Assembly: GCA_020746875.1 (NCBI GenBank)
Contig: JAGTJL010000004.1
Coordinates: forward strand, 1,612,001-1,676,000
Length of the DNA: 64,000 bases
Source: Rhexocercosporidium sp. MPI-PUGE-AT-0058
Lineage: Eukaryota; Ascomycota; Leotiomycetes; Helotiales
Direction: 5' to 3'
The notes below the pieces were generated by a model. The model saw only the letters and a program-made list of their open reading frames with translations. It was not told the DNA's origin and did no database searches. Shown here piece by piece: positions 1-64,000 of this stretch (position 1 is the first letter of the stretch; every line of letters begins with the position of its first letter). Position numbers and translations under genes: made by a program.

Positions 1-3000
1 ATTTTGAACACAGGATTTGGGGGTGGCAGTGGTTGTTCGAAGAGGATCAGCACTACGGCGGGGAAGCCCTGAGAGACACCGAGCTACCCAAACTATTGGT
101 CGTGGAACACAAGGAGACATAGCAACGAGTGTTGAAGTGAGGCCTTCCACCAAAAGCCAATGGTAGTCTTCCATTCGCCGCGATGCCACACTGGAGGGCC
201 TGGAAGACAACAACACAAGCGATGCAGCCTTGCCCTTCTCGCCTTTTGGTGGCATGGGAGTTCCTATCCTACCTCTCGATTGTTCCTCTACAAGTCGGAA
301 TGTCCGGCCAAAAATCATCCTCGTCCGCGCTCCCCTCAGTGTCCACCAATCATTACTAAAATCCCCTCAACGACCCCGCAGCTCTTTTCGGAGGCGTCGA
401 CGCCCTCCTCTCCAGACTTTGAGTTCTTACTAACAGAATAGTGCCAAGCACGCTGCATACTATGCTCCCAATCAGAAACCACAAGATACGAATCACAAGA
501 GACGTAGGTTTGGTCTTGTCTAAAAGTCGGGACGAGTTGGTGCCACCGCCATGCCCCCTCAACCCCAGGATCTAATACCGCGGCTCGAATCCGCGATCGC
601 CGAGCATTCCTCAGTTCATATCTCTACCTGCCGTCCGGTAGCAGAAGCAGTTGCTTTCTTTTACATTTAGTTCTGCTGGTGTGCATGGTCTCATCTGCTC
701 GTGGTCTTCTGCTCCAAATCACAATTAGGAACTTTCTAGATGTCTCTCGGCGCCTTTTACTTTCTGGTCTCTTCTCAACTCCAGTGTTTCCCCGAGCCTC
801 ACGTACTTAAGTAAGTCATGACTGTTGAGTTTAAGGTTTTCGGGGAAGATAACAGTGCCAAACTTGGGCCGCCCACGGAAAGGTGATTCGCTAGTACGAG
901 CTGGAGGATTGCGGACTGCGGCATATGGACACATGGCAGAAACACATGGCATGACACGGTGTATACTGCATGAGCGCCCATGACTTGCATGCTATCTAAG
1001 CAGTCAGATCTTCTACTTCGACGATATGTCCATTCAGCGAGAAGCGTGGTGGTAGGCCATGATGCCGTAAGTTGCCAAAGGAGTATGTAAGTGCTATTGC
1101 TGTTGAAGAGCCAATCATTCGCCGAGCCAATCGATCGCCGATAATCTGTCAAAACACCTCGAGGGATCTGTTGACAACAACTTGGATACAAAACTACTAT
1201 TAAGAGGCTTGCTATAGAATGCACGGTTTTGCATGCCCTTGAGACCATTGTTGCTGTCCCCTCTTCTGCTTCTATACCCACGAACAGTGCTACTAAATCA
1301 ACCCTGGTGTTACCTGATGGCTTTCACTGCTGGTATTTGATATCCTAGTTCTTCCTCCAAGAGTCCGTTCATCGTCAAGCAGAGACTCGGGGTATGTTGC
1401 CAGTTTCGCGGCGAGGACAGAACCCCGCGTTGTGCCCATTCAAAAGTGCCTTTTGAAGACGTCCAAAGTCGATTCCTGTGCTGCATTGAAGATGAGAATG
1501 CCTCCGGCGCCAGCCAATCCGGTTCGTGGATTCCTCGTCTTTCTTACATCGTCCCAATTTGGCAAGTAGATCGGCCACGTTCAATCTAGAGTCTTCGCAA
1601 TTCTCCGCAAAAATATAGAAATAAGTTTAGTAGAAACAATTGGTGGGTTTCTTCTAACAAGGTGTTTCTTGCATGATTGGCACATTGCAGTAGGTAAAGA
1701 TCGTCGAGAGGTCAGCATGTGGCTGGATGAGGATTTGGTGTTGTGTACCAAAAAAGGACTAGATTTGACCATTGTTGTTGACAGCATGGCATCTCTGCCG
1801 ATTGCCCGCGATGGAAAGCCGGCCGATTTCAAGTCCCATCTGCAGGGTCTTCGCGGTGGAGGTTTCGGCATCTTCAACACTTACACTCGAGCCATACTTG
1901 TGCAACGAAAGACTACAGCTTGCCATATAGATGATGTATGTGGCGCACACAAGTGCATGAGCGTTCGAGCAGAAAGTATCAGTCATCTCTCTCGCAATGT
2001 TCTGCCAGCAGAAGTTGCACGGCGCTCTCCTATTATCAAGTTCGGCATCCCAAGGCCCCTCAGATTTCTGCACGTAGTTCCCATTCCACCAGAACCGGAT
2101 AGGCTACAACATGGAATGTAAGCCAAGGACGGAGGCGTCCATCCAGCAAAGCCTGTCTTGGTCTCCTATTTGTCCCGGCCATCAGCGTTGATTTCGCACG
2201 CCAGATTCTCAGTGCGCAATTCTAGATTCGAACATCGAACTTCAAACCCCAGATCTTGTCTTCTTCTCTGTTTCGGGATGTCTTCACCTGGGCGTGGCTG
2301 CATACATACCCTTGGGTCCCCTTGCCCTTGTATTCGTCTCTTCCAGAACGCTGCACGAATGCGTGTTATCAGATCCTAGCCACTGGCAGTCGCTCCCCAA
2401 TGATCGTCATATCGTACGATCTTTCTCTCCCTTGCCTTCCATCTCCCGCCCGACTCAAGTCGGGGGCTTCATCTCCTCTCCTCCTTTGCCCCGCCCCTCT
2501 TCAGTCTCTCCCCTACCTTTAGCTTTCACCTCATCCACGTCCTCGACCTCCTACCCTACCTACCCTACCTCCTGCAGCCCTAGCCTCGTGCTAAGGACAT
2601 ATTTCCAAAGAGGGAATATGAAGATTTCGCGTGGCGGCTTTCCTGCCCGGAACACCGCTCATGCTGATAGGCCCCCTCACCCCTTCAAGCTCGAGCGGGC
2701 AAATAGAATGACAGGAGCATTAGATTCCTAGATGAGTCAAACGCAACGCTCCTCTTCTGCAAGCAAGCACAGGACTGATCAACCCCAAGCCAGACTTGCC
2801 GAAGTCGGGGCTAGGCGGGGCTAGTGAGCAAAAGAAGGTACTTTTGTTTTATTTATTTCTTAATTTGGCTTGTATTTTCACAACTTGGCTCTTAATTGGA
2901 CTTAATTTTTCCGGCTTTTCCAGCTAAATCATGTCGCACCCCAAGACATATCAATGGATGTATTGGAATTGGAATTCGAATACCTATTTGAGTACCTACT

Positions 3001-4682
3001 TTACAATACGTCCAGCATCGGCGGTACTAAGTGAGTTACGCCTGACTCTATTGTAGTTCGCGCCTTGGCCGATCGGTCTGTTGCACCGTCGACTGTGGTG
3101 TGGGAGGATATCGTACCATAGTGGGATGGAAGGAGTTTGTTAGTAAGGTCGATCCAAAGGTTATATCGACGTACCACGCAACTGGCAAGGACCTGTTCTG
3201 TGTGACTAGGCAATTGATAGAGCTTTATTGTATCCGTAGCAATGCCAGTATCAGTACCAGCGCCAGTATAGTACCGAGATCAATGTCGCATTGGTATCGG
3301 CATCACTATCAACATCAGCAATATGGAACTATCAGCACTGCCCGATGAACATTATTTACCTCTTTTCTTTTTTCCAAAACAAGTTCTGGTCTGCTCTTAC
3401 CAGTGAAGCCCGAGCTTGCGTGCGATCCTTTTCACCTTGTCGATAGCGTCCATATCCGCTTGGCATTGCAGTACAGTAATGAGGTGACTGACTGCACTTG
3501 GTCTCGGGAAAGTTGCATGCAAAAAGCCACAAGCCAAGCATTACAATCGAGTCCATCGACTCGCGGGCGCCGCCAAGTCGTGAGGCTTGATCCCGCCAGG
3601 TATCTTGCACCGTCACGCACGCCTGTGCTCCTGGGGCTTCACCGTGACCTTTGCCAAGCTCCGGCGGGCCAGGACGTCGATAGAGGGGTGAAAGTGCTGT
3701 GAGAAGAGCCGGATGCCCGCTACCTACCCTGAACTGGTTCCCCTTGGTCGCGGTGAGCATTCTCGAAGCAGCACGGCAAGACAAGGCGAGTTGAGATACG
3801 AGCCGCAGAGAAGTACATGATGGCATGGGACTTCCAGCATCAGGCTAATATAGGGGAAGGCCGAACACGGAGGGGTGGGATTTGCTTTTGCGTGGGTTGG
3901 CGTGCAGCAGTGCTTGTCTTCTGCACAGAGGGCTATCAACGGGATTGTATCTATCTGTACCGGTTCCTGTGGTCCTGGGGGACCATGGGTCATGGTGTCG
4001 CACACTGGCGCTGCGTGCTATCTGGTCCGGTACGCATCCTCGTTGGCTGGCGATGTCTCCCAGTCTGGCAGTCTGGCATGGCGACGGCAGGCGATGGAAC
4101 TCGTACCATCCCATCGTCCATCGTACTTGGTGGATGCCTGCCTGCCTGCCTGCCCTGCAATATCCTACAACATCAGCGAATGTCTTGCACAAGCCTCTGC
4201 AATGCCTACTTCGTTGGGGCTGCCGAGCGGAAATACTACTACACTGTACTGTAGCATCGTGCCGCGATTCGATAGCGTAGGTACGTCTGCTATTCTGAGG
4301 ATGGCGCAAGTCCGCTCGCTATATCTAGGTAGGTAGGGAGGTAGGTCGAGCACGAGCACGAGCAGGAGGGAGGGGCCTTTCATCGAAACTAGAGTTCTCA
4401 AGTACGAAGTAAAGCGCCTATACTGTACGGTACCGCATATCCATGTTCATTGCCTCTGCCTCTGCTTTTGCTTCTGCTACTTACTCCTACCGCTACTGCC
4501 CCCCTACTAACGCCAGGCGTATGTAGAACTACTAAAATCCGAGCCTCTAGCTCTGTCAGCCTGCATAAACACCAGACTGGCATGGCACCGCACCGCACCA
4601 CACTGCACTGCATTGCACTCCTCGTACACTCTAAACTCTGACCCGCTGCCGACGAGCGAGGCGAGGACGACACGAGGAGGAA

Positions 4683-4705
4683 GGGGAGGGAGGGGAGGGG
4701 AGGGG
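4683..4705 (+). repeat. G-run tract with G-quadruplex potential
   Basis: Five runs of three or four G separated by single A residues. This matches the four-tract pattern expected of an intramolecular G-quadruplex. It lies about 1.2 kb upstream of the bZIP start codon. Any regulatory role is inference. Confidence 0.6.
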
Positions 4706-4828
4706 AGCAGAGAAGAGCAGAGAATAGCAGAGCAGAGACGGATGAGGTCGTAGCCAATCCTATCCGGTCGACTCATCCTATCATGTCCTTTCGACTCTGT
4801 CCTACCCTCCTCTATCCCATCCTGTCAT

Positions 4829-4863
4829 ATCCTATCCTATCCTATACAATCCTATCCTATCCT
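4829..4863. repeat. Degenerate CCTAT pentamer repeat
   Basis: Seven imperfect CCTAT units, interrupted once near 4,846. The same word recurs loosely from about 4,755, so this is the core of a larger simple-sequence tract. Confidence 0.7.
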
Positions 4864-5260
4864 CAACGATCCTAGCTACTTCTATGCTATGCCACCCCCT
4901 TCCAACCCAGTGCCCGCCTGCCGGAGCAGCGAGGTCGAGCGAGGTGCATGACAGCGGCCAACGAAAGCACCAGCTTTGCACCGTCAGCGACAGCAGCAGC
5001 AGGGGGGGCGGTCCTCTTCTCTTGGCGGACGACAAGTCATCACTTCAAAATTGCGTGTGAGGATTTAGGTAATAGAGTTTTGCGTGAGGTAATCTGCGTC
5101 TATTGGCTGCGCCTTGGGTTTGTTCCCATGTCTGCCCATATCCTTCCCCCTTGGACGTCCGGGATGCATATGCAGAGATGGAGAGATGCAGATTGATAGC
5201 TATGCAGATGCCACGAGAGTTTCTGCCCCTCCCCAACTCCCAGACTCTCAACCCAAAAAC

Positions 5261-5310
5261 CTCCCCTCCCCTCCCCTCCCCTCCCCTGCCCTGCCCTGCC
5301 CTGCCCCCTC
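5261..5310. repeat. C-rich pentamer tract (CTCCC, then CTGCC)
   Basis: Five CTCCC-type units pass into four CTGCC-type units, giving a 50-bp polypyrimidine run. The complementary strand is G-rich and could also form a quadruplex. Together with the tract at 4,683 it frames the promoter-side region of the bZIP gene. Confidence 0.65.
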
Positions 5311-5923
5311 TGTCCTAATCCCATCCTATCCCCATCCTATTCCTCCCACCCCTCCCCTCGCCTCTCCTCGATAGCCTATTCCCAAAACGGCTCTTCAGAA
5401 TGGGGCAGCGACCCCGGCCCATCCAAGCGTGAAGTACTGTTACCGCTTCATATGCAGAACCCTGGATCTCTGATTGGAGAGAACAATGTCCCCAAGCGGA
5501 ATGAGCTCGAGTAAAGGCGGTATGCGCCATCGTCTTTTGCACTGTTCTCTGTTTCTGTTCCGCGGGGCCGTTGGGGTCTGATCACATTCTGGAAGGCTGC
5601 AGGGTTATCTCTGTCCGAGTATATTCCTTCCACCGAGAATATTTCAAGGCACCGATCCACCGGAAGCCATCTTCCTCCTCCTCGTACGATGACTTAAGAC
5701 TTCAACTCCCCCTCGAGCTTTGACGGCTTTTAAGGTTTTTGACAATTGCCACAGCCTTGCAGAACACTACCGCCTCTTCAGCTACTCGCAGCTTGGGTGG
5801 ACTGAGCTACAGAATCACTCCTGTTGTATAAGGCTGATTTAACTGGCACCTCATATCAGAAAGAAAAAAAGAAAAAAAGTACCAACCTTCTCCAGGACAC
5901 CCGCTCTTCGTTAAAGCAGCAAA

Positions 5924-6677
5924 ATGGCAGCTGGACAGTATAACGACAACTCGGTGGATAACCAATCCTACTTGGTGGCTCCGGACATGAACGCCGGCAT
6001 GTACGATGGCACTTCCAGTGATTCTTCAGCTAGCTCACCACTGAATTGCAATGTATGTACATTTTCTACTGTGGCTGTCCCTTGACTAATGTTTCGTGGA
6101 AAGAGCTTCGATAACCTTTATGGCTCAAATGGCTTCATGGCCTATCCCGCATTTCCAATGCAGTATCCAATGGCTGGCGAGGGTATGACGCCCATGGGTC
6201 TCATCCCGGTTGAATTGGACATCGAGGGTCTCTACGAGGACCACGACCGGAGACGGAGGAAGAATGGAACTGAGAAGACCGTCTCATCGCATGTTCATTC
6301 GGTATGCACCCCTGCTCTGTAATCTCCCAGCATTCACTAACCAGTTGCAGCGTCGCCGAGCTCAGAATCGTGCATCACAACGAGCTTTCAGGGATAGAAA
6401 AGAGAAACATATGAGAGAGCTGGAGCAAAGACTTGGAGAACTCGAGGGCCGTCACAGCGATCTCTCTAGATCTTACGAATCGCTCCAACTCGAATATACC
6501 AGCGTCAAGCAAGAGCTGGACAAGATGCGCAAGGACAATACCAGAGTCGAGGGCCCGACAAGGAATTACCAAGCGAGAGAATGGGAGGAGTCAAAGGGCG
6601 AGATCCTAGATCCTCTTCTTTTTGACGTCTCTGCGTTTTGCTTTGATCAGGATGATGGACAAGACAGAAAAGAATGA
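5924..6677 (+). CDS. Yap-like bZIP transcription factor, three exons
   Basis: Nuclear DNA-binding regulator of the fungal Yap-like bZIP class. Exons are 5,924-6,052, 6,104-6,301 and 6,351-6,677, giving 217 residues; both introns (51 and 49 bp) have GT/AG ends and keep phase 0. The basic region opens exon 3 (about residues 110-127) and contains RRRAQNRASQRAFRDRKEKH, with the N-x-x-S-Q-R-A-F-R core typical of Yap-type factors. It is followed by a leucine-zipper coiled coil to about residue 165. The acidic tail contains DPLLFDVSAFCFDQDD. No cysteine-rich redox domain like that of Yap1 is visible, so I do not assign it to oxidative-stress control. The start is the only upstream ATG in frame and has an A-rich context. 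A nearly 6-kb non-coding region precedes it. Target genes are unknown. Confidence 0.88.
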
Positions 6678-9600
6678 GGGTACTTGCTTCCACCGTATTG
6701 ATTTCGGCGTTGGGGTTGGGGGCGGCGATCTCTGGGTTTCCAAAGCAGGCGCTTATTTCTCTAGCATTTATCAGGCTTTGGAGGTTGGGATATATCAGGA
6801 GGGCTCTACAGCTTGTAGCCTTGTTTGGAAGCCCTTTGTGGCATTCTTGTTGATATTGGCAGTAGTTTTAATGAATGAGCAATATCGAACCAAAAAACTT
6901 CACACTGCATCACTTTCTGATTCAGATCTTGCACCTTGTGCCCATTGGATCTTCCTGTCTCGAAGAGCAAACAATCTCTGGGCTCTCTCATGGCAGTTTT
7001 GCTCCTCCAAGATGCTTTCAGCGAAGGAACAGAAAACAAGCTCACCACAAAAAGTTGCAAGAGGAAACAAACTGCTTAGACCGAAATGCGTGCTCGCATT
7101 GCATGCTGTTACCTCGCCAAACCGAAACCACAGACCAATAAATTCCTAGGATCCAATTCGAGTTAGTAGCCTTGCCTGTGTCCCAGCTAGGGTAGTGCTG
7201 AATAACTGCTACATATCGTACGATTTCTCCAGGAGACGACCGTCGAAGCCAGGTTCTGGGGGACGCCGGCTTCAGATTCGAACGATAATGGCGCGAAAAG
7301 CACGTGGGATCGATGGGGAAGCAGCAAATGGGCAACTGCAGCTACTCTGGGCCGTGAAGACATTGCTCCCATGACGGGGATTCGGGTTGTGAAGTGAGCT
7401 GTCATCATCGTCATGGGCGACTTTCGTTGCAGCACAAGCTTTAAAACGGGGGGAAGGGAGCACTTCGCTTGAGGAAGCTACTGTAGCTGCTGGGGCAACG
7501 TCGGGAACATGCAGAGCGCGACCTTGCAATTGGAATATCTGGTTTTAAATGTAGAGTACGACTGCAAGTGCTTCTGCACTTGGTGAAAGTCCGTCATCGG
7601 CAAAGATAGTAAGTGAGATGCATTCTGGTGTAGAGGAAGTTAGATGGCATCACAAGCTCAGAGTCACAAGCGAGCTCTGGCGCTAGGGCGACAAGGTCAA
7701 CCTTTCGATCATCCAGATTCGCGCCCAGACAGGAGATGTGAAAGGTTATTTTGTGTCAAGTGAGGACCGCCGCAGTTCTATCGGTATGTTAATGGCAAGT
7801 TTTATGGTGGATTTGAAGAGTTGTATAATCAAATGATCCCTTCTGAGGCTGGTCATCCTTTGGAAAGCTCATATGATACAACGGCCAGGCTCGGCTAACC
7901 CATCACTGAGCTGACTTCAATATACAAAGTGTGAATGCTCTCATGCAAATGGTATCTGCCATACATACCCAATCATCCTTCGTGTCTTGTGCGTAACTTT
8001 CGACACTTCTGCGATAGCAAGTCTCTCCCCACTATAACCATCTGATTTGAAATCACTACTTACAGGCCATCAGCCTTTTAATGATAGAAACACAATAATC
8101 AACAGTTTTTTGGGGGGTGGACGAGGCTTCAATTTCGAGGTTTAAGGTCAGCGGGGGATTCGGCGTTCTGAAACACATATCCTCGATGCCAGTCCCATCT
8201 GTAGTGTGCTTTGGATATAGGGCCACCAAGCACATCCGTCTGTTCAAATAATATTGGCTACTAGACATGTAAGAGCCCAATAACCCTCATTTAAGAATTA
8301 GAGGTATTTCCAGGCGCTGATGTGGAATCTATACTCCTATTTGCAGTCACTTCCGCTAGCAAGCATCTGTCTAGTCTCGTACCGACTCTTCTATCTTAGA
8401 GAATGATTGATGCGGCTTGCTGGTGCAAGGCAGCTATGTGAATCTCGGGGGGAAATTGGCATGATAGCCACACTGAAGTTATGCAGTGCGTCTGGTTGTT
8501 GTCGGACTATCAGCCAGCTCTATCTTTGCCTCGATATCTTTCATCGGCTGCTCTGAATCTTGTGATTTGTCTGCGCTTCCTTTCTCCGCTTCATCTCGAC
8601 GGTAGTCCGCGAAATGCAAAATCTCCTGCACCAGATCTGCGCATGTGTTCATTCGCCTCATAGCCATTTGACCTGTGGTATATTTGTTCTGTCCGTACCA
8701 TGTGTTGAGGTGTTTCTTACATCATCGGCGTTCTGTTGTCGTTGTTGGTGTATTGTGTGTTTACTCGGAGAAATGCCGTTGAAGATCCCCCCCACTGTCG
8801 AGTTCCTTTCAATTCAATTCCCGCATCGCGGCGGTCCCCTGGCAGCAGGGACCGGCCTGCCGCGGTAGAGCCGGACAATCATATTTTCGTTGTGGCTCGA
8901 GGCTCTTGTTCTTCTCTTTTCCACGAGTGGCCGGGAGAAGCTTCGAGCGGTTGCTTGTTCGGTCTGCCAGCAGGCACCGCACGCAGGACTCGCGGAGAAG
9001 AGGCTTCTCCGTCACCCACGCTGATGCACGAAGAGGGCTCGAATTGTGGGAGATTCGATTGACCATTCCAGCGGGTTTGGAACCATGTACTGCAGGCCAG
9101 CTGAAGAGGTACATCACAGTAGGTAGGTAGCAGGGCGGAAAAGACAAAGTTTGATGTTTCTGATACTCTGCTGCTCATCATTCCACACCTAGGTCCTGGA
9201 CTCCAATGCTTAGTTTGCTTCTTTACTTAGGTGCAAGTACCTGTCTGTTCATGAATTAGCTACAAGCTGGTTGCCTATGCCAATCCCATCCAATCCAGGC
9301 TCGTGTTGTTTCCTTGCTCTGTCGTGTTTGCTCCTCCCTCCCCCCGCTTCTTCTCTCGACTCTTCTAGCTCTCCTCTTCACTTCTCGTCACTTGATATCG
9401 CCTCGCTTTCTGTCTTTCCCCTCCCCCTCGAAGTTCGTACGTCTCCGCCTCCGGGCCTCGCAAATACCAAGTGCCACTGCTGAAGACCGAGATACTTAGT
9501 AAATCAGGAACCTAAGTCCTTGCCGCCATTCAATACAATAATACAATGCAATTCAATTCAAGGGAAAACGGCGCCAGTATATCCAGCCAATCAGAGTTGA

Positions 9601-9998
9601 GCGCATGTACGCAAGTGCCCCACCGCAGCCGCTAAACCGCTTGCAGTGGAAGGCAGGGCAGTACTTTTATCGTACTCTTGGAACACATACAGTCAGTCTA
9701 CCCATACAGACAGGACCAGTGCAACCCCACCACTCACCGCCCGCTGCCCCTCCAAGGGCCCGGCCCAATTCTTCTTCTCAACATCCCATCCAACCCATCC
9801 ATCCCATCCAATCCATCCAACCCATCCAACCCGCCCTGGCTGCGACGTCAAGTCAAAAAGCTAAAACCCCTCTACCTTTCCTCCCCCTACTTTTCTTTTC
9901 GCCCCTCCTCCCACTCATCCTCCTCTATCTCCAAACAAAAACACCATCTTCCTCAACACCACACTGCAACACACCCTATCCTCCATCAATCTGCAATC
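6678..9998. other. Intergenic region between bZIP and transketolase genes
   Basis: I see no supported gene. Open frames are short and mutually overlapping. The last 700 bp are strongly pyrimidine-rich, with CCATCC/ACCCATCC repeats around 9,785-9,835 and CT-rich runs up to the transketolase ATG. This fits the promoter and leader of a highly expressed fungal housekeeping gene. Confidence 0.5.
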
Positions 9999-12637
9999 AT
10001 GGGTTACTCCGACGTTGACAAGCTGGCTATCAACACTATTCGACTGCTCGCCGTAAGTCACTTCCTCACTCACACGCAAGTGTAGTTTTCTGCCAGCCGT
10101 TGATGCTCACCGTGCCCTCGCCCATACTACCCCTCCATCGCGGCCCAAAAGCTCCCCCATTTCACCATGACAACGCCATCGCAACTCCCCCTGTGCTTCA
10201 AATACAGCTGTTGACAGCTGTATTCCAGGTCGATGCAACCTTCAAGTCGAATTCGGGACATCCGGGTGCTCCTATGTAAGTACCCATAGGGATGAAAGTT
10301 GTTACAGATCCTGAGACTGACTTGGCTGCAGGGGCATGGCACCCGTCGCCCACGTCCTCTTCAACAAAATCCTAAAATATAATCCAAAGAACTCCAAATG
10401 GGCCAACAGAGATAGATTCGTCCTCTCGTGAGTTTGCTACCTGCTGCTTCACCAACAATTTTCTTTCCCATTTTGCCCCTCGGACCGCGGGCGTCCGGCA
10501 TCACACATTGTCAGTTGAGAGTTTAGAATCATAGCGTTATAGCTTCAATGGAGATCCGACGGTTCTGAACATTCTTGAATGCTGCATTATCTTGATACCT
10601 CTTGAATTCCAGCAGTTTCCTTCTGGAAAGAAGCAATCTCCTACAACCTAGAGCTGACCCCTCCCATAGCAACGGCCACGCATGCATGCTTCAATATGCC
10701 CTCCTCCATCTCGCTGGATACAAGCTCTCCATGGATGATCTCAAGGCTTTCAGAGTTCGTTCCCCTTCTCTTGAATTCCATCCTAAATATAGCTAACGGT
10801 AGTCCCATAGTCGATAGACAGCATTACTCCTGGTCATCCAGAGGCGCACGATACCGATGGTATTGAGGTCACCACTGGTCCTTTGGGCCAAGGTTTCTCC
10901 AACGCTGTTGGCTTGGCCATTGCTCAGCATCACGCTGCGGGCGAGTTCAACAAGCCAGGATTCGAGCTGTTCGACAACTACACATACACATTCTTGGGTG
11001 ATGGGTGCATGCAGGAGGGTGTTGCAAGCGAGGCAGCCTCTCTTGCTGGCCACTTGCAGCTCGGCAACTTGATCGCTATTTATGATGACAACCACATTTC
11101 AATTGATGGCGACATCAACTGCGCCTTCACTGAGGACGTTGCTCTTCGCTTCAAGGCGTACGGCTGGCACGTTGAGGTGGTTGAGGACGGTGACCATGAC
11201 TTGCAGGGTATAGAAAATGCTATCAAGAAGTGCCAAGCTGTTAAGGATAAGCCATCCATGATCAAGCTCAGAACAACCATCGGTTTCGGATCCTTACTGC
11301 AAGGAACAGGTGGTGTTCACGGATCGCCTCTCAAGTCCGACGATATCAAGCAAGTCAAGTCTAAGTTCGGATTCGATCCTGAGCAATCTTTCGTTGTTCC
11401 CCAGGAGGTTTACGACCTGTACAACAAGCACGGCGCCGAGGGAGCTGCAAAGGAAAAGGAGTGGGAGCAACTCCTCGAGAGGTACGGACAACAATTCAAG
11501 TCCGAGGCCGCAGATATTAAGCGTCGTTTGACCGGAGATCTTCCAGAAGGATGGGAGAAGAACCTGCCTGTCTATTCCCCGTCTGATGATGCCGTCGCTT
11601 CGCGAAAGCTCTCCGAGATTGTTCTCACCAAGATTCACCAAGCGATCCCAGAATTGGTTGGCGGTTCTGCGGATTTGACCGGCTCCAACTTGACCAGATG
11701 GAAGGATGCCGTTGACTTCCAGCCACCTTCCCTTGGAATCGGTGACTGGTCCGGACGCTATATCAGATATGGTGTCCGTGAGCATGCCATGGGTGCTATC
11801 ATGAACGGTCTTGCTGCATATGGCACCGTGATTCCATACGGCGGAACTTTCTTGAATTTCGTTTCATATGCTGCTGGCGCCGTCCGTCTCTCTGCTCTAT
11901 CCCAAATCCGTGCCATTTGGGTGGCTACCCACGACTCTATTGGCCTTGGTGAAGATGGACCTACCCATCAACCTATCGAGACTCTCGCCCATTTCCGTGC
12001 TCTCCCCAACTGCATGGTGTGGCGCCCAGCTGACGGAAACGAGACCAGCGCTGCATACTATGTTGCGTTGACCTCCAAGCATACCCCCAGCATCATCGCC
12101 CTGTCCCGCCAAAATCTCCCACAACTGGAGAACTCCACTCTTGCACACGCCATCAAGGGTGGCTACACCGTTCACGAGGCTGAAAAGGCTGATATCACTC
12201 TGGTCTCCACCGGTTCCGAGGTCGGCATCTGCGTTGACGCTGTCAAGTATCTCAAGGAGAAGCACAACGTCACTGCTCGTGTTGTTTCCATTCCTTGCTT
12301 CGAGGTCTTCGATGCTCAATCCAAGGAGTATAGACTCAGCATTCTGCCAGATGGAATTCCATCTCTCTCGGTTGAGGTCATGTCAACCATGGGTTGGGAG
12401 CGATACACTCACGAGCAATTTGGTCTCAACAGATTTGGAGCCAGTGGTGCATACAAGGACGTCTACAAGGTACGTAACTCCTACAATCATTGCTGCAGAA
12501 CGGTATTAACCCCGCTATAGAAGTTCGAGTTCACTCCCGAGGGCATTAGCAAGCGTGCTGTTGCCACCATCGACTTCTACAAGGACGTCCCCAATATCCG
12601 CTCTCCCATCAACCGTGCTTTCCAACAACTCATCTAA
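9999..12637 (+). CDS. Transketolase, six exons
   Basis: Cytosolic thiamine-diphosphate enzyme of the non-oxidative pentose phosphate pathway; it moves two-carbon ketol units between sugar phosphates. Exons: 9,999-10,052, 10,229-10,275, 10,332-10,427, 10,670-10,754, 10,811-12,469 and 12,521-12,637, giving 685 residues, the usual family length. All introns have GT/AG ends and phases agree. Family landmarks are seen in order: SGHPGAP in exon 2, [18 protein letters not shown] across the 242-bp third intron, [20 protein letters not shown], the diphosphate-binding GDG...N segment beginning [13 protein letters not shown], and [18 protein letters not shown] of the pyrimidine-binding domain with its catalytic Glu. 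Introns cluster in the 5' end, common for highly expressed fungal genes. The fourth intron uses the less usual donor GTTCGT. The gene converges on the coiled-coil gene with 363 bp between stop codons. Identification is secure; I leave the symbol blank because naming differs by species. Confidence 0.96.
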
Positions 12638-13000
12638 TCCGCAACCGCAAGAGAGGAAGTGCGAGGCAACGAATGCAATGATGTCTTTTCTTAAGCCGGG
12701 TGAAAATGTGTTTATCGCCTGCAAATAGACTACAAAAATGAACAAATTTATGAGTACAGCACATGCATCTTGCACCAGCCGTGTTTATGGTATATGTAGC
12801 ACCTCATCTCAATGTGTTCGGTTCTGTAAAGGCAACACTGCTGTGCAGATCATAGCCGATCGTGATGCTCCAAGAAATCACCTACAAGTGGGCTGGAGTG
12901 AACACCGCTGATCCCCAAAATCCGTGAAGTCGCAGCGATATAGTCTCACAATAGCCGAGTCTAGTAATTACATAGTGCAATCAACCACCATTGGATTTCT

Positions 13001-14843
13001 TCAAACCTCGAATATCTCTCCAACACCATCACCGCCGCCTCTCCGGTTTTCCACCAAATCCAACCTCCACCCGTCCCAGTTCTTGAGACCACGTTTGACT
13101 TCCTTCACCCGCTCGATCCTCTTCGCGGCATCTGCTTCCTGAGCAAGTCTAAATGCATCCTCGTCAAAGTCTAGATCCTCATCGTCGTCCAGCAATGCTC
13201 CATCGCCTGCAGCAGCATTGGCGCCAGTAATAGCATTGAATCCGCTAGTTAAAAAGTCGCCTAGACCGCCCTTTCCACCTGGTGCAATACTCCTTCGCCT
13301 GCTGGGCGACATGCCACCACCGAGATCCACGTCTGTGAATTTGGTGCCAGGGCTTGTAACGCCGGACGATTCCTCTCCGTCTAGCACTTTTCTCCGCTCG
13401 CGCCATACACCTCTGCGTAATTCGTGGACTTCACCTTCGAGGTCTCGAACTTTCTTCTCGAGACGCTGTCGCTCCTCATTCTCGAGCTCATCAACGCCTT
13501 CGTCGTCAATACCTTGCGCATCTCGTTTCCGTGCCCTCTCTCGCTCCTCTCGTAGACGTAGATTTTCGTTCTCGATGCCTGCAAGTCTGGCACGTAGTTC
13601 AGAAGCCTCCTTCTCGGCCTTCTCTCGTTCTTTCTTTTGCGTCTGCGACCGAGCATCATGCTCCTTATGCAGGGTGGTTAGAGTTAGTACTTTCTTTTCA
13701 AGGACATCGACCTTCTTCTGCAATTCTTCGCCGTGTATCTTTGCCTCTCTAGCTTCTCGTTCAAGTGTTCTAAGTTTGGTCTCGGCAGATGTGCGTTCAC
13801 TGCCCTCCTTGACTGCCCTTTCCGTTGTTCGCTCGAGGTTTTTCTTCAGATCACCTAGCTCCCGCTGGGCTGTTTCTGCTGAACGTTCGCTTCGTAAAAG
13901 TTTTGCTTCGAGGGCAGTAATTTGCTCCTTTTCGGACGAGCCAGATGCCATTCTTTCGAGTTGTGCTCGAAGATTGGATATTTCAATTTCCATCGACTCG
14001 ATGGTCGAAGATTTTGATAGGAGGGCTGCTTCGTAATCTGCTGGTACTGCTACTGAGACCGAAGGGGACGAGCCATGTCGAGATACTCGGGAAGCCTGTG
14101 CCTGGAGTTGTGTATTCTGCCGTTGGAGAGCAGCTACTTCTACCTTCTGTAATTTGCGTCAGCTAATTTACAATCCAACAATCAATCAGCTTACCAATTT
14201 CTCCAGCTCGCCTGATGATCTTAGACTAGAAACGGCATTTGCGCCTTTCGTCGCAGAATCATCATCATCCACCTCACGGATGTCTTCAAGCTCCTCCTCA
14301 GCTTTCTTCCAACGACGCTCTCCATCGCTTGCCTCCTTTGCGAGCCTCTTATTTTCCTTTTCCAGCTCTTCAATTCGTGATGCTTGTTTACGGTAGATAT
14401 CTGGGGCGGTGTCACCTTCAGGTGAGAATCCATAGCTAGGGGATAGCGGTCCCCCAGATGACTGCCTGAAAGACGATGAGCGCATCTTCGACTGAAGGGA
14501 CAAGGATGGTTGGCGTTGAGGCATTTCGGAGTTGAGCTCCGGGACTGCTTCCTCTTGATCTTTGCTATCACCGCTAGGATCCGCCGCATCGTTGTCTGCA
14601 CTGGTGGCCGCTAGTATCGTCTCCGTGGCAGCATCATCTGGCTTGGAGGATTCCAGAGTAGCTTCCTGCTTCTCCTCCTTCTTAGTACCAGCTTTCTTCT
14701 GTTTCTGCTTCTTCATTTGCTCGACCTAGATATGATTTAGAGTCATTAATACCGTCTTCAAAGCACATACCAGGGGAAGGGAGGCGTACGCGCTTTTTCG
14801 CGGCTGCGAGCTTTTCAGCTTTTGCTTTATCCTCATCAGCCAT
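13001..14843 (-). CDS. Large coiled-coil protein, Golgi-matrix-like, three exons
   Basis: Exons on the minus strand: 14,843-14,790, 14,725-14,195 and 14,146-13,001. Introns are 64 and 48 bp with GT/AG ends and kept phase, giving 576 residues. The N-terminus (MADEDKAKAEKLAAAKKR) is lysine/alanine-rich and helical, followed by a basic KKQKQKK stretch, a Ser/Pro/acidic linker (about 35-120), and coiled coil over most of residues 120-475. The C-terminal part has an acidic patch (LDDDEDLDFDEDAF) and ends in EIFEV. The N-terminal signature and architecture recall fungal GM130/Bug1-type Golgi tethers (often annotated as M protein repeat proteins). That is family resemblance by eye, not proof, and generic coiled coils can mislead. 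The hydrophobic C-terminus could be a PDZ-type ligand for a GRASP protein; that is speculation. The gene is divergent from the one at 15,536. Confidence 0.82.
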
Positions 14844-15535
14844 ATTTGCTGTTTATCCAATGAGTATTCGCGTCACTGTGAGAGGCCGCGATGTGTAGAA
14901 AGATAGGGTAGGTGTTGAGAGAAGTACTGTCCTGCACTGTCCTGTGCTCTAATCGTTGACTGGAGACTTTGGACAGCTTGCTACTTGTATTATTACTTCA
15001 GCGAACCGAGCGCGGAGCCAAATAGTGTCGATGCTTGACGCTAATTTAGCTCCCGCGTCAAGGGGTCATTCGAAGCGAGAGCAAATAGAGCTCCTATCGA
15101 GTGCTGTTGGAAGTGGCCGATTGTGGCGAGTGCCTAAACACGAGTGTATCGTATTTTTAACTACGGTATTATAATTAAAAATAGATGAGAAATTAATAGC
15201 CGATTTTGCTATTATTTTAGAAGCAAATCTAAAGACTAATTCTTATTCTTATTATTGTGAGTTGTGCAACTTTTCCTTTAGAACTTCAACTTTAGTCTTC
15301 TGCACGTGCCTCAATCGGTCGCTTTCAACCGCACTCGATAGGAAGCTCCTCCTCCTCCGCCTCCTCCTCCGCCGCGTCTTTGCTCCCAATCTGGAGCCAA
15401 CTCACCTCGCCTCGCCTCCTAGTACATCTAATCATCACTTTCCACCTCTCTCTCACTTTAGGTCACACAATCTCAACTCACTCCCGACCATTCGTACTTG
15501 TATACCCAAATCGTCTCATCGTCTCGATTGGTAAA
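14844..15535. promoter_or_regulatory. Shared intergenic region between divergent genes
   Basis: The coiled-coil gene (minus) and the small unrecognised gene (plus) start 692 bp apart, so promoters probably overlap. A patch at about 15,145-15,255 is sharply AT-rich and lacks CpA/TpG, like the mutated repeats further right, and may be a small repeat scrap. The last 200 bp are CT-rich with CTCGCCTC-type repeats, like a fungal leader. Confidence 0.5.
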
Positions 15536-16132
15536 ATGGCGAACAGGCTACCAAAAGCCAATCCACTCGGCCTCCATATCGCCGACCGGGCCTTGAATCC
15601 CATTCTCTCCTCCTCTCAATCGCCCCAAGGAGATGACACCACTTCACAGTTGCGGAGACAATATCAATCCCTTTCAACTCTTACTACGACAGCTATCAAT
15701 GCCTATGATACTGCCTGTCGGCTAGGCCTCGGTACACCTCAGAGGATCATGGTGGAGACCCAGTCGTTAGGCCCTGTCGTTCTCACCTCTTATCTGGAGT
15801 CGCCTGGTCGAGGTAGGGCTATCATAGAACAGAGCCCGGAAAGTCGACGCCTTCTCGGTGAAAACGGCGATGCCGGAAGCGCCAGCGAGCCACCTGTCAA
15901 TGGCTTAAACAATGTTGCACATGAACCTGGGGACGCAGGCGAGTTGGAGTCTAGGAACCGGTCCCCTCTCGTGATTGCTACCGTCGTAGCATCGAGTGCT
16001 GCTGAGATTGGAGAAGCTCGTAGATCAGCCGTTAGATTGGAGAGAACTGGGAGAGATTTCCAGAGGGAATGGGCCAGAAAACAAGACGACGACCCGGCTG
16101 CCCTGACTGCTACAGGTGGGGACGATGGCTGA
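15536..16132 (+). CDS. Small unrecognised protein, single exon, 198 residues
   Basis: I do not recognise the family. The chosen ATG (codon 53 of the longer open frame that begins at 15,380) has an A-rich context (gtaaaATGGC) after a pyrimidine-rich leader, and the upstream part of the frame reads like translated leader. The protein opens MANRLPKANPLGLHIADRA, has a compact segment (about residues 35-90) with an aliphatic/aromatic pattern including YQSLSTLTTTAINAYDTACR, then a low-complexity middle rich in Gly, Glu, Asn and Pro, and a second helical segment (about 140-180) ending in ERTGRDFQREWARKQ. No signal peptide or membrane segment is apparent. The two amphipathic segments separated by a loose linker would suit a small subunit of a complex; this is inference. 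Confidence 0.7.
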   Translation: MANRLPKANPLGLHIADRALNPILSSSQSPQGDDTTSQLRRQYQSLSTLTTTAINAYDTACRLGLGTPQRIMVETQSLGPVVLTSYLESPGRGRAIIEQSPESRRLLGENGDAGSASEPPVNGLNNVAHEPGDAGELESRNRSPLVIATVVASSAAEIGEARRSAVRLERTGRDFQREWARKQDDDPAALTATGGDDG

Positions 16133-18638
16133 TTCGGAATTCCACCAATCCGGAGAATGGACAACTCTCCAAAAATGAATCCGCGCTGTTATCAAGCATA
16201 CGGAACTTGACCGGGGGAATTAATATTTAAAAGGCACATCGACATGTATATGTGCTTTTCATCAAAGATGCCTGCGTGGTTTTAATGATCCCGGAAACGG
16301 GTGGGTCGATCGCACTTCCTTGCATTGTCCTCATCCCGCAACGAGAAGCTTCACTGCCTCTTATCTTGTGATGTCTAGTAACAGAACCAGTGGCAAGACA
16401 TGTAGCTCGCTGTGTATCGATAGCCAAGTCAATCAAACATTTATTAGCCGTGGGAACCAGGAACGTTTAGGCATAGCAACCATCTGTCAGCAGATCTTAC
16501 TACAGGACTCCTCCGGTTACCATTGAAAGTTTCAGGTCCTTGAAAGATGGCGCAGCGACAGATCTACCGGTTTCACTCAGTCCATGTTTTCCGTATCGGA
16601 GTATGAGACTATGTGCAAGTCCTTGGAAGCCGCTCTCGACATCATAACTCTTGCAGTCTTCCCATATTAATATACAGCCTGAATTGTCCAGCATGGCAAT
16701 CAATAATTCCTCACAACGCTGTGTATATAATACAATACAACGCGATGGAAAAGCTCACTGCTTGGATATGTCACCGGTTGATGGTAGATCTGGTCTGTGA
16801 TCTCAGATTTAACCCTTTTTGTAGCAAGTGCCCTATGCTAGGATATTTTACATTGCGACAAGTTGGATATTGTTTAGCGCTTCTGATGTTCCGTGGCTAC
16901 TCAAGTGCTGTGACCACGGCGTGGTCTGCAGGAATCGGCTAGGTTAGACGCGTAAGTTGCTTTTTGTGTTACGGAGCTAGTGACTAACTCCTTGGGGGAG
17001 AACCACTGAGCCGAAAGGAACGTGAGTCTGTCGAGGGAGTCCAAGAGGGGATGTTGTTCCTTGTTGTTATCCAGTCTGCTTATTCTATTCTCACCTAATT
17101 CATTTAAGTACTGACTGCAAGTCAAAGGCAGCCAGGCTATGCTCTGGGGAAGGAGGTCGGATTATTTACTGTGCTGCTGTCATGGTATATCATGGATGTC
17201 TTCTTAAATATGAAAGATCATTCCCCTATTGTCAGAGGTGGGAGGCGCATCGGCATTTTCAAGAAGCTCGGGGCTCTGTTAACTTCAGTCCTGATGTTGC
17301 TATTGAAGTACTTCCGTACCGAAATGTGCATGATAGTGGCTTGTGGTCTGAGCAATATCACCTACAAAGATCGCTCTAGAGAAATACTAGATCGACTCCA
17401 GCCCTTATTCGGTTTTGTATGGTTCTTTGAATGGCCAGGAGGCCAAAACACTTTGCATTCGACATGGCCGTGGGTGGATGTCGAGCCTTCCCTTGCTGTG
17501 CTTTGGGGCGTCTGTTGAATATTCGCTACCGCTTCTAAATTCGACATCTGCTTCGCCTTTCAAGTTTTGTGCCAATGTCAATACCAGCTGGACTGCCAGT
17601 TCGGTGAACAGTCTTCGGTTGGGTTTGATCCAACTTCGAGAAACGGCAAGTGACGCTTCCAAATGCCCCAAATGACATAACCCCTTGGCTCCAGTTGCTG
17701 GCAACATTTAAATTGCCATAGAGCTGATAGCCATCCTCCAGAAATGGCCGTGCCAGTCATAAAGAGACAGAGAGAGAATAACGACCCCGGGCATCATCGT
17801 ATTCCCTTTCGGCGTGACTACGCCAGCACCTCGACAGCGCTCTCTCCGCGCCCCCTCGTCCGCAGCATCCAGGCTCCAGACCTTCGCCCGGGCCCATTCC
17901 ACCAGCAACGACAGGCAGACACGCCTTGGAACTCCTGGTTTGAGTCCAAGTCCAGGATGCGCATTCAGATCGACGCCTAGTGAGTCATCGTGGGTATTTC
18001 GAGGCGGCGCAGGCAGCCCATGGCCATGGGGCAGGTACCTTGGAGGTGGCCTTGGAGAAGCATGTGACTACATCTTACAGTCATGATGCCATGGCCGTGG
18101 CCAGCCAGACCGGGAGAGGTAGCTGGACATGGAGATGGACTTAGAGATAGTGATGGCTGCTACCTGGGCATAGTAGAAATTGGAAGTACAAATAGCCGCG
18201 CATACCCCGACGCGCCCGAACTATCGGAAGGGCAGCAGCAGCAGCAACGAAAACACGAATACCGGCACCCAGACATGACTTGAACTCCATCTTCAACCTC
18301 GACACAGACATTGGAGTGAAAGTGGCAAATTCAAAGTCGAGCCGAAAATCACGTGGTCACTGCGGATTTCCAGCTTTTTATACCCCTGTCTCTTTTCACG
18401 TGAACTGCGGCCTCAGGCCACAGCACTGCTCAGCGCTCCAGTCAACCTACAGGATCCAGCGACAACCTACAAGCACGCATCGATTCGTAAGGCCTCGCCA
18501 CAGCACGACCACAACCATCATTACTGCTCGGGAACAGCCATATATTCGCCGCGCTGCTGCCTCCCACTCTCACTCCCACTCCAACATTGACGCTCAGATA
18601 TCACCACGAACTAGCTCTCCTTCTCCGACCCGGAAATC
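16133..18638. other. Intergenic region before the C2H2 gene
   Basis: No gene is supported. Open frames of 60-115 codons exist but overlap on both strands and match nothing known to me. The last 400 bp become C-rich with CA/CCACTC words, consistent with the promoter and leader of the gene starting at 18,639. Confidence 0.45.
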
Positions 18639-19581
18639 ATGTCGCTCTCTTACGAATCCCGAACGTTTCCTGATTACCCACAGTCCGCCATGATGCACGA
18701 TCCACATCAAGAGCAGGACGACAGCAGCTTGCAACACCACAGATACCCAAGCCCTCCCCCTCCTATGAACGATAACACATATATTTCCCAGGACTTGGAC
18801 GCGACGGACGGCCTGACATTAGAGGATTTGCCAGAATTGCCCTCGAAAGACGAGTCCGATGCGCCCAGCCCCGGAAGGTCGAAACCTATTCCGAAGCCAG
18901 ATCGAGAAGTGACTAAGGGTGATGACGGCCGGTTCATTTGCACTTGGGTTGGGTGTGCTGAGGATGTGCGGACTTTCAACAGGAAATGCGAGTGGTCAAA
19001 GGTATGCACTCACTTCGCAGCTTGCCGTGATTCAAAAGTTCTGTCGCTAACTTCACCTTGCCTCTTAGCACATGGACAAACATGATCGGCCATACAAATG
19101 CCCTTCCGAAGGATGCGAAAAATTACCTGGCTTCACGTATTCAGGGGGCCTGCTACGGCATCAACGAGAGGTCCACAATCTCCACGGAGGTCCTCGGAAG
19201 CAACTGAACTGTCCACACCCAAACTGCAAGAGATTCTCAGGAAAGGGATTCTCGCGGCAGGAAAATTTAAACGAACATTTGCGCCGCGTACATACGGATG
19301 CAGCAGAAGTTCTCAACGCAGAAGAGACCGAGGATGAAGGCAGTGAGGTAGCGGGAATGAAGAGAAAGCGACCGCAATATGACGGGGTTGATGTTCGGAT
19401 GGAAATGAAGAGACTTCGAAAGGAAAACGAGGATCTAAAGAGGCAAGCGGAGTTGCAAACTTCTCAGACAAACGAATTAATGAGGCAACTCCAGAACTTG
19501 CAAAATCTGGTCGGCTCAAGGATTCAGCAAGTTGCAACTATCGCAACGCATCACCAGGCACCACAAGCAACAATGATGTAA
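18639..19581 (+). CDS. C2H2 zinc-finger protein with C-terminal coiled coil, two exons
   Basis: Probable nuclear DNA-binding regulator of 291 residues. Exon 1 is 18,639-19,001; the 67-bp intron 19,002-19,068 has GT/AG ends and a GCTAAC branch-like word; exon 2 is 19,069-19,581. Three fingers follow a Pro/Asp-rich N-terminus. The first, FICTWVGCAED..., is split by the intron and has long Cys-to-His spacing finishing at HMDKH. The second is YKCPSEGCEKLPGFTYSGGL ending HQREVH. The third is LNCPHPNCKRFSGKGFSRQE ending HLRRVH. All use C-x4-C pairs and wide loops, unlike classical TFIIIA fingers. Residues about 225-275 form a coiled coil (MEMKRLRKENEDLKRQAELQ), so it may dimerise. A KRKRP stretch may be a nuclear signal. 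This arrangement occurs in many uncharacterised ascomycete proteins; I cannot name targets. Confidence 0.87.
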
Positions 19582-21300
19582 AGAGACGCTGCGATTCTTT
19601 CTTGATTTTGTAGCGCGGTTACTGGCATTATGAGGCTTCGGGGGTGGGGGGAGTTCAAGGTATCACGGGGCGTTATATGGACAGCCCTGCATCACTTTAC
19701 GCATGGGATATTCTTGGTCGTCTCTTCTCTTGCCATGGCACAGCGTTGCCTCTTGTTGTTCTATACCTGTACACATACTAGATGAACTTTCTCGTCCCCC
19801 TAGGGATTGACATACTTTTGAATGGTGCCAAATCATCTTGGAGTGATGATGCCGGTCTTATTCGAATGCAAATTTCAAGTAAGTATCTACTTCTGATAGA
19901 GATTTTTCGGCTACGTTGCTGTTTGTTTCCACCTGATACTAGTGCCGCGACTGGCAGTACCTTATCTCGGTGTTAGCGTTTGAAAGCACTGTTCGTCGAC
20001 TCCTGGGCATTCATCCTCTCTGCCTTATTATGATCACCAAGGCCTGTAGGCAGCCGCACGCTCTATCATGCTACCAAAGCCGACCTGGCGCATTTGCTTC
20101 TACCTTGCTAATTGCCGCGTCGCTCTAGGCAGGTAGGGCACAAATACCATGCAGCGCATCAAGAGAGAACTCACTAGTACTCCTGGTACCAACATCTAGG
20201 ACTTTCATTTCCTCACCGGATCGTATTAACTGCCCTCAATCCTCCATGTGGCTTGCATGGTCCAGCTTTAAGCTTGATAATGTTGGCGGGCTATTTGGGT
20301 TGGGGGGGGGGGGGGGGGGCTGGTTCACAGAAGCGTCTCTCTGCTCATCTCTTGCCGAGATTTGCAATTTCATTCTCTGGGTACATTGCAAGAGATACAG
20401 GTGGGTAGTGGTGTCGTTGTGGAATATTTCCTTGAAATGACACCCTAAGTTGTTGACGTTGAGTTCACCCTCTCGCTTACGAACCCGGGCTACCACTTGG
20501 TTGATCGCGCAAAGAATCGCATACTTTCACGATGTTCATGGGCAATTATCCTAGTCTATTTGACGCAGTTGTCTAGCAAATCTAGTTGGACACCCACTTA
20601 CCCTTACACTTCATATCGAAGATCGATAATTGACCATCAACCCTTCGCTAACTGTAGCTCCTGTCTCGCATACTTGTCAGCAGGCGCAGAGCTCAGGTCA
20701 AGTCTCCGTCGTCCAGCTACACTTCAGCACTGATTGAACCTCGTCCAGTGAGAGCTGTGTTAACAGGATGAGTAATGGTCCCTACTCACGCAGAAGGGTC
20801 TCAGAAAATCTGTATTTTATCTACATCTAAACCTTACCTGGAGCTCAGCTGGTGCATGAGGTAATTTTACAACACGAGGGCGACTTGAATTGCTAGTCGG
20901 GGGCGTATTCGGTATTTGCGTGAGCATTTTAAGCGTCCCACTTATCAGAAATGGGACGAAAGTTCGCATTGGGGTTAGGAGCCTTGAGCATTGCGCAATA
21001 GTAGCTGTGAAAAATAGGCACAAGGTAAGAAATTTGAGACATGCATATTGCTTCCGTTGTAAAGACGCTAGGAAATTGAGTCATGCACAACCAGTTAAGC
21101 CTTCTCTCCATTTTTATAGTACTGCTATCTTGTGATAGACTTCTGTATCAATAGTCGTAGGTGTTCCATGCTGCGTTTCAGATCTATCAGAATCTAGATA
21201 TCCCACATACCGTTCCGGGAGCGAAAGTCATCGATGATCCACGCTTTAAGCCAGTTGGTGCTCGAAGTGACATTACGCTTCAGCGCATTTTGGGCAAGCC
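19582..21300. other. Intergenic region, no gene seen
   Basis: Contains the 3' flank of the C2H2 gene and ordinary-composition DNA with no supported reading frame. A run of eighteen G lies at 20,302-20,319. The right part leads into the decayed AA9 gene; the weak word TFAPGTV in a minus-strand frame near 21,215-21,235 might be the last trace of its C-terminal domain. Confidence 0.45.
20302..20319 (+). repeat. G18 homopolymer
   Basis: Eighteen consecutive G residues. Such long poly-G is rare in fungal DNA and prone to length error in sequencing, so the exact length should not be trusted. Confidence 0.9.
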
Positions 21301-21644
21301 TTACGACTTGAGGTAATCTTTGGAGACGTCAAGGCAACCTCTAGCTAGACATAGTGCAATGTAGTCGATGATAGGCCCGACGTAGCTCTCATGCCACAAG
21401 GCTGGTGCCCATGTGGGGGATTGGTTGAGCCAGCTTTGAAATTAACGCAATTCAGGCCAGCTGTTGACGGCTTGTGGCAGATGATGTCGGAACCATTATA
21501 GCTTGTGGTTGCTACGTACCCAATGTCTGGATCGTCGGCATACCATCCTGGACTGCACCCCATCGGCGGTAATGTACGCACGTAACCGTGGGCTTGGATG
21601 CTTTTGACTGCGAGCAGTGTAGTCAACACAAGGGACGGAAGTAT
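21301..21644 (-). pseudogene. Relic of an AA9 lytic polysaccharide monooxygenase (LPMO)
   Basis: AA9 enzymes are secreted copper monooxygenases that cleave cellulose or related glucans; the copper is held by the N-terminal His of the mature protein, a second His and an axial Tyr. Read on the minus strand, a signal-peptide-like stretch ends at SIQA and is followed by the expected HGYV mature start. Next come GWYADDPDIGYVATTSYNGS and DIICHK, all strongly AA9-like. Damage: the codon where the start is expected (21,644-21,642) reads ATA; about twenty residues between HGYV and the GW segment are missing; the frame shifts near 21,390, after which another frame reads WHESYVGPIIDYIALC. There the second copper ligand (His in the usual S-H-x-G-P-x-I-x-Y block) is Tyr, a C-to-T type change. 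The C-terminal half is essentially gone. Not functional. Confidence 0.85.
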
Positions 21645-21907
21645 GGTCGGAACTGTCCGTTGCTGATATCGACAAGTAGAGGCATTGTGGTACAGCTCAA
21701 CTGGATTGCCCCCTCTTTAGGTGACAGCTAGAACTATTTATACTTACGTGACCGTTCTGTGTTCCATCAATGAAGCCGGATAAAGAACCCAAACATCCAA
21801 GCAATGGTACACACACGAAGCGAAAGAATAAGCTTTGGGCTTATACGCAGGTAGGGGACATCAGGTAGAATGCCCGCGGAGAATCCCGCAAAACCACAGC
21901 CCTCCGA

Positions 21908-23364
21908 TCAACCAACAACACTGGACGAATTATCGCTAAGAATGGTAGTATCATCTGTAAGATCGATGATCGAATGGCCACTCTCTTGGTCTTCCTTCTC
22001 TGTCTTCCATTGGCTAGAAGCTGGATCGTATGCGAGCAGATACATAATGCTTGTATCTGGCTCGTCTTGATATACATAATTGATCTCTAGGTTAGATTCG
22101 TTGTAGTGTCCCATGAATTCAAGCTCAACCTTGAGTTCTGTACCAGGTTCCAAAGAACCGCAAAATCGATAGCAAATGGTTCGGAGCGAATGTGACGCCG
22201 GTTGTACGCAAGCTTTACTGATTGCAGAAACGTCACTGGCGTGTTATCTTCGTCGACTCCAGAAATCATCATCTGATGCCCGTCGCTGTTACTCTCCATC
22301 TCAATGATTAGTCGGCGGTGTAGGATAAATGGGGGAATCGAGAGGTCCAGCTTCTGCATAACTAAGGCCATTAGGTCATCAGTCTTTGAATAGACACGAG
22401 TGTCTGCCAGGTCGTCTAACGGTGTTGCTTGCAGATTACAGATGACCAGTTTAGCATTTTTTCTCTGGCCCAGTACTTCTGGTATCTGGAGAACAAAGGC
22501 GTTAGCATTGACGCTGGAGCCTGGCATAGATAGAGAACTACCAGCAGAAGAACCCCCGGACATTTAACTCACCTCGTTTGCTGGAGTACTGTGAGAGAAG
22601 AGCCGAGGACAGGGCAGAAGTCCGCCTTTTGTGCATTGTCGAAGGCGCGCTGCAGAGCTTCTGCTGGTAAAGCCTCTCCAAAATTGACAATGCTATCATG
22701 CAAAGCACCACCGCAGCGGGTACATTTCCGTCCAGTGCGGCGATCTCGAACGGTTTTCTCATATGTGGCGACAGCCCGGAAGTCTTTTGATGTTAGCGGT
22801 CCATCCGTAGATGGATGGGGGTTTTGCATGCCACCGATGAATTCTTTACCGCAATCTTTACAAGATTCTCGGTTGCTGTTCCCATGAAGCTCGGAAATTT
22901 TATCCTGTCATAGGTGAGAGTGATTAGTAGAATTGATACTGCTGCGACGGGGAATACCCACAGATAACACCCCGCTCTTTCTATGCAAGCCATCACAATT
23001 CTGACGGACCAGATACTTCAAGTATCCCCTGTTTTGTAATTCGACGAGGGCTATGTGAGTAGGTGTTGCTAAGGCTTGAAGGGTACTGATGGTTTTCCCA
23101 GTTCGCTCTCTCCGTTGAGCTCGTAGCGTCCAAACTCCATCTGGCCCTCGAAAATCAGGTATGCCAGTGAGATATTCAGAACACCAACTCAGATACGAGC
23201 GCTGTCTCGAACTCACCAGCTGAAGTGGAGATTCCGGCCCCAGTAAAGACGATGAAGTACTAGCTCCGTTTGATGCAGTCTGCAAGGATTTGAGCCTTCT
23301 TGTTGATCAACTGAGTTGATTCGATTGGCTCCTCGGCGCCAACTTTTGGAGCGGGGTTGGCCAT
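21908..23364 (-). pseudogene. Disrupted SIRT6/7-like sirtuin deacylase gene
   Basis: Sirtuins remove acyl groups from lysines using NAD+; this class acts mostly on chromatin. Exons as read: 23,364-23,217, 23,164-22,962, 22,904-22,573 and 22,485-21,908; intact it would be about 420 residues. Seen: the NAD-binding FTGAGISTSA, then GIPDFRGPDGVWTL, QNCDGLHRKSG, ISELHG with the catalytic His, the zinc pairs CKDC and CTRC, LGSSLTV, and a long tail containing GHYNESNLEI. Four lesions: TAG at codon 35 (23,262-23,260); the first intron's acceptor reads TG instead of AG (23,166-23,165); one base is missing near 22,590, so the segment after SSLTV loses frame (exon of 332 instead of 333); and a further one-base loss near 22,165 shifts the tail. 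Otherwise the sequence is well preserved, so decay looks recent. Several single-base sequence errors are the alternative explanation. Confidence 0.9.
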
Positions 23365-23576
23365 GCTGATCCCGCAGCTACTGTAGAAGAGGCTGCACTG
23401 GTGCTCGAATAGTAGACGACTGGGTATCGATAAAGCTAAACAAACTCGCTCTACTCAGTCGGTTATTTGTTGAGGCCAAAATCGCTAAGCCAACCGTGCT
23501 GAGCCCCCATTATAACAAACTACGTAAATAGTCAAAACAATCATAACACACTCAATTTGTATTGCAAAAAATTGCC

Positions 23577-24545
23577 ATGACTACTAAAAAGATTCGCAAG
23601 ACTAAGGGCGTACATCCCCGGCCCCTAAAGACCGATCGCACCGAAACTACACCTTCAGAGCGCGCTGCAATTGCTGCTAGTGCTGAAAAGCCGAAAGAGC
23701 TGGCAAAGGAGTACCATATCGATACCTTAACCGTGTATAAGATTCAAAGAAGAGTTAAACGTCGCACAAAGGAAAATCGAAAGCCTTTAGGTGATATAAC
23801 AAATACACAAAGTCTGCCGCGTCGCTATTACACGTTGAGGGACTCACGTGTTGAAAGGCGTGTTTTGAGGGAGATTCAGACGGATAAGAATCAGAAGTCG
23901 CTAAAGGCCTATTGCGAGGACTTTGAGCTGCCATTTAAGGAAGGAACACTTCTGCAAGTCCTTTACGAGAATGAAATCAGTTATAACGTTATTAGGGACA
24001 AGCCAGACCTGTCGAATATCACTAGACGCGTACGCCGCAACTTAGCTAAAGAGCTGAAGAAGCGCGATTTGCATATAATCGTTTGGATAGATGCTGCTAA
24101 CGTTAGAGTTAAATCGATTAAGGAGAGATCTTAGATGAAGACTGGAGCGCAATATATTAAGTAAAACAAGAGGCCGAAGATTAGAGAGCACTCTGTAGGA
24201 CAGTTCTTTGGAGCGATTAAGTGGGGAGAGCCTTTAGGACGACACGTTATTATATATACGGAAACTGCGGAGGAAAAGGCAGAGGCAGAGAGAGAACTTA
24301 AGTAGGAAAACACAGCTTAGCGGCAGTTTAATACTTTATAATTTATTGCGCAAGAATAACGTAAAGAAGAAGACGCTAAAGAAATAAGAAAGAAGTAGAC
24401 CGGCCGGCGTGTAAATCTTGACGTATTCACTCGTAACAAGAAGAGAGTACGTAATAAGAGAGGCTATGCAGCGGAAAAGTTATACTACATATTTTACTAT
24501 TCTCTACTAGTTCCTCATGTAGCCAAAGAGGATGGAATAGGATGC
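23577..24545 (+). pseudogene. Truncated Tc1/mariner-type transposase
   Basis: An open frame of 185 codons from ATG 23,577 to TAG 24,132 begins with lysine-rich residues and a helix-turn-helix (ERAAIAASAEKPKELAKEYH ... TVYKIQRR), followed by a second DNA-binding-like segment and DLHIIVWIDA at the place of the first catalytic Asp of Tc1/mariner enzymes. The same frame continues through at least six further stops to about 24,545 (QFFGAIKWGE, then EKLYYIFYYSLLVPHVAKED) but ends before the second and third acidic residues. Several stops (for example the one in ERS-stop-MKTG, where a Trp is usual) are what TGG-to-TAG change would give. I found no convincing terminal inverted repeats. Dead fragment. 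Confidence 0.78.
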
Positions 24546-24790
24546 ATTATTTACACTTTCGGCTGAGGTTCCTTTGGTTCGGAGAGTTTCGTCAGAGAGT
24601 TTAGAAGTCACGCCACAAAAATTTCTCCTTGGTGATTTGGTTTCAGATTTCATAATTCCAGCAGACAGTTCAGAGATCAAAGCATAGTCTAGTGGTCATG
24701 TCCATGTCCGTTCCCATGTTCCTTGGCGCCAGCCAATCCTCCTTCAAGTGCCTCGTTTGTTTCTACTCTCGTTCTCCCTCCTCTTCCCCT
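24546..24790. other. Spacer between transposase relic and ankyrin gene
   Basis: About 245 bp of balanced composition with no reading frame. It holds the 3' flank of the ankyrin gene and the end of the transposase fragment. Confidence 0.5.
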
Positions 24791-26662
24791 TCATTGTCCC
24801 CTTCTAAACGGCCGAACCTCCGGTTCCGTACTAGGAATTCTCTCAAACCCTGCAACTCTCCCATTCTCTATTGTGATTGTGTACCCCTTGTTCTTGACCC
24901 AATCTTCGAGTCCCAAACCTCCGTGATCTTTTACATTGATATCTGCTCCCCTGTTGCTTAACTCCACCACGCATTCCCCTCCAGATACCCTGTCGAACTT
25001 CTCAGTAGAATTCCACATCCCTATAACCCGTAATAAGGGCGTTCGACCTTCCGCATCTCCGAATTCCATGTTGACACCGTTGTCCAAAAGTACACGTATT
25101 GTCTCAAGATGAGTGCTTCTGCCATAATACTGTTTGTCGAAAGCCAGGTGCAGCAATGAATCTCTCAGCTGCCACACTACTCCAGGTTCTCGTAAAGTCC
25201 TTGACGTGGGAGCCCTAGAGAGAAAATGGACAGGCCATACAAGTCCAGGATCTCTAAGATTATCAGTCATTGTGATATCGGCACCGTTCTCAAAAAGATA
25301 TGAGATGAAAGCAGTCGGGTGACTCGAGTCCTCTGGGTTACTTGCGACTGCCAGCTGGAGCACTGTCCAGCCTTCAGCGGTCGGTTCGTTGACGTCTGCA
25401 CCATACTTAAGAAGTAAAGCCGATAAATCGATTGCTGCCGTCGAATTGGCGGCAAAGTGCAGAGCTGTCCAGCCTAGCGGTGCTTTACAAGTGATCAGAT
25501 CGCGATCTGAGGCGAGGAGGATCCTGACTGCTTCTACATTTCCCCGGCTCGAAGCTTCATGTAGTGCGGCTCTTCCTCTCGAGTTTGTTGCACTGGCGGA
25601 TAGGCCATGTCTGAGAAGTAGTGATATAATTTCTGAGCATGCTGGCGTAAAGTTAGAAGCCGAGGCGTGCAGAAGTGTGTTTCCATCTTTATCAACGTGC
25701 GTTACACAGGCACCTTTCTCAAGTAGCCGTTCAACATAATAGACATCGTCAGCTAACACAGCTTGGAACAAAGGCGTCTTTCCATTATCGTGTCCAATCC
25801 CGTCCCTGTTCAATGAGTTGACCTTGGCTCCTCTGTCCAACAGCATATCAAAAATCTCCCTTGCTCGGCTACCCTCTCGCGCCATCTCATGAAGCGGTTT
25901 CATATAGTCATAGTCCTGGCGACGGCTTATGGCTTCGACATCTCCTCCAGCTTCTAGTAACAGCCTCACAACTTCAATCCTTTTCCTACGCGCATCTTCT
26001 AACGGCCCTTTGCGCACGCAATTCCGCTTAGGAAACTCGTCCTGATCGGCTTCAGGAACCACTGCTTGCAACAAGGCGTAATCCACATCCTCTTTGTCAA
26101 CTACAAAATTAGCGAGGATGAACTTAACGATCTCCTCTCTCCACGCGGCAGCCGCTAACTGCAAGATCCATGCTACCGCTGTTCCCTTCGTAACTCCATC
26201 GTCAAATTCATCGCGCTTATTAGTTGCCAGCCAGGTAAAGATCTCCTTGACGCATTCCAATCGTCCAGAGTCGGCCGCAGAGTACAATACCAGTGAAGTC
26301 ACACGTCCACCCTTGTCAATCATTAACCTCAGAACATCCAAAAACCCAAGCGCGGCCGCCTCACAGACTGAGGTTACGTCGCTACTGACGTTGTGTTCAG
26401 ACCAGGGGAGACGTAGCTCCGGATCTGCACCATGGTCCAGGAGAAGTTTGACTGATGTGATGTCATTCTTTCTGATAGCTACCTCGAGGGCGGTGCTCGA
26501 AGGGTAGTCGGAGGGATACTTGTCGCGTTGATTGACCATGTCGTTTGATATCTTTAGTAACCGTTCGAGCTCGGTGTGATCCCCACTCGATGCTGCGGCG
26601 TATAGGGGCAAGGGCGGCTCTAGCTCCCGCTTCTCGTCGAATTGCGAATACTTGTCGTCCAT
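24791..26662 (-). CDS. Ankyrin-repeat protein, single exon, 623 residues
   Basis: Uninterrupted frame starting MDDKYSQFDEKRELEPPLPL. From about residue 18 to 600 it is a nearly continuous ankyrin solenoid, with about a dozen recognisable units. Examples are TALEVAIRKNDITSVKLLLD HGADPE, GKTPLFQAVLADDVYYVERL LEKGACV, GNTLLHASASN, GRAALHEASSRGNVEAVRIL and GWTALHFAANS. No catalytic, NACHT, membrane or secretion segment is visible, so a protein-interaction role is all that can be said; ankyrin proteins of this kind are numerous and variable in filamentous ascomycetes. The tail (after GYTITIENGRVAGFERIP) is short and charged. It is the last intact gene before the AT-rich region, only 171 bp from the tandem array, yet shows no RIP damage, suggesting it is single-copy and kept by selection. 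Many ankyrin ORFs are fungal accessory genes. Confidence 0.9.
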   Translation of the reverse strand: MDDKYSQFDEKRELEPPLPLYAAASSGDHTELERLLKISNDMVNQRDKYPSDYPSSTALEVAIRKNDITSVKLLLDHGADPELRLPWSEHNVSSDVTSVCEAAALGFLDVLRLMIDKGGRVTSLVLYSAADSGRLECVKEIFTWLATNKRDEFDDGVTKGTAVAWILQLAAAAWREEIVKFILANFVVDKEDVDYALLQAVVPEADQDEFPKRNCVRKGPLEDARRKRIEVVRLLLEAGGDVEAISRRQDYDYMKPLHEMAREGSRAREIFDMLLDRGAKVNSLNRDGIGHDNGKTPLFQAVLADDVYYVERLLEKGACVTHVDKDGNTLLHASASNFTPACSEIISLLLRHGLSASATNSRGRAALHEASSRGNVEAVRILLASDRDLITCKAPLGWTALHFAANSTAAIDLSALLLKYGADVNEPTAEGWTVLQLAVASNPEDSSHPTAFISYLFENGADITMTDNLRDPGLVWPVHFLSRAPTSRTLREPGVVWQLRDSLLHLAFDKQYYGRSTHLETIRVLLDNGVNMEFGDAEGRTPLLRVIGMWNSTEKFDRVSGGECVVELSNRGADINVKDHGGLGLEDWVKNKGYTITIENGRVAGFERIPSTEPEVRPFRRGQ

Positions 26663-26833
26663 ATTAGTTTCTGAAATCCGTTGTTGCGATACTGGTTACG
26701 TATGCTAGTCAATGAGGCCAAGAAAGGATCCAACATATCGTGCGATCGCGAAATCAAATAATCCCAACCACTCTTCTGTACAATTATTTGCATAACTTGC
26801 ATCAGATTCGGGTCCTGAAAAGTGACTGGTCGA
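26663..26833. promoter_or_regulatory. Upstream region of the ankyrin gene
   Basis: Only 171 bp separate the ankyrin start codon from the 17-bp array. Composition is still balanced. The promoter must lie here or include the array. Confidence 0.35.
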
Positions 26834-27020
26834 TCAAGACTAGCTTTGTATCAAGACTAGCTTTGTATCAAGACTAGCTTTGTATCAAGACTAGCTTTGT
26901 ATCAAGACTAGCTTTGTATCAAGACTAGCTTTGTATCAAGACTAGCTTTGTATCAAGACTAGCTTTGTATCAAGACTAGCTTTGTATCAAGACTAGCTTT
27001 GTATCAAGACTAGCTTTGTA
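26834..27020. repeat. Eleven identical copies of a 17-bp unit
   Basis: The unit TCAAGACTAGCTTTGTA is repeated eleven times without a single difference (187 bp). It sits exactly at the junction between balanced and AT-rich DNA. The absence of sequence drift indicates recent expansion or ongoing homogenisation, and it carries CpA/TpG sites that are lost just to the right. Confidence 0.95.
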
Positions 27021-27408
27021 TTAGAGTTAGCTTTTGTTTAAGCTTAAAGTAGTCTCTTGCGAGCTATTTAGGTTTAGAATAGTCTTTTGCGAGCTGCCGA
27101 GCTGCGGAGTATACGTAAGCCTAAAGTAGTCTTTTGCGGGCTACCGGATATGCGTGGAAAGCTTTAATATAATCTTATATTATTATCGATAAACGACTAA
27201 AAAGCAACTCAGCCCTTATATTACGCGACTATTAAAAAAAAGCTTTATACTTAATTAAAAATAGTATTTAAATTATATTAATTATTATTTATTTTATTAT
27301 ACGTAATACACTTACTTCTCGATCATTAAAATTAATATAACTTATTATATATATATATATATATATATATAACGTAAATACACCAATAGTAATACTTTAA
27401 GTACCTTT
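27021..27408. repeat. Degenerate repeats and (AT)n at the start of the AT-rich region
   Basis: Three imperfect copies of AGTCTYTTGCGRGCT occur between about 27,048 and 27,142, followed by increasingly AT-rich sequence and an (AT)n run at 27,345-27,371. No gene. RIP-like composition begins here. Confidence 0.6.
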
Positions 27409-27668
27409 TGTAACGACACTAGCCAAGAGAGCGGTGTAAGAGGTATATGGTAGTACTTTAGCTGAGGCTATCGAGAGCTAATAGGTCTAATATAAAGGAA
27501 ATAAGAAAATAAAGAAAGAAAGAGAAAATAAAGGGAATATAAGTTCATATATATATAAGCTCCTCCGAAACCCTTCCGGTATTAGTCCGACTCGGCATAA
27601 CTTAATTATCTTTAAACTTCTGGATTCTTTAACTCGCTGAGAAGCTTTTAAATGCATTTATTATTATA
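27409..27668 (-). repeat. Gypsy-1 left LTR (3' LTR)
   Basis: 260 bp, matching 34,816-35,077 along its whole length with mostly C/T and G/A differences. This copy is 3' because pol reads on the minus strand. Confidence 0.9.
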
Positions 27669-30600
27669 TTATTCTTTTCTTAAAAAAGAAATTATCCTTA
27701 ATCTTTAATTAATCGTAATTTAATATTATTACGGTATTAAGAGCTCTTATCCGAAGTCAAGCGAGATTACGCGAGCGTAAGCAAAGTCTTATATAATAGT
27801 AAATAATATATTATAGAAGAGCGAGCTTTTATTTGTTTAATTAGTAGAATAAGCGTCCGAATCTGGTCTGTTACTTATCGTATTATATTGCTTTAGCGCT
27901 ATCGATTTATTTGCTTATATTAGCGCATATATACGTCAAACTTTCTAAGGAGTTAATTCTTCTTCTTTTAATAATATATACTTTTTCGTAAGTTACTTCA
28001 AATTATCAATCTACGTTATATAATTATTAATACGTATAATTAATTAATTAAAATAAATAAATAATAATAAGTAAATGAAATCCTGTGATTTTTATAATAA
28101 AATCCGAATTCTGATTATAATAATACTTCTTTTAACTTTATCGGGAGCCTTAGCGGCGGCCTACCGTAATTGCTGCGTGCGCTGCGTGCGCCGGATGGCG
28201 AAAGAGCCGAGCTATTCTTATCACTTCGACAAGAGTAGCTCGAAGAAATATACTTATTATATAGCTTAAAAGAGATCTTACCGCCTTATAAGTTAAAGTC
28301 CGGAAAACCTCCGAAACGAGTCTAATATTAATACTTTTAACTTTTTTAGCTTCCGTGGTTTATAAGCTTAGAGTACGACGCGTTATTAATAGCTGCCGAT
28401 AATACGGAAATCTAAGTTACTGCTTCGTCGATCGACGAAGTATTATTTATAGCGATCGCGGAAGCGCTTAAAATTATAAAAGAGCTAGGGTTTACGGTAT
28501 TAGAAAAGACTCGGGCTCTTTATTATATTATATTTAAGTAATTAAATAACGTTATTATAAGTTATTAAGTTTATTATAAGTAATATTAATATCTAATACT
28601 TAAAAGCTTTATTAAAGTTCTCGCGAGTCCTCGCTACTTCGGTAATTAAAATAACTCGCTGTAATAATAATATTAATAATAAAGAAGGAAAAAAAAATAA
28701 AGATAAAAATATAAATATAGCTTATCGCCGTATATATTATAATAATATTAAGCGTAAAGCGGCTATTACTATTATTAAGAAGAAGAAGAAAAAAAAGAAG
28801 TTTGGCCTTTTTTATAAAAAATTAAATAGCGAGCTAACCGAGCTTTTATTAGAAAAAAAAGAGGATTTTTTTAATAAAAATTAAAAAGCTTTATTTCGGA
28901 TTAATTTTAATAATCTTTCGTAGCCGTTATTTTCTTTAAATTCTTATACGAAAGTAGCTGTTTATAATAAAATCGGTAGCTAAGTCCTTATTAAGGTGCG
29001 GTCGCAAGGCCTTGTTAATACTTTAAATTAAAAAATAAATAGCTATTAATTAATATTATTATTTTGCTATCTCGGAAAGAAGTTATAATCTATTATCTTT
29101 TAAGTAATTATAATCGTTTTTCTTTAATTCTTAAGCTTTAAGCTATTCGGATAAGTTCCGGAATAATCCCGGTTTATTAAAATACGCTGTATAAAAATCT
29201 CTTAATTTATAAAGCGATCTTATTAAATCGGAAATATTATATTATTATAAATCGGGATTATAACTTAGTTATTTTACTTAATATTTAAATACGTTACGAT
29301 ATAATCTAATATTAAGGATTTCTTTGATTTCTTATTCCTCTTAATTCTCGATAACCTCCGAAAGAGATTTCGGCGTTTCTTAATTTAATAAAAAGTCTTT
29401 CGAGTCTTTAAAAAAAAGTTCTGGTATAAATACGTTATATATTTAAGAGCTTGTAAGTAATTCTAACTTATAAGAATAGCTTATTTTTTCTAGAATCTTA
29501 AAAAAGTCTTTTTATTAATTTATAAGCTTATAATTAAGATAATAGCTCTTAAGGTTCTTAATTAATAAAAAGACTTCTTTTCCGACTTCTTAGTCGATAG
29601 GCTTTCGTTTTTAGTCTATTACGCGAATTATACGGTTTTAAGCGGCTTATATATTTCTTTTAATAATTTTCTACGCTTATTTTATATATTAAATTAATTT
29701 CTTTACGTCAGCGTAATTAAGCTTTTTTAATAAAATAATAGCTTTAAGCGTCTTTTAATCTTAATTATTACGTAGTTTTATACCGAATTTGAACTAATAC
29801 GGAGTTATATTAATAGATTCGTAAGATAAGGATATTTAAGCTTTATTAATTAAAAGTATTAACTTATTTCAATTATCTTAATAATAAGTAATAAATAATT
29901 TAAGCTTTTAATTAATATAATAATTTATAATCTTTATTTATTCGTCTGTTTCTTTATAATAAGTTATAAAAAGCTTAATCTTAACGCTAATAATATAATA
30001 AAATTCTTTTTAAAAAAAAAAGATAAATTAAGCGCTGCGGTTAAATATAATTGTCTTTAGAATGTGTCCGAATCGGTAAATCTATTAAATAAATAATTAA
30101 ATAATATTATAAGCGTTAATATCTTAATAATAAAGAATTATAACAGAATCCTTTCCGAGGCGATTAATAAATATTAAGATTCGGTTAAAACTGTATTTAT
30201 CTTTTAAAAAATCCTTATAATCTATATATAAGTATTATATAAAATATACAAGAATAAATAAAAAGTATAAAAACTCTTATTATTTAGTTTATTTAAAATA
30301 AAAATATTAATAAGCTTTATAATTTCTTATATACCAGATGCAGTCCGAACTTATTCCGAACTAGTAATATTTAAGAGCAAAAAACTAATAAGTCTTCTTT
30401 TTACTTAAATACGCTATAAATAACTAATTATAAGCCTCTCGAATCAATCTAGTATATAACGAGATATTTCTTTATATATATAAACGGCTTTTAAAATATA
30501 AGAATCCGTCTGTTATCGTATAATTCTTAAATAAGGACTTCCGTTCTTTTATAAAAGACTCGCGATTATCTTAATAAAGCTTCTTAATAAAATCAAATAA

Positions 30601-31311
30601 AATTTTAAGTAGTTCTAAAGTCGAATCGTTAACGACGTTTTCCGCTTTTAAAGAAAAAAAATAAAAAAAAATAACGTTAATTATAAACTTATCCGTTAAT
30701 TCCGTATTAATTCTAAAGTTAAAGCGATTAAACGTAAGTAAGACTTTAAATCGGCTATTTAACTTTATTTTCTTTTAAACTTTTAAATCTTACTTTCTCC
30801 GGTTAAGAATATTAATTTTTTAATTTTATTTATTTAATATATATATAATTTAGAAATTAAAATTAAATAAGAATTTTATTTATCGAGCTTGTTTATTTAT
30901 AAAAACTTTTATTATTATAAAATACTTTAAGGATCGGTAGTCCGAATATACTTTAAGTCTAGTTTAAATAAATATAAATTTAAGACGTTATTTATAAAAC
31001 GATCCTACGATTATATAAAGTTCTTTATTATGAATTTCTTAATTAAATTTATAATTATTTAAAACGTAAAAATAGAATCTTAAGAGATATTATAATTCGT
31101 TAGCGTATTATTAAGAAATTACGTTTATAATTACTTTATCGAAAGCGTCGGTTTTTAATTGCGTTAGCAAGTCGAAGTTAAAATAATAAATCTTTTATAT
31201 AATTAATAATTAATTCCGTAACTTTTTAAAAGCTTTTTTATATTCTTCCGTTTAATTCCAAGGAACTGTAAATCGGGTAAGCGTAGAGAGAGGCTTCGCG
31301 ATAAGTTTAAA

Positions 31312-31654
31312 GTTACGAATAAATTATTAATAAAAACTGCAAAAACTTAAGAAAGACTTCGTTATTATAATAATCTTTAAGTATTTCTAATTCCGTAATA
31401 GCTTTATTTTTTCTAAATCGGCTTTAATTTCTTTTATAATTATAATATAACTTAAGTATTTAATGTGAGTAACGTAGAATTTATATTTCTTAATATTGGC
31501 TTGTAAGCCAGCTTTTATAAGCCGTTTCAGAACTATTTTAACGTATTCTTTATATTCTTTTATTAATTCTGAATAAATTAGAATATCGTTAAGGTATATT
31601 ATATAGAAATCGTTTAAATAATCTAATAATACGTCGTTTATATAGCGTTAATAC
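31312..31654 (-). pseudogene. Gypsy-1 reverse-transcriptase fossil
   Basis: Minus-strand reading gives INDVLLDYLNDFYIIYLNDI and then EYVKIVLKRLIKAGLQANIK, the palm region of Ty3/Gypsy reverse transcriptase. The catalytic YLDD box reads YLND (31,585-31,596 on the plus strand), an Asp-to-Asn change from G-to-A. Stops follow further downstream. Confidence 0.88.
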
Positions 31655-33203
31655 GTGCTTAATCTATTACAAAATCTAAAAAGTAATACTTTATATTTAT
31701 AAGTCTTATACTTAATGCGAAAGGTCGTATATTCTTCCGACTCGAGGTCCATTTAGATACGATTAAATGCGGCCTGAATATTAAGTTTAATAAATACTTT
31801 AGCTTTCGATACGCGGAAAAAGAGTTCGTCGATTCTCGGTATAAGATATAAGTCCTTCCGCGTTAGCGTATTTAAACGACGGTAATTAATATAAAAACGC
31901 AACCTTTTATCGCTCTTTTTTATAAAAAAGACGAGAAAGGTAAAAGGACTTTAATTCGTTTCGATAAATCCTTTATTAAAGTTTTTTAAGAAGTATTCTT
32001 TTAATACTTTTAATTCTTTTATTAATTAATAATATAAGAAAGAATAAAAATTAAGTAATAAAGCTTCTAATTAAATCTTATAATTATAATATCGATGAAG
32101 TAATAAAACGTTTAATTCCGTCTTAAAAAATACTTTCTTAAGAAATTAATATTACTTTAAAAGCTTTTCGGTTATAATTCGGAAGATATCTAGATCCTTT
32201 TCTTTATATTTTTCTTATAAGACTCGGTTTACTTTATAAATATTAATTATAAAAAATTTAATATTCTTATTTTTTATATTAAAATAAAATACGTTTATGC
32301 TAATTTTATAAATAAAGAAAGAAATTCTCTACGGAATTATAATAAATTCCGGGCGACGGCGTAATCGTAAACGAAGCTTTTTTACTTTTAGTTTTCCGAC
32401 CGGCTTTAATAATAAGGATTCCGGAGTTATTTTTAACTTTTATTCTTTAAAAGGATTCTCCGGTAACGTTAATACTTATATATAATTAATAGCAAATTAG
32501 TAATATCGTCGTTTCCGATTAATTTAATTTATAATTAAATCACGTCGGTTAATATTTAGCTAATAATAATTAATAGTTCTTATTTTAGCTTTAGTAAAGA
32601 GCGATATAATTAGCTCTTTCGTCCAGCGGGGAGTTCGTGGGTATGCGGAAGGTTATATAAAACGATTATTAACCGAATCGAGTTTAACGCGAAAACGTCT
32701 TATTTATTTAACGCTAATTATTATATCTTAATTTCTTAAGTTAAGTACGATAAAAAAGCAGTTATATACGCGTTTGCCGTCTATTATCAAGTAGAGACGT
32801 ATATAATAAGAGGCGTGGCTTTATACGGAATTCTGGAAATTATAAATTAAGATAATATAAAAAAGAAGTAAAATCTTCATTCTTAAGGCCTCCGAAAAGC
32901 GTACGGAAAAGGTCCGATTCACGAAAAAGTAATCGTTTATTTTAGTATCTGCTAAAGCGGAGAATATAACGTTATATTTATTTATATTAATAATATAAGA
33001 AACTAAGAATTACTTTCTTTTTATAAAAGAATTTAAATTAAGCTTTAATAGATTATATTTGTATAAACTTAAAAAAGAGTCTTTCCTTAAGCTTTTTCGT
33101 TTTCTTTTATTTATCTTTTTAATAACTCTTTTTGCTTTTCTTTTAATTCTACGCTTTCTTCCTCGATTCCCTTGTTTACGAGCTAAACTTTAAGAGTCTC
33201 GGG

Positions 33204-33245
33204 GCAGTCGCTCTTATAATAATTAAATTTATTATAATTATAATA
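33204..33245 (-). pseudogene. Gypsy-1 Gag zinc-knuckle fossil
   Basis: Minus-strand reading YYNYNKFNYYKSDC keeps the C-x2-C-x4-H-x4-C spacing of a retroviral-type knuckle but the first three metal ligands are Tyr and only the last Cys remains, as expected from TGT-to-TAT and CAT-to-TAT changes. Confidence 0.8.
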
Positions 33246-34815
33246 TTTAATTAGATTATCGCTTATAGAAATCTGAGGTCTTAAATATATAAAGCTTTAG
33301 CGCGGTAGAAAAGGAATAAATTATTATTAAAAAGTAGAAGAGCGTTAGAACGGAGCTAAAGAAGATTAACAGGCGAAGGTAATTCTTTAAGTAGGCGTTT
33401 AAGCAGAAAAAGTAATCTGACCCGAACCGGACGGCTTCCGGGTCATATTCGAGGTGCGAATTAAAATAAAATTTAAGTTAAGTATACGATTCCGGCAGTT
33501 CTTTAAGTTTAGCGAAATAAAATAAGAAACTATTTTATTATAATTATTCTCTTAAGTTAACTTAATAATAAAAGTCTCGTCTCGTAACTTAAGAGAGAGT
33601 TTTTATTATATATAAAAGAATTATTTCGACTTAGCGACGTTACTTTAAATAATAGCGCTTTAGAATCTTATTTTAAACTTAGTAAAAGTCTTTTTAAAAT
33701 AAAAGTTTATATATAAATCGTAAAAAATAAACCAGAACTCGTCCGTTTTATAACCGGTTAAGAAATAAAATTCTAAGAATATAATTATCTCTTTAATAGT
33801 TTTAAAAGAATAAGTTTCCGAAAAATATTAAGGTTTTAAATAAGATTATATCGTTCCGGTAATTAATCTTTAAACGAGAGCACGACGAGCTCTTTCCGTT
33901 AAGTAAAAATCAGCGTTAACTTTTAAATAGTCTTAAATTAAAGCACGTTATTATTTAAACGAAAAATCTAAGCTATTATTTAATAAAATAATCTTTTCTA
34001 TTAATTAAATCTTAAGAAGCCGAAACGAGCTTAAATAAGCTCCAGGAATAAAAGAAGTATAACTCTTTAGCGAACTTTTATTAAATTCCACTAATCGGAG
34101 TAAAAAAAGAGTAAAAGTTCGTAAGCGATTCTAAAGTAATTCGGAAGGCTCGAAAAGAATAAAGTCTTCTTTAGAATCGTCGTTAAATCGTACTGAATTA
34201 AGCCGAAAGATAGTAAGAGCTACAAGCATAACTTTAATTCTAATAAAGCTAAATTAAAGTTCTTTTTACTTATTTGCTTAATCCTTAATTTAATTATTAA
34301 TAGCTTAAAAGAGTCCTTTTAAAACGTTAAAATTATTATAATCTATATTGTCCCGAGCTTTGCTTTTATTCTTTCGAATAGCGACGCTAATTTTAAAAGA
34401 TAAAGCAGCAAGTATTTCTGAATTAAGAAGCGCCCTTAAGGAAGTCGTAGCAGCTGAAAGACCTGATTTAATAAGTTCTTTAGCAATTAGTTAAAATATA
34501 ATAAGTCTTAATAAAAACAAATATCTGACTCGGGGCAGATTCGGGGCGGGTTTTGTATTTAAATAATAAAGTTCCGGGTATAATAAAAACACTTCCTTAA
34601 AATCTGTCTATAACGGCTTTTATATAAAAGGGATTATTTAAAGCGTAATCAGCGAAGACTGCTCCAGGCGTTATTAATTACGAAGTGCTGAATTAAACTT
34701 TAATTCTTAATTATTAAGAGATCTCTGGAATCTTAACTCTTTAAAATATTAGTAATTAAATCTTTAATAAGATATTATAAAGCCGTTTCCGGCGGAAATA
34801 AATCTTCTTATTTAA

Positions 34816-35077
34816 TATAACGATATTAGTTAAGAGAGCGGTATAAGAGGTATATAATAATACTTTAACTAAGGCTATCGAAAGCTAATAAGTCTAATAC
34901 GAAGGAAACAAAAAGATAAAGAAAGAAAGAAAGAATAAAAGAAATATAAGTTCATATATATATATAAGCTCCTCCGAAACCCCTCCGGTACTGGTCCGAC
35001 TCGGTATGACTTAATTACCTCTGAACCCCTGGATTCCTTGACTCGCTGAGAAGCTCCTAAGTGCACCTATCGTCATA
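34816..35077 (-). repeat. Gypsy-1 right LTR (5' LTR)
   Basis: 262 bp. It keeps more C and G than the left copy in its last 100 bp (for example CCCCTCCGGTACTGGTCCG), showing that the two LTRs mutated unequally. Confidence 0.9.
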
Positions 35078-35112
35078 TCTTTTCGTTAAAAGTACCGACT
35101 ACGTATATTATA

Positions 35113-35369
35113 TTTTATATGTATGCCTATCCATTTTATTTATACGGAATCGGGCTTATAGTATAAGAAGGCCGAGGCTTTTACGGTATTAATAGAATTA
35201 GTCTTACTTATATATTTAATTACGCCGGCGTTTTACTTCCTTTTATAAATAACTTCTTTTATATATACGCTTTTCTTTTAGACTTCTTTAAAAGCTAAAG
35301 ATTAATTTTTTAAATATAATTTACTTTAAACTTTTATAAAGCCTTATTTATTATAAACTTTATTTAATA
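35113..35369 (+). repeat. R2 LTR-like repeat, copy a
   Basis: 257 bp matching the solo LTR at 41,663-41,919 end to end. Flanks do not match each other, so it may be part of a larger rearranged block: it is followed by about 140 bp (35,370-35,510) also found after copy e (44,859-45,000). Confidence 0.8.
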
Positions 35370-35510
35370 AGTTAATTTCTTTACTTTATAAAGAGGTAAT
35401 ACGAAAAGTAAAGGAATAGTTATTTATTAAGTAATTATATTTAATAACGCTAAACTTATAAGTAATACTCACTTCGGCGGTGCCGTTCGTAATATTCTTT
35501 ATAAAATTCT

Positions 35511-35748
35511 TATTAAATAGAGTTCACGGTAGGTAAAGCTTTATAGAAGTTTAAAGTAAATTATATTTAAAAAACTAATCTTTAGCTTTTAAAAAAGTCT
35601 AAAGGAAATTACTTATAAAGAAAAGTAAAACGCCGGCGTAATTAAATATATAAGTGAGACTGATTTTATTAATACCGTAAAAGCCTCGGCCCCTTTATAT
35701 TATAAGCCCGATTCCGTATAAATAAAATAAATAAATATATATATAATA
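35511..35748 (-). repeat. R2 LTR-like repeat, copy b, inverted
   Basis: 238 bp, reverse complement of the R2 unit. It faces copy a across a 141-bp spacer, making a fold-back structure. Confidence 0.8.
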
Positions 35749-35753
35749 ATTAT

Positions 35754-36030
35754 TCTCTTTTTTAATAATAGCATCCGCGATATTAATACTTTAATTAATA
35801 ATATGTCGGTACGCTTTTACGTCGCTTAAGGCGAGGACTAGGCCGCGGTAAGTCGGACAGCCGTATTCTAGTTAGTAAGTTTAATTAATTAAATTAATGC
35901 GGTCATTTAAATTATTACGCTAAATATATAATATTATACCGCGATTAATTCGTTAAACGTCGTTTAATTACTCTATAAGCCGTTCCGTATAATACATTAA
36001 TATTATTAACTTAATAAATAAAAATAACTT
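35754..36030 (-). repeat. R7 repeat fragment, inverted
   Basis: Reverse complement of the right half of the R7 repeat seen at 60,184-60,765 and 61,250-63,631. The remaining sequence up to 36,162 is RIP-like and unassigned. Confidence 0.65.
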
Positions 36031-36162
36031 AAATAAAAGAAGAAATCCTTATAACTTAACTTTATATTTATTAAAGAAATTATAATTTAAGTTATTATTT
36101 ATTAAATTATTAAGTAACGCATTTATATTTATTTCGAGTTACTTTAGTCTTAAGCTTAATAG

Positions 36163-36364
36163 TATAAGGTTTAAATAATAAGGAATTACTATTCGAAACG
36201 TTTAAGGTATGTTAATTATAATTTAGACTAATCTCTAGTCTTTTAAATCCTTTTTACTTCTTTTCGAAGTAAATAAATAAAAATATTAATACGTGATTTA
36301 TATTAACCTTATAAACTTTTTATAAAACCTCCGACTTTTTTTATATTAAATTTTATTTTTAATA
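36163..36364 (-). repeat. Gypsy-2 left LTR (3' LTR)
   Basis: 202 bp, heavily mutated; aligns without gaps to 43,020-43,221. Ends in AATA where the right copy has TGACA. Confidence 0.85.
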
Positions 36365-36689
36365 TTATTCCTTTACTTAAAATCTTATTTATCAAATATA
36401 AAATAATATAATAATAATATAATATAATAAACGTAAATTAAAATATATACGGGCTTAAATTAGACTCGATTCTTTAAAATAAAAGTAGTTTATTTATAAA
36501 GTAAATAATAATATTACGGACTTAAATCAGAGTATAAACGAGTTTAAATTAGTAATAGTTCGCGTAGTTAAGCGATATAGCGAGTTCTGTCGTAAGTTAT
36601 TTATATTTTAACTTTTAAATAAATTTAATCTTTAATTAATATTATTATCTTTTTTTTTAATTTAACTTCGCTATCTTTTTGTCTTTTTC

Positions 36690-36752
36690 TTATTATATTA
36701 TATTATATTATATTATATTATATTATATTATATTATATTATATTATATTATA
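36690..36752. repeat. TATTA pentamer microsatellite
   Basis: About twelve pure TATTA-type units inside Gypsy-2. Confidence 0.9.
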
Positions 36753-39700
36753 TATCCGACTTACTTTTATTATAACTTTAATTTATTACCGCTGCGCTTA
36801 CTATCTCGTTAATAACGTAATAAATTACGTTTATGCCTTTTTTAAAATTAATAATATTAAATATAATCGTTGCCGCGATTAAAAGTCTTAATATATTACC
36901 GTAAGTATTTTAATATTTCTTTATTATTAATAAATATTAAAGCTTTTATATTAACTCTAATAGCTCCTCGAGGAAGTATACGACTTTATTTTAGAGTTAC
37001 TTATAGCTTAAGATAACTTCGCCGCCGGTATTACTTCGGCCGACGAGGTTCGGGATTTAATTATTGCCGTAGTAATCGCGGTAAACCGATTTGCTCGGGC
37101 CGCCCGGTTTACCGGCGGTAACGCCTCGTTTCCCTTCCGTCCCGCCCCCGCCACCCCCCGTCCTGCCGCCGCTATTATTATTATTATTATTATTCTTGCC
37201 GCTGCTGCTATTATTAATACCTTTCTTCGCCAGCTTTTCGCTACGTAAAACGAGATTAACGCTCTCTTTTAAGAATTATTACGTCGTATCCTTATTAATA
37301 TCGATATATATTTATATTACTTTTATATTAACTTTAATAAGCCTTCGAAGGCGAGGTTAAAAAAGAAAAAGATAAAAATAAAAATAAGAATAAAAATATA
37401 AAAGAAGATTTTTAAGCCCGCCGCTTTTTTTCTTTTAGCGAAAGCAGCCTCGAGTTATAAATAACGCCTTTAGGCTTTTATTATATTACGGTTTATATTT
37501 TTGGGTTTCTTTTATTTTACTTTTAATACTTTTTAAAGTTTAAATAAAGATTTTTACTTTTAATCTTTTTATTTTTATAACTTTTATTATAATTTTAATT
37601 TCCTTTTTCTTAATATATTTCTTAAGTATTTTTATAACGTATTTTTAACGTATATAAAATAATTTATAAGCTTTTAAGTATTATTTATAATAAAATAACT
37701 TTTTTAATAAATTAAATATAAGCGACTTCGCTTTATATTCTTATAAGCTTAAATAAACTTAACTTTAAATTCTTTTTATTTTTAAACTTAAATTACCTTT
37801 AATCTAACTTAAACTCTTTTTTATTTTTATTATAATTTTAAAAATAATATATAAAAAGTATTATAAATATAATAAGTCGGAAGCAGTTTAAGCTAATAAT
37901 ATATTTAACCGTAATTATAAATAACTCTCTTAATTTTAAAAAGCCTTAGAAATTTATTAATAAGCTTTTGAGAGAGCTTTAATTATTAAAAGTGTTTTGT
38001 AATTAATAAAACCATATCTTTGACTTAAAACCTAATTTTTTATATTTAATATTATAGAACTTTTTATAAAATTGGAAAGCAATTTAAAGCTTTTCCGTAA
38101 ATACTTCTCTTTTTTATTATAAAAGTCTTATTTTTTTTTAATTATAATAAATGCCTTTTTTTTAAGACGTCGTCCTTAACGTTCGAATTAAGCTCTAGGT
38201 TAAACTTATATAATATCCGAAAAGGTATTAAATTAATAAATATATATATTAAATTATTATATATGAATTCTGTTAAAGCTAGCTTAAAAGCTTAATTATC
38301 TTAATAGTAATTATAATATATTTTTAAATAAAATTCTAAGACTTAGTTTTGCCGTTCGGTTTGCTTATCGATTTATAAATAAAATACAGTATTAAGTCGG
38401 CGTCGAACTTAAAAGTAAAATATTATTAAAAACTAAAACTTACTTATAAAAACAAAGCTTCTGTCGATAATAATTCCTTTAAAGTATTTAAAGTCCTTAT
38501 ATATATATTATATAAAGAGCTCGGCTAGCTCGAGTATAATAATTGTCTTTATCACGAGAATATACCGAATTAACTTCGTAAATCGATCGACGATTATAAA
38601 AATAAAATTATATACTCGACTTATTCTTTTACTTAATAATAAGTTTATAATAAAATTTATAATTATCTTTTCTTAAGGTTTTAAAAGAATAAAAAACAGG
38701 GCTAACTTGTTATAAAATCGGTGCTTTTTTAATTTTCTTTTTTAATACTTTACGTAAATACTTATATACTTTTTAACGTTTATACGTAATCTTTATTAAA
38801 AGTATTTTCTCGAAAGTAATTTAAAAGTTCTTTAGAACCCGAAGTATTTTATTATAATATTATTATAATTAATATTTAAAATCTTACTCTAAAGTGATTT
38901 CTTAAGTAATATATAAGTCTTATTATAATATTATAATAGTTTATCTTTATATATTTTTTAATATCTTTTAAACTTAGCTCGACGTCCCTTTAGAATCGAT
39001 TCGTATATTTTATTTATTATAAAAGGATTTATTTTTTATAAATTAAAGATTATATCTTAAATTAATTCTGAAAGTTTATTGCTTATTATTTCGGTTTATA
39101 ATAATATAATTATTACTTGCCGTAATATATATTATTTATAATTAATAATATTAATAATAAACTCGTCGGAGGCCTTTCGTGCCCCCTTCGATTGCTCTTT
39201 ATTACTTTATAAATCTTTTATAAATAATCTTTAATTTAGCTTTAATAACTTATTAATACGGGATTATTTAAGCTTTAATTTTAAAAATATTATTAATAAA
39301 AGCCTTCTCTTTTATAATATTATAATTAAGCGTAGCTTTTAATATAACGTCGGTAATTGCTTTTCTTTTTTATCTTTATCTCGACTAAGTTCTGAGTCTT
39401 TAAGGTTAAGTCTTTGCGAAGGCTTATTAATAAAATTTATAATCTTAGTTTAATATTTAATAATAAAATCGAATTTAATTAATTTATCGGCTTATTTCGC
39501 TTCCCGTCCGGTAAGCCTTTGTTTTATTATAAAGTATTTAAGATTATAATAATTTATTTAGACTGTAATAATATTAAAAGCGCCTTAAAAGTATTAATTT
39601 TATTATTTAAATATATATATTATTATTATTAATTCTTTATTATAAACTTTATACTATTATTTAATAAGAAAGAGATTCTTTAAGTAAAATGCGATAAGAT

Positions 39701-40055
39701 ATTATCGAACTTTTATACTGCTGCCGAATAATTAAAATAAGATTCTATTAATAGCGAATTTCGGAGCATTTATTTCTACTTAAATCTTTAATTAAAAATC
39801 GAAATAAAGGATCGGAGCTTAAGAGAATCTCTTTTATAAGATTAAGAACGCTATAATAATTACGTAAGGGAATTGAAATAGCTTTATCTTCCTTTTTTTT
39901 ATTCTTTTTAATAAATTAATAATAAATTAAATAACTTTTATATAATTATAAATAAAACGGTAATAAAAGTTAATAAACCTTAAGAATACTTATATATTTT
40001 GCTACGACTTAAATAAAAGCTACTTTTGAATACTCTCGACTCGAGAAAGGTTTAT

Positions 40056-40253
40056 TTAAATACTTATCGGGCTTATTATAAATTTTAAAAATTCTATAAT
40101 ATTAATGTCGAATGCGCATTTTTTAAGATTAGCGTAGAGTTTATAAGTATAAAGCCTTTTGAGGACCTCCCGAACAGCTTCCGTATAATCTTTAATGCTC
40201 TTAGAGAAAATAAGAATATTATTTAAATAAATTATATAAGTAACGTTTATCAA
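40056..40253 (-). pseudogene. Gypsy-2 reverse-transcriptase fossil
   Basis: A 65-codon minus-strand frame reads IIYLNNILIFSKSIKDYTEA and LKRLYTYKLYANLKKCAFDI, typical of the Ty3/Gypsy palm and thumb. Both catalytic aspartates of YLDD are Asn (YLNN at 40,229-40,218), so the enzyme is dead even where the frame is open. Confidence 0.9.
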
Positions 40254-41408
40254 CTTAATTAAAGCTTAATTAATATAAGCTTAAAATATTACTAAAGCAT
40301 TCGAGAGTCCAAAAGGAAGCACGTAATACTTAAAATGCCCGTATTAAGTCTGAAATGCCGTCTTTTATTTGTCGCTTTATTTAATTTAGAATCGGTAATA
40401 CGCATTTTTAAAGTTTAATTTTATAAATACTTTAACGCGTTTTAACCGACCGAGAGTTTTATTAATTAAAAATAAAAGAGTCCGATTTTTTATTATAATA
40501 GTATTAAGTCTTCTGTAATTAATATATAATCGTAGTCCTCCGCCTTTCTTAAGTATAAATAATATAAGCGCTCTTATAAAGCTAATAAACCTTTAGATTT
40601 AACCTTTCTTTAAACTCACTTTAAAGTATTCTTAAAGTATTATTAATTTTAATTCGGAGAGTAAGTAAACGAGTCTTTATAATAGTTCTTTATTAAGTTC
40701 GAGATCGATTCGATGCTTTATTAAATAATATTTAAATAGCGTTTTAATACTTATTTCGCTGAAAATCTCTTAATAATTAATATATTTCAAAGGTTAACTC
40801 GGTACTTTCGACAGTCTTAACGTTAAATATAACGTAATATATTTAATTCTTTTAAGTTTTCTTTATAAATTTCTTAATAAAAATAACGTTAACTTAATTT
40901 ATTTTAAAGAAAAACCGCTAAGTCTTCGATCGAAAGCTAATAATAAAGTTAACTTCCTTAAGTTAAGGAAATCTTAAGATAAAAGTAATACTTAAAATCT
41001 CGAAGTCGTAGGCAATATACGACTATTAATATCCTTTTATAATCCTTTTATTATTAATAATATATAATTATAAGAAATAAGTTCTGTAAATAATAACTTT
41101 TCTTTTTTTAATTATAATTAATTCAATTTAATTAATTATAAGCTTTTATTTACATTCGATTATAAGCGCTTAAGAAATACAATTACTTTCGGCACCGCTA
41201 TCGAGAAGTATTTATTCGATCCGCACTTTTCCGTCTTAAGTCCGAATTTTTATTAATATTATAATCTTTTGTCGTTTCTTTTTCTCGCTCGATCTTATTA
41301 ATAATAAAAAGATTAAGATTAAGTTAATTTGTTTTTCGTTTATTATAATTTTATATAATTTAAAAATATAGATTTTTTTTAAAAATAATTATAATATATA
41401 ACTTTTAA

Positions 41409-41450
41409 GCATTTTATTATTAAGTAGCTTAGCTTTTTATAGCGGTAGTA
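41409..41450 (-). pseudogene. Gypsy-2 Gag zinc-knuckle fossil
   Basis: Minus-strand reading YYRYKKLSYLIIKC keeps C-x2-C-x4-H-x4-C spacing with Tyr at the first three ligand positions and Cys at the last, the same outcome as in Gypsy-1. Confidence 0.78.
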
Positions 41451-41662
41451 TTTCTTATTACTTAATCCTTTTGCTTCCGACTTAATACCGATAAAGGTCC
41501 GATTTATATTATTAAATTCGTTTCGCCTTCGGTCTGAGTTCGAAAAGGAAATATAAAAAGGTTTATTATTATAAAGGCAATTATTATCTTTTTTTAAAGC
41601 CTTGTCGGTGTCCTTTCGAGGTCTGTGTTAATTATTTATTTTATTAGTATTTTTAATATAAC

Positions 41663-41919
41663 TGTCATATGTATGCTCATCCATTCCTTCTGTACTGAAT
41701 CGGGCCCGTAGCATAAGGGGGCCGAGGCTTTTACGGTATTAATAGAATCAGTTCTACTTATATATTTAATCACGCCGGCGTTTTACTTCCCCTTACGGGT
41801 AACCCCTTTTATATATACGCATCTTTTTTAGACTTCTTTAAAGGTTAGAAATTAATTCTTTAAATATAATTTACTTTGAATCTCTACAAAGCTTTACTTA
41901 CCGTGAACTCCATCTGATA
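41663..41919 (+). mobile_element. R2 solo LTR, copy c
   Basis: 257 bp starting TGTCA and ending TGATA (TGACA with C-to-T), flanked on both sides by ATAAC, a perfect 5-bp target duplication (41,658-41,662 and 41,920-41,924). It is the best preserved R2 copy and lies inside Gypsy-2 gag, so it inserted later and then lost its internal region by LTR-LTR recombination. Confidence 0.92.
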
Positions 41920-43019
41920 ATAACGAGCTAAAAATACTAGCTTTTTATGAGTTTTAATAATTTTAATAATATTAAATTTAATAATATTAAATTTAATAAT
42001 ATTAAATTTAATAATTTCTTTTTTTAACTTAAGCTTTAATTTAGCGTAAAAGGTCCGTCGTTTCGCCGTATTATCTTTAATTTTTAATTATTACTTTAAG
42101 CTATTAAGAAAAGATACGAAATCATTTACCGACTTGTTTTCGCGCTATTAAGCGTTCTTATACTGATTAAGCACCGCAAGCTCTCGATTTCTAGAGTTTA
42201 TAATTAAATCTAGTATTTATTACTTAAACATTTCTTAAATAAATAAGTTTATTTTAGCCCTCGATTCGAACCCGGTTTACCTCCGTTTTATTTTCTTATT
42301 AAAAGCAAGAACGTATTCGTTAATATTATTTTTATTTATAATATATATTATTTCTTTATTTTAATAAAACCTTTACTTAATACTTTAAATAAAAGACTAA
42401 GCCTTTTAACGCTTTTGCTTTTATATGTCGAAAGCTCTCGTATCTTTAGGATTTATTAATGCGATATTAGACGTATATTAAAATTATCTCGAAGAAGTCT
42501 TATAAGTTTATTATAATAGCAGTCCCCGACCGTATTTACGCGTTAACGCTTTCTTTTATTTATATATCTTTTACCTTCCTCTTTTTCTTATTCTTTTTAT
42601 ATTATATTTATTAGTTTTCTTTTTAAGTCCTCTCGCTCCCGTATTACTTCTTTTAACTTTTTAATTCGGTTCCGAACTGCCTTTTCCTTTTTCTTTTATT
42701 TAATTTATATTTAAATCTTTAAGATTTGTCGTCGCTTAGCTTTAATATCTCCTTTAATATTCGAGCCTCTTTCGTCGTTATCCGTAAGACTTTTTAAACT
42801 TCTATTAAAGTACTGGAATTACTCGTTACGCGTAAGCGAATTATTTTTAAGGTTATTTCGAAGGGTATTTAATAATTAATTAATAAAATAAGATAAAAAT
42901 AATCGTAATATTTCCTTTACCGCTAAAGCTATTTTCTTCTTGTTTTTAGCTATCGTAATTATTTCGTAAAAGCTTTAAATAACTAACGAATTATTTCCGT
43001 ATAAATAAAGAGATTAAAA

Positions 43020-43221
43020 TATAAAGTTTAAATAATAAGGAATTACTATTTAAAACGTTTAAGGTATATTAATTATAATTCAGACTGATTTCTAGTCTTT
43101 TAAATCCTCTTTATTCTCCTCCGAAGTAAATAAATAAAGATATTAACACGTGATTTATACTAAGCCTGCAAACCTTCCGTAGAACCCCCGACCCTCTTTA
43201 TACTAGATTCCATTCCTGACA
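43020..43221 (-). repeat. Gypsy-2 right LTR (5' LTR)
   Basis: 202 bp; the last 80 bp are much less mutated than the left copy (for example GCAAACCTTCCGTAGAACCC), so mutation load is uneven between the pair. Confidence 0.85.
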
Positions 43222-44011
43222 AATAATATCCTTATTAAGCAGGTGCTATAAGTTAAGTAAGTTAGCTTTTAATTTTAAATTAAGGTTACGCTTTATTAAA
43301 AGTGACTTAAAGTCTTTTATTAAAGTAGCAATAATAGAATTTAATATTATATTACGAGTTTATTAAAGGCTTTTTTTAACCGTATATTATTTACTTATTA
43401 TATTTATATAAATAACAGAGATTACTCGGAGACGACGAAGTTTAATAAAATTATTTTTATAATAAGCGAGCCGCGTTTTCGCGCGAATATCTTTAATTTT
43501 AAACTTAATTAATAAGTGTATATACTTTTCGATCTCGCGCTGCTTTTAAGTAATTTATTTTTTAATAAATATACTTAAAATCGTAAAATTAATATTAATA
43601 TTAAAAATAAAAAAGATTATATTATTTATTATATAATTAAATATATTTAAGTTATTTTTAATTTAAGTTATAATTTTATCTTTCTTTTTATAAATATAAA
43701 AATATTTATTATTATTATTATTATTATAAGTATTTTAAAGTAGTTTATTATTAAAAATACTTTCGCTTTTAATTATATAAAAAGAATTTATAAATTTTAT
43801 AATTTTATAAAGAATATTACGAATAGTATCGCCGAAGCGAGTATCACCCTTGCGCCTTACTCACCTCCAGGCCTTATATTTAATTTAATATCGCTAAATT
43901 AAATAACTTATTATATTATTTATAAGTTTAATATTATTAAATATAATTACTTAATAAAAAATTATTTTTTTATTTTTTATATTATTTTTTTATAAAATAA
44001 AAAGATTAATT

Positions 44012-44264
44012 TATTAAATAAAATTTATAATAAATAAAGCTTTATAAAAGTTTAAAGAAAATATATTTAAAAAATTAATTTTTAATTTTTAAAAAAGTTT
44101 AAAAAAAAAAGCGTATATATAAAAGAAATTATTTATAAAAAAAAAATATTAATATAATTAAATATATAAATAAGATTAATTTTATTAATATTATAAAAGC
44201 CTCGGCTTTCTTATATTACGGGCTTAATTCCGTATAAATAAAATAAATAAGTATATATATAATA
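44012..44264 (-). repeat. R2 LTR-like repeat, copy d
   Basis: Inverted R2 unit, extremely AT-rich, recognisable by the ends and by AAAGCCTCGGC near its middle. Confidence 0.75.
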
Positions 44265-44602
44265 ATAAGTATTCTTAATTTTAAATTTAATTAATAAGCG
44301 CATATGCTTTTCGAGCTCGCGCTACTTTTAAGCGGTTTATTTTTTAATAAATATACTTAAAGCCGTAAGATTAATATTAATATTAAGAATAAAAAAGATT
44401 ATATTATTTATTATATAATTAAATATATTTAAATTACTTTTAATTTAAATTATAACTTTACTTTTCTTTTTATAAATATAAACAAGCTAATTATAAATAT
44501 AAAAAATTCCTTATTATTATTATTATAAATACTTTAAAGTAATTCGTTATTAAATGCACTTTCGCTTTTAATTATATAAAAGGGATTTATAAATTTTATA
44601 AT

Positions 44603-44858
44603 TATTATATATATATTTATTTATTTTATTTATACGAAATTAAATTTATAATATAAGAAAGCCGGGGCTTTTATAATATTAATAAAATTAATTTTATTTA
44701 TATATTTAATTATATTAGCGTTTTATTTTTTATTATAAATAATCTTTTTTATATATATATTTTTTTAAAAACTTTTTTAAAAATTAAAAATTAATTTTTT
44801 AAATATAATTTATTTTAAACTTTTATAAAGCTTTATTTATTATAAATTTTATTTAATA
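44603..44858 (+). repeat. R2 LTR-like repeat, copy e
   Basis: Direct R2 unit, extremely AT-rich, with GCCGGGGCTTTTATAATATT still matching the family. Confidence 0.75.
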
Positions 44859-45239
44859 AATTAATCTTTTTATTTTATAAAAAAATAATATAAAAAATAA
44901 AAAATACTTCTTTATTAAATAATTATATTTAATAATATTAGACTTATAAATAATACTTACTTCGGCGGTGCCGCTTATAATATTCTTTATAAAATTATAA
45001 AATTAATAAATTCTCTTTATATAATTAAAAGCGAAAGTTCTTTTAATAATAAATTATTTTAAAATACTTATAATAATAATAAAGAATATTTTTATATTTA
45101 TAATTAACTTGTTTATATTTATAAAAAAAAAAGTAAAATTATAACTTAAATTAAAAATAATTTAAATATATTTAATTATATAATAAATAATATAATCTTT
45201 TTTATTTTTAATATTAATTTTATAACTTTAAGTATACTT

Positions 45240-46740
45240 ATTAAAGAATAAATTACTTAAAAGCAGCGCGAGCTCGAAGAATATATACGCTTATTAATTA
45301 AGTTTAAGATTAAAGACATTTATATAAAGACGCGGCTCGCTTATTATAAGAATAGTCTTATTAAACTTTACCGCCTTTAAGTAATTTCCGTCGTTTATAT
45401 AAATATAATAAATAAATAATACGCGGTTAAAAAAAGCCTTTATTAAACTCGTAATATAATATTAAATTTTATTATTATTACTTTAATAAGGGACTTTAAG
45501 TTACTTTTAGTAAAATATAACTTTAATTTAAAATTAAAAGTTAACTTATTTAACTTATAACACTCGCTTAATGGAAATGTTATTAAGCTTAAGACTTTGC
45601 CGGCCTCGGGATACCCTTAGAAAATAACCGCATTACTTATAATAAATTACGTAACTTATAAACTTAAAATAATATTATTAATATATTTAAATTTAAACGC
45701 TTATATTTTATTAAAGTATATTACGGCTTAAGCGAAAGATAAGCGCGATTATAAGAAATAACTTATAATTATAATTTTTAAAAAATATAAAAGAAAGAGT
45801 TTTAAAAGCTTACGAAATTAAAAAAATACTTAAAAAGAAATTTTTAAAACTCGCTTATATAATTATAATACGTATGCAAATCGAGTACGCGTCGTAATTA
45901 TAAATATAAAGGGCGACTTATTAATTTATTAAGGTAATGCGAAGTAAACTATAATTAAACCCGAGAGTATTTCGCTAATATAAAACTTATTTATTAATTT
46001 CTTAAAAGAGCTTTACGCCTTTAAAAAAAACTTAAAGTATTAAAGTTATTAAAAATGTTAAGCGGTTCCGTTAGTAATTAAGCGAGTCTATTTAAGCGAT
46101 ATATTAACGGTTTATTATATTTATTAAAGACCGTAACACTTAAATGTTTAATAATAATATTATTATTAACCTTTATAAAGTAATCACGTATATATTAACA
46201 GCGTAATAAATTAACTCTTATACTTTTATAAACTTTTATAATACTTATTAATAATAAAAAAAACTAGCTAATAATATTAAATCTTTTATTAAAAGAATTT
46301 AAAGAGTATCCTTTAATATACTAAAAGCTAAATATAATAAAAGCGAAAGCAAATAAAATAATAATTATTTTAAGAATAGCGGATTTTATAAGAAAAGCCG
46401 TAAAGAATATTTTAAAAATAATAAAAAGCGCGCACTTAACGACGCCCCTTTAACTTTCGGTTCCCGACTTTTAATAAAAGTAAAAATAAAAAAAAAGAAT
46501 TATATTAAGAATATTATATTTTATCGCTTTTATAAATAAGAAGATTATTAATTTAAAGACTATAACTATTTTAAATTCGTATAATAAGCGTAAAACAATT
46601 TTTAAAAGTTAAAAGTAAAAGAACGTTTTAAAATAATAAAGAAAACCCTTTTAATAAAAAGGAAAATATATATTATTATATATATTAAAAAATAAAAGCT
46701 ATTTAATATTAAAAAAGATATAAAAAAAGATAATATTAAA
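45240..46740 (+). pseudogene. Gag-like retroelement fragment
   Basis: Plus-strand frames interrupted by many stops resemble a retroelement Gag by overall character. The one solid landmark is at 46,522-46,563, where the reading is Y-R-F-Y, four residues, Y, four residues, Y with two stops: exact C-x2-C-x4-H-x4-C spacing with all four ligands turned into Tyr. The start of the fragment is duplicated, inverted, at 43,240-43,560. No reverse transcriptase follows; a base-balanced island begins at 46,746. Confidence 0.6.
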
Positions 46741-46745
46741 TCTTT

Positions 46746-46998
46746 TGTATTACTATTGCAGTTGATGATAAGCTATTTTATATTGCAGAAGGCTGCTTAA
46801 GTAATGCGAAGAAGTAGTATGTCAGGAGCAGGAGAGTCATACGAGGGTGATTCGGTGCCAAGACAGGCTTAGCACGGGTGGCTGGCTAGCCACGTGATTC
46901 AGGGGTTATATATATGTTGTAACTAGCTCTTTGGTTTAGATTCCCTAGAGATCAGTTTGAATTACAACTGTCGTGGCACTCTACTATTGGACCTTACA
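46746..46998 (+). mobile_element. Unmutated island, probable solo LTR
   Basis: About 253 bp of balanced composition, rich in CpA and TpG, inside otherwise RIP-ravaged DNA. It opens TGTATTAC and closes CCTTACA, contains a TATATAT word followed by TGTTGTAACTAGCTC, and has the look of a fungal LTR with promoter and polyadenylation region. I found no matching target duplication and only one copy in the window, so the boundaries and the LTR call are tentative. Being short and single it would escape RIP. Confidence 0.5.
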
Positions 46999-47005
46999 TA
47001 GTAAT

Positions 47006-47280
47006 TATGACGGCGCGAATAAAAACTTATTATATTATTATTAATAAAAGATTAAAGACGTAAAAGAAAGAAGATCGTAAAGATCTCCGAGTATAAATAT
47101 ATATAAAAGAAGCGCTAATACGAAGAGCCGCGCTAAGCTAAGCGAAGCCAGTCAATTAGCGTAAGGCTCTGCGATATACTATAATAAAACCAGTCCCGAT
47201 ACGGCTTAATATTTATAACCTCGGTTGCTTAACTCAGGTAATTATTAAGTAATTAATACGTAATCTAATAAATTATTATA
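47006..47280 (-). repeat. Gypsy-3 left LTR (3' LTR)
   Basis: 275 bp, ungapped in outline against 52,384-52,658. Contains the palindromic word CTAAGCTAAGCGAAGC. Confidence 0.9.
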
Positions 47281-49439
47281 TTACTTTTCCCTTTAAAAAA
47301 AGCTTATTTTTAAGCTTTAGAAAAGAACTTATCTTTATTTAATTATAATATAAGTTTATTATTTATTAATTTATTATAATTATTTCTATTATCTTCCTAA
47401 GCTTTAGTTTATTTTAATAAATCTCTTAAAGGACTTATTTTACTTTTATATTATAAATAGAAATCCCGAACTTTATATAATAAGTATTTAAGATCTTTAA
47501 CTAAATAATATTTAAAGTCAGGATCGCAATTCAATTATTAAACTTTATACCGAAAGTTCTTATCTTTCTCGAGTCAGACGTTTAAGATATCTTATATATC
47601 GTATTCTAAATCGTTATCGATAGCTTAAAGTTCGTAAGGTTCTTAAATTTAATTTAATAACGGATTTTCCTCAGCTTTTCAGAGCTTGTTTATAAAAAAA
47701 AACGGAGTATATTTTCATTTCCGAAAGTAGTTATAGTTTTTAAGCGAAGCTTACTTTATTAATAACTTCGTACAAACTATTTTATTAATCGGAGAGTTTC
47801 TTTTTAATTTAAGAAGTTTTTTAATTCTTTATAATTACTTAAATAAGATTTCTTATATTTTAATTTACTTCTCGGTAATATTTATTAATATTTCGCTTCT
47901 TTTTCTTTTAAGCTTTTTATAAGATTTCTTTTATTATTTATTATACGTTATAAGCTCGTTGTATTATCGTACGTATATCTTTAATATTTAACTTATTAAT
48001 AGCTTTAAAATATTTATTAAAAAGTAGTCGATTTTAATTGAAAAAAGTTCGCGAAGCGTAACCGTACTTGAGTTTATAAAAGCTTATTCCGATAAATTCG
48101 TAAAGTAAAGTAAGTTACGCGTAATTTATCATAAGTAAGAGTTCGGACTAGTTATTTTAATAATAATTAATAAACAAGCGAAGTCGTTAATTTAAGTATT
48201 AGTTTATAATTTCTAATTATCTATTCGTTTATACGTAATATGTAATAAATAACTTAAGTTAAATACTTAATATTTTATAAAACTCTTTTTAAAAAGTTAA
48301 TATAAATTAAAAGCTTTTATTAAAGAAAATAATCTCGGGAAGTCCGTTAAACTAGTAATAATTAATAATAAATAAAATTACTAAGTCTCGCGCCGTTATT
48401 ATAAAGAAATAAGAGATAAAAGTATATTCCTTAATTAAATAATTTATAATTATTAATACGACGTTATAATTATATTTATCTTTCGGCTAATTCTTAAAAT
48501 TTATAATTAAGTATTATTAAAATCGGTTTAATATTAATAAAGAGTATAAAAAGCCAGGAGTCTTATCTCTCCAGTAATTAGCTCTCTTGCACGTATATAA
48601 GCTATCCTCGTTATCTTATGCTTCTTATTTATTATAAAAGTTTTAATATTTCCGCAGTCTTATTTACGTGTAAAAGGTTTACTATTACGTTAACTTACGA
48701 ATTTAAATTATTAATATTTATCGAATAAAATAAAAAAAAGCTCGTCTTCCTCGGCTTCGTTAATAACTTTAAGTAAACGAAAGTCTAATTAATTTAATTA
48801 TAAGAAAATGCGATTCCGTAACTCTTTTTTTAATTTATTTTATAAATTAACGTTTTATTTTCTGCGAGATAAAGCGTCCGTAATAGCGTTTTATTTACCG
48901 AATCGATATATAATTATAAAATAGAATTCGGATAAGGATTTAGCTTAACGAGCTTATTTATCGGTAAGTTATTTCGTAATTATAAAGTATTCTAAAGTAT
49001 AATAATCAAAGAAGATTTAAAAGCGTTATTATCTTTAATAGTCGATGAATTCGGCTTTTTAATAAGCTAATAATCGTACGATAACTAATATTTCCTTATT
49101 ATAAATATCGTAATTTAATTTAGCGAATTTTATAGTTTTTAAGAAGAAACCGACCAGATATTAGCTCGTTTCGTATTTCTGCGAGAAGACGTTAATAAGT
49201 ATTCCTTTGGAAGCGTCGATCTCGATCCTAGTTTTTAATTCGAAGTAATAATACCGTAAGACGTTAAAAAAGAATAAAATATCCTTAAGACTTTAGAATA
49301 CTTAAAATCTAATCGGAGTTATTTTAAAAATCTCGGACTTACGAGTAAATTCTTATAAGAATTTAATTATCTAGCTATAATCTTTAATAAATTATTAATA
49401 AAAATTGTAAAACTTTAAAAAAGATTAAATTCCGAGAAT

Positions 49440-49730
49440 TATTTGAAAAGATTTTTAATTCTTTATTAATTTTAAACTCTTTATATTAATCTTAATATTA
49501 TTGATAATTATAATATAACTTAAGAACTTTACTTTTTTTTATAAAAAACTCATATTTTTAAATATTTATAAAGAAGCCGTAAGCTTTTAATTATTTAAGT
49601 ATTTTATAAACGTGCTTCTTGTATTTTAACGGATCTTTTAAGAATATAATAACGTCGTTTAAATATACGGTATAAAAGACGTCTAAATAATCGAAAAGAA
49701 TATTATTTATATAATGTTAAAAAATAGCCG
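49440..49730 (-). pseudogene. Gypsy-3 reverse-transcriptase fossil
   Basis: Minus-strand reading gives INNILFDYLDVFYTVYLNDV and KHVYKILK, with stops. YLDD reads YLND (49,654-49,665 on the plus strand), the same Asp-to-Asn change as Gypsy-1. Confidence 0.85.
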
Positions 49731-50704
49731 GTTTATTAATTAAGCCGAATATACAATTTTATACTTGTAAAACTCGTACTGTATACGAAAAGTAATATAC
49801 TCTTTTAATTTAAAATCTATGCGAATACAATAAAAGGCTTATTATACGTTAATTTTGAAGAAAATTCTTGCCTTTCCTAAGCGGGCGAAGATCTTATTAA
49901 TCAAAAGTAATAAGTAACGGTTTTTACGAGTGATTTAATTTAGCCGGCGAAAGTTAATATAAAAACGGAATCTTTTATTAAGTTTTTTAATAAAAAAGAT
50001 TAAGCGATTAAAAAGAGCGTAACTCGGGATTATAAAGCTTTTATTTAAATATTCTTTTAAGTATTTCTTTATAATTTTTAATTCCTTTTCGCTTTAATTA
50101 TATAAAATATTATATTCGTAATCGATTAGCTTTTTAAATGAAATCTTATAATTTAATTTAAGTTGGGATTTAAGAATTATATCGGCGATATCTTTAAAGA
50201 AAGCGTTTTTATAATCGGCGAAGACTTCGAGTAAGAATCTAGCGAGAGCTTCTTCGTATGATTTTTTTAATTTTTATATTTAATTTTATTAAAAACGCTT
50301 TTAATATTTCCAGTCGATAGCTTTATTAATTTTATTTAAGGTTACCGTGAATACTTTATTTTCTTTCTTTTTAATGTTAAAATAAAAAGCTATTAAACTT
50401 ATTTCGTAAATTTTAAATATTAAGTATCCTTTTAATTAACGTTTTTAATAAAATAAAAATCGTCGTTAAGGAATAATATATGTATTAGCAAAATAAGGCG
50501 AGTCGTCCGAAGTAATATTTTATAAGGCTTTATTTATATTAGTTATCTCGGATCGGACTTAAGCTTAATATGTCAATAAGAGCACTCGAGTCTTTACGAA
50601 AGTTTTATAATTAATAGCTTTTTAATAAGCGGCTTATTGTACGGCTTTTTGAGCTTTAGACTTCTTTTCGTAATAACGCTTTATTAAAAGAGATAAAAAA
50701 AGAA

Positions 50705-51090
50705 GAGTACAGCTAAAGCATTATACGGAAATAGCTAAATCACCATACGCTAAGGTTTTTCTAAGTACGCCGGGCGCATTTATTAACCGCGCCTTATTAT
50801 ATTAATTTATATTAAGGATTAAGGGCCGTCGCTAAAACTCTTAAGTTTTATTAAACTTAACTTTTAAAGCTATTTATACTTTCTTACTTAATATATTAAA
50901 GTAATATATCGACTTTAAAAAAGATTATAAAAATGAATTAATATAATTACGTAGGATTTATATATTATACTAAGCTTCTAGTATAAATTAATATGATAGG
51001 GCGCGGTTAATAAATACACCCTCCGTATTCTTGAAAATTCCTTAGCGTATAATAATTTAACTATTTCCGTATAATACTTTAGCTGTACCT
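50705..51090 (+). mobile_element. 386-bp MULE-derived miniature element (MITE), copy 1
   Basis: Terminal inverted repeats GAGTACAGCTAAAG and CTTTAGCTGTACCT, target duplication AAAAAGAA on both sides (50,697-50,704; 51,091-51,098). The first 212 bp match the left end and the last 174 bp the right end of the element at 52,752-55,394, joined at CGACTTT (50,910-50,916). Inserted in Gypsy-3. The best preserved copy. Confidence 0.95.
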
Positions 51091-52383
51091 AAAAAGAATC
51101 TTCGGTTATATTCTTAAAAACAAGTTATAATTTTTAATAATAATCTCTTTTCTTTTATTATAATTTAAGATTAGTTTATATTCGGCTTCTAAGTCGGTAA
51201 GTAAATATTCCTCGAGAAAATTATTTTAATCTTTTTTAACTCGAGCTTATTAAAAAGACGCGCAAATAATTTATAATATAATAAGTATTTAATCTTTTCG
51301 ATCGAATGCCGCGTCTTTTCTTATAGCGTCTTCTTAATACTTTAATAATTATAATAAATCTATTGGAAAGCGAATATTATCTCGGTATACGTAAACTATT
51401 TTATAATAAAGTAATTAAATATTTTTATTATAAAACTAAATTAGCTTCGATTCTTTAATATTAAGTCAGATATCGAAGTATATTATTTATATAAGTTTAA
51501 GAATAACGTTTTATTACTTTAAGTTTAAGATAACGAAAAGAATTTAACGTTAAAGTCGGCCGTCGATTAATAAGTTTAAAAGAAAGTAATAAAATATATC
51601 TTTACTTACGTTATCATTATAACTACGAACGGATATACGTTTCGGAAGTCGGGTACGAAGAATATAAAAAGATTATATAAAATTAAGAGCGAGATTAATA
51701 TTAATAAATGCGAATCTATTAGCTTTAAAATTAAATAAAACTTAAATATTAAGTTCTTTATTATTAATAATTAAAGTATAATATTATAAAAACTTTTTTT
51801 CCGTTTTATAATTATCTTAAATCGATTTCTTTAAGATTTATTTACTTTAAAAAATAATCTTCTCTTAAAATATTTAGTTTTCCGGCTCTTCGAAGTTCTT
51901 AATTTCCTGAGATTTCTTTCCTTAATTATAAGAAGAGAAAGAGGTGCCCGAGGCTCCGCGCGCACTTCGAAGTAAGTCAGAAGAGTCGGAGTTATTATTT
52001 GAAAAAGGTTTTAAGAAGATATAATCGCGGAATCTCCAGGAATAATACGGCGCGCGGTAATAAGTAATTGTCGTTCTTATATTATAAAAATAATAAGCGC
52101 GGCAAATAATGCGGCATTAATATTACTTCGACGCACTTTTAAAAAAGAAGCGAAGAGGTTTATAACTTATAAACGTTTAAGGAAAAGCGAAGAAGTATAT
52201 TCGTTATCTTACGACATATATGCGATATTTATTTTTAATTTTAAATTAATATCGAATCGACTTCGAAGTGAAATTTAATTTATTGATTTTAAGTTAAGTT
52301 ATTTACACTCGGATTACTTAACGGGAATCGAAGAGAATAAAATAAATATTAATACTTTCGTAAGTAAAAAAAGTCTTTAATAA

Positions 52384-52658
52384 TATAACGGCGCGAATAA
52401 GAACTTATTATATTATTATTAATAAAAGATTAAAAACGCAAAAGGAAGAGAATTATAAGAATCTCCGAGTATAAATATATATAAAAAGGGTATTAATATA
52501 AAAAGCCGCACTAAGCTAAGCGAAGCTAGCCAGTTAGCGTAAGGCTTTGCGATATGCTACGACAAAACCAGTCCCGATGCGGCCTAGCATCTACAACCTC
52601 GGTTGCCTAACTCAGGTGACTACCAGGTGACTAACACGTGATCTAGTAGATCGTCACA
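52384..52658 (-). repeat. Gypsy-3 right LTR (5' LTR)
   Basis: 275 bp. The last 110 bp (from CGATATGCTACGACAAAACC) are nearly unmutated whereas the first 165 bp are AT-converted, so the mutation boundary lies within the LTR. Confidence 0.9.
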
Positions 52659-53639
52659 GTAATAGTTATTTAAAGAGTCTAAATAACTTTAATTTTAATT
52701 CTCAGTCTTAAGAGTAATTAAGTAATTATAAATATTTATATTATATATTAAGGGTATAACTAAAGTATTATGCGGAAATAATTAAATTATTATACGTTAA
52801 GGTTTTTTTAAGCACGCCGGGCGCATTTATTAACCGCGCCTTATTATATTAATTTATATTAAGAGCTAAAGGCCGTTAATAAAACCCTTAAGCTTTATTA
52901 AACTTAACTTTTAAAGCTATTTATACTTTCTTACTTAATACTTTAAAGTAATATATCGACTTTTATTAATAAGCCTTACGGCCTTACGCCTTTTATAATA
53001 ATTTACTTTAATCTTAATATTAAATTTATTACTATTTAAGCGCATGTAAAAGCCAACGATTATGCTTTTATAAAAAGAAATATTAAGCCACGCTATATAT
53101 TATATATTTATAATTATAAAAGTAAATATAAAATAAAAGAAAAGTAAACTAATATATATTTTATAAAAAAGCGCCTTAATATTAATTTTAAAAAATGCGA
53201 CTATTATATAAAAGTAATCCTTATAAAAGATTAGGTTTTAAGTAAATAAGAGTTAAATAATTTAAAAGCTATATATAATTACGTATACTTTATAAACTTT
53301 TCCGCTTATTTAATATATTAAATTTCTATTACTTCTTTAAATACTCGTGCTTTTATCGACTTTTTTATAAAATTAAGTCTTTTTAACGCTTAAATTTTAT
53401 CGACGTTATAAAAAAAGATTTAAGTATTATATTTATATTAAAAGATATTTTTAACTTTATATAAAAATTAAAAATTAAGTAATTAAAAGATAAAACGCTA
53501 ATTTAATAGCTTTTATAAATATAAGTCTTTATAAATAAAAGCTGCCTTTTTATTAATAAAATATATAAGAATTATAAAATAATTCTTATTTTCTTACGTA
53601 TAAATTAAACTCTAATCCTTTATAACGCTTATTTTTTAT

Positions 53640-54100
53640 TAACCCTTCCTTCTTAAAGCTTTAAAAGTAATATTATAACGTTTTATTCCTCGATTATATA
53701 TATAAAATAAATTAATTTAATATATTATTATTAAATATATACGGAGTTTTTAATAATAATATAATTATTTAATTAAGAATAGCGTTTTTATTAAAAGAAA
53801 AGGAAGTCGATTATAAATAAGCGCTTATATAACTTAAGGATATAATATCTTAATATATAATATTTTAATATATAATAAAAGAATCACTTTTTATTATAAT
53901 AAATAAAGAATTAGCTTTAATTAAGTGTTTTAAAATATTCTTTCTTAACGCTTATTACTTCTTTTATTATTAATATATAAATATAAATATATTAACGAAA
54001 ATTAAAAAATACTTTTCAAAGCTAATTAAAAGATTAAAAAGATAATAAACACGTTACTTAAGCTTTTAAATATTCTTATACTTTTAAAATAACTTATTAA
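53640..54100 (+). pseudogene. MULE transposase fossil (catalytic core)
   Basis: Plus-strand frame with several stops reads VLFLDYIYKIN (first Asp at 53,692-53,694), then LLLNIYGVFNNNIII, IAFLLKEKEVDYK and ELALIKCFKIFFLNAYYF. In active MULE enzymes the second Asp precedes RELAL; here it is Asn (53,902-53,904). The following C-x-W-H block reads Y-Y-stop-Y (53,965-53,976), so Cys, Trp and His were all lost by G-to-A or C-to-T change. The zinc-binding SWIM part was not resolved. Confidence 0.82.
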
Positions 54101-55028
54101 TTAATATAATTAAAGAGAATTATAATACGTCTTTAATAAAGATGCAGCTTCGCTATTTAATTTAAATTATAAGCTATTATAAGAATACTTAACTCCTTTA
54201 AAAAAAGAAACTAATTACTTTTTAAATTAATTAATTATATTACTTCGGAGTTATTATAATAAATCTAATTAGAAGTTATTACGCTATTTTAAAAACGTAT
54301 TTATAACGTAAGTATAATAATTTTCAAAGAATATTCCTTAAAATAAAGCTCTTTTAGAAAATATAATAATAAAATATTAAAATAATAATTATAAAGTAGT
54401 AATTATGCCCTCGTTATAATACGAATATTCCTCTTTTTATTATTATCTTTTAATTTATTTATAACTACGCTTTATAATAAATTAATTAAAAGTATAATAA
54501 GCTCCTTACAATAAGCCTTCTTTTAAATATTTATATATACTTAATATTAAAAGCACTTAGCCTTTTTTATTAATATATTATTTTTTAAAAAAAAAGTAAG
54601 AATATAAAGTAATTTTATTAAAAGATATATATTATTATTAATATTATTTTAAGTTATAAAAATATATCTTTTTTATAATTATTATTCCTTTACTTTTTTC
54701 GACTTTAAATTTAATAAAAATTAAAAGAAAAAGTAAGCTAAAAGGTATTTTAAGTAATAGAGATATATTAAAAGTAATTCTTTTTAATACTCGTAAAAAG
54801 CCTTTATTTTTTAAGCTCCTTTTAAGCTCTGCCCCTCTAGTCTTAAATATATTAATTCCGTAAACTTTTATAATATAAAATAACTTGTCGTCGAGTACAC
54901 TTATTATATAAAAGCTTTAATAAGGACATTAAGATTAATATAAGCTTAAAACGTAAAGAGAAAAAGGGTATATATATAATATATTATTAATTTATTAATT
55001 AAATAATATATTAAATACTATTAAGGCT

Positions 55029-55186
55029 TTTATAATTATAATTTAAAAGGATATAATTATAATTTAAAAGGATATAATTATAATTTAAAAGGATATAATT
55101 ATAATTTAAAAGGATATAATTATAATTTAAAAGGATATAATTATAATTTAAAAGGATATAATTATAATTTAAAAGGATATAATTAA
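55029..55186. repeat. 21-bp minisatellite inside the MULE
   Basis: About seven and a half copies of GGATATAATTATAATTTAAAA plus a partial unit. The other MULE copy has a single unit at the corresponding place (about 63,845-63,880 in reverse), so the expansion is specific to this copy. Confidence 0.9.
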
Positions 55187-55520
55187 AAGAATTAAAGTAT
55201 ATACTTAAAATGCCGACTTTAAAAAAGATTATAAAAATAAATTAATATAATTACGTAAAATATATATATTATACTTAGCTTTTAATATAAATTAAAATAA
55301 TAAGGCGCGGGTAATAAATATACCCTTTAGATTCTTAAAAATTCCTTAGCGTATAATAATTTAATTATTTCCGTATAATACTTTAGCTGTACCTTATATT
55401 AATAGCCCTTGCCCTTTAATATAAATTTATATAAGAAAGGTAGGTCTTTAAATGTGCTCGCCAAGTTACTAGAATTTTAGCGTATGGCGGTTTAACTATT
55501 TAATTATAGCGATTTAACTA

Positions 55521-55596
55521 ATAGCCGGTTCACCTCTTATATATTCGGGGACTCGCTTACAGTCGGGGAAAGCGAGTATCCCGCGAAAGCGAGTAT
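55521..55596 (+). repeat. pogo-like left terminal inverted repeat
   Basis: 76 bp of balanced composition with two direct GCGAGTAT words and an inverted ACTCGC, able to fold on itself. Confidence 0.9.
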
Positions 55597-55738
55597 CTCA
55601 CGCTACGTCAGAATTTATTAAAATTATTAAAATTATTAACAGTTATTACTTGAATTAAATAAACTTAATAATTAATTTCATAAAGAAAACTAAAAGAATA
55701 CGAAATCGGCCTAATAAGCAATTAAATTAATTAATTTA

Positions 55739-56124
55739 AGGTACAGCTAAAATATTATACGGAAATAATTAAATTATTATACGCTAAGAAATTTTCAAAA
55801 ATCCGGAGAGTATATTTATTAACCGCGCCTTATTATATTAATTTGTTTTAAAAGTTAAATATAATATATATATTTTACGTAATTATATTAATTTATTTTT
55901 ATAATCTTCTTTAAAATCGATATATTATTTTAAAATATTAAATAAGAAAGTATAAATAATTTTAAAAGTTAAGTTTAATAAAGCTTAAGAATTTTATTAA
56001 TAATATTTAGCTTTTAATATAAATTAATATAATAAAGCGCGGTTAATAAATACGCCCGGCGTGCTTAAAAAAACCTTAGCTTATAATAATTTAATTATTT
56101 CCGTATAATACTTTAATTATACTC
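55739..56124 (-). mobile_element. 386-bp MULE-derived miniature element, copy 2, inverted
   Basis: Exactly 386 bp, flanked by perfect TTAATTTA (55,731-55,738; 56,125-56,132). Ends AGGTACAGC and TATACTC are G-to-A and C-to-T forms of GGGTACAGC and TGTACCC. It lies inside the pogo-like element. More AT-converted than copy 1. Confidence 0.95.
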
Positions 56125-58358
56125 TTAATTTATTATTAAACTCAGTATTTAACGATTCTTTAAGAGTATTTTAATTATCGAGGTCAGGCTCAGAATCGAC
56201 GTAATCTCTAATTACTTCGGAATAAATATCTCTAAATCTAAACTCTACTTCTTAACTTAGTTTTATTATTTTTACTTATACTTTAGCTTTATAAACTTAT
56301 ATTAAAAGTTATAGAAAAGCCTCTTCGTTATATAAAGATTATTTAAAGATTATAAGTTGCTTTTCGAGGTTCTTAATTAAAATAAAATCTTTAAGTAAAG
56401 AAAGCTTTTCCGCCGAATATAAACTTTAAGACGCTTTTATCGTAACTTTTCGTCTTTACGTGCTTATATACCTCTTATATAAAAAGTATTCTTTATTTTA
56501 TTAATCGCTATATTAAGCTTTTTTTTTACTTTCTGTAAAATTTCGCTTAATTCTTTCTTATTTCTTATTTTAATCTTCTCTCGAAGATTATTTATTATAA
56601 AAGCTCTTTCTCTTTTTTATATACTTTTTCGCGAAATTCTCTTTCGTTTAATATTAGCTTTAATCTTCTCTTATAACGTGGAATACTTTAAAGTAATTAA
56701 ATATACTTTATATAATTATATAATTCTTTCTTTAATAATATCTTTAAATATAATAAGAATATTATTAAAAAAGTTAAATAAAATCCTTTTCTTTTAAAGT
56801 AATAAGCTTTGCAATAGCTTTTTATATAATATCTCGTAAAAAAAAAAAGTAAAAATAATAAATCTTATTTATTTTTACTTTTAGCTTTATTAATTTCGTT
56901 TACTTTTCTCTTTTTATAATTCTTCTTATACTTTTTTATTTTAGCGATTCTTACGTTTATAAAAACAGGCTATATTCCGGAGGTTTTAAATACGTTTATA
57001 ATTGTATATTTTTGAAAGGTTTAAGTACGGATTTTAATAAGATTGCGGAAGAAAAAGATAATAATATATTTAAAATTAAAGCTCCGTAATACGGCTTAAA
57101 TTACTAAGTTATAATAGTATTTTTAAGGCCGGAATACGCTAACGTCGAGAGGTTATAAAGTGTGCGTTAAATAAAAAAAGTAATAGAAAAGGTATATATA
57201 ATTTTCGCCGCACTTTAATTAAAATAACTTAAAGCAATGAGATTCGTGGCTATTTAAAAAGTAAAATCTTTTAAGGCTTATTTAGCTTAATTTTAGTATA
57301 TTTAATTAAGTAATTTAAGTATTTTATTATCTTCTCGTTATTAATATAACTTATAAGCGTATAAGTAATTATTTCTTTTTCTTTTAGTTCTTTTACAATT
57401 TAATTTTCTATAATATTAACTTTAAGAGTAATAATAAATAAAAGAAGCGGCTTTCGTTTATTTATATATATTATCTTTAAAATTATAATAAATTTGCGAC
57501 TCTTAAGAGAAACTATATATAGTTCTTTAGCTTATATTAATATAATAATAAATTCTTTAATAATAAAGCTAACTCGTGCTTTTAATTTATTTATATTTAA
57601 AATATTCCGTACATATTTAATTTTATACTTATTTATAACGAATTCTAGCTTTTTAAATTACTCCCAAACTTCATTTTTTATATATATATTAAATCGTGCG
57701 TGTGCGATAGGCTTCGTTTTAATTATATAAAGCTTAGCTTAATTCTTTAATTAATCCTAAAACTATTATTATATAAAAGGCTTTTAATTCGGAAATTGAG
57801 TTTGCAATTATTAATAAAAATACGTATAAGATATAATAATATACTTGCTTTAAGTAATAGATTATAATATAAATTATATTATGCGTCGCACTTAAGCCAA
57901 TTTCTTATTAACTTAAGTAATATTATATAATTATTTAATCTTACGTATTATTTAATATTTTATTTATTTTATTATACGTATTAAACGTTCCTTGCGAATT
58001 CCGCACCCGATTCTTTATTTTATTAATAGACTTCTTTAAAGAATCTTCTTTAATAAAGTATATTCGTATTATAATAATTAATTACTCGGTAGAATAGGCA
58101 ATTTTCTATTCGCGGGCCTCTGTAAAAGCTCTGTCGTAATCTGATTTAATAATATATTTAAGATAATAATTCGTAATTAATTATTATTTAATAAGTAAAA
58201 GAAAGACATAATTCCTTTATTAAAGGTTCCTTACTTTAAATTAAGCAAGAGCTATAGTTTTATTAAAAGTAATATTATATACGAGTTTTAATTAAAATTT
58301 TATTTATAAGAAAATATAATTTACGCGTAAAATCCTTAATAACGCGATCTGGCGCAAA

Positions 58359-58434
58359 ATACTCGCTTTCGCGGGATACTCGCTTTCCCCGACTGTAAGC
58401 GAGTCCCCGAGTATACAAGAGGTGAACCGGCTAT
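58359..58434 (-). repeat. pogo-like right terminal inverted repeat
   Basis: Reverse complement of 55,521-55,596 with two differences, both C/T or A/G. Confidence 0.9.
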
Positions 58435-59457
58435 TATAGCTTAATAAAATTCTATTTTAATTATAAAGTAATAACGCAACTTTATTATAAGTACTTAAAG
58501 TATAAGATATTTATTTTATAAATTAAATTATCCGAAAATCTTAAATTCTTTAATATTAAACTTAGATTTATATCGTAATATTTATTAAGCGCTAAATAAT
58601 TATAAAATATCTTTTAAAATAGCTTTAATAATCTTATTTAATATAATACCGCTTTAATATAATATTAATATATATTAGCAGCGAAATAAGTATAAAATAC
58701 TTATAATAATTATTATAACTTTATAATATATAACTAAATCTTTATTATTAATTCTTTTATTAAATTATATGTAATCTAATCGGCTTTAAAGCGAAAATAA
58801 TAATATAAGCGTTTTTAAACTTAAATATATTATTAATTAAGCGTATTATATTCTTATAAAACTTCTCGAACTCTTTTATTCTGTTAATATATTAATAATA
58901 TTTTAAGAAAAAAAAATATAATTTATAAAAAAATATTAATTAAAAAAAAAAGATTTAATCGGTATTCTTCTTATTAAGCTTAAGAAATACGCGCGATAAA
59001 GAATCGGTTATACGGTGCTTCTCGAGCCAAATAATAAAGCTTTAAACTCCCGTAAAAAGCATGAAATTATAATTCTCGGAAGCAATGCTAATATTATATT
59101 AATTATTCTTATATAATTAATTCTCGAAGTCGAAGGCAAAGTTCTTTATAATATAAATATTTTTATAAAAAAAAATAAAAGAATTATTTATTTTACGATT
59201 AATATATAATTTACTTTTAACGCGTTTAATATTATATTATTAATAAATTTTAGAAATATAAATATATACGATAATATAAGCGGCTTTTTACTTGAAATAA
59301 TAATCGTAATTCTTCTTACTTTCTTTATTAATATAATAAAAGAAAAGGTCGATAAATATAAGTTTAAAGTATTAGCCGCAAGAGCTTCTGCGAGGCTAAT
59401 TCGTAAGGTTATTAAATATAATAATTTTAAAACGCTAAATAAAAGATATAATAATAA
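58435..59457. other. Unassigned RIP-like sequence
   Basis: About 1 kb of AT-rich DNA. A plus-strand frame stays open over the last 120 bp (reading KVLAARASARLIRKVIKYNN) and probably belongs to an unidentified retroelement or transposon, but I cannot place it. Confidence 0.4.
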
Positions 59458-59843
59458 GGGTATAATTAAAGCATTATACGGAAATAATTAAATCATTATA
59501 CGTTAAGGTTTTTTAAAGCACGCCAGGCGTATTTATTAATTGCGCTTTATTATATTAATTTATATTAAAAGCTAAGAGCCGTTAATAAAACCTTTAAGCT
59601 TTATTAAACTTAACTTTTAAAACTATTTATATTTTTTCATTTAATATTTTAAAATAATATATCGATTTTAAAGAAGATTATAAAAATAAATTAATATAAT
59701 TACGTAAAATATATATATTATACTTAGCTTTTAATATAAATTAATATAATAAGGCGTAGTTAATAAATGTACCTTCTGGATTCTTAAAAATTCCTTAGCG
59801 TATAATGATTTAATTATTTCCGTATAATGCTTTAGTTATACCC
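59458..59843 (+). mobile_element. 386-bp MULE-derived miniature element, copy 3
   Basis: Exactly 386 bp with GGGTATAATTAAAG/CTTTAGTTATACCC ends and AATAATAA on both sides (59,450-59,457; 59,844-59,851). The junction reads CGATTTT where copy 1 has CGACTTT. The right duplication is continuous with the AAT microsatellite. Confidence 0.95.
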
Positions 59844-60146
<303 letters not shown>

Positions 60147-60183
60147 TAATTAATTAAAAAAGAAAAGAAACGGAAAGGCAGCA

Positions 60184-60765
60184 ACGTATAAGCACGGGTA
60201 TTATATATGAATAAACTGAAAAAGAGGTTATTATTAACGCGATAAGGAAGCTGTTTATATATACGTCTCGGCGGAGTAGCGGAGTCGCAATTATTATATT
60301 TGTATTATTTATATTTTATTCACTTAATAAATAAACGTGAGTCATTATTAGCGCGTAATTTACTTATTATTTCGCCGACCGAAGACAATTTTTTAATAAT
60401 AATAATAGTTATAGCATTTAAATATAAATATAAGAACTCTTATATATATACGTAAAAGTCTTATAATTAAAATAAATATATTTTATTATTTTATAAAGCT
60501 ATTCTTATTTATTAAGTTAAGAATACTAATATATTATATAAAACAGCTTATAAAGTAATTAAATAACGTCCGACGGACTAATCGCAGTATAATATTATAT
60601 ATTTAACGTAATAATTTAAATAATCGTATTAATTTAATTAATTAGACTTATTAACCAGAATACGGCTATTTAATTTATCGCGGCTTAATCTTTACTTTAA
60701 GTAACGCGAAAGCGTATTAATTAAAATATCGATATCGCGGACGCTATTATTAAGAAGAAAAAAAT
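60184..60765 (+). repeat. R7 repeat, copy 1
   Basis: About 580 bp matching a second copy split between 61,250-61,501 and 63,272-63,631. Contains GTATAAGCACGGGTATTATA near the start and GTCCGACGGACTAATCGC in the middle. I see no terminal repeats that identify the class. Confidence 0.85.
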
Positions 60766-61022
60766 TATTATATATATATTTATTTATTTTATTTATACGG
60801 AATTAAACTTATAATATAAGAAGGCCGAGGCTTTTATAATATTAATAAAATTAGTTTTATTTATATTTTTAATTACGTCGGCGTTTTACTTCCTTTTATA
60901 AGTAATTTCTTTTATATATACGCTTTTCTTTTAAACTTTTTTAAAAGCTAAAGATTAATTCTTTAAATTTATTTTTCCTTAAACCTTTATAAAGCTTTAC
61001 TTACTGTGAACTTTATTTAATA
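60766..61022 (+). repeat. R2 LTR-like repeat, copy f
   Basis: 257 bp, same length and ends as the solo copy at 41,663. Flanks AAAAT and TAAAT differ at one base, so it may be another solo LTR with a decayed target duplication. Confidence 0.8.
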
Positions 61023-61054
61023 TAAATCCAGTATTAAGATCAAGATAAACTGCT

Positions 61055-61241
61055 GCAAGTAAGAAAGTATAAATAACTTCAAAAGTCAAGTTTAGTAAAG
61101 CTTAAAGGTTTTATTAACGGCCCTTAGTTCTTAATATAAATTAATATAATAAGGCGCGGTTAATAAATGCGCCCGGCGTGCCTGGAAAAACCTTAACATA
61201 TAATGATTTAGTTATTTCCGTATAATACTTTAGCTATACTT
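61055..61241 (+). mobile_element. Truncated MULE-derived miniature
   Basis: The right half of an inverted-orientation miniature, from AAGTAAGAAAGTATAAATAAC to the terminal TAGCTATACTT, followed by AATAATAA. The other end is missing, replaced by about 30 bp of unassigned sequence next to R2 copy f. Confidence 0.8.
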
Positions 61242-61249
61242 AATAATAA

Positions 61250-61501
61250 CATATAAGCACGGGTATTATATATAAATAAATTAAAGAAGAAATATTATTA
61301 TTAACGCGACGAGGAAGTTATTTATATATACGTCTCGGCGAAATAACGAAATCGTAATTATTACGTAATTATATTATTATATTTATATTATTTATATTTT
61401 ATCTATTTAATAAATAAACGCAAATACGCTATTAACGCGTAGCTTACTTATTACTTCGCCGACCGGAGATAACTCCTTAATAATAATAATAATTATAATA
61501 C
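61250..61501 (+). repeat. R7 repeat, copy 2, left part
   Basis: Matches 60,184-60,430 and stops exactly at the target duplication AATAC (61,497-61,501) of the Gag-only element. The copy resumes at 63,272. Confidence 0.88.
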
Positions 61502-61661
61502 TGTAACGACAAGTATGCTTTAACTAGGTCAGGGGTCCGGAACAGGTCCGACTCCCTTCCGACTCCTTATATATATAGCTCCCTTTTATATAATAGCTCT
61601 ATAGTTTTTATATTTTAAGTATTAAGTCTATCTTTACGTTTAAAGCTCTTGCGTCGTTATA
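61502..61661 (+). repeat. Gag-only element, 5' LTR
   Basis: 160 bp; keeps more C and G than the 3' LTR (for example GGTCCGGAACAGGTCCGACT). Confidence 0.93.
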
Positions 61662-62049
61662 TTATATAAAAACTCCTTTACGTGCGTTTAAAGTATTTAT
61701 TACTGCTGCCGCTGCTATTATTCCTTTTACTGCTCGATTAAATTAAAGTCGTTAATTTTATTATCGATATTATTTACTTACTTTTACTTTTTATACGCAT
61801 TTTTACTTATATACGATTCCTCTGTATTTAACTCGTTACTTTTAATATTATATAATATTTTAAAATTAAACTTTCCTCCTTAATTCTTTTCTTTATTATA
61901 GACTTTTAATAATAATTATAAGCTCTCCGCTAGCAATTCACCGACGAGCTTACTTATAGAAACTCTTAAATCGATGCTCTTTCTTTAATAATTATTTTTT
62001 TACGAAGCTTTTTAACCTTAATTTAAGATTAAGTCCGAAACCGATCCGA

Positions 62050-62830
62050 AACGTCTCCGAAAAAGCCGAAACGACAACTCCCGGACCTTTTAAAGTTTGA
62101 CGGCATATAATTATATTACGATACTTAGCTAGCGCAGCTTCAGCTCGTGCTCGGCGTCGATAGTAAAGCAATTGGAGATACGCAAGCTTAATTTGCGTAT
62201 GTTTACCTCCGACTTAATTCTGGACCGGCTGCCCTTTGCTTAAAGCTCTTAAAACACGCGAACTTTACTTTTATATATAATTATTATATAATCTTAAATT
62301 AGTTTAATAAGCATAATAGAATCGAAAACAAGATATAGCGTGCGAAGATAAAGCTTTATAAGCTAGCTCAAACCGGTAGCTTTTACGAGTTCTTGATTTC
62401 TTTTGAAGTAACGCTCGACGAAATAAGAGAATAGAATTAGGACGATAAAAGGAAAATCGATACGTTACGGCTATACTTTTCCGAATATTTTAAGTAAAAG
62501 CTTTAAAAGCACGATATTTTAAGTATTATTTCTTTAAAGTACTTGGAATTCGTCTTCTTTTATAAAAGATACGCTTTTTAATCGACTTTTGCGGTACTTA
62601 CGGTTGCATATACTTCCGGAAACTACTCCGAATTAAGTCCGAATCAGTACTGCTCTTTATACGACTCTCAAAAAGCCGACAAAATAGAACTTTTCGCTAT
62701 TAACGCTATTAACGTAGCCTTTCGCTCCTTTTTTCCGTCAAGTATCGATCGCTCCCGTTGTTTCCGATGCGGATCGATTAATTATTACGTCTCCGTTTGT
62801 CTTATACCGCTACGGCCAGATTCTTTAGTT
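62050..62830 (+). pseudogene. Gag fossil of the Gag-only element
   Basis: Plus-strand reading with scattered stops shows Gag features: LAQLQLVLGVDSKAIGDTQA near 62,130-62,190, YLRLNSGPAALCLKLLKHA, then YEFLISFEVTLDE-like sequence, and a zinc knuckle CFRCGSINYYVSVC at 62,759-62,800. The knuckle keeps three Cys but the His is Tyr. Stops include positions where Gln, Trp or Arg codons would be expected. Confidence 0.82.
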
Positions 62831-63111
62831 TAAATACATTTAATTTAATTAATTATACGATTTCAGCTTATTTAAATTAATTGTATAATTTCTAATCTTA
62901 TACGGTCACGCTTACCGGTTTATAAGTAACGTTAGCTTATAAGTGACGTAGCTTTATAATTAAAAAAATTAGAATAAGAAATAAATATTATAAGAATCGA
63001 TGCCGTATTTAATACTTTCTTAAAATATAAATATAATAATAAAATTAATTTAAAAGAAGAATAAGAAGAGTAAGAAGCACGAGAACGAGCTTTAGTTTCT
63101 TAAGGGGGTAG

Positions 63112-63271
63112 TATAACGACAAGTATACTTTAGCTAGGTCAGGAGTCCGGAATAAGTCCGACTTCCCTCCGACTCTTTATATATATAGCTCTTTCTTATA
63201 TAATAGTTTTATAATTTTTATATTTTAAATATTAAGTCTATTTTCACGTCTAAGGCTCTTGCGTCGTTATA
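63112..63271 (+). repeat. Gag-only element, 3' LTR
   Basis: 160 bp, gapless match to the 5' LTR with C/T and G/A differences; preceded by the purine tract and followed by AATAC. Confidence 0.93.
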
Positions 63272-63631
63272 AATACTCGAATATAAATATAAGAATTCTT
63301 ATATATATACGCAAAAGTCTTATAATTAAAGTAAGTATCTTTTGTTATTTTATAAAACTATTTTTATTTATTAAATTAGAAATACTAATATATTATACGA
63401 AATAGTTTATAAAGCAATTGGATAACGTCCGACGGATTAATCGCGATATAATATTATATCCTTAGCGTAATAATTTAAATAACCGTATTAATTTAATTAA
63501 TTAAATTTATTAATAAGAATACGATTATCCGACTTACCGCGGCTTAATCTTCGTTTTAAGCGACGCGAAGACGTACCGATATTATATTATTAATTAAAAT
63601 ATTAATATCGCGAACGCTTATATTAAAAGAA
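63272..63631 (+). repeat. R7 repeat, copy 2, right part
   Basis: Resumes the R7 match exactly after the Gag-only element and runs to the MULE end at 63,632. The first five bases are the duplicated AATAC. Confidence 0.88.
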
Positions 63632-64000
63632 GGGTACAGCTAAAGCACTATACGGAAATAGCTAAATCATTATACGTTAAGGAATTTTTAAGAATCCGGA
63701 AGGTATATTTATTACCCGCGCCCTATTATATTAATTTATATTAAAAGCTAAGTGTAATATATATATCTTATATAATTATATTAATTTATCTTTATAATCC
63801 TCTTTAAAGTCGACATCTTAAGTATATATTTTAATTCCTTTAATTATATCTCTTTAAATTACAATTATAAAAGCTTTAATAATATTTAATATATTATTTA
63901 GTTAATAAATTAATAATATATTATATATATACCCTTTCTTTCTTTACGTTTTAGACTCGTACTAATCTTAATGTCTTTGCCGAAGCCTTTATATAATAAG
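63632..64000 (-). mobile_element. Second MULE copy, inverted, cut by the window end
   Basis: Starts GGGTACAGCTAAAGCACTAT and follows the reverse complement of the right end of the MULE at 52,752-55,394 for its whole 369 bp, past the miniature junction (about 63,805) into unique internal sequence, so it is not a miniature. Less mutated than the first copy. The flank before it is TAAAAGAA. Confidence 0.9.

Follow-up and report, generated by a model that had tools for sequence, protein, structure and literature searches.

The 64,000-nt window analysed here (C34:1612001-1676000, in a genome of 62.7 Mb on 60 contigs that was searched throughout) holds three miniature elements of exactly 386 bp close to a decayed MULE of 2,643 bp. 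The locus raises the question of whether the miniatures descend from a single internal deletion in such an element, and of how that deletion came about.

The miniatures and the MULE in the window

The window is AT-rich from about 27 kb onward, with 12-34% GC per kilobase, compared with 44-56% before that point. The following features were identified, with target duplications given as TSDs and terminal inverted repeats as TIRs.

50,705-51,090, + strand: miniature copy 1, 386 bp; joint CGACTTT at 50,910-50,916; TSD AAAAAGAA at 50,697-50,704 and 51,091-51,098
52,752-55,394, + strand: decayed MULE, 2,643 bp; TSD TATATTAA on both sides
52,752-52,869, + strand: left TIR of the MULE, about 118 bp; element positions 1-118 match 2523/2524-2643 inverted
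52,957-52,963, + strand: left CGACTTT, the left edge of the deletion
53,680-53,988, + strand: remnant of the MULE transposase core (PF10551-like), with stops throughout; absent from the miniature
55,031-55,185, + strand: perfect 21-bp tandem array of 7.4 units in the MULE
55,214-55,220, + strand: right CGACTTT, the right edge of the deletion
55,275-55,394, - strand: right TIR of the MULE, about 118-120 bp; inverted match to the left end
55,739-56,124, - strand (reverse): miniature copy 2, 386 bp; TSD TTAATTTA at 55,731-55,738 and 56,125-56,132
59,458-59,843, + strand: miniature copy 3, 386 bp; TSD AATAATAA, the right one within an AAT microsatellite
61,057-61,240, - strand: truncated family member of which the left end (element positions 3-185) is present; junction class unassigned
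63,632-64,000, - strand: M2, another near-full-length MULE (2,626 bp), represented here by its right end and continuing beyond the window to C34:1678257

The first-pass annotation had proposed that the miniatures are the product of one deletion in the MULE, cut at CGACTTT. Its motif coordinates and its arithmetic were exact, as joining 52,752-52,963 to 55,221-55,394 via CGACTTT gives 386 bp. The three copies were also found as it had described them, with the predicted joint, and they align gap-free to the predicted deletion product; we add that copy 2 lies in reverse orientation. Their TSDs are different and perfect, matching at 8/8 positions each. For copy 3 this is weak evidence, because its right TSD is the start of an AAT array of 101 units (59,844-60,146).

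Genome-wide distribution of the 386-bp family

When copies 1 and 2 and the MULE were used as queries in similarity searches, many contigs proved to carry the 386-bp form, and the counts obtained in this way are lower bounds. The genome-wide count of joints was made with a RIP-tolerant sequence pattern spanning the joint. This pattern matched 21 places, comprising 14 true joints (12 with no mismatch and two with one) and seven places with 2-3 mismatches that are right ends of undeleted elements. Thirteen of the 14 joint-bearing copies are full-length, with sizes of 386 bp (11 copies), 385 bp (one) and 388 bp (one), and the remaining copy is truncated on its left side. The joint reads CGACTTT in seven copies, CGATTTT in four, TAACTTT in two and CGAATTT in one. 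TSDs matching at 8/8 positions flank nine of the 13 full-length copies, and a good TSD was not found at the other four (C32_1777, C27_7, C45_1883 and C1_1497).

These elements have the features of a MITE: they are short, lack a transposase, carry TIRs, have a near-constant length of 385-388 bp and are present in copies with TSDs of their own. Copy 1 as single-stranded DNA folds into a long hairpin (z -13.3). We consider it very likely that the 386-bp elements are one MITE family, derived from a single founder that arose by one deletion and then spread.

The deletion joint

Immediately before the 7 bp all 14 copies have T, the left-end state, and immediately after them A or G, the right-end state. 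The switch from left end to right end is therefore placed inside the 7 bp. In less mutated relatives the left edge reads ATGTCGACTTT and the right edge ATGCCGACTTT.

Both edges can be followed in undeleted relatives. The undeleted right-end pattern was found at 19 places genome-wide, of which 14 (0-2 mismatches) lie in family members and five (3 mismatches) appear to be fortuitous hits to AT-rich sequence. The second CGACTTT, on which the model of a single founder depends, is intact in 12 of the 14 family places, the other two reading CGACTTC and CGACTAT. The undeleted left-side pattern was found at 29 places, including sister subfamilies. Here CGACTTT is intact in all five copies of class B and in class F, two other products of deletion described below, and in the MULE left-end fragment C6_2231. 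It is changed to TAACTTT in M2, which is explicable by RIP, and to CAAGTTT in fragment C59_1928, for which RIP alone is insufficient.

The probability that a random pair of breakpoints has microhomology of at least 7 bp is 0.0089 in the window MULE and 0.0077 in M2. By simple arithmetic, a 7-bp joint would arise by chance in about 5% of cases over six junction classes and in 9% over eleven. The 7-bp homology at the joint thus favours homology-guided joining but does not prove it.

RIP-like decay and a founder marker

In fungi, the C-to-T changes made by RIP prefer the CA context. The 13 full-length miniatures carry C-to-T changes on both strands with this preference (CA 61%, CT 44%, CC 17%, CG 13%), consistent with RIP. 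Comparing the 13 copies with one another and with the predicted product, over all pairs, gave 4026 transitions and 321 transversions, and each copy differs from the predicted product by 24-54 transitions and 2-8 transversions. Of 142 inferred ancestral G:C sites, from 9 to 90 per copy show RIP-type change. RIP may have acted on the miniatures themselves, or may have spread from neighbouring repeats. A search for a RID-type methyltransferase gave 10 PF00145 matches at five genome loci, irrespective of subtype. These matches, the context preference of the C-to-T changes and the size of the genome suggest that the organism is a fungus.

One column of the right TIR reads T (GGTTAAT) in all 13 full-length miniatures, and G in all 18 of the other aligned family members, which are the MULE right ends and other miniatures aligned at this column. 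The T was not found in any MULE right end aligned. Since RIP makes transitions and the marker is a transversion, it is not attributable to RIP. A private transversion common to all 13 copies therefore supports one founder well. Together with 14 joints that are alike except for point changes, this sustains the proposal of one founding deletion followed by transposition. The T restores the match between the two TIRs, where G is a mismatch, and short TIR-to-TIR copying may have been its source. Such copying is clearer in the 388-bp copy C11_294, in which the left TIR resembles the right TIR. Marker columns insensitive to RIP are few, with two in the left part and four in the right.

Relationship of the window MULE to the founder

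The assignment of the larger element to the MULE superfamily is based on TIRs of about 118 bp, an 8-bp TSD in both near-full-length copies and the remnant of a PF10551 domain. The PF10551 match in the window MULE has 21.2 bits (E 3.9e-4), below the cut-off of 27.6 bits, and that in M2 has 20.5 bits against the same cut-off; a Pfam scan did not find PF10551 in another frame of the window MULE. There are 37 PF10551 matches in the genome, of which 11 fall in loci examined here. These 11 relatives pass the cut-off, one of them only together with its neighbours, and their PF10551 stretches all map to element positions 929-1237 (tblastn, E <= 3e-21). The stretch is interrupted by stops in all 11, and the window MULE itself has 80, 105 and 97 stops in its three forward frames.

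The 21-bp array of the window MULE is unmatched in other aligned copies, the alignment skipping about 2329-2406 of the element, and this perfect array is probably younger than the decay of the MULE. The first-pass annotation had taken this MULE as the exact parent. The match in predicted joint and length stands, but the MULE lacks the T marker and has the private perfect array of 7.4 x 21 bp, and the evidence does not support it as the literal parent. It is a sibling of the element that gave rise to the founder.

Other junction classes

The birth of such a family had also been called uncommon, which proved to be overstated. At least five further junction classes were found in the same MULE family besides the 386-bp class (class A), as follows, in element coordinates.

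Class B: about 242 joined to 2085; 5 copies
Class C: 85 joined to 2056; 3 copies, one seen in part
Class D: about 403 joined to 2462; 4 copies, a divergent subfamily
Class E: 87 joined to 2171; 1 copy
Class F: 212 joined to 2114, 617 bp, at C17:389455-390071; 1 copy

Perfect 8-bp TSDs were present at the assumed ends of 10 of the 15 elements tested: both MULEs, four of five class B copies, class F, two of two class C copies and class E. None of the four class D copies had them at the assumed ends; class D ends are poorly set, and one copy gives an 8/8 TSD after a shift. A sister subfamily, about 70% identical, contributed about five more classes (S1-S5), from nine miniatures with a readable junction. 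The sample for this subfamily was 13 loci (L073-L085) together with L071 and L072, leaving out C32:23197, and a readable junction was not found at L075, L076, L077, L078 and L085. Homology at the joints of classes B-F, S1 and S3 is about 0-3 bp as read by eye.

We also considered class D, which has a common right edge with the 386-bp family, as the source of that family. Gaps in class D argue against this: all four copies lack two stretches that the 386-bp family and the MULE have in common, one of 13 bp on the left side of the joint and one of 7-8 bp on its right side.

Origin of the founding deletion

We favour abortive gap repair as the origin of the deletion, with somewhat more confidence than doubt, because joint homology varies within one family, the ends are intact, and TIR-to-TIR copying is seen. 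A gap-repair product is expected to show an internal deletion with intact ends, its joint lying at a short repeat or containing filler DNA; the repeat is here 7 bp long, and homology is about 0-3 bp in classes B-F. Rubin and Levy reportedly described abortive gap repair of Ac/Ds in 1997. On this model, a MULE would have excised, and repair of the resulting gap would have started and then aborted. While copying the left end, the new strand would have slipped at the left CGACTTT onto its counterpart on the right and finished on the right end, so that the middle of the MULE would be lost and both ends kept in the 386-bp founder. A MULE transposase would then have mobilised this founder in trans, a step that is probable given the common ends and TSD length.

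The main rival is microhomology-mediated end joining of an internal double-strand break, or replication slippage at the CGACTTT repeats, with neither excision nor gap repair. This is possible, though we regard it as distinctly less probable. Perfect homology of 7 bp at the joint, which extends to 10 of 11 bases when a single mismatch is tolerated, and the lack of any filler DNA there are as expected from end joining or slippage. However, the five other classes were joined with about 0-3 bp of homology as read by eye, a pattern for which a loose process like abortive gap repair accounts at least equally well, and the TIR-to-TIR copying in the 388-bp copy suits template switching.

The deletion could also have occurred in two steps, first to the 617-bp class F and then, by a second deletion between the CGACTTT repeats, to 386 bp. 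Class F and the 386-bp family have an identical left breakpoint, and class F retains the right motif as CGACTTC. However, class F was seen in a single copy, which has the ancestral G at the marker column, and there are not enough RIP-insensitive markers to decide the order; we think this route unlikely. Recurrent independent deletions at CGACTTT, giving several 386-bp lineages, are far less likely still. Repeated deletion at one sequence would yield an identical product on every occasion, and classes D and F do reuse one edge each, but the private transversion common to all 13 full-length copies leads us to reject multiple founders.

The reverse polarity, an ancestral 386-bp element into which a 2.25-kb element inserted with CGACTTT as its target duplication, can be set aside almost entirely: it would account for the 7-bp direct repeat flanking the extra segment, but the sister MULEs C45_1923 and C59_1932 (about 70% identity) align unbroken over two blocks of element positions, one from about 24 to about 2310 and one from 2406 to about 2625, with body and ends colinear through both edges, and therefore identify the event as a deletion, while the MULE body carries a transposase remnant and other junction classes retain different parts of it.

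Possible breakpoint reuse at GACTTT

In classes D and S3 the right edge falls on the base that immediately precedes the right CGACTTT or its counterpart in the sister subfamily, and the left edge of class F coincides with that of the 386-bp family; the right site of class F reads AAACTTT in the window MULE. By hand count, classes B-F have 10 breakpoints, three of which fall at a GACTTT edge (F left, F right and D right). The chance of three in 10 is 1e-4 (window MULE) or 4e-5 (M2) for literal GACTTT, and 2.4e-3 and 1.5e-3 for a RIP-tolerant motif, the motif having been taken from the 386-bp family and an edge having been defined only after classes F and D had been seen.

The tests of breakpoint coincidence over eleven classes used positions for class B and S1-S5 that were read by eye or estimated, and that are accurate only to a few bases. 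With six classes and a uniform null, the probability was 0.20 for at least one coincidence and 0.011 for coincidences both left and right. With eleven classes the uniform null gave 0.061 (right), 0.066 (total) and 0.021 (both). Smoothed nulls for the eleven classes gave, in the same order, 0.083, 0.048 and 0.017 at 60 bp, 0.21, 0.15 and 0.062 at 30 bp, and 0.39, 0.35 and 0.18 at 15 bp. The tests disagree, and breakpoint reuse at GACTTT is suggestive only.

A more ambitious reading is that births are guided by sequence, with GACTTT about 175-180 bp from the right end as a recurrent switch point for classes A, D and S3, each born independently, and its left counterpart used by A and F. We regard this as rather doubtful. 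If it were true, the MULE's own sequence would predispose it toward shedding parasites of a predictable kind.

Comparison with known systems

Muta1 and other MULEs have TIRs of more than 100 bp and TSDs of 8-10 bp, according to PMC5225508, and the elements described here resemble them in having TIRs about 118 bp long, 8-bp TSDs and the remnant of a MULE transposase. Muta1 is reported there to lack a target preference, whereas the perfect TSDs found here are almost pure A/T, for which survivorship under RIP is a possible reason. A fungal precedent for a MITE with an identified parent is Epichloe MITE 8m and its autonomous parent Waru, as presented in a figure legend of PMC3585121. Both cases involve a fungal MITE, an identified parent relic and AT-rich repeat blocks; they differ in that a deletion joint is resolved for the 386-bp family, whereas the description drawn on for Epichloe gives none. 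Among the matches listed, no title or abstract start mentioned a fungal MULE-MITE joint of comparable kind, which is no proof of absence.

Birth of a miniature by internal deletion is a known kind of event, as indicated by PMC4161770 and PMC2213677, and the former describes mariner MITE sublineages in Drosophila in which MITEs formed in this way. The 386-bp family resembles deletion-born MITEs of mariner and Ac/Ds in that the ends were kept, the coding middle was lost, the product was amplified, and several sublineages arose per element. Unlike those cases as described, the joint is here resolved to 7 bp and accompanied by a private marker and RIP-like mutation. The 386-bp family is unusual in how complete its record is within one genome, where joint, undeleted relatives, founder marker and rival classes together make random and site-steered MITE birth countable.

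Target duplications and sequence context of the miniatures

G or C accounted for only 4 of the 152 bases in the perfect target duplications (TSDs) of 19 elements, the rough consensus of which was TWAATWWA. This A/T-richness reflects either a target preference or the survivorship of A/T-only TSDs, because RIP, the C-to-T decay of repeats, would mismatch TSDs containing G/C. In the window, two copies of the 386-bp miniature adjoin or lie within another feature:

55522-58433, another TIR element of ~2.9 kb with near-identical inverted ends
59844-60146, perfect (AAT)101 microsatellite

The TIR element, whose ends begin with TAGCCGGTTCACCTCTT and have retained a higher G+C than their surroundings, contains miniature copy 2 as a nested insertion. 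The right end of copy 3 directly abuts the first base of the (AAT)101 array, within which the right TSD of this copy falls. Either copy 3 inserted into an existing array, or the array expanded from its TSD.

Atypical copies

In the 617-bp miniature (C17:389455-390071), CGACTTT abuts GACTTT at the joint, so both motif copies were retained rather than collapsed into one. The left TIR of the 388-bp copy (C11:294952-295338) is similar to its right TIR and, judged by sequence, is a product of TIR-to-TIR conversion. This copy, which has an 8/8 TSD, shares an identical 14-bp right flank with full-length copy C32_1777, which lacks one; duplication or recombination between the sites is possible.

Other MULEs and genomic distribution

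Three stop-free matches to the MULE transposase domain PF10551 were located in the source genome:

C1:373824-374117
C14:1185422-1185715
C33:40472-40765

They lie in open frames of 501-602 aa. The genome has further MULEs, the transposases of which may be intact.

Among the matches listed, close family members form one internal cluster on each of several large contigs, for example:

C34, 1.66-1.68 Mb
C58, 1.63-1.70 Mb
C45, 1.88-1.93 Mb
C59, 1.92-1.93 Mb

The AT-rich blocks holding these clusters could be candidate centromeres.
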